Below, one piece after another: positions 1 through 64,000 of a stretch of 64,000 nucleotides of DNA (its first letter is position 1; each line of letters begins with the position of its first letter). Origin of the DNA: Pisolithus tinctorius. Lineage: Eukaryota; Basidiomycota; Agaricomycetes; Boletales; Pisolithaceae. Both the position numbers and the translations under genes were made by a program. Where the stretch lies: the NCBI GenBank assembly GCA_024663395.1, contig JANFAH010000045.1:434001-498000 (forward strand), given 5' to 3'. The notes under the pieces are model-generated. The model searched no databases. It had not been told where the DNA came from and saw only the letters and a list, made by a program, of their open reading frames with translations.

Positions 1-1094
1 GAGCAGGACATCCATTGGTATGTTAAATCGTGCCATGAGTGCCAGATCTGCCATTTGGACCGCATTCATATCCCGCCAGTCATTGCTATTCCCGATCCCC
101 TGTTTTACAAAGCATACATGGACACATTCTTAATGCCGAAGTTGAACAGCTTTCACTACGTCACCCAAGCCTGCTGTTCACTCACCAGTTACCCTGAATG
201 GGCCATGCTTCATGCAGAGACAGGCAAGTCCATTGGAAAGTTCATTTTTGAACAGATTCTGTGCCGTTGGGGTGCCATTGCAGAAATTGTCACAGATAAT
301 GGGGGACCATACATCCTCGCTCTTGACTGGCTCTCCAAGACCTTCGGAATTTGTCACATATGCATCTCCCCTTATAACTTGCAGGCTAATGGAGTTGTTG
401 AATGTCGGCATTTTGATGTAAGGGAGGCAATGGTAAAAAGTTGTGGTGGGGAAGTGTCAAGGTGGACAGAAGTGGCCCCTGCAGTGTTTTGGGCAGAGAG
501 GGTTATGGTCCACAAGGCAACTGGGTTTTCTCATTTCTATATGGCTCATGGTGTTGAACCCAGACTCCCTTTTGATCTGGTCAAAGTGATGTTTTTAGCC
601 CCTTTCGAGGCGGAATTTTACTCAACCTCAGATCTTATTGCTCACCATGCTTGCCAACTCCAGAAACACCTGGAGGACCTCGCTCGCATCCACAATCTGG
701 TCCTGAAATCCTGCTTTGCCTCAGCCAAAGAATTCATCGACTGTTTTGCATGTTCTATCCAAGACTTTAATTTTGAACCAGGATTGCTCATCCTCGTTTG
801 GAATTCCCATATCGAACTAGAACTCGATGGAAAACCAAACCATGCTACCTAGGGCCTATGATTGTCATCAGACACACTAAAGGCAGCTCATACATACTTG
901 CAGAATTAGATGGAGCTATCTCAAAATTCCACTTTGCTGCCTTTCGCCTATACCCCTATTTCCCACAGAATAATGCTCATATCGAAGTCACCCAGCTGAC
1001 TGGCACTTCCTCACAAGACCTGGATTGTCTTGAAGATGATGCATTCCCAGACCCTACACTCACTGGCATCCCTTTGGACGAGTCAGATGAGTAG
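1..1094 (+). pseudogene. Ty3/gypsy element 1: integrase end of pol, 5'-truncated by window edge
   Basis: The reading frame is open to 852 and encodes an integrase core. Visible are the first catalytic Asp in AYMDTFLMPK, the second in IVTDNGG and the Glu in NGVVECRH, preceded by the end of an HHCC zinc finger (CHECQIC, about 37-55). It aligns along its length with the integrase of element 4 (42,700-43,878), so both belong to one lineage. The frame breaks near 800-850, and the C-terminal part (GPMIVIRHTKGSSYILAELDG onwards) continues in another frame to the stop at 1094. No chromodomain follows. RT and RNase H lie outside the window. The frameshift makes this copy non-functional. Confidence 0.88.
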
Positions 1095-1369
1095 CCCGTC
1101 CTTCTCTCTACCTCTTTTCTTTTCTTTCTCTCTTCTTTCTTTTCTCAATACCCATTTCATCTCATATATAAATTCCGCACCACTCACATGAAAGAGACAA
1201 TGTCAAAAAAAAAAAATCTGCACTACTGTTCCTTCTGAAGTCTTACATTTCCTTACTATAGTACTAATACCAACACATGAAAGACTCTTTCACATTTGGT
1301 ACATACGAGTACAAAATTCTGCAGGCTCTAGTACACTATTTACAGGTCATGGAGATCATCCTTCAACCT
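1095..1369. other. Spacer between pol and the antisense gene of element 1
   Basis: Low-complexity pyrimidine-rich tract (1100-1150) and an A-run near 1205. No coding signal was seen. The position matches the spacer between pol and the antisense gene in elements 2 and 4. Confidence 0.5.
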
Positions 1370-2964
1370 TCACAGCTCCTCCCATCTGGCCCACACAGTC
1401 TCGATCCAATGTGTTACCTGCCTTGCCAACATCTCCAGCAACTGGTAGACCTGCTCCAGCTTGAATTCCTTGTCCTTGGCCCTCACCTTGAGCACTTGCA
1501 GATGCTCGATGATGTTCGCTGTCAACCGCTCGCATGGGTATTCGACTTCCGGAATTTCTGCAGCCGATGGAGTGTCGCTCTGGGCTGTCACTTCGATGTC
1601 TCCAGGCTGGTCCAGTAAACTGGTTGCCATCGCAAAGAATGGTTCGATCTTGCCTTGCAGTTTGTCAATTGGAAGTGACACTTGAGGATCATCAACAAGG
1701 ACTGGAGAGGGCTTGAATGAAGGTCCAGGCATTGGAGTGGCCCTGCAGAAAGAGATAGGGTGTTGGCAAAGGATCGCAAACTGAAGGGGCTGGATCTGGC
1801 GAAGGTGAGCATGTGGGGGTTGGATCAGGCTGCTGTTTTCGAGCCAGAATTTTCAGGGTGAGCTTCTTGGGAGGATCAGTCGCAGATTCTGCTGGGGTCG
1901 GCTTTGAGGTCATAAATGATTTGACTCATTTGTGGGACAGCCCTGCCTCCCCAACAGTACCAGAGTTCTTTCGCTGAAGGTGGTGTCAACTTGTTCCCTT
2001 GCGGAATTTCACCTGTGCAGTACTCACCTTTCTCCCTATGCCTCAAGAGCACGAGCACTTGCGTTTTGCCTTCCTGCACTGTTTGCAGGATGCCTCTGGC
2101 TCCCCAACACACACAAGGTTCACCTGGGCACATGTCTCATAGGGTTCATTGTCCCCAGCTGTGTGAGGTCCCTTTGTGGATGGACCTGGTTCGCCATTGC
2201 CCTCATCATCGTCGACATTGTCAGCCAGTTCGTCCTCCTCACTGGTGGCCTGTGGAATTTTCGTTGAAGTCAGCACACGTGCTTTGAGTTGTCAAGGACA
2301 TAGAACACACCTTCTGCTTCCCTTTTCCCTTTCTCATGCTACCAGAGCCCTCCCCCATCAAGTGTGCAGCTCCTCTTGATGAGTGCCCTTTGGTGTCTTC
2401 TGGTCCACATTCTTGGCCCTCACCTCTTGCTGCTTGGCCCCAGGTGTGCATGGACAGTGCCTTAGCCAATCTCTTGGCCTCCAATCGTGTTCTCTCCTCT
2501 ACCCACTCCTGGTAGTCCTCGAAAAGATCATCAACATTGAATCTGCACTGCCCTTCTGGCTGCCGGAGATCCACTATTGCTATTGCCACCAGGATCACCT
2601 CATTCTGCCGTATCGCAGATTCCTCAGTCATGTTGTGTAGGTTTGCATCACGCACCTTCGGGATGGAGACCTTGTTCTTGTTGATGTACTTCCACCACGA
2701 GTAGATCCCAGCCTGGGGATTGGTCAGTGCATTGTGTTGCATGGGCTCTAGCGCACTTACCCAAGTCTGGTCCCAGTCCTCCACCCACTCGTATATCACC
2801 TCTAAGCTCTCCTTGGGCTGTGGCACTGTGTCGATTAGCACCCTAACGTGCCTCAATGCTGCTGACAGCGAGGTGATGGCCTGGTCCCTCATGCTGAACA
2901 CAGGTTGTGCATCGCAGATCGAGTAAGCTTGCATGTCAACAGGTGGATGAGATGTTGGGAGCAA
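1370..2964 (-). pseudogene. Antisense accessory gene of gypsy element 1 (acidic, Cys-cluster protein)
   Basis: A succession of minus-strand reading frames (2964-2239, 2276-2043, 1913-1692, 1732-1370) reads like one protein in exons or broken frames. It has an N-terminal Trp/Glu-rich helical part (EVIYEWVEDWDQTWVSALEP), a basic stretch, an acidic linker, and a Cys cluster at about 2055-2141 with spacing [Y]x2Cx6Cx7Cx2Cx6C. A helical C-terminus follows (EHLQVLKVRAKDKEF). The first cluster position is Tyr (TAT) where the element 4 homologue has Cys. A gene in the same place and orientation is present in elements 2, 3 and 4. Function is unknown. The cluster resembles a Zn-binding knuckle, which is an inference. 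The copy is probably decayed. Confidence 0.6.
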
Positions 2965-3157
2965 GATAGGTGAGCAAGGGTGTTGTTGGGGGAGTTTGAC
3001 AAGCAGTGGGCCACCTTCTGGGTGAGTTTAAATTCCACAGGGCCAGCTCATACAATACGGAATTTCCCTCTGCACAAGGCAGAATTCTGACCACATGCCA
3101 TCATTGTTATGTAACATCTGCCAAAGTTCCACTCATCTCTGTTGCATCTCAGTTCGG
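2965..3157 (+). other. 3' non-coding part of element 1 before insertion A
   Basis: Non-coding sequence between the antisense gene and insertion A. Removing insertion A joins it to 5096, the start of the hairpin and polypurine region of element 1. No ORF or repeat was recognised. Confidence 0.5.
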
Positions 3158-5091
3158 TGTGAGTCAAAGTGTGGAAAGCTGGTATAAACCAAACAAATCC
3201 AACACAAAAGACAAATATGAGCGAGTGGTGGTTTACCTCCATGGAACCTGGAGGGCAGAGAAACATAAAGTGGGGGAGACTTCAAGTGGAGGTGCTCCTG
3301 GTGCAAGTCATTGACAAGTTATGCAGGAGAGGATGAATGAATGCTGATTGAGAAGGGGATGCTGAACAGAGCAGGGGTGTTCAGCTGAAAGGACTTGGGA
3401 GTAATGGATTTCAATAGAATATGCTCCTGGTGCAAGTCGATGATGAGTTATGCAGGAGTGGAAGAATGACTAAACAAGATTTGCTGACTAAGTGTGGATG
3501 GAGCTTCAGATAATGAATGATGGTAGATAGACCCCTTCATAGAGCCTCAACTACCAATGATATGAATGAAGACAGATAGACTCTTCTGAATGAGCCTCAG
3601 CTGTTGACAACGAGATAGGCACTGAACTGACTTCTGAGTGACTTCTTGATTGCTTGTTTTTTTTTTTTTAGCTAAGTACATGGGGGTTTATATACTGTGG
3701 GGGGAGTGCAGCTTGTGACAAACAAGGCACAAACACTTGGTAAGGAATGAGTAAGGACTGAGTAATCATGATGAGTAAGCAAGAAATGAAAAGTAAGCAA
3801 GCAAAGAGGATTGGTAAGTATTGGCAATGAACAAGTCAAGGATAGTCAAAATATCACAGAATGAGTCAAATGGAGTCAGAAACTGAGTAAGCACACTGAT
3901 ATCACATCAGGGGGTGGCGATGCAAGTCAGATCTCGGCAGAGACATCTCTAGATCCAAAGATGGCATGAAAGATGGATGGTGTTTCCAGACAAGGAAGTA
4001 TTAATTCCAGAATTGAAGGGCATGAGTCAGGCATCAGGCGTCAAAGGGGGCTAGGGTGTTGGGGGTCTGTGGGGCAATGGAAGCATACGCGATCACATCT
4101 CCCACCCTTTCGTCCTCTCAGCAAAGTTAACAAAAACTTCATGAACAGGGCTCTGATGGAGGAGGAGGAGGAGAAGGGGGGACATCTTCTGCTGGATCTT
4201 GCAGTAAGAAGGCAAGATGCATGTCATACTCATCATGGATGCGATCAGGAAGGCTAGAGAACAGTAGACTATGCTGCAGCTGTCACAATGCGGGAAGAAT
4301 GATGGACGAGATTGGAATAAAGATGGTGCAGGGAGCAGGGAGGAATGATCCATATGCTTCATCAAGAGGGGAGACCAAAACGACCACATAAGACCTTTCT
4401 AACCGAGTGACAGACCTGAGGCGACCAAAGAACATCCTTCTGGAAGTCATACTGACAAGGAGAACACACTGACCAAGCTGCATGGGATGAGATGGGGCTG
4501 ACAACGACGGGATGAACCAGGGGGCTTCAGGACAGAAGCTGGTGGGAACACCTGGCAGATATATGTAGCCACTGTCTCTGGCAAATGAGACAAGTGAGAC
4601 AGAAGCTGGTGGGAACACCTGGCAGATATACGTAGCCACTGTCTCTGGCAAATGAGACAAGTGAGATGATCAATGAAGAGGTGGCCATGATTGATGGACT
4701 TAGCAAAATGAGCATCTGATGGATGGAGTGCTGTAGAAATGCGTAGGGTGCGAGGATCCTCTCCAAATTTGGAAGGAAGAATCATGGGGCTGAGCACTTT
4801 AAGCGAGTGTGAGAACAGAGTCGATATCTTTGGAAATGGTGGAGATACGATGAAAACTGGAATGCTGTACACAGGTGCTAAAAACTTTTAATGTGTGCTT
4901 AACTCACTTCCTCTTTTCTCTTTAGCACTGACGACTCATTCTTGTGCAAAGGATGACTGCTCACATCCAGCAGTCTTTCTATGCATGAGGCCTTCAGTCT
5001 TCATCTGCATGCATGGGCATTGTGCACAACTCATTGACAAGTTAGGCAGAGTCAGCTGTAACCATGTCCACAACACCTTTGGTGTGTGACA
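3158..5091 (-). mobile_element. LTR-type element, copy A (~1.93 kb)
   Basis: Read on the minus strand, it begins TGTCACACACC and ends GACTCACA, the TG...CA termini of an LTR. The flanks are TCGG (3154-3157) and TTGG (5092-5095), a 4-bp target duplication with one C/T difference. A TATATAAA-like promoter box lies about three quarters along. Copies B, C and D share the whole length. The simplest reading is a solo LTR of an unusually large LTR; a non-autonomous element is the alternative. Minus-strand reading frames between 4872 and 4093 correspond to the ORF conserved in the other copies, interrupted here by a stop. Confidence 0.75.
4531..4664. repeat. 67-bp tandem duplication private to copy A
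   Basis: 4531-4597 is repeated as 4598-4664 with one visible difference (tatatg versus tatacg). Copies B, C and D have a single unit, so the duplication arose after insertion or in the parent of copy A. Confidence 0.85.
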
Positions 5092-5370
5092 TTGGTCTGA
5101 CCAAGGACAGTCAGCATTTGAAGTCCCTGGGAGGTGTAGGGAGCCATATACTCTCTGAGGCTGGAACACGAATCTGTCACTAAATTCCACAGGCCTCTAC
5201 AACAAACCTGTTTTGGAATTTGTTCCACTCATGTCTTCGTGTTTCCTCCCCACCCCTGTAGCCTTCGGAGTTTCTACCGACCTTCTGCATGTCGCTCAGT
5301 CATCAAAATGCTGATCTGGAAATTCTGCATTCACACAGAGTCATCTGGAATTCAGTAGCCATGCCACTGA
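5092..5370 (+). other. Hairpin, polypurine-like tract and start of the LTR of element 1
   Basis: After the 4-bp duplication comes an imperfect stem-loop (5097-5114: CTGACCA, AGGA loop, CAGTCAG). A purine-rich stretch follows, ending GGGAGG, then TGTAGGGAGCC at 5135. The same order (stem-loop, short spacer, AAGTCCC, purines, TGTG) precedes the 3' LTR of element 4. I therefore read 5135 as the start of the 3' LTR of element 1, cut at 5370 by copy B. Confidence 0.6.
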
Positions 5371-7211
5371 CGTCACACAACAAAGGTGTTGTGGACATGG
5401 TTACAGCTGACTCTGCCTAACTCGTTGACAAGTTGTGCACAATGCCCATGCATGCAGATGAAGACTAAAGGCCTCATGCATAGAAAGACTGCTGGAAATT
5501 AACAGTCATCCTTCGCACAAGAATGAGTTGTCAGTGCTAAAGAGAAAAGAGGAAGCAAGTTAAGTGTGCATTAAAAGTTTTTAGCGCCCATGTACAGCAT
5601 TCCGGTTTTTGTCTTATCTCCACCATTTCCAAAGATATTGACTCCTTTTTCACACTCGCTTAAAGTGCTCAGCCCCACGATTCTTCCTTCCAAATTTGGA
5701 GAGGATCCTCGCACCCTGCATGTTTCTACAGCACTCCATCCATCAGACGCTCATTTCACCAAGTCCATCAATCATGGCCACCTCTTCATTGATCATCTCA
5801 CTTGTCTCATTTGCCAGAGACAATGGCTACATATATCTGCCAGGTGTTCCCACCAGCTTCTGTCCTGAAGCCCCCTGGTTCATCCCATCATTGTCAGCCC
5901 CATCTCATCCCATGCAGCTTGGTCAGCATGTTCTCCTTGTCAGTATGACTTCCAGAAGGACATTCTTTGGTTGCCTCAGGTCTGTCACTCGGTTAGAAAG
6001 GTCTTATGTGGTCGTTTTGGTCTCCCCTCTTGATGAAGCATATGGATCATTCCTCCCTGCTCCCTGTACCATCTTTGTTCCAGTCTCATCCATCATTCTT
6101 CCCACATTGCGGCAGCTGCAGTATAATCTACTGTTCTCCAGCCTCCCTGATCACATCCATGACAAGTATGACATGCATCTTCCCTTCTTACTGCAAGATC
6201 CAGCTGAAGACATCCCCCCTTCTCCTCCTCCTCCATCAGAGCCCCATTCATGAAGTTTTTGTTAACTTTGCTGAGAGGATGAAAGGGTGGGAGACGTGAT
6301 CATGTATGCTTCCATTGCCCCACAGACCCCCAATGCCCTAGCCCCCTTTGATGCCTGACTCATGCCCTTCAATTCTGGAATTAATACTTCCCTATCTGGA
6401 AACACCATCCATCTGTCATGTCATCTTTGGATCTAGAGATGTCTCCACTGAGATCTGACTTGCATTGCCACCCCCTAATGTGATATCAGTGCACTTACTC
6501 AGTTCTGACTCCATTTGACTCATTCTGTGATGTTTTGACTATCCTTGACTTGTTCATTGCCAATACTTACCAATCCTCCTTGCTTGCTTACTTTTCATTT
6601 CTTGCTTACTCATCATGATTACTCAGTCCTTACTCATTACTTACCAAGTGTTTGTGCCTTGTTTGTCACAAGCTATGCTCCCCCCACAGTATATAAGCCC
6701 CCCATGTACTTAGCTACCCACAAGCAATCCAGAAGTCAGCTCAGCTCAGCATATCTCATTGTCGACAATTGAGGCTCATTTGGAAGAGTCTATCTGTCTT
6801 CATTCAAATCATTGGTAGTTGAGGCTCCATCAAGGGTCTATCTACCTCTATTCATCATCAGCAGTATCATCAGTGCTTAGTCAGCAACCTCTTGTTTAGT
6901 CATTCTTCCACTCCTGCATAACTCATCATCGACTTGTGCCAGGAGCATATTCTATCAAAATCCATTACTCCCAAGTCCTTTTGGCTGAACACCCCTGCTC
7001 TGTTCAGCATCCCCTTCTCAATCAGCATTCATTCATCCTCTCCTGCATAACTCATTGATGACTTGCACCAGGAGCACCTCCACTTGAAGTCTCCCCCACT
7101 TTAGATTGCTCTGCCATCCAGGTTCCATGGAGGCAAACCACCACTCGCTCATACTTGTCTTTGGTGTTGGTTTTGGTTGGTTTTCACCACCTTTCCACAC
7201 TTTGACTCACA
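5371..7211 (+). mobile_element. LTR-type element, copy B (~1.84 kb), inverted relative to A
   Basis: It begins CGTCACAC, where the other copies have TGTCACAC, and ends GACTCACA. Flanks are CTGA (5367-5370) and CTGC (7212-7215). A TATATAAG box lies near 6691, followed about 30 bp on by the conserved region starting CAGAAGTCAGCTC. Two overlapping plus-strand frames (5590-5868 and 5696-6253) stay open. The second encodes 185 residues containing LERSYVVVLVSPLDEAYGSF and a Pro/Ser-rich tail (PSPPPPSEPHS). The same translated segments are found in copies C and D. I do not recognise the protein. Confidence 0.75.
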
Positions 7212-7936
7212 CTGCTCAGCCATGTCACCAGTCATCTGTGCCACTTACCTCAAAAAAAAACTCTGGTTTCCCCTGTTGCCCTAAATTCTGCAAGCTGGAC
7301 TTCATGCCAGTACTCTACGCTCTGCCCTCCTGTGCTGCTCAGCCCCACCTCCCACTTGTATGCGTGCTCTCATTCTGTTGGAAGATACCCCTTACTGTTG
7401 TCCCATTCTTACTCTTGTCTACTACCCACCGGTCTATTTCACATGCATCTGTATTTCACTGACATCTGATGTCCCTTCCTTTATTTTCCAGTCTTTTAAT
7501 TTTCCTGCCCCACCTTATGCCATGAAGTCAGAAATATACCACCCACCTTTGGAGTCACTATCTGTGTGTGTTCTGCAAGTTTGAGAGTTTCTTGAGTCTA
7601 AGTGCATATATAGAGTCTACAGCATCTTCAGTGTCCCCAGAGGTCTTTGTGTCTCCTGCATCCTCCAGTCCTGCACACCTAATCCTGTATCCCTTTTGCT
7701 TTGAATTCGCTCCTCTTGATGCATAGCAACCTCTCGGAATTTCATATACCCATCTCGCTGTTCCTCACACATCTACACCTGTCTGGAATTAAATTCTGCA
7801 GCTCTCACACGTATTTCCCCACTACTTCTAAGACCTTCCTCGACTTCTCCTTCCACACAGCACCCCTTGGGATGATCCTAGGGAGTTCTCCCTTTGCCCT
7901 TCCTCTAGTCACATGCTTCCCAGAAGTCATGTCCCA
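7212..7936 (+). repeat. Probable remainder of the LTR of element 1
   Basis: This continues the sequence interrupted by copy B. It contains a TATATAGAG box near 7604 and a pyrimidine-rich tract, as expected of an LTR promoter region, but no second copy is in the window to define its end. It abuts the truncated LTR of element 2 near 7930. No credible gene was seen. Confidence 0.4.
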
Positions 7937-8464
7937 TAGCATGCAGTCAGGTACTCTGCAGCATGCACACTGCATGGTCCAGCACCTGGACTGTTTCCTT
8001 TTCTGGATGTTCTATGTTACCTGTTTGTATGTCCTCCGTCTACCCTTCATTCATCATCTGGGAAGTTTTACTTGAAAATTTCTGGGTCTCTGTATGTCAG
8101 TTCCGATTACGATTACTGTACCTCCATAGTAGTATAAAAGCATGTATCATACTCCACCATTCCTCAGTACAAATATCAACTTAGTTCCTACTCCTTCTGT
8201 CTCTGTCTTCTGTCTGTCAGAGTTACCTCTGACTCTCTCTGTCTGTACTCTCCCTCTGAAATACAAGGGCTGAGATCATGCAAGGGGGTAGTGCATGAGC
8301 TAAACCCGATGCCCTCACTCTGCTCCACCTTTACTTTGGTGGACTTCGTTCCTGCCACTACTCTGCCAGTCGGAGTTCTGTCCCTTCCTGTCGGCCTTGC
8401 TTCTGAACCCTCCTTCAGACCTTGCTTAGTGTCAGAGTTGGTCGGAGTAGGCCCAGACTTGACA
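7937..8464 (+). repeat. 5' LTR of gypsy element 2, lacking its first ~210 bp
   Basis: It matches 17,354-17,880 (the 3' LTR) from the AGCATGCAGTCAGG motif to the terminal TTGACA. The first part of the 3' LTR (17,144-17,353) has no counterpart here. The left end was therefore lost or replaced, consistent with a deletion or recombination against element 1. It holds the TATA box AGTATAAAAG at 8131. Confidence 0.85.
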
Positions 8465-8480
8465 GTATATTCATACTCAC
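8131..8480 (+). promoter_or_regulatory. TATA box, predicted transcript start and self-priming site of element 2
   Basis: TATAAAAG at 8133 predicts a transcript start near 8165 (CAGTACAAATATC). The bases just after the LTR (8465-8480, GTATATTCATACTC) are complementary to that start apart from two positions. Both mismatches are explained by one CpG decaying on each copy. This is the arrangement of self-primed Tf1-type chromoviruses. Confidence 0.55.
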
Positions 8481-8525
8481 ACTTGTATGATCTCATTTTC
8501 TGTCCTCTGAAAAACTTACACCATT

Positions 8526-9119
8526 ATGAGAACTCAAGCTCAATCTCAAAGAGAGGTTGCTGAGAACCTTGCTGTAGTGCTAGCTAATCTGTGTCGACTC
8601 CCTTCCATTGTTGAACAATTCCAATCTTTCTCTGCTCGACGCTGCTCTTGCACTGAGGGCAAAAGTGCTTTGCAGGCTGGTCGCTCCGACCTCCACCCCA
8701 CAACCTTCCATACTCCGTCCCCTCATAATCGAGATGATGGACCCGATCCCAACCCTGATTATCCTGATGATGATCCTGACAGCAGGGGCAGCAGTGACAG
8801 GGATATCCCCAAAGACCTGGCTGAGCTGCCAGAGGATCCCCTTGTAGCTCTCACTAGAGTTGTCCATGCACTTGCATGGTCTAGTTCGTGCACTGGAGAC
8901 TCTGCTCCGAAAACCAAAGTCTGTGAGCCTGACACCTTCGATGGCTCTGACCCTAAGAAACTCTGTGAGTTCCTCATACAATGTGAGTTGAACTTCCAAG
9001 ACTGCCCCTGCACATTCTGCTCTGACAGAGCCAAGGTCACCTTCGCTCAGTCTTATCTTAAGGGTATGGCTCTGGCCTGGTTTGAGCCAGATCTGCTAAA
9101 CCCTGACAACTATGATTGC
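8526..9119 (+). pseudogene. gag of gypsy element 2, 5' part (interrupted by copy C)
   Basis: It starts MRTQAQSQREVAENL, aligning with the gag start of element 3. After an Asp/Pro-rich linker comes the conserved gag core: EPDTFDGSDPKKLCEFLIQCELNFQD, then AKVTFAQSYLKGMALAWFEPDLL, the retrotransposon gag family signature. The reading frame is interrupted at 9120 by copy C and resumes at 10,990. Together the pieces would give a nucleocapsid precursor for virus-like particles. The copy is dead because of the insertion and later frameshifts. Confidence 0.85.
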
Positions 9120-10985
9120 TGTGAATCAAAGTGTGGAAAGGCAGTATAAACCAACCAAACCAACACCAAAGACAAATAATGTGCGAGTGGTGGTTTGCCT
9201 CCACGGAACCTGGAGTGCAGAGAAACCTAAATGTGTGGGGGGGACTTCAAGTAGAGGGCTCCTGGCACAAGTCATCGACGAGTTACACAGGAGAGGATGA
9301 ATGAATGCTGATTGAGAAGGGGATGCTGAACAGAGCAGGGGTGTTCAGCCAAAAGGACTTGGGAGTAATGGATTTTGATAGGACGTGCTCCTGGCGCAAG
9401 TTGATGACGAGTTACACAGGAGTGGATGGATGACTAAACAAGAGGTTGCTGACTAAGCACTGATGATACTGCTGATGATGAATAGAGGTAGATAGACCCT
9501 TGATGGAGCCTCAACTACCAATGATATAAATGAAGACAGATAGACTCTTCCGAATGAGCCTCAACTGTCGATGACGAGATATGCTGAGCTGAGCTGACTT
9601 CTGGATTGCTTCCTGATTGATTCCTGATTGATTGTGGGTAGCTAAGTACATGGGGGTTTATATACTGAGGGGGGAGCACAGCTTGTGGCAAACAGGGCAC
9701 AAACACTTGGTAAGTAATGAGTAAGGACTGAGTAATCATGATGAGTAAGCGAGAAATGAAAAGTAAGCAAGCACAGAGGATTGGTAAGTATTGGCAATAA
9801 ATGAGTCAAGGATAGTCAAAATATCACAAAACGAGTCAAATAGAACCAGAAACTGAGTAAGTGCACTGATATCACATTAGGGGGTGGTGATGCAAGTTAG
9901 ATCTTGGTGGAGACATCTCTAGATCCAAAGATGGCATGACAGATGGACGGTGTTTCCAGATAGGGAAGTATTAATTCCAGAATTGAAGGGCATGAGTCAG
10001 GTGTCAAAGGGGGCTAGGGCATTGGGGGTCTGTGGGGCAATGAGAGCATACATGATTGCATCTCCCACCCTTTCATCCTCTCAGTGAAGTTAACAAAGAC
10101 TTCATGAATGGGGCTCTGATGGAGGAGGAGGAGAAGGGGGGACATCTTCTGCTGGATCTTGCAGTAGGAAGGCAAGATGCATGTCATACTCATCATGAAT
10201 GCGATCAGGGAGGCTGGCGGACAGTAGACCATACTGCAGCTGTTGCAATGCAGGAAGAATGATGGATGAGATTGGAATAAAGACGGTGCAGGGAGCAGGG
10301 AGGAACGATCCATATGCTTCATCAACTGGGGAGACTGAAACGACCACATAAGACCTTTCTAACCGAGTGACAGACCTGAGGTGACCAAAGAACATCCTTC
10401 TGGAAGTCATACTGACAAGGAGAACATGCCAACCAAGCTGCATGGGACGAGATGGGGCTGACAATGATGGGATGAACCAGGGGGCTTCAGGACAGAAGCT
10501 GGTGGGAACGCCTGGCAGATATATGTAGCCACTGTCTCTGGCAAATCAGACAAGCGAGATGATCGACGAAGAGGTGGCCATGATTGATGGACTTAGTGAA
10601 ATGAGCATCTGATGGATGGAGTGCTGTAGAAAACATGCAGGGTGCGAGGATCCTCTCCAAATTTGGAAGGAAGAATCGTGGGGCTGAGCACTTTAAGCGA
10701 GCATGGGAACGGAGTCGATATCTTTGGAAATGGTGGAGATATGATGAAAACTGGAATGCCATACACGGGTGCTAAAAACCTTTGACGTGCGCTTAACTCG
10801 CTTCCTCTTTTCTCTTTAGCACTGATGACTTGTTCTTGTGCAAAGGATGACTGTTAACGTCCAACAGTCTTTCTACGCATGAGGCCTTTAGTCTTCATCT
10901 GCATGCTTGGGCATTGTGCGCAACTCGTCAACGAGTTAGGCAGAGTCAGCTGTAACCATGTCCACAACACCTTTGGTGTGTGACA
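9120..10985 (-). mobile_element. LTR-type element, copy C (~1.87 kb), inserted in gag of element 2
   Basis: Minus-strand termini are TGTCACACACC and GATTCACA. Flanking TTGC (9116-9119) and CTGC (10,986-10,989) form a 4-bp duplication with one transition. Removing the element and one duplicate restores the gag frame across the site (NYDCLLWMDNYHEF, matching the WMDSWKEF region of element 3). This proves that the insertion is young relative to element 2. The minus-strand ORF (10,464-10,102) retains the LERSYVVV...PPSEPHS segment seen in B and D. Confidence 0.85.
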
Positions 10986-10989
10986 CTGC

Positions 10990-11816
10990 CTGCTCTGGAT
11001 GGACAACTATCATGAATTCTTACAAGAGCTCACAACTAATTTCGGTCTGCATGATGCCATAGTGGATGCTGTCCAACAACTCGAGAAACCTCACCATGAA
11101 GGATGGTTCTCAAATTACCAAATATGTTGTGGAGTTCAATCACTGGGCTTCACAGGTCAAAGGACTATGGTGTTGGTGCACTCCACCACTGCTTCTATAG
11201 TGGACTTCCAGACTGCATCAAGGATGAGATCGCTCGCATTGGAAAGCCTTCTACCCTCGCACAACTCCACAAACTTGCCCAGACCATCAATGTGCACTAC
11301 TGGGAGTGCAAAGCAGAGATCTCATGCACCACCAAGTCTGCCTCTGACAAGTCACAGTCTTCCAACTCCGACAACAAAACTAAATCGTCATCCTCTGCCT
11401 CCACTCCAAAGTCCAATGCCAAGGGCAAGGGCAAACAGAAAAGATCTGCCCAAGTCCAACACATCCAAGTCCTGATATTGCCCACCTTCTGGGCAAAGAT
11501 GGCAAGCTCACCTCTGCTGAATGCCAGCACAGGAATGAAGAACAACCTCTGCCTCTTCTGTGGTGAGGATGGCCACTCTGCCAAGGACTGTCCCAAGTCC
11601 ACCTCTTGTGCAGCCAAAGCCTGTGCAGCTACAGCTGGAACTCTGCCTACTCTGCCCATGGGAGCAGGCAGAGCCAAAAAATTAGTCCACTCCTTCAGGG
11701 AGCTCGCACAGCCTGGAGGAAGCATTGAACCCAACTGTGCGCAACCAGACATCCGACTCAATGTGTCTGCTCTTTCTAGTCCCAATTCTTTACTTCCATC
11801 TGTAAACTATTCTTGA
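10990..11816 (+). pseudogene. gag of gypsy element 2, 3' part with zinc knuckle
   Basis: Continuation of gag after copy C: WMDNYHEFLQELTTNFGLHDAIVDAVQQLE, then a frameshift near 11,100. A Ser/Lys-rich linker and a CCHC knuckle follow (CLFCGEDGHSAKDC, Cx2Cx4Hx4C). Near 11,676 the run of six A followed by TTAG matches the slippery gag-pol junction of element 3. In this copy an indel has put knuckle and pol in one frame, which runs on to 11,816. Confidence 0.8.
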
Positions 11817-14800
11817 ACTATTCTGATGATACTGTTTTCTGCGTTGATCGATTCTGGCTCTTCTCATTGTTTCATAGACCCATCTATAATCAAAAAAATA
11901 TGCCATTCCTGTTTTCCCTCCATTTCTCCACCACTTCTGCTCTGCTTGTCTGATGGTAGTACAATGCTGTCATTTCCCAAGAAGTAGATCTTTCCCTCCA
12001 CTTTCCTTCTGGCGATGTCAACTCTGCTTTGTTTTATGTTACTCCATTGGATTCTTCATGTTTGCTGGTATTAGGGACACACTGGCTCACCTGCTTCAAT
12101 CTGGTTGATTGACTGGGTATTGGGCATGTATATTGTTCAAACCACTGTTACAGGGAATGCCAACACCCCAGGTGCCTTTGTCACCTTCCACTGCAACCTT
12201 TGCTCTGGATCCAACAACCCTCTGCTCCGTCTGCAGCTCCATCTGCAACTCTGACTGACTCACTGCGCTCTGCTCTGCTCATCTCACTCATCAATGCTGC
12301 TGCATATGTCAGAGCCTGTGCTCTCCCTGGCTCTAGACAGTTTCTGCTTACAGCTCTCCACTGATGATGTGAAGCTTCATGTGTCCTCCACTTCCTCTGC
12401 GCCTCCTGACCTCTCTTTGGTCCTCCTGAGTATCATGAGTTTGCTGACGTCTTTAGTAAAGACAAGGCTATGGAACTTCCACCAACACCGGCTCATTCAA
12501 TCTCAAGATCGACCTCGAGGAAGGAGCTTCTCCACCCATTGGTACAATCTACTCTCTTTCTCCACCAGGCTTGAAGCTCTCTGCAACTTCATTGACAAGC
12601 ACCTTGGCTATGGCTTCATCAAGCAGTCCACATCCACTCACAGGTGCCCCTGTCCTCTTCATAAAGAAGGACAGTTCACTACACCTCTGCATAGACTATT
12701 GAGGACTCAACAAATCATGAAAAAAGATCGCTATCCACTGCCACTCATCTCTGACCTACTTGACTCTCCAAGCCATGCTAAAGTCTACACCAAGATCACC
12801 TCCACCATGCCTATCATCTGGTCCACATCACAGACGGAGATGAATGGAAAATGGCATTCCACACTTGTTATGGTTCTTATGAGTGGTGGGTAATGCCATT
12901 TGGCCTGACTAATGTGCCTGCAGCCTTCCAGCAATTTGTTAATAGCATCTTTGTGGACATGCTCAATGTCCTGCATCATGGTATACCTCAATGACATCTT
13001 AATCTATTCACAGGATATGGAGTTGCATCATGAACACATAAAAGAGGTACTCTGCCACCTTCAAAAGCATGGTCTCTATGCCAAGCCAGAGAAGTGCAGG
13101 TTTCACTCTGACTCCATTGAGTATCTTGGTTACATTCTTTCTCCCTCTGGTCTCACCCATGTCTGCTGAGAAGGTTCAGGCAGTCTGCAACTGGCCTGAG
13201 CCATGGAAGGTGCGAGCATCCAATCCTTCCTTGGTTTTGCAAACTTCTACAGATGATTCATTAATAACTACTCCGACATCATCGCTCCACTGTAGGGAAT
13301 GTAATTTCCCTACTAGGGGATTTGTTTTATTTTGTTCATTTTATTTAGTTTTCATTCTAAGTGTTTTTTCTGTTAGTGGTACTTAGAATTTCGCATTTTG
13401 GTTGCTTAGTCAGCCCTACCTAGCATTTGATGTAGTTAGCTTTTTTAACAATAGACAAGTTACCACAGACGAGAGACAAAATCAAGCAGGTCATTTCCCT
13501 GCACCCAGACAGCCCTAGAAGCCTTCAGATGACTATCAGGGTCCTTGCCCAGGTTATAGAGCCCCTTTGGCTTACTCACTCCCCTCAGATATCCCTGCTT
13601 TACTCAGCTACTTCTACACTCCCTCTTAAATCTATTTTCCTACACCGCTCACTCGCCTCATGCGAAAGGGTGCTCCTTGGAACTTTTCTGAGAAGTGCCA
13701 CTCCACTTTCCTCCACCTGAAGGATGCCTTCAGCTCTGCTCCTATTCTCACTCATTGGGTTCCTGATGCTCTGCTTACAGTAGAAACCGATGCCTCTGAC
13801 TATGCCATTGCTGGTATTCTGTCAATCACCTGCTCCAACGGTGAACTCTGCCCAGTCACTTTCTACTCCTGCACCATGACCATGCCAGAACTCAACTATG
13901 ATACCCATGACAAGGAGCTGTTGGCTATCTTTGAGGCCTTCTGCCATTGGCGGCATTACCTAGAAGGCTCCACCTTACCTGTCAATGTGGTGATGGACCA
14001 CAAAAACCTTGAGTACTTTTCCACCTCTAAGGTTCTCACTCGTCGACAGGCCCACTGGTCAGAGTACCTTTCCCAGTTTAACCTTTCCATCCACTTCTGC
14101 CCTGGCTGCCTAGAGCCAAACCTGATGCACTTACATGATGTTGGGACATCTACCCAAAAGGGGGGGATAGGGACTACGCACAAGTAAATCCTCACAATCT
14201 CTGCCCAATGTTTACACAGGAGCAACTCACGTCGTCCCTCCATACCACTACCCTCAATGGCACCTGTGCTCTGCACTGCCATGGTCTTCAATGTTGAGTG
14301 CTTGCACTCTGACATCATCTCCACCCTACCCTCTGACCCAGTCTCCGCCAGCCATCTCCCAACTCTGACTAAGCCTTGGTGGTCCCTGGACTCTGATGGT
14401 CTACTCCACCTTGATGGTCACATCTTTGTCCCTGACATCGATGATCTCCACCTTCGAGTGCTTCAGTTCAACATGACCATCCTCCAGCAGGCCATTTTGG
14501 GCAAAACCACACCTTAGAACTTGTCTGCAGGGACTATGTGTGGCCTAACCTCCACTCTGATGTGAAAGGATATGTCAGGTCTTGCACCGCCTGTGGAAGG
14601 AGCAAAAACTCCATGACACCACCCCTATGGTCTACTGAAGCAACTCCCCATCCCAGAGAGACCTTGGAACTCCATCTCCATGGACTTCATCAAACACCTC
14701 CCCAACTCCAATGGCTACTCTGCCATACTCATGGTTGGTGGACTGCCTCTCAAAGCAAGTGGTGTTCATCCCCACCCATGACTCTGTCACCCTCCACCAA

Positions 14801-15734
14801 ACTCGCTAAGCTCTTCCTTACCCATGTCTTCTCCAAGCATGGAGTACCAGCTAATGTCACCTCCGACAGAGGTCCTGAGTTTGTCTCCACACTTCTTCTG
14901 CTCCCTAGGAAAGGCTCTTGATATGCATCTTCACTTCACTTCGGGTTACCACCCAGAAGGTGATGGCCAGACCAGCGAATGAACCAGACTCTCGAGCAAT
15001 ACCTTTCATGTCTACTGTGACTACCAACAAGACAATTGGGCTGAGCTGTTACCTCTAGCAGAGTTCACTTTCAACAATGCACCAAGTGTGACAACTGGAG
15101 TTTCTCCCTTCTTCACTAACAAGGGATACCATCCAAACCTGTCTGTGGTCCCTGACCAAGACTTCACCTCTCCAAGGGCTCATGACTATGTCATCGAGCT
15201 CTCTGCCCTTCATGATTTCCTCTGCTCTGAAATGTCTGCCACTCAACAGTGCTACCAGGGTCCAGCAGATGCCAAATGCATACCTCTGCCTGAGTTCCAA
15301 GGTTGGAGAACAGGCCTACATCAAAGCCAAGTACTTCTGCTCCACTTGTCCTTCAGAAAAACTCTCCGAAAAGTACTTAGGTCTGCTGTTCACCATCTTG
15401 GCCAGGCCAGGTACACACTCCATCACCCTTAAACTCCCTGACTCTATACACTTGGTACATCCAGTCTTCCATGTCTCTCAACTGGAAGCCACAGCAGCCA
15501 ATCCTTTCCCAAACCAACAACAACCTCTGCCTCTGCCAGTGGATGTTGATGGTGACCTTGAGTACAAAGTGTTGGAGATACTCAACTCTAAGGTGGACTG
15601 CCACTGCCACCACTGTCAACCTCCTGTATCTAGTCCACTGGGCTGGGTATGAGAACACTGATGAAGAAACCTCTTGGTTGCTTGCAACTGAGCTAGATCA
15701 TGCCTCTGACATAGTCTCTGCTTTCCATGAATGA
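11817..15734 (+). pseudogene. pol of gypsy element 2 (protease, RT, RNase H, integrase, chromodomain), decayed
   Basis: Domains appear in order in shifting frames. Protease has ALIDSGSSHCFID near 11,840. RT runs from about 12,500 to 13,260, with YLNDILIYS at 12,984-13,010, where the first catalytic Asp of YLDD is Asn (AAT). RNase H has TVETDASDY at about 13,780. The HHCC/integrase region has SGTACGRSK-like and FSKHGVPANVTSDRGPEF segments (14,500-14,880). A C-terminal chromodomain (YLVHWAGYENTDEETSW, about 15,630-15,690) ends at 15,734. The solo LTR at 13,291-13,644 splits RT from RNase H. Many frameshifts and stops make it non-functional. Gene order and chromodomain place it with chromovirus-type gypsy elements. 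Confidence 0.85.
13291..13644. repeat. Small solo LTR inserted in pol of element 2
   Basis: Begins TGTAGGGAATG and ends TTCCTACA, so TG...CA on either strand. Flanks CCAC (13,287-13,290) and CCGC (13,645-13,648) are a 4-bp duplication with one transition. Removing LTR plus one copy restores the pol reading IIAPLTRLMRKGAPW. The first ~180 bp are nearly identical to the solo LTR at 26,316. Confidence 0.85.
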
Positions 15735-15953
15735 TATCTGCATAAACCAAGCCTGAACCAACCTCTGCCATAATACTCCACCTACATAACCTTCCTCCAT
15801 GGGCCAACTCCACCCCTTACCGAACTACCTTAAGTACTTTAGAATTTTCTCTGCTTATCTGTTTCATTTCTCATAATCACAAACAAAATCATAAGTCTAT
15901 TTCGTAGTAGTACAAAAAAATACAGAAGACAAAAAAAAAAAAATAGAAGAAAA
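15735..15953. other. Spacer between pol and antisense gene of element 2
   Basis: Non-coding, A-rich near 15,915-15,945. Nothing else was recognised. Confidence 0.5.
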
Positions 15954-16958
15954 CTACTCTACTCCTCCATTGCCTGCTCTCTGCCATCCTCCTGCTCCTC
16001 TCCACCTTTCTGCCATCCTCTTGAAGGCAGTTGCAGCCCTCTCATGTGCCTCCACATACCTCTCCACAGCCTGCAGCTGCCTTTCCCACTCCCACTCTGC
16101 CCACCATGAGGAGGTCCCCACTCCTGGGGTCCCTTGTGCAGTGTCTCTGGTTCCTCCTCGTCTTCTCTGCCTGCCTCCTGCTCGTCGTCTGCTTCCTCCA
16201 TCTCTGTCGCTTTCTCTTTTCCCTTCCCTCATAACCTCTTCTTCTTCTCCCCTCGGGAACTTCCTGTCCCTGCTCTCTTCTGCAAGGGTCCTGCCATGGT
16301 GTCCTCCTTCGTCCAACTGCATGTTTTCTTCTTGTTATGGCAGGGCACACAGGCCCTGGTCTTGCCTTGCCCTGGCTCGCACTGCCCTGCCATCAGACTC
16401 ACTATGCAGTGAGTGCAGGGGGCTCTCTTGGTTGCAGTAACTACCACAGAGGTCCCAGGGACCCTCTGGGCAGCGTTAACATTGTACACAGCGCCACTTA
16501 ACCTGAAATGATAAGGTCAGAAAAAAATAAGTCAGCTCCACCTGACTCGCAATACTCTGTCACTCACCTTTGTGCAGCCTCATTCTGCCTGGCCTGGGCC
16601 CTCTGCCTCTGTCTCTCAGCCTCTTCCACTGCTGCTCTCTGCCTTTGCCTCTCGGCCTCTTCCTCTGTGCTTCTTCCTCCTCTCTCTGTCTCCACTCTGC
16701 CTCCAGTCATGCTTCCTCTGCCTTTTGTCATTTGGCCTCCTCTCACTTGGCCTTGCACTCCGCCTCGTGCTCCCTCTCTCTCTTCTCCGCCTCCTCTTGC
16801 CAACAGGCTCTCTCTGCGATCTTCTTGCATTCGGTGTTGGTCAAGTCATCGGTAAGGACGACCAGTGCATTGTCTGCGACTTGGGAGTAGTCGCAGCAGC
16901 GGCCTGGTGTTGGCTGGGGGGTTGTGTTCTCATGCTGGAAGGACATGATGATGAGCAA
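15954..16958 (-). pseudogene. Antisense accessory gene of gypsy element 2 (charged coiled-coil plus Cys cluster)
   Basis: Minus-strand frames 16,958-16,743, 16,830-16,564, 16,489-16,229 and 16,322-15,954 read as one protein. In order it has an N-terminus with TDDLTNTECKKIAERACW, a Glu/Arg-rich coiled coil (EEAERQRQRAAVEEAERQRQR), and a Cys cluster at 16,319-16,417 (Cx2Cx8Cx9Cx2Cx6C). A Lys/Arg stretch and a Trp-rich C-terminal helix follow (WAEWEWERQLQAVERYVEAH). A likely intron near 16,490-16,565 separates coiled coil and cluster. Same place and orientation as in elements 1 and 4. The cluster suggests zinc and possibly nucleic-acid binding, but function is unknown. Frame shifts may reflect introns, decay or both. 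Confidence 0.6.
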
Positions 16959-17143
16959 AGAAGGTACAAGGGCTCTGTGCCCTAAACATGTGTTTTTAAG
17001 TGGTTCTTCAAACTCTGATGGAGCTCCACTGTGGCTAAACCATCATCCTCGAGGCATCAAAATAATTTCAAATGATCAACTCATGTTGATCTGGTCCTGT
17101 ACATGCAGCCTTCAGTGGTTCAGGCCCTAAGGGGGGGGGGCAC
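16959..17143 (+). promoter_or_regulatory. 3' non-coding region and polypurine tract of element 2
   Basis: Ends in AAGGGGGGGGGG at 17,129-17,140, three bases before the 3' LTR. This is the expected place for plus-strand priming. Confidence 0.75.
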
Positions 17144-17880
17144 TGTCATAACCGTGCGTTCACTCTGAGTCCCTGCTCACTCTGCACCCTCTTCCACTGC
17201 TCATTTACTCACTCCACACCAACTCCACCCAACTTCTGTCAGTTGCAGGCCATCTCCGCTCCAACTGCTGTCAGACTTGTGTTGCTCTCCTACTGGACTG
17301 AGCGGACCATTCTCTGAGGGGTCATGTGACTACCTTCAGACTTCTCCCTGACAGCATGCAGTCAGGTACTCCACAGCATGCACACCACATGGTCCAGTGC
17401 CTGGACTGTTTCCTTTTCTGGATGTTCTATGTTACCTGTTTGCATGTCCTCTGTCTACCCTTCATTCATCATCTAGTAAGTTTTACTTGAAAATTTCTGG
17501 GTCTCTGTATGTCAGTTCCGATTACGATTACTGTACCTCCATAGTAGTATAAAAGCATGTATCATACTCTGCCATTCCTCAGTACAAATATCAACTTAGT
17601 TCCTACTCCTTCTGTCCTCTGTCCTCTGTCTGTCAGAGTTACCTCTGACTCTCTCTGTCTGTACTCTCCCTCTGAAATACAAGGGCTGAGATCATGCAAG
17701 GGGGTAGTGCACAAGCTAAACCCAATGCCCTCACTCTGCTCTGCCTTTACTTCAGCAGACTTCATTCCTGCCACTACTCCACCAGTTGGAGTTCTGTCCC
17801 TTCCTGTTGGACTTGCTTCCGAACCCTCCTTCAGACCTTGCTTAGCATCAGAGTTGGTCGGAGTAGGCCCAGACTTGACA
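17144..17880 (+). repeat. 3' LTR of gypsy element 2
   Basis: Runs from TGTCATAACC to AGACTTGACA (737 bp) with TG...CA ends. Its last ~527 bp match the 5' LTR remnant. The right boundary coincides with the point where the Helitron helicase frame starts (17,881), so element 2 sits against or inside the Helitron. Confidence 0.88.
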
Positions 17881-19631
17881 ACTACTGGAGATGTCTGTTT
17901 CAATGCAGTTAGGATTACTGATCACCAGTGTGCATAGCATGTCAACATGACATTCTTGGACTTGACCATAGCATAGGTGCCATAGAAAATCATGCCACCC
18001 CTCATCCACCACCTGCATTTGCTCCTTTAAGACCACAACTGTTGTGAACTCTTTGTAAATCACACATCCAAGCTGGCTATCATGTGATTCATGTTCGAGA
18101 TTGGATGGGAAGTAGAGAGCTTCAGAGGATCCTGTGGCGATGGGAGGAAACTGAAAGAAATCACCACATATGATTACATTGATTCCACCAAAAGAGTGCA
18201 GTGGAGCTGTCTCACTGTCTACCATCTTCCCAGTAATAATGTTTCTTGATAGCTTTGCTAGAAAAGCCTTGTCAATCATAGATATCTCATCGATGATCAA
18301 GTATTCAAGATGCTTCCAAAATCCTTGTAATTTTCCTTTTGTTTTGTTGCTCATTGCCACCTCAGTACAACATGAGATCATGCCAATTGTGTGAGTGGTC
18401 TTCCCATCTATCAACAATGCTGCAACTCCAGTATATGCAGCTTTCAGCAACTTGTGTCTGGCACCTCTCTGTGTGAAGTACTCAGTAATGGTTTGAATGA
18501 CTTTTGACTTCCCAGTCCCCCCCTCACTGTGAATCATCATTCTTAGTGGAGGTGGCTTGTGGCCAGCCAGGGTTTGATCAAGGTGCCACATAACAATGTC
18601 ATATGCATGAAACTGATCATTATACAGCAACAATGGATCCACTGGAGTCAGTGAGGCTTCCAAAGCCTCCATAGGGTCCAGGTACTGCACAGTGGCATTG
18701 TCACTATGGCCACTGTGGGTTTTGTTTGGGAGCATGAGTTGTGTGACATTGCCTCTATTGTCATTGTCATGGTGTGTCCTTTGTGTTACATCCATTCCAG
18801 GATTCTGTTGATTGATGTCTTCTGTCATCTGCTGTTTCCACAGCAACAGTTTCCGAAGATCCTCTTCCCCTGCATTCCAGATATTGGGAAGGTTTGGCTG
18901 GTTTCCTGATGAATGTGCTGTACTAGTAGCCCTGGTGTTCTGGGTTTCAGAATAAACATGTTCTGTCCATGGTGCAACTTCATCACGATCCTCAAACAAG
19001 TTTGCAATCTTGGCAGCCTCAACAGCAAGATGCCCATGTAGTTCTTCTCACCATGGAACTTGAGATGCATTCAGTTGTGTGAGGCCTTCTTCAGACAATG
19101 CAGTTTGCGATCCTGATTCCACCTCATGATCTTCAGGCAGGTCAAGCTCTCCATGTTTGCCCTGATGTACTCCAGCAAATGGCAAGTTTGAAATACCAGC
19201 AGAATGATGAGCAGATGACTCACACTCATGAAAATATTGGATTCCTGAGATAATATTTTTGATCTTTGGGAGTGCAGTAGAGGCAAATGTTTCGAATACT
19301 GATTCCCAAGTCTCAGTGTTGTCCTTAAGGTCCATGTTGAGATTTCTCCATGGCTTTAAAAGCATCAACATAGATGTGCAGTAGAAAGGATACTGATCTG
19401 GGTCATCATGATGAGGGAAATATTGCCCAATAAAATTAGGTAAATTGTTGTGATGACATGCACAGATGATACATTGCTTTTGTGTGGACTTTGGGTGTGA
19501 GTTGAGGTAGGGGACTCATTCATGATGTGGTCATCCATGTTGCCTTGGGATGTGACAGCAGTCTGACATGGTGTCATTATCTTTGTTGCCTCCCACAATG
19601 ACAGACATGGCTTTCAATTTCTTGTCCATAT
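17881..19631 (-). pseudogene. Helitron RepHel gene, Pif1-like helicase part, 3'-truncated
   Basis: A minus-strand frame encodes an SF1 Pif1-type helicase. It has Walker A GGTGKSKVIQT, motif Ia AAYTGVAALLIDGKTTH, Walker B YLIIDEISMI, and motif III with INVIICGDFFQFPP. The last residues before the break are TDISSSCQ, after which the sequence becomes the LTR of element 2, so the C-terminal helicase motifs are missing. Upstream (18,999-19,600) are broken frames of the Rep-helicase linker (for example TLPKIKNIISGIQYFHECES). The helicase would unwind donor DNA during rolling-circle transposition. Confidence 0.88.
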
Positions 19632-22096
19632 TGTTAAGTCCAGGTCTTCACCAGTCCAAGGCCAGTCTGGAGTCTGGTCAGGGGTCAGAGGGTAATATGA
19701 GATACCAAGGGGTTTGGACTATTGGACTTAGCGACTGTAGGTGCAGTGCTATTCCCTTGCATGGGCCGTAGTCCAGTTGAGAAGCAGAAGACAGAGAGTC
19801 AGGGAGACCGGTGTCACACACCAAAGGTGTCGTGGACATGGTTACAGCTGACTCTGCTGACTCTGCCTAACTCATTGATGAGTTGCGCACAGTGCCCATG
19901 CATGCAGATGAAGACTAAAGGCCTCATGCATAGAAAGAATAGAAAGACTGCTGGACGTGAGCAGTCATCCTTCACACAAGAACAAGTCATCAGTGCTAAA
20001 GAGAAAAGAGGAAGCAAGTTAAGCGCACATTAAAGGTTTTAGCGCCCATGTATGGCATTCCAGTTTTCATCATATCTCTGCCATTTCCAAAGATATCAAC
20101 TCAGTTGTCACACTCGCTTAAAGTGCTCAGCCCCATGATTCTTCCTTCCAAGTTTGGAGAGGATCCTTGCACCCTACATGTGTCTACAGCACTCCATCCA
20201 TCAGACACTCATTTTGCTAAGTCCATCAATCATGGCCGCCTCTTCATCGATCATCTCACTTGTCTCATTTGCCAGAGACAATGGCTACGTATATCTGCCA
20301 GGTGTTCCCACCAGCTTCTGTCCTGAAGCCCCCTGGTTCATCCCATCATTGTCAGCCCCATCTCATCCCATGCAGCTTGGTCAGCATGTTCTCCTTGTCA
20401 GTATGACTTCCAGAAGGACATTCTTGGTCACCTCAGGTCTGTCACTCGGTTAGAAAGGTCTTATGTGGTCGTTTTGGTCTCTCCTCTTGATGAAGCATAT
20501 GGATCATTCCTCCCCACCGCCCCCTGCACCGTCTTTGTTCCAATCTCATCCATCGTTCTTCCCGCATTGCAACAGCTGCAGTATGGTCTACTGTCCTCCA
20601 GCCTCCCTGATTGCATCTATGACGAGTATGACATGCATCTTGCCTTCTTACTGCAAGATTCAGCAGAAGACGTCCCCCCTTCTCCTCCTCCTCCATCAGA
20701 GCCCCATTCATGAAGTTTTTGTTAACTTCGCTGAGAGGAAGGAAGGGTGGGAGATGTGATCGCATATGCTCCCATTGCCCCACAGACCCCCAATGCCCTA
20801 GCCCCCTTTGATGCCTGACTCATGCCCTTCAATTCTGGAATTAATACTTCCTTGTCTGGAAACACCATCCATCTGTCATGCCATCTTTGGATCTAGAGAT
20901 GTCTCTGCCGAGATCTAACTTGCATCGCCACCCCCTAATGTGATATCAGTGCACTTACTCAGTTTCTGACTCTATTTGACTCATTCTGTGATATTTTGAC
21001 TGTCCTTGACTCATTTATTGCAATACTTACCAATCCTCTTTGCTTGCTTACTTTTCATTTCTTGCTTACTCATCATGATTACTCAGTCCTTACTCATTAC
21101 TTACCAAGTGTTTGTGCCTTGTTTGTCACAAGCTATGCTCCCCCCACAGTATATAAACCCCCATGTACTTAGCTACCAAGAAGCAATCAGAATCAGTCCA
21201 GAAGTCAGCTCAGCTCAGCATATCTTGTCATCGACAGTTGAGGCTCATTCAGAAGAGTCTATCTGTCTTCATTCGAATCATTGGTAGTTGAGGCTCCATC
21301 AAGGGTCTATCTACCTCTATTCATCATCAGCAGTATCATCAGTGCTTAGTCAGCAACCTCTTGTTTAGTCATTCTTCCACTCCTGCATAACTCGTCATCG
21401 ACTTACACCAGGAGCATATTCTATCAAAGTCCATTACTCCCAAGTCCTTTTGGCTGAACACCCCTGCTCTGTTCAGCATCCCCTTCTCAATCAGCATTCA
21501 TTCATCCTCTCCTGCATAACTCATTGACAACTTGTGCCAGGAGCACCCTCTACTTGAAGTCCCCCCCTTGACATCAGGTTTCCTCTGCCCTCCAGGTTCC
21601 ACAGAGGCAAACCACCACTCACACATTATTTGTCTTTGGTGTTGGATTTGTTTGGTTTGCACCAGCAGTCCACACTTTGACTCACACTGGGTTAAGATGA
21701 GAACTAGATTGATTTCAGACTGAGGCTAAACAGAATATCCTACAGCTTAAATACTAGAAGTAACCTAAGTGTAACATAGCACCAGAGACCAGTCTGCACT
21801 GGTACAGTGATGATTGGTAAACAGATTGGTAAGTAGTGTTACAAAGAATCTTATCAAGCAAAGAGTATGAGCATGGTATTACCAGGAACTGGGGCAGGAC
21901 TTGTGGCTGGGCCAGGTGTTACACCGGCCCAGTACTAACTGAGGGGACAACTTGACTGGGCACTGCCTTGCAGTGCCAAGTGAGCTAATACGTTTCTGGG
22001 TCGAAGGGTTAAGGCCGGGACTGGGGCAAGGGTTGGATGGGACTGGTCGAGACTGGCATAGAGCTGGTCTAGGGTGGTCTGGACACAGTCATGACA
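19632..22096 (-). repeat. Solo LTR of the element 3 family in the Helitron (with copy D nested)
   Basis: Reverse-strand copy of the LTR at 29,938-30,522: minus-strand start TGTCATGACTGTGTCC, end CTTAACA. A perfect 5-bp duplication CATAT flanks it (19,627-19,631 and 22,097-22,101). Without copy D it is about 586 bp. Confidence 0.92.
19812..21686 (+). mobile_element. LTR-type element, copy D (~1.88 kb), nested in a solo LTR
   Basis: Begins TGTCACACACC, ends GACTCACA. Flanks CCGG (19,808-19,811) and CTGG (21,687-21,690) are a 4-bp duplication with a C/T change. TATATAAACC lies near 21,150. Plus-strand frames 20,048-20,326, 20,154-20,453 and 20,465-20,713 carry the translated segments shared with copies B and C, one small deletion near 20,430 shifting the frame. 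Confidence 0.85.
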
Positions 22097-22101
22097 CATA
22101 T

Positions 22102-22869
22102 CAGCTTCATATGAATTGACAAAAAGTCAATGACATTCCACATTGAAAGTGTGTGGCCTCATAAGCAATAGTCTGTGACTTGACAAGGCCTTGTAGACAC
22201 CCTCCCATGCTTATCTGCTTCAAGTGTCACCATCTCACTGTGCATGTCCTATCAATGCTTCAGTCACCAACCCCCCTGCCCAAAGGACATTTAGTCCATA
22301 CCTCATCATTGTTTGCTGTTCTCTCAGTGTCTTCCCCCACTGTGACTAAATCCTCTCTAGAATCATGACTGCTATGGATTGCAACAATCAGCTTATCTCT
22401 GGTTACTGCATCCACAGAGATGACTAACCTCATGTCAAGTCTGTCATCATCTTCCCTTACTTTTCTTCTCTTTAGGTTGGGATATACCTCTAGAATTTTA
22501 CTGCTAAATGAAGACCAATAAATGGGAGTGTAATGGTGTGACCAGTAAGTGTCACCCCATCCCATGAGATATGAAATAACCATGGGCACTGCCAGTTCTT
22601 GCTCTTGGTTGATGGTGTGAACGAGACAAAAAAGAAGAAGCTGTTGTTGATCATGAAGGCTACCAAGGTATGATGATTGTTGTGAATGATATGTGAAGCC
22701 CTTTGCTAAAATCACTGACATATTGAAGTTTCTCCCTTGTTTTTTGGTCTGGTAGGCAGTGACATAGAATGATATGTTGTTTGTTTCCTGTGAGTTTGTC
22801 AGTAACTTGATGTCATTGTTGCAATGAACATTGATTGTGACTCCCAGGTTCCAAGCATTCATAAATTTG
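22102..22869 (-). pseudogene. Helitron Rep domain, catalytic tyrosine region
   Basis: Minus-strand frame with NVHCNNDIKLLTNSQETN followed by ISFYVTAYQTKKQGRN. The two tyrosines of FYVTAY correspond to the nicking tyrosines of Helitron Rep. Downstream is VISYLMGWGDTYWSHHYTPIYWSSF, typical of agaricomycete Helitrons. It joins in frame with the segment ending at 24,656 once the LTR at 22,875-24,650 and one CTGTA copy are removed (QLYKFMNAWN). Confidence 0.85.
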
Positions 22870-22874
22870 TACAG

Positions 22875-24650
22875 TGTCATGACCATGACACTGATGTAAG
22901 CCCCTAACACCTACTCTGCCCTCTTCTGACATGTTCCCATGCTTCTCCACCCTCTTCTGACGTGTTCCCACGCTTCTCCGCCCTCCTCCGACGTGTTCCC
23001 ACGCTCCTCTGACCCTCCTGACACATCTCCACACCTCTCCGAGGTCCCCTGTCCATGTTCTGACCAACTCTGCTCAACTCTGCCCTAAGGTTGCTCATGT
23101 GGGCTGTCAGACTTGTGGCCCTGCATTCTAGATAGGGTTCTGCCCTCGTGTCGGTTTTCTCCATTCTTCTGCTCCTTGGTATTTACCCTCTCTTCCTCAT
23201 TGTAGTAGCTTCCTTGTCTCAGTTAAGGTCCCCATCACCCCTACCCTCTATCCCTTGTGTCAGAGGGACTACTAACCCGTTATACACTTATTGGTTTACA
23301 TTCTGCACTGCACTGCCCTTGGCCTACATTGTATATAAGTGTCATATCCATGACTCTCGGACTCAGTCCCAGTCCAGTCCGGACCCCTAGCCCCTATCTC
23401 CGGTCAAGTCCGGTCCCAGTCCAGCCTAGAAAACCTAGTTCCGGCCTAGAGAACTCAACTCCAGCCCTAGGAAACCCAACTCCGGTCTAAATAACTTAAG
23501 TCCGATGTTTTACCCCTATCTCCGGTCCATTTCGGCCTCCCGGCCTTGCGCTGCTCCACCCCGGTCCTCCCAGGTCTATGTCCGGGTCACTCGGACATAA
23601 CTCCGGTCTGTTTCCCTTTGTTTGTACTATATTTAGTCTAGCCCGTTCATCTGACTTTTGCTTACTGTACAAATCCTGTGTCTGACCCCGGTATGCCGGT
23701 CACCCGGACTTTAGCTATTAGTCTCTGCACAGCCTCTGTGGCTGTCCTCACTCTTGCTAATCATCTTGCTAATAGCTTATTCACAAGTCCGGCTTCATGT
23801 CCTTTACTCCGGACCGGCCTCATGTATTTAACCCCTGTACATACATCGTAGTACCCTCAGTCAGAATATCAACTTAGTATTACCCTCAACTCCATGTTAC
23901 CCCTTGATCTACTCTATAGCTAAGGCCGAGCCTTAAGCTATCCCCGACCCCTGTCCCGGACCTCTCCCCGGCTTGCATAAGGGTACAGCACATAAGCTGA
24001 GACCAAGGGAGGTAGATCCAACCCCGGACCAGCTTCCCCTTGTGCGCACTCCAAGACCGGTCGGTTTCCCACGCTACCGGCCTTGTTCCCGCGCTCCCGG
24101 CCTTAAGTCCGGTCCTCCGGACTTAGCCCCTAACCTCCGGCCTCGACTCTGGTCCAACCGGACTTGGCCCCTGTCTCTCGGCCTTAACTTTGGCCACTCG
24201 GACTTAGCCCCTGTCACCCGGTCTTGAAGCCTGGTCACTCTGAGGGTAAACCTGTACTTCACAATAAGGCCACATAGTACTCCAATGTAATCAGTATGAA
24301 TATCGAATAAAGTCCCCACCTTCGACTCCCTCTCAATCCCCTCTGGAGTTTCATCTCCACTTCCTCTGAGTCTGCTCCACCTCTGAAATACGAGGGCTGA
24401 GCTCATGCAAGGGGGCAGTGCACTAGCTGAACCCAACGCCCTCCTCATCCAACCTCTGACCTCTGACCTCCAACTCCAACTCTGACCTCAGTCTCCAAAA
24501 CTTTCCTTCATACCCCTCCACTCACTGTTCATCAAATATCTTGCCACCCAGTGGTCAGATTCGCTTTGGACTTTGACCGCTGTACTCTGCAGCCCAACCC
24601 ACTCCAACTCCGCCCTAAGAGGAAGCCAGGGGTGTTGTCCAACTTTGACA
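22875..24650 (+). repeat. Large solo LTR in the Helitron Rep gene, probably composite
   Basis: Starts TGTCATGACC, ends AACTTTGACA. A perfect 5-bp duplication TACAG lies at 22,870-22,874 and 24,651-24,655. The 3' part (24,240-24,440) resembles the LTR of element 2: CAGTATGAATATC at the transcript-start position, then CTCATGCAAGGGGGCAGTGCA. The middle (about 23,160-24,240) holds a second set of LTR-like signals (TATATAAG near 23,334, CAGTCAGAATATCAAC near 23,869) and many CCGG/TCCGG-rich short repeats. Another LTR has probably inserted into the first, with ends I could not fix. Confidence 0.75.
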
Positions 24651-24655
24651 TACAG

Positions 24656-26311
24656 CTGTTTTGGTCCCCACTCCCCAGTCTTGTGAATGTAGTCATCCAT
24701 GGACCTTTTGAATGGTGCATTCCACTTGCAAATAAACCCTCCACCTTGCTTATTTGGGACCAGGCAATGATGATACTTGCAAGTGTGCAGGTTCTTTGAG
24801 CATGCAACCTGCTGCTCAAGATCAGTAACTTTCTTATTGTAGTTCATGGAATATGGTTGAGGTGGACATGAATATGCCACCTCAACATTGTTGGGGATGT
24901 TCTGGATGGATTCTATTGAGTCAAGACCCAGCAGGTAAGCACAAATATTTGCTTGATAAATGCTTTCAGTCGTTGCTGGAACTCATCATCTTTGAGAAGG
25001 TGATCCATCTCCTCTGTCAGTGGCACATCATGGAGCCAAAGTAACATGTGCAAATGGAGACTTCCCCTTCCCTGTGACTCTACAACACCAAAGTATGCCA
25101 CAACATGGCTAAAAATGCCTGGTTTACTTCGAACACTTTGGTTAATACTGATTCCAAATAGTGTCTCAAGGATTCTCTTGATGGTAAAGTGGAAGTATTT
25201 TGCAGCTGCATACAGATAAAGAGCAATGTTCTCTGCCTGGCACTCTTTTGAGGGTCCCAGCATTGCATTGAAGTTGTTGAGATCAATGTTCTTGTCTGTG
25301 AAGACCTGTGCAATAGGATCATGAAGATCACATGGGTTGATGGTAATCCAGAGGCTTGGAGGGTTGAGCATGATAGACATCGCCCAGATTTGACTGCATA
25401 GCTGATAACGAGACTGATCAAAACCAGTTACATGCCCACCAGTAGCATGGATATGGTAGCAGAGTAGGTGAATTGCAGGATCAGAGATGGGGTGGCTGTG
25501 TTCTTCTTCCTCCTGAGCTTGTTGCATCTTCTCAATTGTAATTGTTGACAGAAGGTGCACATCCCTATCAAATGTCTTCCTCTGCATCTGAAGATGTGCT
25601 GAACAAAGGACCTGGTGGCATTGTTGAATTCCAAAGGCAACAAATGGGAATGTCTCATGCTTCCAGAAGTGACGATCATGGTACTGAAGTGCCCATTGTA
25701 TATGCACAGGGAACTCAACTGGAACATCTTGTTTGCCCTCCATACCACCCTTTCCATATGGAAAGAGTGAAGGAAATGCCCTTTCAAAGAAGTTCAGCAT
25801 ATCACTTTCCACTTCTTGGGATGTTTGGTTGTGTCGGTAGGGTCTTCCAAAATCACTGACAGGCTGCACACTATGTCAGACAGCATATCCACCCTCTCTA
25901 CCTTCCTTCCACAGGTTGGCGAGCCCCCATGCCATCAGCTCATTCGCTGTCAGCATAGACATATCTGTATCAATTGCACCTGACACTTGGAGAGGGATGA
26001 CATCAGGTTCTATAATAGAACCATTGCTATCAGTGTAAGATGTAAATTAACTCATCTCTACTTACTCTCACCCTCTGAGTCACCTTCAGGTATCTCACTT
26101 GTAGTCCCAGCTCCAGCTTCCACTGCATCTTCACCCACTGTAAGTCAAATTTAGCAACATAACTTCAAGAAATCTAATTACAATGCAAACCTTCATTGTC
26201 ATCCTGAGGAATGTATCCATCACTTTCCTGATCAATAACTCCTACATCATCAGAGTGACATATGATGGACATAATTTCTTCAGGTACATCATCTTCTGGT
26301 AGGCTTTCAAT
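24656..26311 (-). pseudogene. Helitron Rep domain with HUH motif
   Basis: The minus-strand frame 25,869-24,913 encodes the Helitron-like N region: FPSLFPYGKGGMEG, HDRHFWKHETFPFVAFGI, the motif WITINPCDLHDP, and the HUH metal site in GRGSLHLHMLLWLHDVP (His-Leu-His). Past a frame break, 24,880-24,656 continues with a Cys-rich stretch (CKYHHCLVPNKQGGGFICKW). The 5' part (26,040-26,311) is acidic and broken. The Rep domain would nick and rejoin DNA strands, but this copy cannot be active given its insertions and stops. Confidence 0.88.
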
Positions 26312-26315
26312 CCAT

Positions 26316-26595
26316 TGTAGGGAATGTAATTTCCCTACTAGAGCATTTGTTTTATTTTGTTCATTTTATTTAGTTTTCATTTTAGGTGTTTTTCTGTTAG
26401 TGGTACTTAGATTTTCGCTTTTTGGGTTGCTTAGTCAGCCCTACCTAGTACTTGCTGTACTTAGTTTTTTTTTAAAAAAAAACCTCAGATGTCACCTTCA
26501 CTCTTCAGTCAGGCTATAGGAGTCCCTCTGGTCTAACTCATTCCTTCAGAATTCTGCTGTTCTCCCCAACATCTCTCTCAAATAATAAACCTTCA
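26316..26595. repeat. 280-bp solo LTR in the Helitron
   Basis: TGTAGGGAATG to CCTTCA. Perfect 4-bp duplication CCAT at 26,312-26,315 and 26,596-26,599. Removing it restores the Helitron frame EINAPWIESLPEDD. Same family as 13,291-13,644. Confidence 0.92.
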
Positions 26596-26599
26596 CCAT

Positions 26600-27692
26600 G
26601 GTGCATTGATCTCAATATCACCATAGTGTTTTGCATTGTGCTCTTTCAGCCAATGTAATGCTTCAAAGACTACATGCTGCTGCACCCAGAATGTTGAGTG
26701 TATCCAGTTCTTTGGTAAGTCTCCCATCCCAATGAATGGCATGGATATGAGTGATGCCAGGATTACAGGTGGACGTGGCATCAACTTCCCTTCAACCATA
26801 GCTGCTATGCCATCCATGTCAAGACTGTACATGCTGACATTCCCTTGCATTGCATGCTGACATGTTGATGTATTCAGCACTCCTCCATGCTGCTTTGGGA
26901 AGAGTTTGAAAACATATACATGAGGATATAGGAGAGCAATTAGGAGTTGCTTAGGAAATGTCAACACTCAGAGCTGCCATGGTATGCATCCTATCCAGAG
27001 TTGGTTTGCAAGTGAACATGGTGGGGGATCAGTACTGTTCTTCTTCAGCTCCTTATGGCAAGATTGACAAACAGAGACGAAGATATCATTTTCGACTGAT
27101 GTGACACCAGCTGGTTCAAGGAGTTTCCCATCAAAAAGGTCATGTGTGGGATGTTTCTTCTTTGGAACAAGATGTTTGGGATTTGGAAGGTTTTTGAGAG
27201 GTATGCAGGATAGTCCATCGTGAATGATGCTGCACTCACGAGCACAAACACCACAGATAGCAGTCTTGAGGGCAACATTGGAGGTTGCATGATAGAAGGT
27301 GGCATAGCAGGCCTTCAACTCCTCATCTGTTGGTAACATGAGGAATCACAATGAGCTTGATTCACCACTACCACTGATGCTGTCATGATTGGCATTGTCA
27401 TTGAGGTGTCTTGCTGTGTGATGACCAGCATTGCCCTCTGTAGGTTTTCATTACTGTCCCCTATTATCTTTTCCCTTTTGAGCACCTTTCCCCCCAACTT
27501 CAGATGACCTGCTTCACATAGAAATTCTATGTGTTGCCATGATGCATCCTGCATAACCCAGTCCAAAAGATGTTCTTTGTTCGTCCTCTGTTCTTGTGTG
27601 AAGGTGAGGGTGCCTTTAAGATGGGAAAGTATTTCTCTGACACCCAGCTTTGATATAAGCTCACAATTGCCTGGTTCAAGTCCATTGGCCAT
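26600..27692 (-). pseudogene. Helitron N-terminal region (DUF6570-like, Cys-rich)
   Basis: Minus-strand frames 27,692-27,315, 27,339-26,968 and 26,967-26,593 form the N-terminal part. They show a CGVCARECSIIHDGLSCIPL segment, FVSVCQSCHKELKK, then LANQLWIGCIPWQL and the hydrophobic stretch LLIALLYPHVYVFKLFPK with MQGNVSMYSLDMDGIA. This order matches the N-terminal domain (DUF6570) that precedes Rep in agaricomycete Helitrons, from my knowledge of the family. Frames are shifted between segments. Confidence 0.7.
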
Positions 27693-27748
27693 CAGTTACT
27701 GGTGAAGATGACAGCAATGCAGCAAATTTCCTTGCTCTTGCCTCACTG

Positions 27749-28271
27749 TGTCATAGTCATGTCTTGACCCTGGCTGGACTCAGCCATGTACTCATTCAGT
27801 CTGGCCTCAGCCTTTCCAATCCTATATCTCCAGTTAGTCTAGTGTGGTGAACACTGCTTTGCAGTGCCTGTCACTTTGGTTGAATCCTGCCTGGTCTTGT
27901 CTCTGGTCCACCTGTCCCAGTCTCTGTCATCTTTGACATATCTTACTAATACTTGTCTTACCAATCACCTTAGCAATCTTTGCAAGACCAGCATTACCGG
28001 TCTCTGTACTATAGTTGTCTCTAGTATATAAAGTCTTAGATACTCAGCCTGTACTTCCTCAGTCTGAAATCAACAAAGTTATCCTGATAACCCCCACTTG
28101 GCCTTGGACTCAGACTGAGACCTATGCAAGGGAATAGCACTGTAACCCAGTCACTAAGTCCAATCAGTCCATCCATCTGTACCTTCATCTCTCCCCCTGA
28201 TCCTGACTCCTTGGCCTCATGCCTGCTTTGGTCTCCAGTCCAGCCTCAACCCAGACAATCCAAACTTGACA
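27749..28271 (+). repeat. Solo LTR (523 bp) next to the Helitron
   Basis: TGTCATAGTC to AAACTTGACA with a perfect CACTG duplication (27,744-27,748 and 28,272-28,276). TATATAAAG at 28,023 and the motif TATGCAAGGGAATAGCACTG ally it with the LTRs of elements 2 and 3. Confidence 0.92.
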
Positions 28272-28500
28272 CACTGGCACCATACCAGGTTTGGATTTCT
28301 GCACCTTCCATTTTAACTAAAAAAGCGAAAATGCTCTCATGTTCACACATGGACCACCTCCAAAATAATTTAAACCCATAACCCTGCCAGTCAGTCTTTC
28401 CCCCCAACTCACTCATCTTTTACTTCTCTCACTCATTTCCTTCTCAGCCCTTGTTTTGATCTGCACACTTACCACCTCCTGCCTCTCATTACCCACTGAC

Positions 28501-29670
28501 CATGTCCACCCCAACAACCCCTCCATGCCCACTCTTGACGCAGCCTACACTCTGTACATTGCCTGTGCACCTCATTGCTGCCCACAAAAATTGTCTGGAA
28601 ACCAGTTTCTACCTTGGTGATAAGTCTGTTCGAAAGAACATCCATTGGGTTCAGGATGGCTGTGCCAACCATTTGGCTATCAAGCCAACTGGCAGCAGTG
28701 ATGATGGTTCTTCCAAATATGCCACTCCACCACCTGAGGGCACTGTGGACATTGCACCACTTTGTGCTATTGTTCAAATTTCTGCTTTGGACTTTTGACT
28801 CACTGCAGATGCTGGGTATCACAAGAATTCAAAGATTTGGAAGTCCTTGGCTGATGTCAAGGTGTCCTGTGCTGCTGAACAACCTGACATTCCACCCATT
28901 CAGGACAACTTCTAGACAGCCCTGGAAAATGTTACCTACTTTCAAAGTGCCATTGCAACACCAGGGTATGGTGAAAGTAAGGGATTCCTCCTTTGTGGAG
29001 GCGAGCATTTTAAAGTTTGTCACACACTGTTTGAGGTACAGATCTCTAATACCTGCATAACATGCATTGTCACATTTTTTCTTTGCTTCAGCCTCACAGT
29101 GCCAACAGTGAATCTGATAATGGCTACTCTGAAACTGTTGCAGATGATCCAGAAGGTAACAATGATGATACAGCCTCAGGTGGGTATTCAGTCTATTGAC
29201 CTAACTTTGCAATCTAACTTTTTATGTCTAGACATAGACAGCGAAGCAGGTGGGTGTGGAGTCCTACTGACATGGCTGCACAATCTAACTTTTTATGTCT
29301 AGATAGTGGAGCATTTTTGATTGACAACTGGCCACTCACCGATGACAAAGTTGAGCCCAAGCTGCAAGAGCTCAAGGCAACACACAATGTCATCCCTATC
29401 CCAGCTTATGATGTTGAAGGAAAACTTATTAAACCTAATGCTTATTGACATTGTCTTGAAGGTGCCCTTGTCGAGTTATACTTTGCACTTTCTCATTGGG
29501 CCATTGCTGAGAAAAAGGGTAGGACAGCTGCTAACATTTATGGTGCTGAAATTATTATGATCTGAGTCTTAGCACCACCCTGTTCTACTGTAGCAGGCAC
29601 TCCCAGGAAGCGAAAACTTAGCCTTTTCATTGACCCTTCCACTAGTCCAACCAAGAAGTTTTGCCAAAAT
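28501..29670 (+). pseudogene. Decayed gene of unknown function
   Basis: A first frame 28,502-28,798 (MSTPTTPPCPLLTQPTL...) contains SFYLGDKSVRKNIHWVQDG. Further on, in other frames, are NSKIWKSLADVKVSCAAEQPDIP and GFLLCGGEHFKVCHTLFEV. Then comes PIPAYDVEGKLIKPNAY followed, after a TGA, by HCLEGALVELYFALSHWAIAEKKG and TPRKRKLSLFIDPSTSPTKK. Intron-like segments with splice signals lie at about 29,040-29,095 and 29,168-29,303. The C-terminal part (GALVELYF.LSHWAI, then a basic tail) resembles a repeated hypothetical family in agaricomycetes. I cannot assign a function. At least two in-frame stops suggest a pseudogene, one of them TGA where CGA would keep the frame. Confidence 0.5.
29168..29303 (+). 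repeat. Duplicated intron-like segment
   Basis: Two successive segments of about 65-70 bp each start with CAGGTGGGT and end in the same CAATCTAACTTTTTATGTCTAG, separated by a short exon-like stretch. See findings. Confidence 0.6.
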
Positions 29671-29932
29671 TAGTAATAGTTCTGTTCTTTGAACATCTCT
29701 GTTGACTGCCTTCATACTTAGGTTTCTCTATTGATCATTTCCATACTTTGACAATTGACCATTTTAATACTTTGAACATCTCTGTTGACCATTTTCATAC
29801 TCTGGAATCTCATACACTCATTGTTTTTTGCTTTGAACATTTTGCTTACAAGACCACTAACATCTACTAATCACATCTGTAAAATATCCTATTGAAATTA
29901 AAATTGCATGTTTGTGTTGCATGGAGCTCCAT
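29671..29932. other. AT-rich intergenic sequence with short repeats
   Basis: Short motif GAACATCTCTGTTGAC(C/T)...TTTCATAC recurs several times with variation. No gene was seen. It is the left flank of element 3. Confidence 0.5.
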
Positions 29933-29937
29933 GGACC

Positions 29938-30522
29938 TGTCATGACTGTGTCCAGACCACCCTAGACCAGCTCTATGCCAGTCTCGACCAGTCCCATCCA
30001 ACCCTTGCCCTGGTCCCGGCCTTAACCCTTCGACCCAGAAATGTGTTAGCTCACAAGGCACTGCAAGGCAGTGCCCAGTCAAGTTGTCCCCTCAGTTAGT
30101 ACCGGGCCAGTGTAACACCTGGCCCAGCACATGTCCTGCCCTGGTTCCTGGTAATCCCTTGTTCATACTCTTTGCTTGATAAGATTCTTTGTAACACCAC
30201 TTACCAATCTGTTTACCAATCATCGCTGTACCAGTGCAGACTGGTCTCTGGCGCTATGTTACACTTAGGATACTTCTAGTATTTAAGCTGTAGGATATTC
30301 TGTTTAGCCTCAGTCTGAATTCAACTTAGTCCCCATCTTAACCCAGCCTCCCTGTTCCTCTGTCTTCTACTTCTCGACCGGACTACGGCCCATGCAAGGG
30401 AATAGCACTGTGCCTACAGTTGCTAAGTCCAATAGTCCAGACTTCTTGATACCTTGTATTATCCTCTGATCCCCAACCAGACTCTGGACCAGCCTTGGAC
30501 CAGTGAAGACCCAGAGTTAACA
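29938..30522 (+). repeat. 5' LTR of element 3
   Basis: TGTCATGACTGTGTCC to GAGTTAACA, 585 bp. Matches 46,865-47,377 over the shared part and, in reverse, 19,632-22,096. Confidence 0.93.
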
Positions 30523-30537
30523 GTATTTCAGACTCAC
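30278..30537 (+). promoter_or_regulatory. TATA box, predicted transcript start and self-priming site of element 3
   Basis: TATTTAAG at about 30,280 places the start near 30,311 (CAGTCTGAATTC). Immediately after the LTR, 30,523-30,537 reads GTATTTCAGACTCAC. TTCAGACT is the exact reverse complement of AGTCTGAA at 30,312-30,319. This fits Tf1-type self-priming, in which the mRNA 5' end folds onto the primer site. Confidence 0.65.
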
Positions 30538-30589
30538 ACTTGTGTGGGTCAACACCCTTCTTCTCAATCCTCAGCATCACACTCTCGGC

Positions 30590-31972
30590 ATGCCTACCCA
30601 AACCAGAACCCAAGCAGCACAGGCACATGCTACCAACAACCCAGATTCCACTTCAGCAGTTGACTTGTGCTGTGCCGCTGCCCTGGTGTCCTTAGGGACA
30701 GCCAGAAGGTTGCCCAGTGAAGTCAACAACTTCAGGGGCTTCTCAGCCTGTAAATCCACTACTCCCATCCCTAATTGACCTCTCACACCCACTAATGATC
30801 TGGATGATGAACTGAACCTGGACAAACCAGATGACTTCAATCCTGGTGGTAATGACCCTAGTGATGATGGTCCTGGCGATGACAGGCTGGGAGGTGACCT
30901 GGACAATGACGATGAAGAACCCCTCCCAGAGGATGATGTCAAGCCTGGTGTAACCGTGCTTGATAACCTTGCCAAAGCCATCGAGCTCCTCACATGTAAT
31001 GCTCACACGGGCTCTGAGTCATCCTCCAGAACCAAGTTGCGTGAACCAGACACCTTCGATGGGACAGACCCAAAGAAGCTGCATGCATTTCTTATCCAGT
31101 GTGAACTCAACTTCCAGGACCGGCCCTGGGCCTTTCAAAGTGATCAAGCCAAGGTCACTTTCATGCAGTCATTTCTTAAAGGGATGGCTCTCGAGTGGTT
31201 CGAACCGGACCTACTTGGAACTGAAGACCCGGAGGACCAGCCCTACTGGATGGACTCTTGGAAGGAGTTCATCATAGAACTTCAAACTACTTTCAGACCT
31301 CACGACCTGGTGGCTGATGCTGAAAGCCAGCTAGACCACCTCCAGATGAAAGATAATCACCGGGTCAACAAGTATGTGGTTGAGTTCAACCAGCTTGCCT
31401 CACAAGTCCAGGGATATGGTGATGGCGCTCTGCACCACTTCTTCTACACTGGTCTCCCCAACCATATCAAAGATGAGGTCTGCTGGGTCGGCAAACCAAG
31501 AACCCTTCACGAGCTTCGCCACCTAGCACAGGAGATTGATGCATGCTACTGGGAACACAAGGAGGAGGTTCAGTGGTCCAGTAAGCACCAGGGGTTGTCC
31601 CCTGGTAACAAGTCTACTCCCAACTCTGGTCACAACAATCAGTCTAAGCCTGGTCAAGAGAAATCCAAGACTGGCAACAACTCTGGAAATAGCAACTCCA
31701 GTAACCAACCTCAGTCCAAACCTGCCTCAACTGGTCAGACTGGCTCTAACACACCCAAGCCGGACTCAAACAAACTAGGCAAGGATGGCAAGTTGACACT
31801 GGAGGAGCACAAGTGTCACAGAGACAATAACCTTTGCATGTTCTGTGGGGGAACTGGACATTTCACAGATAAGTGTCCCAAGAAAGCCAGGAAAGCCAAA
31901 GCTTGTGCTGTGGCCACCTCTGAGGCAGCACCAGCCTCAACCTTGGGCTCTACCCCCGAGGCAAAAAAATAG
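30590..31972 (+). pseudogene. gag of gypsy element 3
   Basis: Starts MPTQTRTQAAQAHA, matching the gag start of element 2. One in-frame TGA at 30,776-30,778, where CGA would read Arg, interrupts an otherwise open frame. After an Asp/Pro-rich linker comes the gag core (EPDTFDGTDPKKLHAFLIQCELNFQD, then AKVTFMQSFLKGMALEWFEPDLL). Next are YWMDSWKEFIIELQTTFRPHDLVADAESQL and a polar Asn/Ser/Lys linker. A CCHC knuckle CMFCGGTGHFTDKC ends the domain. The frame ends in a TAG directly after a slippery A7 run. It encodes the structural protein of virus-like particles. Confidence 0.88.
31963..31972 (+). promoter_or_regulatory. Predicted -1 ribosomal frameshift site at the gag-pol junction
   Basis: In the gag frame the codons are GCA AAA AAA TAG, giving the heptamer A_AAA_AAA right before the stop. 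Slipping back one base enters a frame that is open from 31,963 through 32,032 into pol. Element 2 has the comparable A_AAA_AAT TAG. Confidence 0.6.
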
Positions 31973-34900
31973 GTAGCAGCTCTCAGGACTCCACACAGAC
32001 TGGGAGCTGTGTTGACTCCGGCTGTGCACCCATGGAGGCTCGTCTCAACGTGTCCACTCTTTCTAGTCCAAACTCGTTAAGCCCCCATGTTTCTATTGTC
32101 AGTCATGATTTACCCCAGTTTTGTACACTAGTGGACTCCAGTTCCACACATAGCTTCATAGATAAAGACTTTGTTAATCAACACTCTTTTGCCCCCTATC
32201 CCATGTCCCCTATCCAACTCCGGCTCTTTGATGGGTCGTCAAGTTTCATTATCACCCAAGCAGTAGATCTTTCAGTTCAATTTGCGACTGGTGATGTCAC
32301 CCTGGTAACCCTGTTTCTAGCCCTGTTGGATTCTGAATGTAAGATAGTCCTTGGACATGACTGGCTCACCTGCTACAATCCGTCGATTGATTGGGTATTG
32401 AGCAGTCTAACTTTCTGGACATCTACAGGAGGAATGCCAACCCCATCAACACCCCCTGCCACACCAGTCTTAACCAGTCTTCCCAAACCCAGTCTGCCTG
32501 ATCAACCCAACCCTGGCCCTGCACCATCTGTACCATCTGTCGACCCACTGGTTCACACCCCCCTGAAAGCTCCCCCTATTGCCCTGATCAATGCAGCTGC
32601 AGATGTACATGCTTGCAAACTAGAGGGATCTACCCAATTCCAACTTCATCTATGCCCATTGGACCGAGTCCTGGCCCAGTCAACCTCTACCAGTCCTCCA
32701 CCAGACCTGGCTGGTGTACCAAAGGACTACTACGACTTTGCTGATGTCTTTAGCAAAGCCAAGGCTTCTACTCTCCCCCCACACCGGGAGTACGACCTTA
32801 AGATCGAATTGGAAGAGGGTACTACACCACCCATAGGAACCATCTACTTGCTATCCCCGGTCAAGCTGCAAGCTCTCTGGGTGTTCATCGATGAAAATCT
32901 GACTACCGGTTTCATCTGGCCCACCTCTTCCCCCTATGCTGCACCAGTCCTCTTCATAAAGAAGAAGGATGGTTCACTCTGGTTATGTGTTGATTTCCAG
33001 GGCCTTAACAAGCTCACCAAGAAAGACTGGTATCCCCTACCACTAATATCTGATCTACTCGACTCCCCTGGTCGTGCCAAGATCTACACCAAGATCGACT
33101 TAAGGCATGCATACCACCTTGTCTGGATTGCACCCAGGGATGAGTGGAAAACTGCCTTCAGAATGTGCTATGGGTCTTATGAGTGGTTGGTGATGCCTTT
33201 CAGTCTTACCAATGCCCTGGCTGCCTTCCAGCAGTTTGTCAATTCAATCTTTGCAGATATGCTAGATGTCTGCATCATCATCTACCTCAACAACATTTTA
33301 ATCTACTCCAGAGATGAGTCATCACACAAGCAGCATGTCTGGGAGGTTCTTCGCTGGCTCCGGTTGCATGGCCTGTATGCCAAACCAGAGAAGTGCGAAT
33401 TCCACTCAGACTTTGTGGAATACTTGGGTTACCACTTGTCCCTGGCCAGCCTTACCATGTCTTCAGAGAAGGTCAAAGCTATCTGCAACTGGCCTGAGCC
33501 CTGGAAGGTAAAGGACATTCAGTCCTTCCTGGGCTTCGCCAATTTCTATTGCCAGTTCATTTTTAACTATTTGGACATAGTGGTACCTTAACCCGGTTGA
33601 CACACAAAGGTGCTCCCTGGAACTTTTCTGAGGAGTGCCACCAGTCTTTCAATAAACTCAAGCAGGCCTTCACCACTGCCCTGGTCCTAACTCACTTTTC
33701 CCCAGAAGCCCCTATTACTGTTGAGACTGATGCATCTGACTACACCATAGCCAGTATTCTGTCCATCACCAGTGGTGATGGTCAAATCTGGCTGGTCACA
33801 TTCTATTCTTGCACCTTAACAGCCCTGGAGCTAAATTATGACACCCATGATAAGGAATTACTCGCAATCTTTGAGGCATTCCAGACATGGTGGCATTACT
33901 TGGACAGATCTGCAGTACCGGTTGATGTTGTCACCAATCACAAGAACCTGGAGTACTTCTCCACCTCAAAGGTTTTAACCCAGTGCCAGGTGTGCTGGTC
34001 TGAGTTCTTGTCACAGTTCAATATGGTTATCCAGTTCAGACCTGGTAAACTCGGTGCTAAGCCTGACACCCTAACTAGATGATGGGATGTCTACCCCAAA
34101 GAGGGGGATAGCGACTATGCCCAGGTCAACCCACAGAATCTCAGACTGGTCTTCACACAGGAACAGCTAGCCACCTCCCTGCATGCCACCTACCTTGAAT
34201 ACCCAGTCCTACATGCTGTTGCACTAATGGATGTGGAGAAGCTACACAATGATATTCTCTCAGCCCTACCCTCAGACCCAGTCACCCAAGCCTGGTTCCC
34301 AGACACATCAGATTCCCAGTGGTCAGTTGATGACACTGGCTTCCTCTGCCTAGATGGAAGAGTCTATGTACTGGACTCTAATGACCTTTGCCTTCATGTC
34401 TTGAGGTTTAAACATGATCATCCCTTGTCTGGCCACTTCGGCCAAAATAGAACTCTAGAGCTCATTCAGCACGAATACACCTGGCCCAGCCTAAGGACAT
34501 TTGTCAAAGACTATGTCCATTCTTGTACCACCTGTGCCTGGGCCAAGGTACCCTGCCACCAGCCTTATGGCCTACTCAAACAACTCCCAGTTCCAGAGAA
34601 GCTGTGGAATTCCATCTTGATGGACTTCATAGAACAACTCCTGGCCTCAACCAGCTTTACTGCCATCCTCATCGTGGTTGACTGGCTCTCAAAGCAAGCC
34701 ATCTTCATACCTACTCACGACACCATCACAGCCCCTGAGCTCGCCAAGCTCTTCCCCATGCACGTGTTCTCTAAGCACAGTGTACTGGCCCATGTAACCT
34801 CAGACTGGGGATCAGAGTTCATATCCCACTTCTTCTGGTCTCTAGGTAAAGCTCTAGACATGCATCTACACTTCACCTCCAGGTATCACCCAGAGGGGGA

Positions 34901-35696
34901 TGGTCAGACAGAGCACACCAACCAGACCCTTGAACAGTATCTCCAGGTCTACTGCAACTATCAGCAGGACAACTGGGCCAAGTTACTACTGCTAGCTGAG
35001 TTTGCTTACAACAATGCACCCAGCACTACAACCAGGGTATCACCCTTCTTTGCTAATAAGGGCTACCACCCTAATATCTTGGTCTTCCCTGAGTGTGACC
35101 TCACATCTAACCAGGCTTGTGATTATGCAGTCAACTTAGATTCACTGCACCAGTACCTACATGAAGAAATGGCTCTCACCCAGCAATGCTACCAAGGACT
35201 GGCAGATGCTAAGCACATGCCAGCCCTGGACTTCAAAGTGGGCAACAGTGTCTATGTAAAAGCCAAGTATTTCCGGTCGACCTGGCCCTCCAAGAAACTA
35301 ATTGAGAAGAACCTTGGGCCCTATCCCATAATAGCCCAGGCTGGCTCTCACTCATTCACCCTGTGTCTACCAGACTCTATGTGTGCTGTACACCCAGTCT
35401 TCCACATATCCCAACTCGAACCAGCCATTCCAAATACCATACCCAACTGGACTCAATCTCCACCCCCACCAGTAGATGTTGACGGTGACTTAGAGTTCAA
35501 AGTAGCAGAGATACTTGATTCAAAGGTCGACTGGTGCAGAAAGTGTCAGTTGCAGTACCTGGTCTGGCGGACCAGTTACAAGGGAACTGATGAAGAAACC
35601 ACCTGGGTATTAGCAACAGAGCTGGACAATGCTTCAGAACTCGTCCAGGAGTATCATGACCAGTACCCAGACAAACCCAGTCCTTTCAAGAAGTAA
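31973..35696 (+). pseudogene. pol of gypsy element 3 (protease, RT, RNase H, integrase, chromodomain)
   Basis: Nearly complete. Protease has LVDSSSTHSFID (the DSG Gly is Ser, AGT at 32,140-32,142). RT has VLFIKKKDGSLWLCVDFQGLNK and YLNNILIYS at 33,283-33,309, where both catalytic Asp of YLDD are Asn. A 1-bp deletion at about 33,590 shifts the frame. RNase H has TVETDASDYTIASIL, a TGA lies at 34,080-34,082 (CGA expected), and the HHCC finger follows (HPLSGHFGQ...CTTCAWAK). The integrase core has ILMDFIEQL, HVTSDWGSEF and DGQTEHTNQTLEQYLQ. A C-terminal chromodomain (QYLVWRTSYKGTDEETTW) ends at 35,696. The ORF lacks only a few changes from open, but its active sites are dead. Confidence 0.9.
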
Positions 35697-35940
35697 CATA
35701 GGACTGGCCTCAAGCTTTCTTTTCTCCTTATCTGTTTCTCCTACCTCATAGTTACTACATCTTGTTTCCTCTTACTTTTCTTAATTGTCTTTCTTTCACA
35801 CCTTAGAACTGGAACTGGGAATCGACATTCACAACTGCACACGTACAAGAAAAAAAGAATGGTACACTATGCACGTGCAACCTCAGGCTTAGGACCCAGA
35901 ACTGGCACTGGCCTGGTCACCTGACTCAGACCAGGACCGG
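35697..35940 (+). other. 3' non-coding part of element 3
   Basis: Pyrimidine-rich stretch after pol, then unremarkable sequence up to the solo LTR. No gene was seen. Confidence 0.5.
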
Positions 35941-36388
35941 TGTAGGGAACGAGTTTGGGTTCCCTAGGATCTGCGTCATGAGTTCAGGGGTGGAGTTTTC
36001 TTTTGTTTTTTTTTGCATTGTACCACTGGACTTGGTGGCGAGCAGCCGTGTTGCTGACTAAGCACATGTGCTGTGTTTGCGCAAGTTCAGTTTACCATAG
36101 AACAACCAGTACATGTCACAGGCCCTCAGTAGCAGGGTGATTTTGTCTCGCATTTTCGGCGAGTTTTCGAAGTTAGATTTATTACTTTGGGGAGTACCCA
36201 AGGGGCCAGGAGGACTGGCAAGAGCTATCAGACAGACAGAGTTAAGTATTCCATTTGAGTTCGCATTTTTTTACATTTTTACTACACTTCTTTTTCTTGA
36301 AACAGGACCTCCCTTTTGGGTCGAGCACTAAACTCGCCCATTACTGACAATTTCTATTTCTAGGTACCTTATATTACCTATTCCTACA
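35941..36388. repeat. Solo LTR (448 bp) in element 3
   Basis: TGTAGGGAACG to TTCCTACA. Flanks CCGG (35,937-35,940) and CTGG (36,389-36,392) are a 4-bp duplication with one C/T change. It shares ends and duplication size with the solo LTRs at 13,291 and 26,316 but is diverged inside. Confidence 0.8.
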
Positions 36389-36392
36389 CTGG

Positions 36393-36785
36393 CTTTCCTC
36401 CTCTTCCTCCCTCAGCCCCTCCAACTCATCGTCGAGTCCCTCGACTTCCCTGTCTTCCTCGTCAGTGGTGTCCCAGTCTGAAGGCACTTCCAGTGCCAGG
36501 AATTCAAAGCGCTCTTTGACGTAGGTTTCATATGACCAGGTGAACTGGTAGAAGTTTCAGGGAACTTCTTTTTGCACTGTCGCAAGACTGGCCATGTTGT
36601 CAGCCATGTGCTCCACCACCTTGATCAGGCACTCCATCTGGTCACCAGTAACAGGACTGGTCCCAGTCTCTTCACCAGCCTTCTTCGTTGATGGTCCCTT
36701 GCCCACATCTTCGTCCTTGTCACCAGTGCCCTCGAGTACTTTGGCAGATGGTCGCCTCAATCTCTTCTTCTTCTCCCCAGCGTGA
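36393..36785 (-). pseudogene. C-terminal remnant of the antisense accessory gene of element 3
   Basis: Minus-strand frame with GEKKKRLRRPSAKVLEGTGDKDEDVGKG, then MECLIKVVEHMADNMASLATVQKEVP and a TGA (CGA expected). It reads on as NFYQFTWSYETYVKERFEFLALEVPSDWDTTDEEDREVEGLDDE. The acidic helical C-terminus is of the type seen in elements 1, 2 and 4. The part with the Cys cluster would lie to the right and is missing where element 4 begins. Confidence 0.5.
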
Positions 36786-37441
36786 TGTGAGGAATCTGCA
36801 TTCCCTGGATGCATAAGCCCCTATCATTAACTGTTCTGTGACTACCGTTACGTCCACTCCCCTCTCGCATTCACCATCGTTCATGTGCTACCTTCCCACG
36901 CCCTTGCTCCCTCTCACGCAATGCTATACCCACGGCCACTGTGCTCCAGTTGTTGTTTTTCCTCGGACTCTTTCTCTTATCACGGTCTCTATTCCTTTAG
37001 TGCTTGTAGTATACCCTCGGCCTCTGTTTTGGCCTGTCTTCTGTGTACGCACTGTCGTGTGGCTTTCCTTTACTGTACCCTGTCTTACTTAGGTTCTGGG
37101 TTTGTCCAGACTATAAAGCCCTGTACTTAGAGGTACAGAATGATACCTTTTGGCACTCAGAAGGTCACCATGAGTTTCTTTCCTGCTTTGTCTACACCAC
37201 ATGTCTCGCATTCTGCCGCACACGAACTACATATACTGCTCGCACCACTCGCATTGCCAGTACTATTCTGCAGACCACGCCGCACATGCCATGAAACACT
37301 ACCACTACAAAGCGCTGGGTCTCACCTTCTAGTCTTGACAGTCCAGAATCCCTTGGGACGAACATTTCATTCCCTTCATTTTTATTGTTGTTGTCTAAGC
37401 CATTTAGCTCGTATTATACAGCTACTTGGACATTTCCTTCA
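36786..37441 (+). repeat. 5' LTR of element 4
   Basis: TGTGAGGAATCTG to ATTTCCTTCA, with a TATAAAG box at 37,111. Differences from the 3' LTR are almost all transitions that fit lost CpG sites. Confidence 0.92.
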
Positions 37442-37442
37442 A

Positions 37443-37461
37443 CTGGAGCCCACCGCAAGGG
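37443..37461 (+). promoter_or_regulatory. Candidate tRNA-type primer binding site of element 4
   Basis: Two bases after the LTR the sequence reads TGGAGCCCACCGCAAGGGA. Its TGG start would pair with a tRNA CCA end. No self-complementary transcript start was found, unlike elements 2 and 3. The tRNA is not identified. Confidence 0.4.
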
Positions 37462-37640
37462 ATTCTGCTGTCGCTTCCAGAAGGTCGCTCAGGTGCACCG
37501 CCGAACACACCGAACTAGAAAATTTACACCTGCACTTTCACAATCTCAACCTGTCAGAAGACTCCGACATTTTCCGCCCTGTTTCACCCGTAACACCAGA
37601 TCATGTGCAATTAACCACTGACATTCCGTGGGTACTACCC

Positions 37641-39283
37641 ATGATCACTCCTCCTGGTATCTTGGCAGATCAGATATCCGTCGTGTCAGATCACCTAGAT
37701 CTCACTGCCCCTGATTTTCCCAGTGGCTTTATCCACTCGACTCCCCAAAGGCCCGAAACCCCGCCATCACCTTTAACACCCGTCACATCATCTGATTCAT
37801 CATCACCGACACCCTCTTTTTCCCATCTCTTTGATGCCTCTGAATCTATACCCAGACTCTCAGTTCCATCCGCCACACTGCTGCGACCACTCACTCGGTC
37901 ACAGACCACCCATCAGCCAATTAGTAACCTGCCAACACTTCCACCCACTCGCTCATGCACTATACCAACTGCTTCACACCCACAACCAATACCCATTCCA
38001 CCCATTACCAATCTGGCACTGCCACCACAGGTTAACCCACCAATGGCTAATCCTCAGTTTCAGATGCCACTCCACAGTACACAAAACTCACCTAAATTTA
38101 GTGGAGATTCTCCCATGCAGCTTCCACACTACCTTGAAGACATCGACTTCCTCAGTACTCTCGCTGCTCTTGATGACCATGGCAAGATCAGAGCTGCAAT
38201 CTGCTATGCTGACCTCGAAGAAGCTGAGGTCTGGCAAACACTTCTGGAAGCCACTCCTGCGGCCGACAATTGGGATGCCTTTGTAGTAGCTGTTAAGGGT
38301 TTGTACCCTGGCTGTGAGGGTGACGACTGCTACTGCCATGCAGACTTGCAGTACCTTGTCGAAGAATATCAGTCCAAGCCTATGCAGAACCAGGATGACC
38401 TTGGAGAATACCAGCGGAAATTTGCTAAGATTTCTGCCCTGCTCATTAAAACTAAAAAGCTTGCAGAGACAGAACGGGATTCCATGTTCCTGAATGGCTT
38501 CCTGAGGGCCATAGCAGACTGAATTCGTCATCGACTCTCCATAGTCCACACCGACCTCCACCCTGACGATCCATACCTGCTCGCAGAAGTTGTCAAAGCT
38601 GCCAAGTTCCTTCTGACAGGATCCGCCCTCTGTAGCGTGGTACCAATGACGGGTACCATGGCCTCGCCAGCTGCACCTCCCTCGTTGGCTTACATGCCGC
38701 AAGTGCCACCTTCTGGTACTGTCATTAAACAGGAATACAACTTCCAGATGCAGCCTCTGCTGCAGCAATGCAGACCCAGCTGTAGTTTCTGCGCAGACCC
38801 CAACCACTGGACAAGGATGTGCACACTCATTGAAGTTTATATCCATGCTGGTAAGATCACGAGAGGTACAGACAACCATCTCTATCTGGCAGATGGGAGC
38901 CAAATCCCACGTTTCCCTGAATGTAACTCATTGAGAGAGGCTGTTGATTGCATCATGGCTGACAGAGACCAGGCCAGCATGCACGCTGCGACTGCTGCTG
39001 CTCTGTGCAAGGCACTGCTAACCTCTTCTGCGTTGCTCATCCCAAAATTGATGTGCAGTTCGAAATCCAGCCTTCTGCCTTCTTAAACACCGTCCAAGAT
39101 GCCGATGAACCTGTTGCAGACTTAGCCAACCCTGACTTCCAAGCATATGTTGCTCAAGCTTGGGCTACCTACCAAGTGGATAAAGGTAACAAGGGAGCAG
39201 TCATTCCCTGCGGAAAGAAAGCCTGCTTCGATGGAGTTGAAATCACAGCTCGACCCGCGGCACGTCCTGCCAACCCTCCATGA
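37641..39283 (+). pseudogene. gag of gypsy element 4
   Basis: The frame is open from inside the LTR; the first Met after the LTR is at 37,641. A Pro/Ser/Thr-rich N-terminus leads to a helical capsid-like part (HYLEDIDFLSTLAALDDHGKIRAAICYA, then EEYQSKPMQNQDDLGEYQRKFAKIS). TGA at 38,520 interrupts FLRAIAD-(R)-IRHRLSIVH where CGA is expected. The frame continues to a CCHC knuckle, CSFCADPNHWTRMC (about 38,785). A 1-bp deletion near 39,018 shifts frame and a TGA follows at 39,281, again where CGA fits. The protein would package element RNA. Confidence 0.8.
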
Positions 39284-40239
39284 GTCGACCCACGTGCAGC
39301 CACTGTCGAAGAGGAAATCATTTCCCCTGGCATTCAAAGTTTGTGTGCCACTCGCCAGGCATCCAATCCCTCTACACCTGCACCAACATCCACCACTACG
39401 AAATCATATGTTCCTCCAACTAGTCCGGCTCCAACGCCTGCGTGCAAGGATCCTGTTCCCACGGCAATTGCTCCATCACAGACACTGTACCCAGCAGCTC
39501 GCAATCAAAACCAGTATTGTTACTCGTTCCCTCTCAAAGACGAAGCCACACCCAAGCATATTGTGGAGCGTGTACTCGAAACCAGTGTTGCCATGCCAGT
39601 CAAAGAATTATTTGCAGTAGCCCCAGAGTTTCACAAACAGTTCAGAGACATCACCATGGCGAAACGTGTCACCACAAACAAGATCGAGGTAGTTCATAGC
39701 GACGATGAAGAAGGAGTACAAGTGAATGAACTGACCGGCCATGATCCTCAAAGAACCGCGCGCAAATACAGAGACCGCATTATCTGTGGTGATGATGGCT
39801 CCATCGTAGCTCACCACACTCTGCCGCTCCGCTGCATCGAAGCCAAGGTCCCTGGGACTGACGTCACAATCAACTGCATACTAGATTCTGGTTCAGAAAT
39901 CGTCGCCATGCCCAGGCACGTTTGGGAAAAGATCGGGCTCCCATTGCGCTGCAATCATCTCATGACTATGACATCTGCTAACATGTCTAAAGACACTACT
40001 GTAGGCATACTAGAGAACCTGAAACTCGACTTCGGTGCTGGGCCAGTCATGCTACAGGTTCAAGTAATTGAATATGCCAACTTCAATATGCTCCTTGGAC
40101 ATCTGTTCATTTGCCTTATGAGTGCAGTAATGAACAATTATCCTGACAGCAGACAGTGGATCACTCTCTGAGACCCGAACAACGGCTGCGAGTACACTTT
40201 GCCCATGCGCCTGTGGCGTGAGGGCTGTCCACGCTGTAA
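39284..40239 (+). pseudogene. Aspartic protease region of element 4
   Basis: Frame open 39,284-40,171. A linker rich in Pro/Ala/Thr is followed by KEDEATPKHIVERVLETSV-like capsid-tail sequence and DPQRTARKYRDRIICGDDGS. The retropepsin core is INCILDSGSEIVAMPRHVWEKIGLP with the DSG active site intact, then NFNMLLGHLF. TGA at 40,169-40,171 precedes DPNNGCEYTLPMRLWREGCPRC (CGA expected). Together with gag it forms a gag-pro unit, with pol in another frame from 40,240. Confidence 0.8.
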
Positions 40240-43200
40240 GTGCAGCAAGCACTGCCACAGTCACCAAAGTATAGTCGAATGGGGTTTTTGAAAATCAATG
40301 ATCCACCAAATGGTTGGGGAGAGCCTACTAAGACATCCTGTTTCCTATTTAGCTGCTGTTATCCATTCCTCAGTCCTACAGTCTCATCACTAGCCTTCAC
40401 TTCGACGAACTTCTCTTCACCCATGGCAATCATACCATGGAACATACCCACCGGAATACCCTCGCCTGCTTTCGCTTTCCTCTCTTCTGCTCAGATGATA
40501 CTAAACCCCTCTGCTATAGCCACATTCGGCAGCGTTTATCAACTAGATCCCACAGTTCGCACCCTTGTTTACAAGCCAGTTGCCAAGAAGGTTCGGATGG
40601 TACCTGCCCCGATGGCGGAAGAATACCGCATTGTGTGCAGCCTGCCTGACAACCCGCTCGCTGGTCTCCAACCACTTCTAACCCATCCACCAGACTTTGC
40701 TCTGGGCATCCACTTCACTGCCGAACAGGCCGCAGAGCTCGACCTTGATCCTGCAAATTGGCTTTGGCCAGAAGAACTTAAACTTGTAACTTGGCTCGTT
40801 TCGGTCCATGAGCTCACATTTGCTTGGGACATTACAGAGCATGGACACCTAGACGAACACTATTTTCTGCCAGTAAGGATCCCTACAATTCTGCACACAC
40901 CTTGGGTCCAACACAATATCCCTATCCCAAATGCGATACATGCCCAAGTCATAGACATGATTAAAGATCGCATCAAGTCCAGCATGTATGAACCTTCTAC
41001 AGCAGCTTACTGCTCCCACTGGTTCTGCATAGTAGAGAAAGACAGAAAGTCTCTTTGCCTTGTGCATGACTTACAGCCCCTGAATGCAGTGACCATCCAT
41101 GATGCATCCGTTCCGCCCTTCGTAGAACACCTCGCAGAATCCTTTGCTGGATACGCAGTGTATGCGATGATGGACCTCTACTCTGGGTATGACCAGCACG
41201 CACTTCATGTGGATTCCTGCGACCTCACCACTTTTGGTACCCCACTTGGACCACACTGGCTTACTACCCTGCCGCAAGGCCATGCAAATGCAGTCCAGGT
41301 ATACCAGGGAGATACTGCATTTGTTCTCCAGGATGAGATCCCACATCATACCCTGCCCTTCATAGATGACGTCCCCGTAAAATCCGAGACCACCCGCTAT
41401 CAGCGCACAGACGGGTCCTATGAAACTATCCTGGAGAATCCTGGGATTCGGAAATTTATCTGGAATCACTGTATAGTTGTTAACCGTATCCTTCAGCGTT
41501 TGCAGAACATTGGAGCCACCGTCTCGGCAAAGAAGTTTGTGCTAGCTGCTCCATCTGCTGTGATCGTTGGCCACAAGTGCACCTTTGAAGGTCGCATTCC
41601 AGAAGAGAGCAAAGTGCAGAAGATCCGCGACTGGCCCGAGTGCTGCAACCTGACACAGGTTTGTGGTTTCCTCAGTGTCTGCGGTGTGCTACGCATCTTC
41701 ATCAAAGACTTTGCCAAGATCACATGGCTGCTAGTCGCACTCACATGGAAAGACATACCATTCACATGGGACGAGCCACAATGCACTGCCATGCAATGAC
41801 TCAAGGACGAAATTGTAAAGTCCCCCACACTCCGAAGAATCGACTACGAGTGCAGTCGTGAAGTAATTCTAGCAGTCAACACATCGGTCATCACAGTTGG
41901 CTATATCCTCTATCAGCTCGGCGAAGATGGCAGACGGTACCCAAGTCACTTCGGGTCCATCACCCTCAACGAAGTGGAAAGCCGCTACTCCCAGGCCAAG
42001 CTTGAGTTGTACGGTCTCTTCTGCACAGTACACGTATACATCTTTGGTCTCACTAACTTCACTGTGGAGGTAGATGCGAAGTATATTAAGGGCATGATAA
42101 ATAACCCAGATCTACAGCCTAACACAATGATCAATCACTGGATTGCTGGCGTCCTCCTTTTCTCGTTCAAACTCATCCACATTCCCGCGGACAGGCATGC
42201 TGGCCCTGATGGCTTGTCCCACTGTCTGCGGTCAGAGCTTGACCCACCCGAGGATGACAACCATGAGGATTGGCTAGACTGTTTTTACTCTTTCTCTACA
42301 CAGGTTGTCAATGACCACCTGCCTCCTATGTCACTTTCCAGTCAAGATCAGCATTCCTTACCGCCACCTGCTTATCATCGGGCAAGCCTCCCGCCACCTG
42401 CATCCTTTTATCTCGCATTCTCTGCAACTGCTGATGCTAATAACCCTTCCGCTACCCCTGACGCCCCTACCATTCCGTGGTCCATGAAAGCTCGGGCACA
42501 CGAAGCGAACATAGAAATGATCTGCGCATTTCTCGTGACCCACAAGCGACCTCCTGACCTTACTGATGCACAGTACTCATCCTTCTTCAATTCAGTTAGC
42601 TGCTTCTTCCTCCTAGATGGCAATCTATGGCGTAGAGAACCGCACGGATGGCACCAGCTAGTCGTCGACAAATCCAAGTGGTATCGTCTCATCAAAGAAG
42701 CGCATGACGACCTTGGCCACAAGGGTGTCTTCACAGTCTGCACACGCCTTCTCCTTTGCTTCTGGTGGCCTCTTCTTGTTGAGGATGTGAAGTGGTATGT
42801 CCGCACTTGTCATGAATGCCAGATCTGCCAGATGCAGAAGCTTCATATCCCCCCCACTGTACCCATGATAGGGGGCCTGTTTCATAAAGCTCACATTGAC
42901 ACGATGCTGATGCCCAAAGCTAGTGGCTACTGCTACATAGTACAGGCTCATTGCACACTCACCTCATATCCCAAATGGCATATGTTGTGCACGGAAAATA
43001 GTACCATGCTTGCATCCTTCATCTTTGAGGACATCCTATGCTGCTGGGGTCTGCTCACTGAGATTGTCACTGACAATGGTCCCACATTTGTCCAAGCCTT
43101 AGATGCCCTAGCTGCGCAATATCATATCCGCCACATCTGTATCTCTCCTTACAACTCTCAGGCTAACGGCATTGTAGAGTGTCGCCACTATGATGTTCGT

Positions 43201-43878
43201 GAGGCTATCATGAAGAGCTGCAAGAATGATGATCACCACTGGCACACCATTGTGCACTCCATCTTCTGGGCTGAGCGGGTCACCATTCTGAAGTCTATGG
43301 GTTTATCCCCTTACTTCATGGTGCATGGTGTCGAGCTGCTGTTTCCATTTGATCTCGCTGAGGCTACCTTCCTCTTACCCCTATCCTGCAATGATGCAAC
43401 TCCACTGACTACCACAGAACTGATTGCTTGGCATGCATGCCAGCTACAGAAGCGTCAGGATGACCTAGACCAGGTCCATGGCAATGTCCTCTGCGCACGC
43501 TTTCAGTCTATCCAGCAGTTCGAAACCACCTTTCAGCATTGCATTAAAGACCATAACTTCGCTCCTGGCACCCTCATGCTCATTCGCAACTCCCGTGTCA
43601 AGAAAGAACTGAACCAGAAGACAAAGCTGCAGTACACCAGTCCCATGGTCATCCTTCGTCGGACCACTGGGGGCTCGTACCTGCTGGCCGAGTTGGATGG
43701 CTCCATCTCCAAACTCCACTTCGCTGCATTCTGCTTACTTCCTTACCACCCGTGGTCTCAAACCCATGCAACCGTGACTTGCATTACTGGGTTGGATGAT
43801 GAAGAACTGGACCGCCTTCTCGAAGAGGCTGAGGATGACCCCACTGATGATGATGAGGCCTTTGGCTCAGACAGCTGA
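40240..43878 (+). pseudogene. pol of gypsy element 4 (RT, RNase H, integrase), one in-frame stop
   Basis: A 3.6-kb frame broken only by TGA at 41,797-41,799, where CGA would continue AMQ-R-LKDEIV. RT has VEKDRKSLCLVHDLQPLNAVT, YAMMDLYSGYDQ and FIDDVPVKSE; the catalytic Asp pair of FIDD at about 41,365-41,370 is intact. RNase H/connection has TVEVDAKYIKGMINNP and HIPADRHAGPDGLSH. The HHCC finger is HDDLGHKGVFTVCTR...CHECQIC. The integrase triad is HIDTMLMPKA, IVTDNGPTF and NGIVECRHYD, with an acidic C-terminus and no chromodomain. It is the best-preserved pol in the window; reverse transcriptase and integrase would copy and insert the element. Confidence 0.9.
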
Positions 43879-44775
43879 CTATCTGTTCTTTCCAGTGTCC
43901 ACAGTTTCTCCATCACGCTGTTCCCCCATACCCTCTTCTCCCATGATACCCATGCCTCCTTCTGCGGCTTTGCCCGCCTCCCCGCGGCTTCTTCTGCTGC
44001 CCTCGTTCCTTCTCCTGTGCTGACTGGGGACAGTCAGCATTCAAAGTCCCCAGCAGGGGTGACCCCCATACCACTTGCTCCACTCCATACCAAATGTGGT
44101 TCATTTCTTTTTATCTGTTTTACCCTGGGTTTCGTCCGGAGACCTCTGTTTCACCCCGGGTTTCGTCTGGAGATCCTACTGATAGCTAGTCCTCACACAA
44201 AAAACATAAAAACCGCTAACAAAAAGTCAAAAACTGTCCAGAAAAATCACAAAACACTGAATAAGTATATAGCTAAAACAACATCTCTCCTATCTCTCTT
44301 ACTAGACTCGCTGATGCCATCCCTGGCCACTCTATACCATGGGTACTTGCAACTAAGCCACACATTCCCTCTTCGATCACGCAGTCAGCGTGTGCCCCTT
44401 GATCCTCTTTCCTTTCAATCCATTCTCTGTTTCCCTACAATTAATACCCAAAGACTGTCACAGTTACCAAATAAACAGTCCCTTCATTCTCTCTTCACCA
44501 TTCTGTCACATCCTACCATCAAGATCATTTCACAAGGACTTACCGATGAGAGCAGTCAAAAGCCACACGAAGAAGACAAGTCAGGCAGTACCCCATGCAC
44601 TCTATGATACCACTCCAGAGCCGGTGCCTTGCTGAGCAGACTGCAGTCCCTCGCAATGCCTTACGTCACAACCATGTGGAACAAGAAGAGACTTGGTATA
44701 TGTCCGTGCATGGTGCATGGGATGACAGCTATGCAGGATACAATACAAAATGGGGTCTACATACGGTGCGATCAT
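43879..44775 (+). other. 3' non-coding region of element 4 with hairpin and internal polypurine-like motif
   Basis: Contains a perfect 8-bp stem-loop at 44,019-44,038 (GCTGACTG, GGGA loop, CAGTCAGC) followed by AAAGTCCCCAGCAGGGG. This is the same order as upstream of the 3' LTR. The rest is AT-rich (44,190-44,300) without a credible gene. Confidence 0.55.
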
Positions 44776-45900
44776 CTACTCTACTCCCAGTTTTGCCAGG
44801 GCCTCCAACAGCTGCTCGATGCAGACTTGAAGGCGAAGGTTGGCTGCATGCGCAGCCACGGCCTCAGCCCTGACCATCCCGAGGGCTTGCGAGATATCCG
44901 AGGTGGTCTTGCCATCCAACCCGCCACACACTGGTGCCTTACCCTTGCTGTGCGCATGGGTCTCGACCACCTCCACATCGTCGTCATCATCATCATCATC
45001 AAGGGCCCATTTGGAAGGGCCAGCCTTCGGTGCCTTGGTCAAGCGCGCTGCACCTTGTCAACCCTGCACACATCGGAATGCGGTCGTCACTTACTGATCG
45101 ATGCGCCAGCCTGCGCCCTTTTTCCCGCCCCCTTGCTGGACTTCTCGCAGCCCTGCTTCATCTTCATGCACCAATCGCATGTCTTGCCGCTCGGCCTGAA
45201 GCATGGTGTTCCCTTGACGGAGCAATGTGCGCAGGGTACCGCATGTAGTACCTGCCCTGGGGGGACGGTTACCTTATGCTTCCCGTCATTGTCACTCTCG
45301 GTGATCATCTGTCGAGATTGCTGTGTGGTCATGGTGTCAATAACACTACACCACACGAGTGCAGGTACTTACCTTACAAGCCGGCTGCAGGACCTCCACA
45401 TGCGACATCCTCTCTGTCACTGCTGGCACAGTCGCACCGGTCCCCAGCCCCTCTCCTGCCTCCTGCGCAACCTCCTCCTCCATTTGCACATCCTCATCGC
45501 CGCCCACATGTGCAGCTGCTGCAACCTCCTCCACAGACCACCTCTCGTACGCCTTGTTGGCCTCTGCAATCACAGGCCCATCCGCTGCGTCTATCTTGAC
45601 ATCAATGTCCAGCTCCCACCCACGCTTGACAATGGGGTACACTTCCCCCTGGCAGACAGTCAATGCCGTGGTCCCCAAATGAACTGTGCACTTACTGTCT
45701 TCTCCTCCCATCGGCACATCCACATCACCTTCTCCTCCCACAGCTCTGGCTTGTCATCCAGGAGGCACTTGGCTTCGGCAACGAGGGCTGCAGAAGCTGT
45801 TGCGAACCTTGCCTTCAGAGTGGCCTTCTCTGCTTCGACTGGGTTGGGGGTCACTGCACGAACGAGCTGGGAGAGATGGGGGGCACGGTTGGCAGACATG
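44776..45900 (-). CDS. Antisense accessory gene of element 4 (acidic protein with Cys cluster)
   Basis: Minus-strand exon-like frames in order. The first (from Met near 45,898) is MSANRAPHLSQLVRAVTPNP with a helical stretch (KATLKARFATASAALVAEAKCLLDD). The second (45,741-45,346) is acidic and has MQEEV-type Glu runs. The third (45,356-45,087) has the Cys cluster at 45,147-45,233 (CAHCSVKGTPC then CDWCMKMKQGC, Cx2Cx6Cx7Cx2Cx6C). The fourth (45,042-44,776) carries an Asp8 run and a C-terminal helix (SQALGMVRAEAVAAHAANLRLQVCIEQLLEALAKLG). Junctions are compatible with short introns, which I infer. No internal stop is needed to explain it, so it may be intact. Function is unknown; the cluster could bind zinc and nucleic acid. 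Confidence 0.6.
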
Positions 45901-46172
45901 ATGGAAGTGATAGAAAAGGCAATTGATGAGGGGGAAAGAATCAAATCGATGCGAAGGTTTGAGCCGCACACTAACAATTATATACTTAGCAGCCATGAGG
46001 CGCTTATGTCATCGGTCTGGATGCCTATACATGGCATTCAACGGTCTCCTCACATTCCTCAGCTCCACGCTTGCTTCGCTTCTACACAGAATCATCCAGT
46101 ATTCTCAAACCCTCAGCACCACACCATTGCCATCACCATGCGGCAAGCTATTTATGTCCTCCGTGCCACGTG

Positions 46173-46192
46173 GCTGACCAGGGATGGTCAGC
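46173..46192 (+). other. Conserved stem-loop before the 3' LTR of element 4
   Basis: GCTGACCA, GGGA loop, TGGTCAGC: perfect 8-bp stem. The sister hairpin at 44,019 has TG/CA in place of CA/TG at the stem base next to the loop, a compensatory double change. Confidence 0.75.
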
Positions 46193-46210
46193 ATCTAAGT
46201 CCCCCACAGG

Positions 46211-46864
46211 TGTGAGGAATCTGCATTCCCTGGACGCGTAAGCCCCTATCATTAACCGTTCCATGACTACCATTACGTCCACTCCCCTCTCACGTTCACC
46301 ATCGTTCATGCACTACCTTCCCACACCCTCACTCCCTCTCGTGCAATGCTATACCTGCAGCCACTGTGCTCTGGTTGTTGTTTTTCCTCAGACTCTTTCT
46401 CTTATCACAGTCTCTATTCCTTTAGTGCTTGTAGTATACCCTCAGCCTCTGTTTTGGCCTGTCTTCTGTGTATGCGCTGTCGTGTGGCTTTCCTTTACTG
46501 TACCCTGTCTTACTTAGGTTCTGGGTTTGTCTGGACTATAAAGCCCTGTACTTAGGTACAGAATGATACCTTTTGGCACTCAGAAGGTCACCACAAGTTT
46601 CTTTCCCACTTTGTCTACACCACATGTCTCGCATTCCACCGCGCATGAACTACGTATACTGCTTGCACCGCTCGCATTGCCAGTACTATTCCACGGACCA
46701 TGCCACGCATGCCACGAAACACTACCACTACAAAGCACTGGGTCTCACCTTCTAGTCTTGACAGTCCAGAATCCCTTGGGACGAACATTTCGTTCCCTTC
46801 ATTTTTATTGTTGTTGTCTAAGCCATTTAGCTCGTATTATACAGCTACTTGGACATTTCCTTCA
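46211..46864 (+). repeat. 3' LTR of element 4
   Basis: TGTGAGGAATCTG to ATTTCCTTCA, 654 bp, preceded by a purine/C-rich tract ending CCCCCACAGG. Confidence 0.92.
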
Positions 46865-47377
46865 CCAGTCCTGGCCTTAACCCTTCAACCCAGAAACATG
46901 TTAGCTCGCAAGGCACTGCAAGGCAGTGCCCAGTCAAGTTGTCCCCTCAGTTAGTACCGGGCCAGTGTAACACCCAGCCTGGCACATGTCCTGCCCCAGT
47001 TCCTGGTAATCCCTTGTTCATACTCTTTGCTTGATAAGATTCTTTGTAACACCACTTACCAATCTGTTTACTAATCATCGCTGTACCAGCACAGACCAGT
47101 CTCCGGTGCTATGTTACACTTAGGATACTTCTAGTATTTAAGCCATAGGATATTCTGTTTAGCCTCAGTCTGAAATCAACTTAGTCCACATCTTAACCTG
47201 GTCTCCCTGTTCCTCTGTCTTCTACTTCTCGACCAGACTACGGCCCATGCAAGGGAATAGCACTGTGCCTACAGTTGCTAAGTCCAATAGTCCAGACTTC
47301 TTGATACCTCGTATTATCCTCTGATCCCCAACCAGACTCCAGACCAGCCTTGGACCAGTGAAGACCCAGACTTAACA
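46865..47377 (+). repeat. 3' LTR of element 3, lacking its first ~80 bp
   Basis: Matches 29,938-30,522 from the GGCCTTAACCC motif on and ends CTTAACA followed by GGACC. Confidence 0.9.
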
Positions 47378-47382
47378 GGACC

Positions 47383-47862
47383 ACAGCCTGAGGACAAGCA
47401 ATGTTTCCACCGATGCCAGTTGGCATTTCCCAAGTATCTTGCAGCAGGGTTTAAAGCCATTGGGTTGAGTGTGCTTGAGGGTGAAGTGTTGTTGCAAGCA
47501 ATGAGCATGACTGGAACAAATATGAAGTTACACCTTATGAAACCTGTACCTGAGTATAGCCATGGCCATGGGTACTTACATGTAGGAGTATTTACCATTG
47601 GTTCAGACACATTCTCTGGTTGGATTCCATATTTTTAAATCACATCAATGTATGAAAGTAAACACAATGTTTCAAACTTCAATCATTCAAATCAGTGAAG
47701 AAACAGCAGAGATATGGATTTATGTGTGACAAGCACCAACATCACACTGATGCCAGGTATGTTGCAGTGCAAATTGAATATTGAGCATGCCTTACAAATT
47801 GATGATAAGAAATAGTCCCCTACCTAGACATGCTACTCTTAATGTTTTGACCATATTCAAAC
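47383..47862. other. 3' flank of the GTPase gene
   Basis: This sequence was contiguous with 29,932 before element 3 inserted. A 72-codon plus-strand frame (47,420-47,638, with YLHVGVFTIGSDTFSGWIPYF) is present, but I recognise nothing in it. Confidence 0.4.
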
Positions 47863-50800
47863 TTAATTGGCCTTCAACAGCATGTTTGCTGAAAACACCT
47901 CAGAACAGTAACTCCATAAATAGTGAAAATGTCCACTTACACATGTGATGCTCAGTGGTGATCTTGACAATAGCATCACATAAACCATCCATATCACCTT
48001 TATGGTCATGAAAAGCTGCCTTGACAGCATTTGAAATGGCAGCTTGTATTTTGGACCTGTTGTATTCCTCCACACTCAATGACAAAACCTCCTGCCAAAG
48101 ATGTTGCCCTTGCTGCATTAAAAAGTAAGAATGCTCAGCAACAAGCAAGCATCCTAGACCAGTGAGTATATCTTGTGTAGGCAATGGGAAACACTTACCA
48201 ATGGCATGTTCAGCCATTGACTGGAGACTTGGGAACCTCCCCAACAAAGTGACATCTTTGGGCAGAGCTGGCATTTGGACAGCAGTATTGACTTCAAATT
48301 TTGACTGGTACTCTGTATGTTTGCCTTAGACAAAAAGGGGTATTAGGCCAATGCTTACAAGCTAAGAGTTTTAATGGCACATGTGTGACAAATATGGTCA
48401 AAGTATACATGGATGAGAAATATAGCCAGTTTTGGCTGCTATAGGTTACACACCTCCTGCCATGGAAGAGGTCATACCAAGGGCACCACCACACAACCAT
48501 GATCAGTATATGCATGCAAAAAAGCATGGAACCACTCACATTCTGCCATAAAAGGTGGTTTTGGGAGTCCATAAAATGTAGCAAATATCAGGGGCAACTG
48601 AGTAGAAACACTTACAAGCTACAAGTCATGTGGAACCCAAAGTATGGATGTCAAGGGAATCAGGAAAGATCCAACATTGGATTAAATTCACATACATTCT
48701 GCCATACCATCATCATGAACAGTGCAAGGGATTGCACTGAGCAGACATCCAGCTAAACATGCCATCAAATCACTCACCTCCTGTCATGCCACCAACATGG
48801 AGAGTGCAAGTGAGGCCATTGAGCAGACATCCAGCCAGACATGCCATGAAATCACTCACATGCTGTGCTGCCACCAACATCAAGAGTGCAAGTGAGGCCA
48901 TTGAGCAGACATCCAGCTAAACATGCCATCAAATCACTCACACGCTGTGATGCCACCAACATCAAGAGTGCAAGTGAGGCCATTGAGCAGACATCCAGCT
49001 AAACATGCCATCAAATCACTCACAGGCTGTCATGCCACCAACATCAAGAGTGCAAGTGAGGCCATTGAGCAGACATCCAGCTAAACATGCCATCAAATCA
49101 CTCACAAACTGTCATGCCACCAACATCAAGAGTGCAAGTGAGGCCATTGAGCAGACATCCAGCTAAACATGCCATCAAATCACTCACATGCTGTCATGCC
49201 ACCAACATCAAGAGTGCAAGTGAGGCCATTGAGCAGACATCCAGCTAAACATGCCATCAAATCACTCACAGGCTGTCATGCCACCAACATCAAGAGTGCA
49301 AGTGAGGCCATTGAGCAGACATCCAGCTAAACATGCCATCAAATCACTCACATACTGCCATGCCACCAACATCAAGAGTGCAAGTGAGGCCATTGAGCAG
49401 ACATCCAGCTAAACATGCCATCAAATCACTCACCTCCTGTCATGCCACCAACATCAAGAGTGCAAGTGAGGCCATTGAGCAGACATCCAGCTAAACATGC
49501 CATCAAATCACTCACCCACTGTGATGCCACCAACATCAAGAGTGCAAGTGAGGCCATTGAGCAGACATCCAGCTAAACATGCCATCAAATCACTCACAAA
49601 CTGTCATGCCACCAACATCAAGAGTGCAAGTGAGGCCATTGAGCAGACATCCAGCTAAACATGCCACCAAATCACTCACCCACTGTGATGCCACCAACAT
49701 CAAGAGTGCAAGTGAGACCATTGAGCAGACATCCAGCTAAACATGCCATCAAACCACTCACAAGCTGTCATGCCACCAACATCAAGAGTGCAAGTGAGGC
49801 CATTGAGCAGACATCCAGCTAAACATGCCATCAAATCACTCACATACTGCCATGCCACCAACATCAAGGGCATGAATGACTCTAGTCAGCAAATCCAGCA
49901 TGGCCATGCCATTAATTACTCACACCCTGTTAATACATGCAAGGGAACATAAAATGGGAGTGTCATTCACTCCATATGTTGAAAGAATTTTGACACTTAC
50001 ATCACAATTTGGAAACCATTTCAGCAAGTCACATTCCAATACTTTTGCATCCACCTGCAATCTTCCCTTGAAACCTAGCTCCATTCTGTTTCTCAATGTC
50101 CTTCAGAATATCAGTATCTGCACCAAAACACACTTCCTTACTTACTTGTGCACAGCATATTGAACACATAGTGCAATACTTGACTGCTGTGTTGATATAA
50201 GTAACCTTTGTAAACCTTCCTCATTCAACACATTTGCTGTGCACTGCATCAAAGCACTGCAATCTGCACTGTCTTGATGCATCTCTGCCACCAGAATTTT
50301 CTAGTAGCACCATTTCTGAGTGATGAAATACTCACTCTGAAGTGACACATATCCCTTAGGTGGAAACTTGCACTTGCCAAGCTCCTGTTTTATGTGGTCA
50401 AGCCACTTTTCCAACAGTTCTCCCTGCTTTTCTGCTGCCCTTTCCTTTGCCTCAGCTATGGCAAAACCTTCATCCAGAAGCCCCCTAAGTGCAGGGAGGT
50501 ACAAGGCATCCACTTTGGTCAATAGCACTATCACAGGAACTATGCAGAAGTTTAGTCACATGCAATCCTATCTGTGGCAGTCTTTTTCTTACCATGACCT
50601 GTGTCACATTCATTGAAGAATTTCTGCTCAGCAGCTGTTACTGTCCTGTGGTAGTCTGTCATGGGGATGCAAAACCTACATTCATTTCTTCACTTAGCCT
50701 GTAGTTACTCGCAATGTATTCCTTACCAAATGGCATGGATTCGTTCATTCACCCTCATTGTGGCTCCACGTTCAGCCACAAAGCCCCGCATCTGGTCAAA

Positions 50801-51495
50801 CTGCTGGACGGTACCTGCTTCGAACCCACAGGAGTCATGGAAGACAAAGCGCGGGTTACTCTGAAACACGACCTCTTGCTCGATATTATGGTAGCCACGC
50901 TGAGAGCACTCAGCATTCATATGAATTTCCACGAGTCAACAGGACATCTTACTCCCAAAGTCCCTTGCACGACAACACCATCCATCTGAAATTGTTAGAT
51001 AGGTTTCACCAACCTGATAGGACTATACCTTGTTTCCTTTCCCATCGAAGATCTCTGGCTTTTCTGTAGAGTTGCACACTCTTTGGAGGATGGTGGTTTT
51101 ACCGGCATTTGCTCTGCCCATGACCAGAATTCGAAAGCGCTCTATGTTTTTCATGTATTCTTGAGCCATCTCAGAATTGAGACGGTAAGCAAGTCCAGAA
51201 GACGCAGTTCCTGCGACTCGGCATTAGACAATTTGGATTTCACGAAGAGCGACAATAATACCTTGTGGAGTAGCTTCAATCTGAGGGGGAACTGGATTCG
51301 CCACATCACCAATAAGACCGCTAGCTTCTGTGTTCCGATATTAAGCATGTCATGTTTCGTAGGCTAGAACAATATCACACCTGCAGCCGCAGCTTCAGTT
51401 GCAGCCGGAGCTATATGGCTTGGATCGCTCTGGCTAGCGCGATGCGAATCACTGCCGAGCGACTTGAGCCACTTCTTGATACGACCAGGAGCCAT
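47863..51495 (-). CDS. P-loop GTPase (HSR1/G-domain type) with a train of single-codon exons
   Basis: Start at 51,495 (MAPGRIKKWLKSLGSDSH). Ordinary exons: 51,381-51,495; 51,262-51,327; 51,029-51,210; 50,953-50,994; 50,727-50,899; 50,593-50,675; 50,336-50,539; 50,146-50,284; 50,001-50,085; 47,941-48,304; 47,863-47,888. All have GT-AG borders and sum to 1,479 nt (492 residues). G1 is RILVMGRANAGKTT, the switch/G3 region is FVFHDSCGFEAG, then RIHAIWFCIPM and G4 VIVLLTKVDALY. The C-terminal half is helical (KMHQDSADCSALMQC, LLKWFPNCD, SKFEVNTAVQMPALPK). Key residues are intact, so it looks functional, probably GTP-binding. Between the exons ending at 50,001 and starting at 48,304 lie twenty putative 3-nt exons, which would add 20 residues. 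Role in the cell is unknown; such GTPases are multi-copy in agaricomycetes. Confidence 0.85.
48359..49926 (-). other. Twenty predicted single-codon exons separated by ~80-nt introns
   Basis: Each unit reads, on the minus strand, acceptor AG, three bases, donor GT(A/G)NG(T/C). Exon starts on the plus strand, from 5' to 3' of the gene: 49924, 49844, 49762, 49680, 49598, 49516, 49434, 49352, 49270, 49188, 49106, 49024, 48942, 48860, 48778, 48696, 48616, 48540, 48454, 48359. Codons in order: GGT, TAT, CTT, TGG, TTT, TGG, GAG, TAT, CCT, CAT, TTT, CCT, CGT, CAT, GAG, AAT, CTT, AAT, GAG, CTT. The upstream exon ends GAT|GTAAGT in phase 0 and the downstream exon starts CAG|TCA in phase 0. All codons are sense. 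The alternative is a single 1.7-kb intron containing a minisatellite. Confidence 0.6.
48778..49926. repeat. 82-bp tandem array (14 near-identical units)
   Basis: The unit carries CATGCCACCAACATCAAGAG and GAGCAGACATCCAGCTAAAC. Spacing is exactly 82 bp from 48,778 to 49,844, with one diverged unit on the right (to 49,926) and diverged units on the left. Most variation between units sits in three bases after ACTCAC (ctc, atg, acg, agg, aaa, atg, agg, ata, ctc, cca, aaa, cca, aag, ata). A second cluster lies in the next few bases (ctgtcatg, ctgtgatg, ctgccatg, ctgtgctg). Confidence 0.95.
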
Positions 51496-51681
51496 GTGAA
51501 TGTAAGATACGATTCTGTATACTTCAAAATACGGAGTTTAAGACGTGCGGAGGATCAGCGTGAAGCCCGTCGTCACGGTATTGAGCAAGTCTTTCGATAT
51601 CACGGCGCCTATCTTCCCACTTACGCATGTGCTTATGTAACTCTTTAAGTATCGCTTTGTACCATCATCTGTCCATCTTGG
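51496..51681. promoter_or_regulatory. Short divergent promoter region
   Basis: 186 bp between the GTPase start and the BTB start, transcribed away from each other. No clear TATA box was found. Confidence 0.4.
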
Positions 51682-53060
51682 ATGTCGAGGGGTATGCCAT
51701 TATCCAATGCAATAGCGATCCGAACTTACCAGCACGCCAAGTACTGGTTCGATGATGGTTCCGTTATCGTCACCATCCATCAGACACTCAGCAATCGTGC
51801 ACTGGAGGAAGCCACAGTTCTATTCAAACTACATTCGAGCCTGCTCGCTCGACACTCGACATACTTTGGCCGCGTTCTCAAAGGCCCGGGTACAGACGAA
51901 GGGGAGTCAGTGGAGTTGGATAACTCCCGAATATTAAAGGTGACGGTCCCGCCTGGACTTGGCGTGCGGGTGGCAGAATTCGTGTCATTGCTGGAACATC
52001 TATACCACGATACGTGAGCGTTTTTCCGTGTCTCCGTTGCAACAACCATGGCTCGATATTAGGCACCATATTGACGATTGAACTCCCCCCTTCCTCCTCA
52101 CAGCTCTCTATCCTCAAAGTCTCCATTCAATCATGTCGCTTCGATCCTCCGCGTGTCATCCCCATCCCAACTCGACTTTCCCGGCTTACACGCTCTCGTA
52201 CGAAGCTACTTAGAAGCGATGTTTCCAAGTGGTCCTTTACCGTTTACGCATCCCGATCATCTCGAGGAGGCATTGGCACTGACGACGGCGTATGACATCA
52301 GATCGGTAAGTCCGTCTCCGTCGACTCAACCGTTTTTTAAATACCTGTATTCGGACGGACTCGTGTCTGGATCGGTCCCATCGCGTGAACAACATGACGT
52401 ATTCGTACTGGAAAATAATCGTATTCGTCCTCAGATCCGGAAGGGCATTTATTACAGCCTCGTCACAACAACCGACTTCGAAACAGAAGAGGTAGAGGTA
52501 GGTGTGCAGGGACAAGAACTGAACAAAAGAGAAAACAATCTGGCGAATGGTCAAGATGGCGTCGTCGAAGATTCGAAGACGAGACACGGTGTCCTGTCGC
52601 CTGCAGATGTAGAGAGATGCGGGAAGTTGATGGCTGGGATTGTCGATTATTTCACGCCCATATTGTTCACACCGGTAGGTGCGATCCTTTGTGGGTGTCT
52701 TGTTCGCACCCGAAACCGCCAGTCAGACTGCGGCACGCGATGAATGATTCCCCCTCGCCCTTCCGGATCGAACGCCTTATTCACTATAACCTTTCGCTCA
52801 TGTTTAATACTCTTTTTTCCCAGCCCACAACGCCACATATGGCATGCACAGACGTGTTTGCCGATAAGTGGATGTCACTCGTCATCCCCTCCGCGATCTC
52901 AGATGGTGGGGTATACAAACCTCTCGAGACCCTGGAATTCATAAAGCAGCTCGATTGGGCAGCTGAGGGATTATGTCCTGCCTGTGTGCGGGAGAAAAGG
53001 GAGGAGTGGACAGAGGAGCAGGCCGTGGTGTGGGATAAGGTGGACCGTTGGCTTGGCTAG
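51682..53060 (+). CDS. BTB/POZ domain protein
   Basis: Exons about 51,682-52,015, 52,104-52,305, 52,435-52,673 and 52,825-53,060 have GT-AG borders. The BTB fold is in the first exon: KYWFDDGSVIVTI, then ATVLFKLHSSLLARHSTYFGRVLKGP, followed by FVSLLEHLYHDT. After the first intron comes a helical part (ILRVSSPSQLDFPGLHALVRSYLEAMFP, AYDIRS). Then KGIYYSLVTTTDF and a Cys-containing C-terminal part (CTDVFADKWMSLVIP, GLCPACVREKREEW). This order is common in basidiomycete BTB proteins, which bind partners or act as adaptors; the partner is unknown. The start could instead lie in an upstream exon, as a CAG acceptor precedes KYWFDDG. Confidence 0.82.
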
Positions 53061-54071
53061 TAAGCTGCCCTTGGGACACACCTGACAGCTATCCCATTGT
53101 CGTTGTCATCTCCCGGTTGTGGGTATGGTGTCTTTTCATCCGTCATTTGAGGTTCACCGTCTAGCTTCTGGTAGAACCGTTCCACAGATATATCCAACCG
53201 GTAGGGTCTCCAATCCTCTAAAATTGAATAGTTCTGTGCGGTATACGTTTAGATTCAAGTCGAAATTGTCATCTATCCTCGGTCGCTACCGCTTAAGGTT
53301 TCCGCAGGGTGTCCCGCGTCTCCGTGTCATGGTTAGAGTACTTATACCCAAGTCGTCCCTGTCATGATCACAGACCTACAAATGTACATGTGCTCTCCAT
53401 ACGTGTATTCGAATCAGGCGTCAAGGGTATCTATCAGGCTCGTTCAGTTGATGATTTTTATATGTATCCAAGATTATCGTCGGCACATAATCATTATCGA
53501 TTCATCAACGCAGTAAATTCCTATACGATAGCAACGACAAGATAGCATTGTAGGCATGCGTGAAAAAATGAAAAAAAAAAGAGTTTGTCAATGGGGTACA
53601 GATGTGCAAAGAAACATCAGCATGAAATAGTAAGCCGGGAAAAAAGCCAATTGCATATGTGCAAGTCATAAGGTGCGTGCGTGCGTCGTCATAAGTATTG
53701 CTGGCGTGGTGAGTGAATAGGTCGTTGTAGTGGGGTACCACTGTGTGACGTGTGCAGCGCGTGAACGTGTGTGTGATGGTTGGATTAGAACGTCGTGCTT
53801 GAAATCGAACGACGGTGGTATACAAAGAAGTAACGAAGTTCGCGGGGCTAGTTGCAACCGCGGCGACAAACAAGAGATGCGGGGAGTTTGATGCAGCGGA
53901 AAAGATACCGAGTTGATGGGACAATACCAGGAACATGACCATAAGTAGCGGGCGCTGGCATCGCCATAGACATTAGGAGGAATGCCACGACACGGGCGGT
54001 TGATCGAAGGCGGGCGAGCTAGAATCACTTGGGGCAGGAAGAGATAGGAGGGGAGCAAATCACCGTCACCC
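53061..54071. other. Convergent intergenic region
   Basis: Lies between the 3' ends of the BTB and Skn7-like genes. No gene or repeat beyond short A and GT runs was seen. Confidence 0.6.
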
Positions 54072-57000
54072 TCAATCCAGTACTTCAAACCGTCCCCTCT
54101 TCACCTCCCTTATTCCATCCTGCTCCTCTTCCAAACCCCTCTTCTCCCCCATACCCATACCACCACTCATCCCTTCACTAAGACCTACACCCACATCGAC
54201 AATGCCTTCGTCTTCCATCATATCAAAGCTAAACCCCTCCGGCACACCCAAATTATCACCGTTCACGAGGTCTTTGAGGATCGCTTGATATCGTTCCTCA
54301 GTCAGCCCCATCCCAGCAAGCGGATCAATCCGCATGTCAGTCCCAACTCCACTCATGAACAACGGACCGTTTCCGTTGCCATCTACACCCTCCGCGTTCG
54401 CGGATGCCGATGGTGGGCCAATTCCACCGCCGTCCCCCCCAGAATAAGCCACAGTCGTCCCCGAGGAGGACGCGGAAGACGTCGATGTGGTGGCAGCAGA
54501 AGGGGTGGCTGAAGCGGGTACGAGCGCATCCGTTAACGAATTATCTGTCGAGAGACGCGGAGCACACGGTATTCTCGGGACTCTCGACATCTCCTGGATG
54601 ACCTTGAGATGCATGAGGTGCTTCTGTACAACATCATAACTTCGTAAGCCCCATCCTGCCACGTCACAAACAACACAAAATAGAAAACGCGGTACAGAAA
54701 GGATCTCACCTCCAACATATCCAACAACCCTTCCTTGGTGAACGGTTTCGGTAACACATCGTTCATGCCTGACGAATAATACGTCATGATCTCGCTCGGA
54801 CGCGAATTACTTGTCATTGAGATGATAGGCGTAACGTGATCAAATTTGCGGATCAACGATGTGGCCGATATACCGTCCATCTTGGGCATTACAATGTCCT
54901 AAAACCCGAAGTGTGTCAACAGCCGGCCCCAACGGGCGCCGCCGCGTAAAGAGATCAACTCACCATCAGCACTAAATCATACTTTTCCAAGTTCATCTTA
55001 TTCACCGCTCCCACTCCATCCACTGCCACGTCAATCGCGCATCCGAATACCTGCAAAAACTTGCTGCTCAGTCTCCTGCTCACCGCGTCGTCGTCGACAA
55101 GAAGTACGCGTGGTGGGACTGCCCATCCTGGGACGAACGTTGACCTCCTGACTCGCAGCTTCTGTCCGCCGCCAGTCGAAGGCGTCGCGGCTCCGGAAGT
55201 CGCTGATGAAGATTCTCGGACGCCGGGGTTCGTGGGCGTAGGTCGCACGACTTCTTCAGCACCTGGACTTTCCTCTTTCTCGAACCCCTCCCCTTCACAC
55301 TCCCCAATTCCACCTACACCGTCTTCATCAGCACATCCATTCCCGCCTCCATTCCCACCCCCATTCATATTTGGCGTACCAGGTATGTCCCCACCATACG
55401 TCCAATTCCCATTCGCATCATCAAGCGCACTCCTCGGAAGCAAATGTCCCAATGTGAACACCTGTAATCCCTCGTGAACCGTTTGAACCGTCCCGTCCCA
55501 GGATGTATCCGGAGGGATTAGAAAGGGAGCATCACCACTCCGTCATATCCGTCCCCTCCGGTCTCGTTCCATTTCCCGAACCTGTACCATTACTCGTCAC
55601 TTCAGCAGACGCCCTAGCCTTTCTCGACATCTCATTCATCTGGGCCAAACTCGCCCTCGCAATCGCGGTCGGATCCGGATACCGATGATCCCCAACCAAC
55701 CCCAGCACGCGATGGGCCTTATGGACGGGTAAAAACTGAACCTGCTGCATGGGTTGCATCGTTTGCATAGCCGACACCATTTGTTGCATCGATGTCGCTT
55801 GCGGTAAGGAAGACATTGATTCCTGCATGGGTGATTGCATAGATGGGATCGTTTGCGAGAGAGGGATTGTTTCTCGCATGGAAGATATCTGTTCCTGCAT
55901 AGATGGAATCGATTGAATTAATTGTATCGGTGGCTCAGCAGGTCCTTGCGCCTGACCTTGTGCTTGTGAAACTGATGGAGACGGGGATTGGGATTGCGCT
56001 TGCGCTTGCGCCTGTGCTTGTGCTTGAGCCTGACTTCTTGATAGTGCCCGAAAAAGTGTCGATGACGACGCAGACGTAGTGGGCGGTCCATGCGGTCCAT
56101 GTCCATGTCCATGGGATCCGAGCATGTGTTGCGAATGAGACGCGGTGAGCGGCTGCAAAAACGGACATCGCTGCGGCTGTTGCGAAGCCAGCAACGTCGC
56201 TGACATCGCAGCCGCCGTGGTCGATATTTTCGTCGACATGCCGAACATGGACGGAGGTGGGTGCGTGTTGGGAGTCATACTGTGTCCCAGAGACCCTGAT
56301 CTTGTCGGGGGAGGTATCACAGGTGTATGGGGACCTTGTATTTGCTGGGAGTTATTTGCAAGGCCAGCTGTAGGTGGTGCTGGTCCGGGTGCGATGGATG
56401 TTGCGAGAATGGAATCTTTGTGCTTCGCTGAGGAACAACGATGAGTATGCGAACGTGCATCGGAGACGCAGGCACAGGGTACACGGGGTAGGGTGCAAGG
56501 ATCCATTGCACCCGCGACCCAACTCCGATTATCTAGATTCCCTTAACAACCCAACCATTTCTTTGGTCCAAATAACACGGAACACGAACGAACAGAGCAA
56601 GATCCAGACCAAAAAAAAGTAAGCAGACTCGCCGCCTTCCGCACGCAGAAAATATTGCACTAAACTCTGCATCAAACCACCCTGCCGAGCAAGATTCCTC
56701 TGGAAACGAACCATTTCTCCAAGCACGTCCTTGTAACACCTTTCCAAACCTCTCACTCGATCCTCTGACCTACCAGTCGGGTCCTTAGAGAGTCGTTCTG
56801 AGACTGCAGCGCCGCGACTTACTGCTGTAATCCTGACATTCCGCTCTGAAAGCCAGACACGGTGTTCTGCAATCCTGTTGTGACGGATTGAAGAGTTGCG
56901 TTTTGAGCATGCGATGCGTTGGCTTGGGACTAGAAGGCGGTCATCTGCGACTGGAGCGCTGAATGCTGGTTCTGCAGTGCACTCGTATGCGACGCGAGGG

Positions 57001-57694
57001 TGTTGGTTTGCGTTTGGAGAGATTTCAATTCGCCACCTAGGGGTCCGGCTGAGCCAGAACGACCCAGCGTAGAGGGTCTGGTAGCGGACCCTGATGGTGC
57101 TGATACACGCGCTGCAGGGGCCTTGCGTTTCATGTTTTCCAGGGCTTCTCGCCGGTCAGCGTGGAAGTCAGGATGTCGGAATGTCCACGAGTGTTCACCA
57201 AATTGGGTGTCGTCGGTATTTTTGACCTGGAGTACATGTCAGAATGGGAATGTCCTCCGGTCATAAGAGACACCAGAGCGCGCATATAAGATGCACGCGA
57301 TATATGCGCATACCCACCTTGTGCAAGTCATATTTGTTCAGCTGCCTGTCAAACGAGGCAAAATTAGAGTGTTTAAACACGCGAGGGAGGTTTGATTTCG
57401 TGAAGTCGTTCATGTCCTATTGGAAGGGGAGATGTGAGTAGGGCAAGAGAAGAGGTCAGAAGTGAGATCGCGTGGTCTATCAAAGTGATGACTGGCTGAT
57501 GAGAGATAGAGCAGGAAAGAAGTGGGAAGACCCACCTTAACGACAAAGCAACCACCGTTTGGACCGCATGATACTATGTGTGGGAAGGATTGATCCTCAA
57601 GTATCCTGATTGCAAGTAAGCAGTGGATCGGAAGGATGGCCGCGAAGAGGACGTACTTGCACAGTTTCTTGACGAAGTCGCTGGTCGCTGGCAT
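54072..57694 (-). pseudogene. Skn7/Prr1-like HSF-type DNA-binding response regulator, apparently decaying
   Basis: Family order is intact: HSF DNA-binding domain (exons 57,657-57,694, 57,536-57,605, 57,318-57,416, 57,226 leftwards), coiled coil, Gln/Met-rich middle, receiver, Gly-rich tail. HSF text includes DMNDFTKSNLPRVFKHSNFASF and NTDDTQFGEHSWTFRHPDFHADRREALE. The receiver has RVLLVDDDAVSRRL, phospho-acceptor Asp in VLM|DIVMPKMDG across an intron, MTSN and VLPKPF, all intact. Defects: IVSCGPNGGCF where Trp is near-invariant, FDRQLNKYDLH for FVRQLNKYDFH, and TAG (about 56,931) and TAA (about 56,820) in the coiled coil. The frame also breaks near 56,770 and near 55,540. Unusual introns might remove some of these. 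Skn7 acts in the osmotic/oxidative-stress phosphorelay in yeast. Confidence 0.75.
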
Positions 57695-58310
57695 GTTGTC
57701 ATCGCTGTCCCTTTGAGATTGTGGTGGAGCGAGTGGGGGTGGGGGTGATGGCGGAGGTTGTTGTTGTTGCAGTTGTTCGCGTTTGAATTGTCTTGATTCT
57801 GATCAGACAGGTTTGGTTTGGTGGATGGAAAGCGAAGAGGGGTGTTGTTGTGGATGGAGCGGGCCAGATGCAGGGAGGATGTCTTCGCGAGAGCTAGAAG
57901 TTCGATGGAGGGGGTGTGGGCAGGATGGCGGTGGAGACGAGTGACGATAGGGAGTCACGCGATTTGGCGAATTGAGAAGCGGGAGGGTGTTGATGTTGGA
58001 GCGAGACAGGCTGACGGGGGGCAGGTGGAGCTGGGAGGGCCGCGGGAGGTGCGGACACTGGCTTGGATGTATCGGATCAGAGGGAGAAGTGTGGGGTCAA
58101 AGACATTGATTGGTGCCGGTGTTACCTTATTGGGAACCAACACTGATGCAGGGGGGAATGATTAGTCTCGGAAGGGAAGCCAGCAAAATCCCCCCCAAAC
58201 AGCCATAAGAGTCAAGAGAGGGGTAATTAGAGCTACACCAGTTGTGTACAACAGCCATTCCACAGGTCTATAGCTAGATCATGCACATACAGAAGACAGG
58301 TAGCCCGATG
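57695..58310. other. Upstream region of the Skn7-like gene
   Basis: G-rich on the plus strand, with short GGGTG and TTG repeats near 57,735-57,775. A 115-codon plus-strand frame (57,818-58,165) has no recognisable domain. The Harbinger element starts 620 bp upstream of the Skn7-like start. Confidence 0.5.
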
Positions 58311-58447
58311 TAAGGTGCCATTCACCCTGCGAATGCGAAGTCCAAGTTTTCAACTTCAGCTTCAGTTAAGAGGTTCACGTGATGTGAACTGTCACGTGCA
58401 TCCACCTGAGGTATGAACCATTGTCACCCAGTTACTACAATCATTGA

Positions 58448-59704
58448 ATGTCTGGCTCATCTGCAGGATCCACCTGCTCGTTGCACTCACACGGCCTTAC
58501 AATCAATCCTCTAGACCTGTGGAACCCCCTGCCTCCCCCCAGGACTCACAAGAAAGCTGTGGTATGGACAACAGAGGAGGAAGGCACATTATTGGATTTC
58601 TTGGCCTCTCATCTTTCACAGGCCAGCGATGGGAACTTTAAGAAGGCTACGTGGAACGCTGCAGCAGCCCACATGGCTCATAATCATCCACTGAGTCTGG
58701 ATAACAGTGATAAGACAGCTGAATTGTGTGAGCGGAAGTTCAAGGCAGTAAGTCATCATATCATTCTTTTTTTTTGCCTTGCTAACAATTATCCAGCTTA
58801 AAAAATCCTACTACGCTGTCGCCGATCTTAAATCGGTGGCCTCTGGCTTTGCTTATGACAATGAGCACAGTGCGATGATCTCGCTGGACAATGCCAATCT
58901 TTGGGATTGGTATGTAAAGGTAATGTAGTTTTTTTCTTGTCAGATCATCCACTAACATCTAGTCAGGCGCACAAAGATGCGAAGCCGTTTTGCAATTCTG
59001 GGTTCCCCCACTTCACCAGCATCGAGCTCCTTCTCCCCTCGCATGGCCAAGGTTGGTTTATCTACTGGCCACATGCCACTGCCACGCCTTGTACAACCAC
59101 GACCTCTGCCTTCGATACTCCTGCCTCTACTGCACCCCCCACCGCTTCAACCATTCCTACCCCCCTTCCTTTCCTCTCCCTCCTCAACATGATGCATGCT
59201 CTCAATGCTCACCATCGCAAGGACACACAGTCCATGGATCCAAACTCCATCCCCCCTTCCACACCATCAAGTTTTTTGTTGCATGCATCAGCTGGGTCGT
59301 CATCGTCATCGGCCATCACCAGCATCAGTCACGGAAAAAGGAAAGCCGAGTCTGTTGCGATGTCCGAAGGTGGATTGAAGCGCTCTCGGCCCCCGTTGGC
59401 CAAAGTGCATGCTGAAGAAGATCGCAGTTCATTCATCACCACCATCACCTCCAGGCTTGATAATTTCATGCACACGATCACTGCCCCATTGCCCCCACCA
59501 CCCACTACCAATCCCCTCATCGACACTGCCATGGACTACATCAACAGCATGCCACAGCTCTCAACAGATGATCGGATCAACATTGGCAACTACTTCCTCA
59601 GCATGACCCTGGATGATGTGAATATTTTCCTCAAGCATCAGGAGCCAGTGAAGCAGATTTGGGTGCAGCGTCGGCTGATGAAGTACCAGGATGGGCAGAG
59701 ATAG
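58448..59704 (+). CDS. Harbinger Myb/SANT-like DNA-binding protein
   Basis: Three exons: 58,448-58,747, 58,797-58,919 and 58,967-59,704 (GT-AG, 386 residues). The trihelix Myb/SANT-like domain spans exons 1-2: VVWTTEEEGTLLDFLASHL, FKKATWNAAAAHM, TAELCERKFKA, then LKKSYYAVADLKSVASGF and LDNANLWDWYVK. Exon 3 opens AHKDAKPFCNSGFPHF, the usual sequel in this family. A long Ser/Thr/Pro linker with a basic patch (HGKRKAES) and a C-terminal helical part (SMTLDDVNIFLKHQEPVKQIWVQRR) follow. In Harbinger systems this protein binds the ends and brings the transposase into the nucleus. No stop or frameshift was seen. Confidence 0.9.
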
Positions 59705-59900
59705 GTGTTTGTCTTGTTTTTTTTTTTTTTACAATATACAAATGTAGCCCCCCCCCCTGCATATCCTTTCAAGTCCCCCCCCCTTTATACAAACATGTAC
59801 ATAATAAAATGTACATGACAATGGAAGTTATTTTTCTACATGAGTGTGAAACAATTGTAAGAACATATATTTGTACACCATGAAATCTGAATGTTCAGGC
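59705..59900. other. Convergent spacer inside the Harbinger element
   Basis: T-run, C-run and ATGTACAT-rich sequence between the two 3' ends. AATAAAA near 59,802 may serve as a polyadenylation signal. Confidence 0.6.
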
Positions 59901-61213
59901 TCAGAGAAGGCCCCTAATTGTAAGCTGGTGCTGATAGTCAATCCACATCTCCTCTGCAATGTTGTCATGCCTATTATCAGCCCTTCTCCTCTCTGCAGCA
60001 TCTGCTGGTCCATCACCAAGGCTTCCAATACCATCATCCTCTCCTATGTCCATGGCAAGTTCAGGGTCAAAGAACTCTTCTGGATCATAGCGCCATATGA
60101 AATTGTGGAGGGCACAGAGAGCAGCAGGTACTTGAGTTTGGGTGTGGATGCTATATTCAGGGGGAATTTGAAGAATCCTCCACCTGTGTTTTATAACACC
60201 AAATATCCGTTCAATGGCATTTCTAAGTCCAGCATGGTGAAGGTTGAATAACTCCTCTCGGTTTTGAGGTCTATAAAATAGAAGTTACAGGTACACTGAG
60301 CAGAATGGAATAGCAACTTACCTTAATCCAGCCTGGCGCCATTCTTTCAGATGGTAACAAACACCTCGATAGGGAACCAGAAGTGCATCACAGGTCCCAA
60401 ACCCTGCATCTGCAAGAAGGTACTTCCCAGGTGGCATGTGCAAGTCATTCCTGTGTGCATCATGCCACATGGTTGCATCTGCAGTGGACCCATCAAAGCC
60501 AGTGAGGGCATATGTGAAGAAGAAGTCAAAATCACAGATGAAGAGACAGTTTTGAGATAGGTAGCCCTTCTGGTTCCTCATGTAAGGCTGGTCCTCAGCA
60601 GCAGTGAATGCTCGAATATGAGTGCCATCAACTGCACCAATACAATCCTGGAAAAATCGGAAGCATGGGTCACTAGTAATCATAGTTGATATGGGAGTGT
60701 TGTTGGTGGGGAATTGCACTTGGGATGCATAGAATTGTCCCCCAGAAAAGAAAGCCAACATGGCTTTGAAATATCTAAAAAATTGTGAGAAAAATATCAG
60801 ACAGTCCAATGAACTCCCTACCTAGTGATGGTCCCTGGTGAGTGTTGGAACCTCTCAGCAACATGCCGGGATGACAACCCAGTAACACAGGTGTAGAGGA
60901 ATATCCCAAGTTGTTCCTCCACAGAAATTCCATTGCGAGAAGGCACAAAACCATGATGGGTGAGCACCTGCATCAGGTGATCAAAAACCCCATGGCTGAC
61001 ACCAAGGCAAGTCTGTATCCTGTCTGGATGACCATTCAGGAGCTCTAGCATCCACCCCTCACCAGTCAGGATTGAGGTATGGTAGGGGATTGGTTCTGAG
61101 TCAGAATGAAAAAGGAGGTCATAGAGGCATAGCACCTGGATCATCACTGCTACTACAAGTGCAGCAAGACAGCAATGACAATGGTGCTGGAGCTGCTGTG
61201 CTTCAAGATCCAT
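59901..61213 (-). CDS. Harbinger DDE transposase (HARBI1-type)
   Basis: Three exons on the minus strand: 60,822-61,213, 60,322-60,774 and 59,901-60,270, joined by 47- and 51-nt GT-AG introns with no stop. The N-terminus has a helix-turn-helix region (GVSHGVFDHLMQVLTHHGF, ISVEEQLGIFLYTCVTGLSSRHVAERFQHSPGTI). The DDE_Tnp_4 core follows: first Asp in CIGAVDGTHIRAF, DFDFFFTYALTGFDGSTADATMW, second Asp in YLLADAGFG, catalytic Glu in HHAGLRNAIERIFGVIKHRW. The end is LTIRGLL. All three catalytic residues are present, so the protein may be active. It cuts and joins the element at TWA targets. Confidence 0.93.
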
Positions 61214-61275
61214 AGCAGAGTTGTTTGATCTGTTATCACAATGTTATCTATTGAACTACAAGTTGTGTTGTTGTC

Positions 61276-61376
61276 TTATATAATCATCACATGACTACAT
61301 TACTAAAGCAGAAGCCTGAAACTTGGACTTTGCATTCGCACGAGCATGCACAGCTTATATAATCATCATGTGACTT
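61276..61376. repeat. Partial internal duplication at the right end of Harbinger
   Basis: CTTATATAATCATCACATGACTAC (61,276 on) recurs as CTTATATAATCATCATGTGACTTC near 61,353. This explains why the inner inverted repeat is displaced at this end. Confidence 0.75.
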
Positions 61377-61531
61377 CAGAGGGTGAATGGCGCCTAATAG
61401 TACAGGGAGAGCAGAGCACACTATGATGCACGTTCCCTCAACCACCTATCCATCACCGTCACATAATATTCCACGATCCCTTTGACAGGGCATGCAGTAT
61501 CCAACAAGGTTGTTGATGCAAGCAACCCTGC

Positions 61532-62717
61532 TCATGCGAACCCATCCACCATGATACTTCCCCACACCAACAACCAAGCCATCCACCACACTCTCCCAGT
61601 CCACCCACCCACTTCCTTCCCTGTCATCTGCATGAACATATGCTCAAGGAGAACACTGATGGCCATCATCCTGAACGTGAGGAGCATGCACCGCCATTCG
61701 ACATTTTGATTGGGCATGACTACCACAATTTTGTGCACTACCCCTGATGTGAGAAATGATCCCAGCACATATCCCATACATCCGAACGCAATTCCAAGAG
61801 GCCATCCTCTGACGACAATGCATGTCTGCGGAAACAGTTGATGCCATCTATAACCCCAGAAGTCGTGCAACAAGTCTGCTTTCCATGGCTTGTTGAATAT
61901 GGGTGGCCATTGTGCAGGGTCTTGCCGGAGCACGATGACACCAATGAGCGTAGCAATGTCATATATTAGTTGCAAAACAGCAAAGATAGCAACTGCGTGA
62001 AGACAGTGATGATAATGGACTGGATGTATCGGATGAGAGGAGGAAGCATTGCATCAAAGATCCTGCCTCCACTTAGAACAGTAAAGCTCTCGAGCGAAAA
62101 TGCTTGTGTAGCAAGGTGGAATGCACCACATACAATGCTGTGGTACCAAGTAGATAGTAAGACATGTGCTGCGAACCATCCACGTGAGGAGGGACATGTG
62201 TCTGCAGGAAACTGGAGGCTTCCAGACCAGTTCCACCTGATGCCACAGACATTGGTGGAGAGGCCCATCACATCCATGAAGATGGAAGGGGGAGAACTGG
62301 CAGGCCAGAGCTGCCGCTTGAGTGGGTCTTTTGCAGTTGTCCATTCGAGTGTGCAGACGACGAAGCAGAAAATAATGAGCTATACAGACTGGGAATCACC
62401 CAATGTCAGAAGAATGAAAGATGACATGAGTGCAGCATACCGCAAAATCAACATTAAAAAAACATTTTCTGAGGGCCCCCACCTGTGAAATCAATGCCGA
62501 TGGTGGCTTGGAAAGCCAGGAGAGCGATGAGTGGCCACAGTGCGATGCACAACACACGTGTTCTGGGGAGAATGACTAGGACTGCAGCGACATAGTAAGA
62601 GAGGCATGTTGATACGATGTACATGAAGAATGTGGGTGCGTCGAACAGGTGTCTCTCTGACACAGGTGGTACATGGAAGAAGTGGGTGAGCAGGTCCTCA
62701 AGGAATGACCAGGCCAT
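61532..62717 (-). CDS. Wax-synthase-like membrane O-acyltransferase (MBOAT)
   Basis: Minus-strand exons begin at 62,717 (MAWSFLEDLLTHFFHVPPVSERHLFDAP) with hydrophobic segments (FFMYIVSTCLSYYVAAVLVILP, ALWPLIALLAFQATIGI). An intron starts after DFTG near 62,480. Later segments: VCGIRWNWS (the RGxGW-type motif), LPPLIRYIQSIIITVFTQLLSLLF, then QLIYDIATLIGVIVLRQDPAQWPPIFNKPWKADLLHDFWGYRWHQLF with the catalytic-region His. GYVLGSFLTSGVVHKI has the second His, and then comes KEVGGWTGRVWW. This is the wax-synthase family pattern: acyl transfer to an alcohol or terpenoid in the ER membrane. Exon junctions at about 61,970 and 62,400 are not fully resolved. The TGA at 61,532 may be premature (see findings). 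Confidence 0.8.
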
Positions 62718-62973
62718 CGTTGTCAGGCGATGACAACTGGAGGCTGCTCAGGTTTGTTTTCGTGGTTTATTATATAGTCCAACATTTTTTTACAAGTGCA
62801 CAGAACATGAAAAGCCCTGCAGTGTTTGTGGGTACACAGTCGACCATGGCGCCATGTACTGGAGCGCACATTAGCCAGCTACCCTCAGTGATGAGACTCC
62901 AAATTCACCCTCTCCGAGCATGCCCACATGGATGGCCTGCTACAAGCTAGAACTAGTACTACAGCACAACCCT

Positions 62974-64000
62974 CTATGCAATCTTGACCATCTACACAAA
63001 CATTGTCAACGATTATATATATAAAACCAAAACGAACTCACCTTTGCATACAACGATCCCATGACCTTCCCAACCTGCTTCAGTGTATCAATTGCAGCAC
63101 CATACATATCCTATCAGTGGACAAGTCAGCAGTGTGACGTGGCAATTGCAAGCAAGCATTACTTACATCTACTTCTGGTTCATCAAAGACTAATAGACAT
63201 CCCTTTCCTTGATCGAGGATGCCATAAAACACTTTGTCCAGTATCATCTGGGACAGCCTTTGTAAACAAAACACAGGTGAGTTGTTACGAGTACATTGTG
63301 TGTGGTGAAAAAGCTCACTTCGCTTCGACGTTCTGTCGACCTTGACCAACTTGTTTGGCGACATAATCGATCTCAATGATGGAATAAGATTCAATGATGC
63401 ATAACAGGTTCTGTTCGAGAAGTGTATCGTAAAGCACTGTGAGGTGCGAATGGATCGTGAAGTCCAATGAGAGTTCTGCCCAACACGATGGTCAGGGGAT
63501 GAGGGAGACGCACCATCTTTATAATCCCTGAGCACCTTTTCGAATTCAGCCAGATTATGGTTTTGGTGGGCAAGCACTACCACACACATGCATTCGATCT
63601 CACACAGTTGAGCATATTTCACCACCAGTTTGATAGATAGAAGAGTGGTGACATCCTCTGACTGTGATAGACCTGAGTCTGGGACCAGTTGATGGTGGAA
63701 GATACACACGAGATTCAGCATGACTTTGCATAGGAGAATATACTTCAATGCGTTCAGTGTGCTCCAGTCATCTTGAGACGACATGTTCTCAAACGTGTTG
63801 TAGAAGTAGGAGTAAGCAGTGGTGTAATCTTTATCCTCTGCATGAAGAATCCCAGATTGTAAATTGAGCACTGCTCGTAAATGCGGTGGGCAGTATATCG
63901 AGTTAGCAGCTGTCCGAGCTGATGTGAGGGCAGCCTAGGATAGTCGAGTCGAGTGAGTTATGTTCAGAAAGCAAGGAAGAACTGTACCTTTGCTTTTACC
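62974..64000 (-). CDS. RPN6: 26S proteasome regulatory subunit Rpn6 (3' part; continues past the right edge)
   Basis: Exons read on the minus strand from the edge: GKSK, then AALTSARTAANSIYCPPHLRAVLNLQSGILHAEDKDYTTAYSYFYNTFE and ALKYILLCKVMLNL. Next are LLSIKLVVKYAQLCEIECMCVVVLAHQNHNLAEFEKVLRDYKDE and LTVLYDTLLEQNLLCIIESYSIIEIDYVAKQVGQGRQNVEAK. Then LSQMILDKVFYGILDQGKGCLLVFDEPEVD, DMYGAAIDTLKQVGKVMGSLYAK, and a 5-codon last exon MVKIA with TAG at 62,974-62,976. This is the TPR-like and PCI end of Rpn6/PSMD11, a lid scaffold of the proteasome. Short introns (for example near 63,510 and 63,310) keep the frame. It looks intact and is a normal single-copy host gene. Some positions (HSHLTVLYDTL, CIIESYS) vary from the usual sequence. 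Confidence 0.92.

What the first reader, a model, noticed from the sequence alone, without database searches (positions are those of the whole stretch)
48305..50000. A train of twenty single-codon exons in a GTPase gene
Seen: on the minus strand, from the GAT|GTAAGT exon end at 50,001 to the CAG|TCA exon start at 48,304, there are twenty consecutive occurrences of AG, exactly three bases, then GT(A/G)NG(T/C). They are spaced 76-95 bp apart. All twenty triplets are sense codons. The flanking exons are both phase 0, so the triplets join in frame, and any subset can be skipped without a frameshift. Inference: they are spliced as 3-nt exons, giving a GTPase with a 20-residue insert that could be varied combinatorially, comparable in logic to schistosome micro-exon genes but at the minimum possible exon size. 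I know of no described array of this kind. The conservative alternative is one 1.7-kb intron containing a minisatellite.
Basis: partly seen in the sequence, partly recalled or inferred. Interest (0 to 1): 0.95.

Follow-up and report, generated by a model that had tools for sequence, protein, structure and literature searches.

The report
Protein stretch built from single-codon exons
In a mushroom that lives with tree roots, GTPase genes carry long rows of exons only three bases long, each adding one amino acid, so that a highly variable piece of protein seems to be assembled one residue at a time by splicing.

Summary
In detail: twenty AG-NNN-GT units on the minus strand of a Pisolithus tinctorius GTPase gene. 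The bold reading is supported too: the triplets are single-codon exons. Protein P0033, from a short contig that reads as spliced RNA, continues after its last ordinary exon with 44 residues; an array in this same genome (L035) spells 43 of them in order, one codon per about 82 bp. An annotated P. tinctorius protein (P0102) matches 21 consecutive codons of an array of another repeat type. In 14 non-redundant arrays 0 of 449 triplets is a stop (25.5 expected), and 12 of 13 arrays read to their 3' end close with NLNEL, sometimes with synonymous changes. Codons vary far more than the introns between them. Against: one set-aside copy has three TGA triplets; P0102 departs from the genome after 21 codons; no product of the window gene itself was found. 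Combinatorial skipping is not shown, and the role of the variable segment is inferred. Ten paper searches found no such array described.

The parts
51381..51495 (-). exon 1 of the GTPase gene (MAPGRIKKW...)
   Evidence: gene model from the sequence; agrees with P0001
51262..51327 (-). exon 2
   Evidence: P0001
51029..51210 (-). exon 3 with P-loop GRANAGKTT
   Evidence: P0001
50953..50985 (-). exon 4
   Evidence: P0001
50727..50899 (-). exon 5
   Evidence: P0001
50593..50675 (-). exon 6
   Evidence: P0001
50336..50539 (-). exon 7 (VPVIVLLTKVD)
   Evidence: P0001
50146..50284 (-). exon 8
   Evidence: P0001
50001..50100 (-). exon 9, last ordinary exon before the array, ends WFPNCD in phase 0
   Evidence: start set by TLRNRMEL in P0001, my first start 50085 was wrong
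48305..50000 (-). array of 21 introns and 20 single-codon exons
49924..49926 (-). micro-exon 1 GGT (G)
49844..49846 (-). micro-exon 2 TAT (Y)
49762..49764 (-). micro-exon 3 CTT (L)
49680..49682 (-). micro-exon 4 TGG (W)
49598..49600 (-). micro-exon 5 TTT (F)
49516..49518 (-). micro-exon 6 TGG (W)
49434..49436 (-). micro-exon 7 GAG (E)
49352..49354 (-). micro-exon 8 TAT (Y)
49270..49272 (-). micro-exon 9 CCT (P)
49188..49190 (-). micro-exon 10 CAT (H)
49106..49108 (-). micro-exon 11 TTT (F)
49024..49026 (-). micro-exon 12 CCT (P)
48942..48944 (-). micro-exon 13 CGT (R)
48860..48862 (-). micro-exon 14 CAT (H)
48778..48780 (-). micro-exon 15 GAG (E)
48696..48698 (-). micro-exon 16 AAT (N), first of the constant NLNEL end
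48616..48618 (-). micro-exon 17 CTT (L)
48540..48542 (-). micro-exon 18 AAT (N)
48454..48456 (-). micro-exon 19 GAG (E)
48359..48361 (-). micro-exon 20 CTT (L)
48199..48304 (-). first ordinary exon after the array (SKFEVNTAVQMPALPKDV...)
   Evidence: acceptor supported by relatives without the upstream AG (L011, L022)
47941..48153 (-). next exon (CLLVAEHSYFLMQQ...), helical C-terminal part
   Evidence: by comparison with P0005 and P0008

Best explanation
The 1.7-kb stretch is a tandem array of complete short spliceosomal introns separated by exons exactly one codon long. Splicing removes the introns and joins 20 codons into a 20-residue segment between the GTPase part and the C-terminal helical part of the protein. 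Shown for sister arrays and inferred for the window gene: the codons are included in order. Inferred mechanism: a 3-nt exon cannot hold splicing factors on both sides at once, so each intron (about 79 nt with its own 5' site, branch site and 3' AG) is recognised across the intron and neighbours are spliced one after another; each step adds one codon and exposes the next donor, a recursive splicing with a one-codon payload. Since every exon is three bases, gain or loss of a whole unit keeps the frame. Inferred function: a genomically encoded hypervariable binding segment with constant ends (often xY at the start, NLNEL at the end), diversified residue by residue, probably under selection for amino-acid change.
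For: P0033 against L035: 43 of 44 residues in order; other offsets in the repeat reach at most 13, shuffled unit orders at most 19 in 10,000. The one mismatch (Q for R) is CAA=Q in the second copy L036. P0102 against L043: 21 of 22, other offsets at most 6. P0079 holds 13 residues equal to the joined codons of L042 read in frame +1, against at most 8 in 3,000 shuffles. 0 stops in 449 triplets of 14 arrays, shuffles 11-40. Genome-wide 1,004 strict matches against 0 for the reversed pattern; 2 of them begin with a stop triplet. Of 1,019 matches with 1-9 bases between the sites 1,004 have three. Ends: NLNEL in 12 of 13 arrays, KLNEF in one, with CTT/CTG/CTA changes while the introns there are 78-97% identical to the window's. 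Codon diversity in the window 0.67, 0.78, 0.46 against an intron mean of 0.028.
Against: No transcript or protein of the window gene with its insert was found. That P0033's contig is RNA is inferred from its being continuous across ordinary introns; the label lgn is not explained by any search. P0102 lacks the first candidate unit of L043 and departs after 21 units. L036, a near copy of L035, has three TGA triplets of 55 and lost units. L009, the second copy of the window array, is disrupted at unit 2. Some units have unusual donors such as GC or AT. Order of splicing, absence of skipping and function are not tested.
Confidence: 0.93

Rival explanations
1. One 1.7-kb intron that holds a minisatellite; the AG-NNN-GT pattern recurs only because the unit recurs.
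For: The middle of the array is an 82-bp tandem repeat; public gene models such as P0008 and P0019 join the flanking exons directly.
Against: P0033 and P0102 contain the codons; 0 stops of 449, and the triplet is among the most variable columns of the unit while AG next to it does not vary in any of the 14 arrays; outer, diverged units keep the length of three.
Confidence: 0.03
2. The single-codon exons are real but are chosen combinatorially, so that one gene makes many inserts by skipping units.
For: All splice sites in an array are nearly alike and any skip keeps the frame; P0102 leaves out one candidate unit and departs after 21 units.
Against: P0033 skips none of 44 units. P0079's 13 residues follow the unit order without a skip. 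An assembled contig shows the main form only, so minor forms are not excluded.
Confidence: 0.2
3. The exons are real, but the codon variety is neutral drift and the insert is only a spacer.
For: The model of relative P0005 gives the insert low confidence (residues 366-407 below pLDDT 50), as for a flexible loop. Complete arrays differ in length from 17 to 51 units.
Against: Each codon position is more variable than the mean intron column in each of the 14 arrays. Composition is skewed: D 52, W 47, E 40, Y 38 of 384 core residues, against S 2, K 1, I 1, C 1. In 4 of 14 arrays no amino acid has two codons, where drift should give synonymous changes.
Confidence: 0.2

Closest known systems
Micro-exon genes of schistosomes (recalled; no paper on them was read here)
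   Same: rows of small symmetric exons that can vary a protein without shifting the frame
   Different: those exons are larger and, as recalled, of different lengths in secreted proteins; here every exon is one codon, in tandem copies with nearly equal introns, in a GTPase family of a fungus
Isolated 3-nt exon of Drosophila homothorax (PMC7392893, abstract seen) and 1-nt exon of Arabidopsis APC11 (PMC4674806, abstract seen)
   Same: exons of three bases or fewer are spliced in vivo
   Different: single exons in single genes, conserved in sequence; not a row of 17-55 hypervariable ones
Plant microexons of 1-15 nt (PMC8831610, passages seen)
   Same: missed by gene annotation; donors GTRAGT at 1-nt exons
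   Different: the passages seen mention at most two adjacent microexons
Recursive splicing at ratchet points or RS-exons (PMC6224609 and PMC5126111, abstract starts in listing only)
   Same: a splice event creates or exposes the next 5' splice site
   Different: classic ratchet points leave no exon (recalled); here each step leaves one codon
TAL effector repeats (recalled)
   Same: near-identical repeats that differ mainly at one short coding position, read as a string
   Different: there the whole repeat is translated; here only the variable codon is kept and the rest is intron

Membership tests
Tandem single-codon exons (the kind proposed here) | spliced product contains the codons in genomic order | tested here: met
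   P0033/L035 43 of 44 and P0102/L043 21 of 22, both sister genes; not tested for the window gene
Tandem single-codon exons (the kind proposed here) | exon length exactly three while introns vary | tested here: met
   346 matches of length 3 against 3 of other lengths from 1 to 15 in 14 arrays (7 of length 0, which CAG codons can produce, not checked singly); introns 58-93 nt
Tandem single-codon exons (the kind proposed here) | no stop triplets | tested here: met
   0 of 449 in 14 arrays; but 3 of 55 in the set-aside copy L036
Intronic minisatellite | variation spread over the unit without regard to reading frame | tested here: not met
   codon positions 0.67, 0.78, 0.46 against 0.028 in the window array
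Schistosome micro-exon genes | exons of several sizes above 3 nt (recalled) | tested here: not met
   length three only
Schistosome micro-exon genes | secreted protein with signal peptide (recalled) | not tested
   no signal peptide tool was run
Zero-exon ratchet points of recursive splicing | 3' AG directly joined to GT, no exon left (recalled) | tested here: not met
   three bases lie between the sites; 7 zero-length matches in 14 arrays, of which CAG codons can be the cause
Immunity-related or dynamin-like GTPases | G domain closest in fold to this group | tested here: inconclusive

The most novel reading that the evidence does not exclude
A fungal repertoire of GTPase receptors whose recognition segment is written one residue per exon: tandem intron-codon units let the genome lengthen, shorten and re-letter a binding peptide of about 15-50 residues without shifting the frame, strong selection for amino-acid change diversifies the codons while the introns stay alike, and splicing runs as a one-codon-per-step ratchet over dozens of introns. 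The repertoire may serve self/non-self or partner recognition.
Probability: 0.45. Interest if true: 0.98.

Novelty: categorically new. Interest (0 to 1): 0.96.

Why it matters
Single exons of three bases are rare curiosities; here 17-55 follow one another in one gene, and strict matches number about a thousand in one genome. It poses a direct test for models of exon recognition: how dozens of one-codon exons are joined without loss. It shows that public gene models of a whole protein family break off or jump at the same place. And it offers a new way to build a hypervariable protein segment, by residue-sized exons, in a fungus that can be grown and sequenced.

Tried and rejected
Minisatellite in an intron: rejected for the sister genes. 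Codons copied together with linked intron variants: not supported; 14 of 15 variable columns show no link within arrays (p above 0.2), one column has p 0.002 before correction (only 140 units of seven arrays were used). A contiguous genomic copy of the P0033 insert: none found, but the query is Q/E-rich and the tool warns that an empty answer shows nothing. P0005, P0034, P0097 and P0101 also continue past WFP or the like with long inserts, but none has a close match over the listed hits in this genome (best lines 55-68%, some single exons up to 84%), so they could not be checked against their own genes. Two C-terminal protein searches gave 3 and 4 hits and no product of the window gene. My first start of exon 9 (50085) was wrong; P0001 and P0005 set it to 50100. 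Sequence families: weak P-loop hits only. Papers: ten searches listed no paper on such an array; closed journals and preprints are not held. PMC10066745 has no occurrence of GTPase, intron, tandem or GTP-binding in its main text. Papers seen: abstract and outline of PMC4674806 and PMC7392893; passages of PMC8831610, PMC4014442, PMC3990503 and PMC10066745, and section 14 of the last; all others as search listing only.

Full report
WHAT IS THERE. On the minus strand, between a phase-0 exon end at 50001 (KWFPNCD|gtaagt) and a phase-0 exon start at 48304 (cag|SKFEV), lie twenty units of AG, three bases, GT(A/G)NG(T/C), spaced 76-95 bp. The middle is an 82-bp tandem repeat; the outer units are diverged but keep AG-3-GT. 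No other chain of three or more units exists in the window; 100 random first-order sequences reach one or two.

WHERE IT IS. The gene belongs to Pisolithus tinctorius; that this is an ectomycorrhizal mushroom is stated for the genus in PMC10066745 (listing). NCBI protein P0001 is 99% identical over 76% of my model and lies on a contig of 541,700 bases, the length of contig C45 that holds the window. The published model runs into a repeat intron and stops there. The protein has a P-loop G domain with weak Pfam and NCBIfam hits. In the AlphaFold2 model of relative P0005 (mean pLDDT 71.6) the G domain and helices are followed by the insert, residues 366-407 below pLDDT 50, and then by C-terminal helices. 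The G-domain fold is closest to immunity-related GTPases, tied with septins and YsxC, which says nothing firm about function.

RELATED ARRAYS. The array has 90 matches in its own genome (only 40 of 57 first-look candidates were scored), which I merge by hand into about 38 places, the window included. I read 20 of the others, plus L035 and L036, L042 and part of L043. For counts I set aside L009, L012, L014, L015, L016, L018, L020 and L021 as near-identical copies of arrays already in the set; L009, L014 and L016 also look faulty in homopolymers or disrupted (my reading). I set aside L036, which has three TGA triplets of 55. That leaves 14 arrays: the window, 12 of the 20, and L035; 17-55 units each, 449 in all. 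L042 and L043 came later and are not in these counts.

CODING EVIDENCE. None of the 449 triplets is a stop; shuffles that keep the base composition of each codon position give 11-40, mean 25.6. Genome-wide, a strict pattern of two neighbouring units has 1,004 matches (0 for the reversed pattern; matches can overlap, so they are not unit counts), of which 2 begin with TAA or TGA and 0 with TAG; one of the 2 lies in L036. With one to nine bases between the sites there are 1,019 matches, so 15 have a length other than three, while the reversed pattern has 37. In the 14 arrays the length is three in 346 cases and 7, 8 or 12 in one case each; 7 zero-length cases can come from CAG codons. Introns vary from 58 to 93 nt. 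Of 13 arrays read to the 3' end, 12 close with NLNEL and L023 with KLNEF. Compared with the window, the introns between these last codons are 78-97% identical, and the 15 coding bases differ by 0-2, synonymously except in L023.

TRANSCRIPT EVIDENCE. P0033 comes from a 1,695-bp contig of a source labelled lgn. It is continuous across ordinary introns seen in L035, so I take it as spliced RNA. After WFPNTK it has 44 residues that the NCBI model P0019 of the same gene lacks. The genomic locus L035 spells 43 of the 44, unit by unit over about 3.5 kb. Other offsets in the repeat reach at most 13 of 44, shuffled unit orders at most 19 in 10,000. P0102, an annotated P. tinctorius protein on a contig of the same length as C41, matches 21 consecutive units of L043, an array with a different, 80-bp unit; the next unit differs (V in the protein, G in the genome) and the first candidate unit is absent from the protein. 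P0079 holds 13 residues equal to the joined codons of L042 in frame +1; its remaining insert residues are not explained. The annotation of P. tinctorius was seeded with Trinity and Iso-Seq transcripts (PMC10066745 section 14). No product of the window gene with its insert was found.

VARIATION. Among window units in strict 82-bp register, diversity at codon positions 1-3 is 0.67, 0.78 and 0.46, against a mean of 0.028 over other intron columns (single columns up to 0.46); AG and GT do not vary. In each of the 14 arrays each codon position (0.27-0.87) exceeds the intron mean (0.009-0.206); AG never varies, GT varies a little in L013, L022 and L035. No word of four core codons is shared in any of the 91 pairs of arrays. 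Six pairs of near copies were compared: four have the same codon series, L013 and L015 differ by one whole TGG unit, L035 and L036 by lost units and stops. No triplet of 449 ends in C; the 384 core residues hold D 52, W 47, E 40, Y 38 but S 2, K 1, I 1, C 1. In 4 of 14 arrays each amino acid has a single codon, in the rest a few have two or more. I read this as selection for amino-acid change with introns kept alike by exchange between units; this is inference.

HOW IT PROBABLY WORKS. The consensus introns have GTGAGT, a CTNAY site 30-39 nt before the end, and (C/T)AG; 390 of 453 introns in 14 loci have CTNAY within 10-60 nt of the end. A one-codon exon cannot be recognised across the exon, so introns must be recognised one by one and neighbours spliced in turn, each step adding one codon. 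Shown: joined products in sister genes. Inferred: the order, the general lack of skipping, and the function.

OTHER SPECIES. Gene models of P. orientalis (P0123), P. marmoratus (P0006) and P. microcarpus (P0060) contain what read as translated repeat units, so arrays probably exist there. P0005, not of this genome, has an insert of 34 residues that ends LNEL before PSFDV.

Noticed in passing
L036 (G000:C4:2502900-2507900): Near copy of the Q/E-rich array L035 with three TGA triplets and lost units: a decaying copy or one in which those exons are skipped.
   Followed up: partly
L042 and L043 (G000:C17:82480-85720, C41:54400-56350): A second repeat type (80-bp unit, introns of 77 nt ending GGGGTTCATAG) carries single-codon exons in another GTPase subfamily with WFPF and SIKH around the array.
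   Followed up: partly
449 triplets of 14 arrays: No codon ends in C, and W, D, Y, E, G and R are common while S, K, I and C are nearly absent; unexplained, perhaps a donor-site constraint together with binding chemistry.
   Followed up: no
Public Pisolithus proteins P0001-P0123: Many gene models of this family end just after WFPNC or read into repeat units, so the C-terminal part is lost or wrong in public data.
   Followed up: partly
L009 (G000:C110:51000-60990): The second copy of the window array is disrupted at its second unit by a T-rich stretch; assembly fault or real change not decided.
   Followed up: no
L013 and L015: Near-identical arrays differ by exactly one inserted TGG unit: whole-unit gain or loss that keeps the frame.
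   Followed up: yes
window 4531-4666: Two copies of a 67-bp tandem repeat, 98% matches, unrelated to the finding.
   Followed up: no
window 22919-24212: Several short tandem repeats of 31-41 bp, not studied.
   Followed up: no
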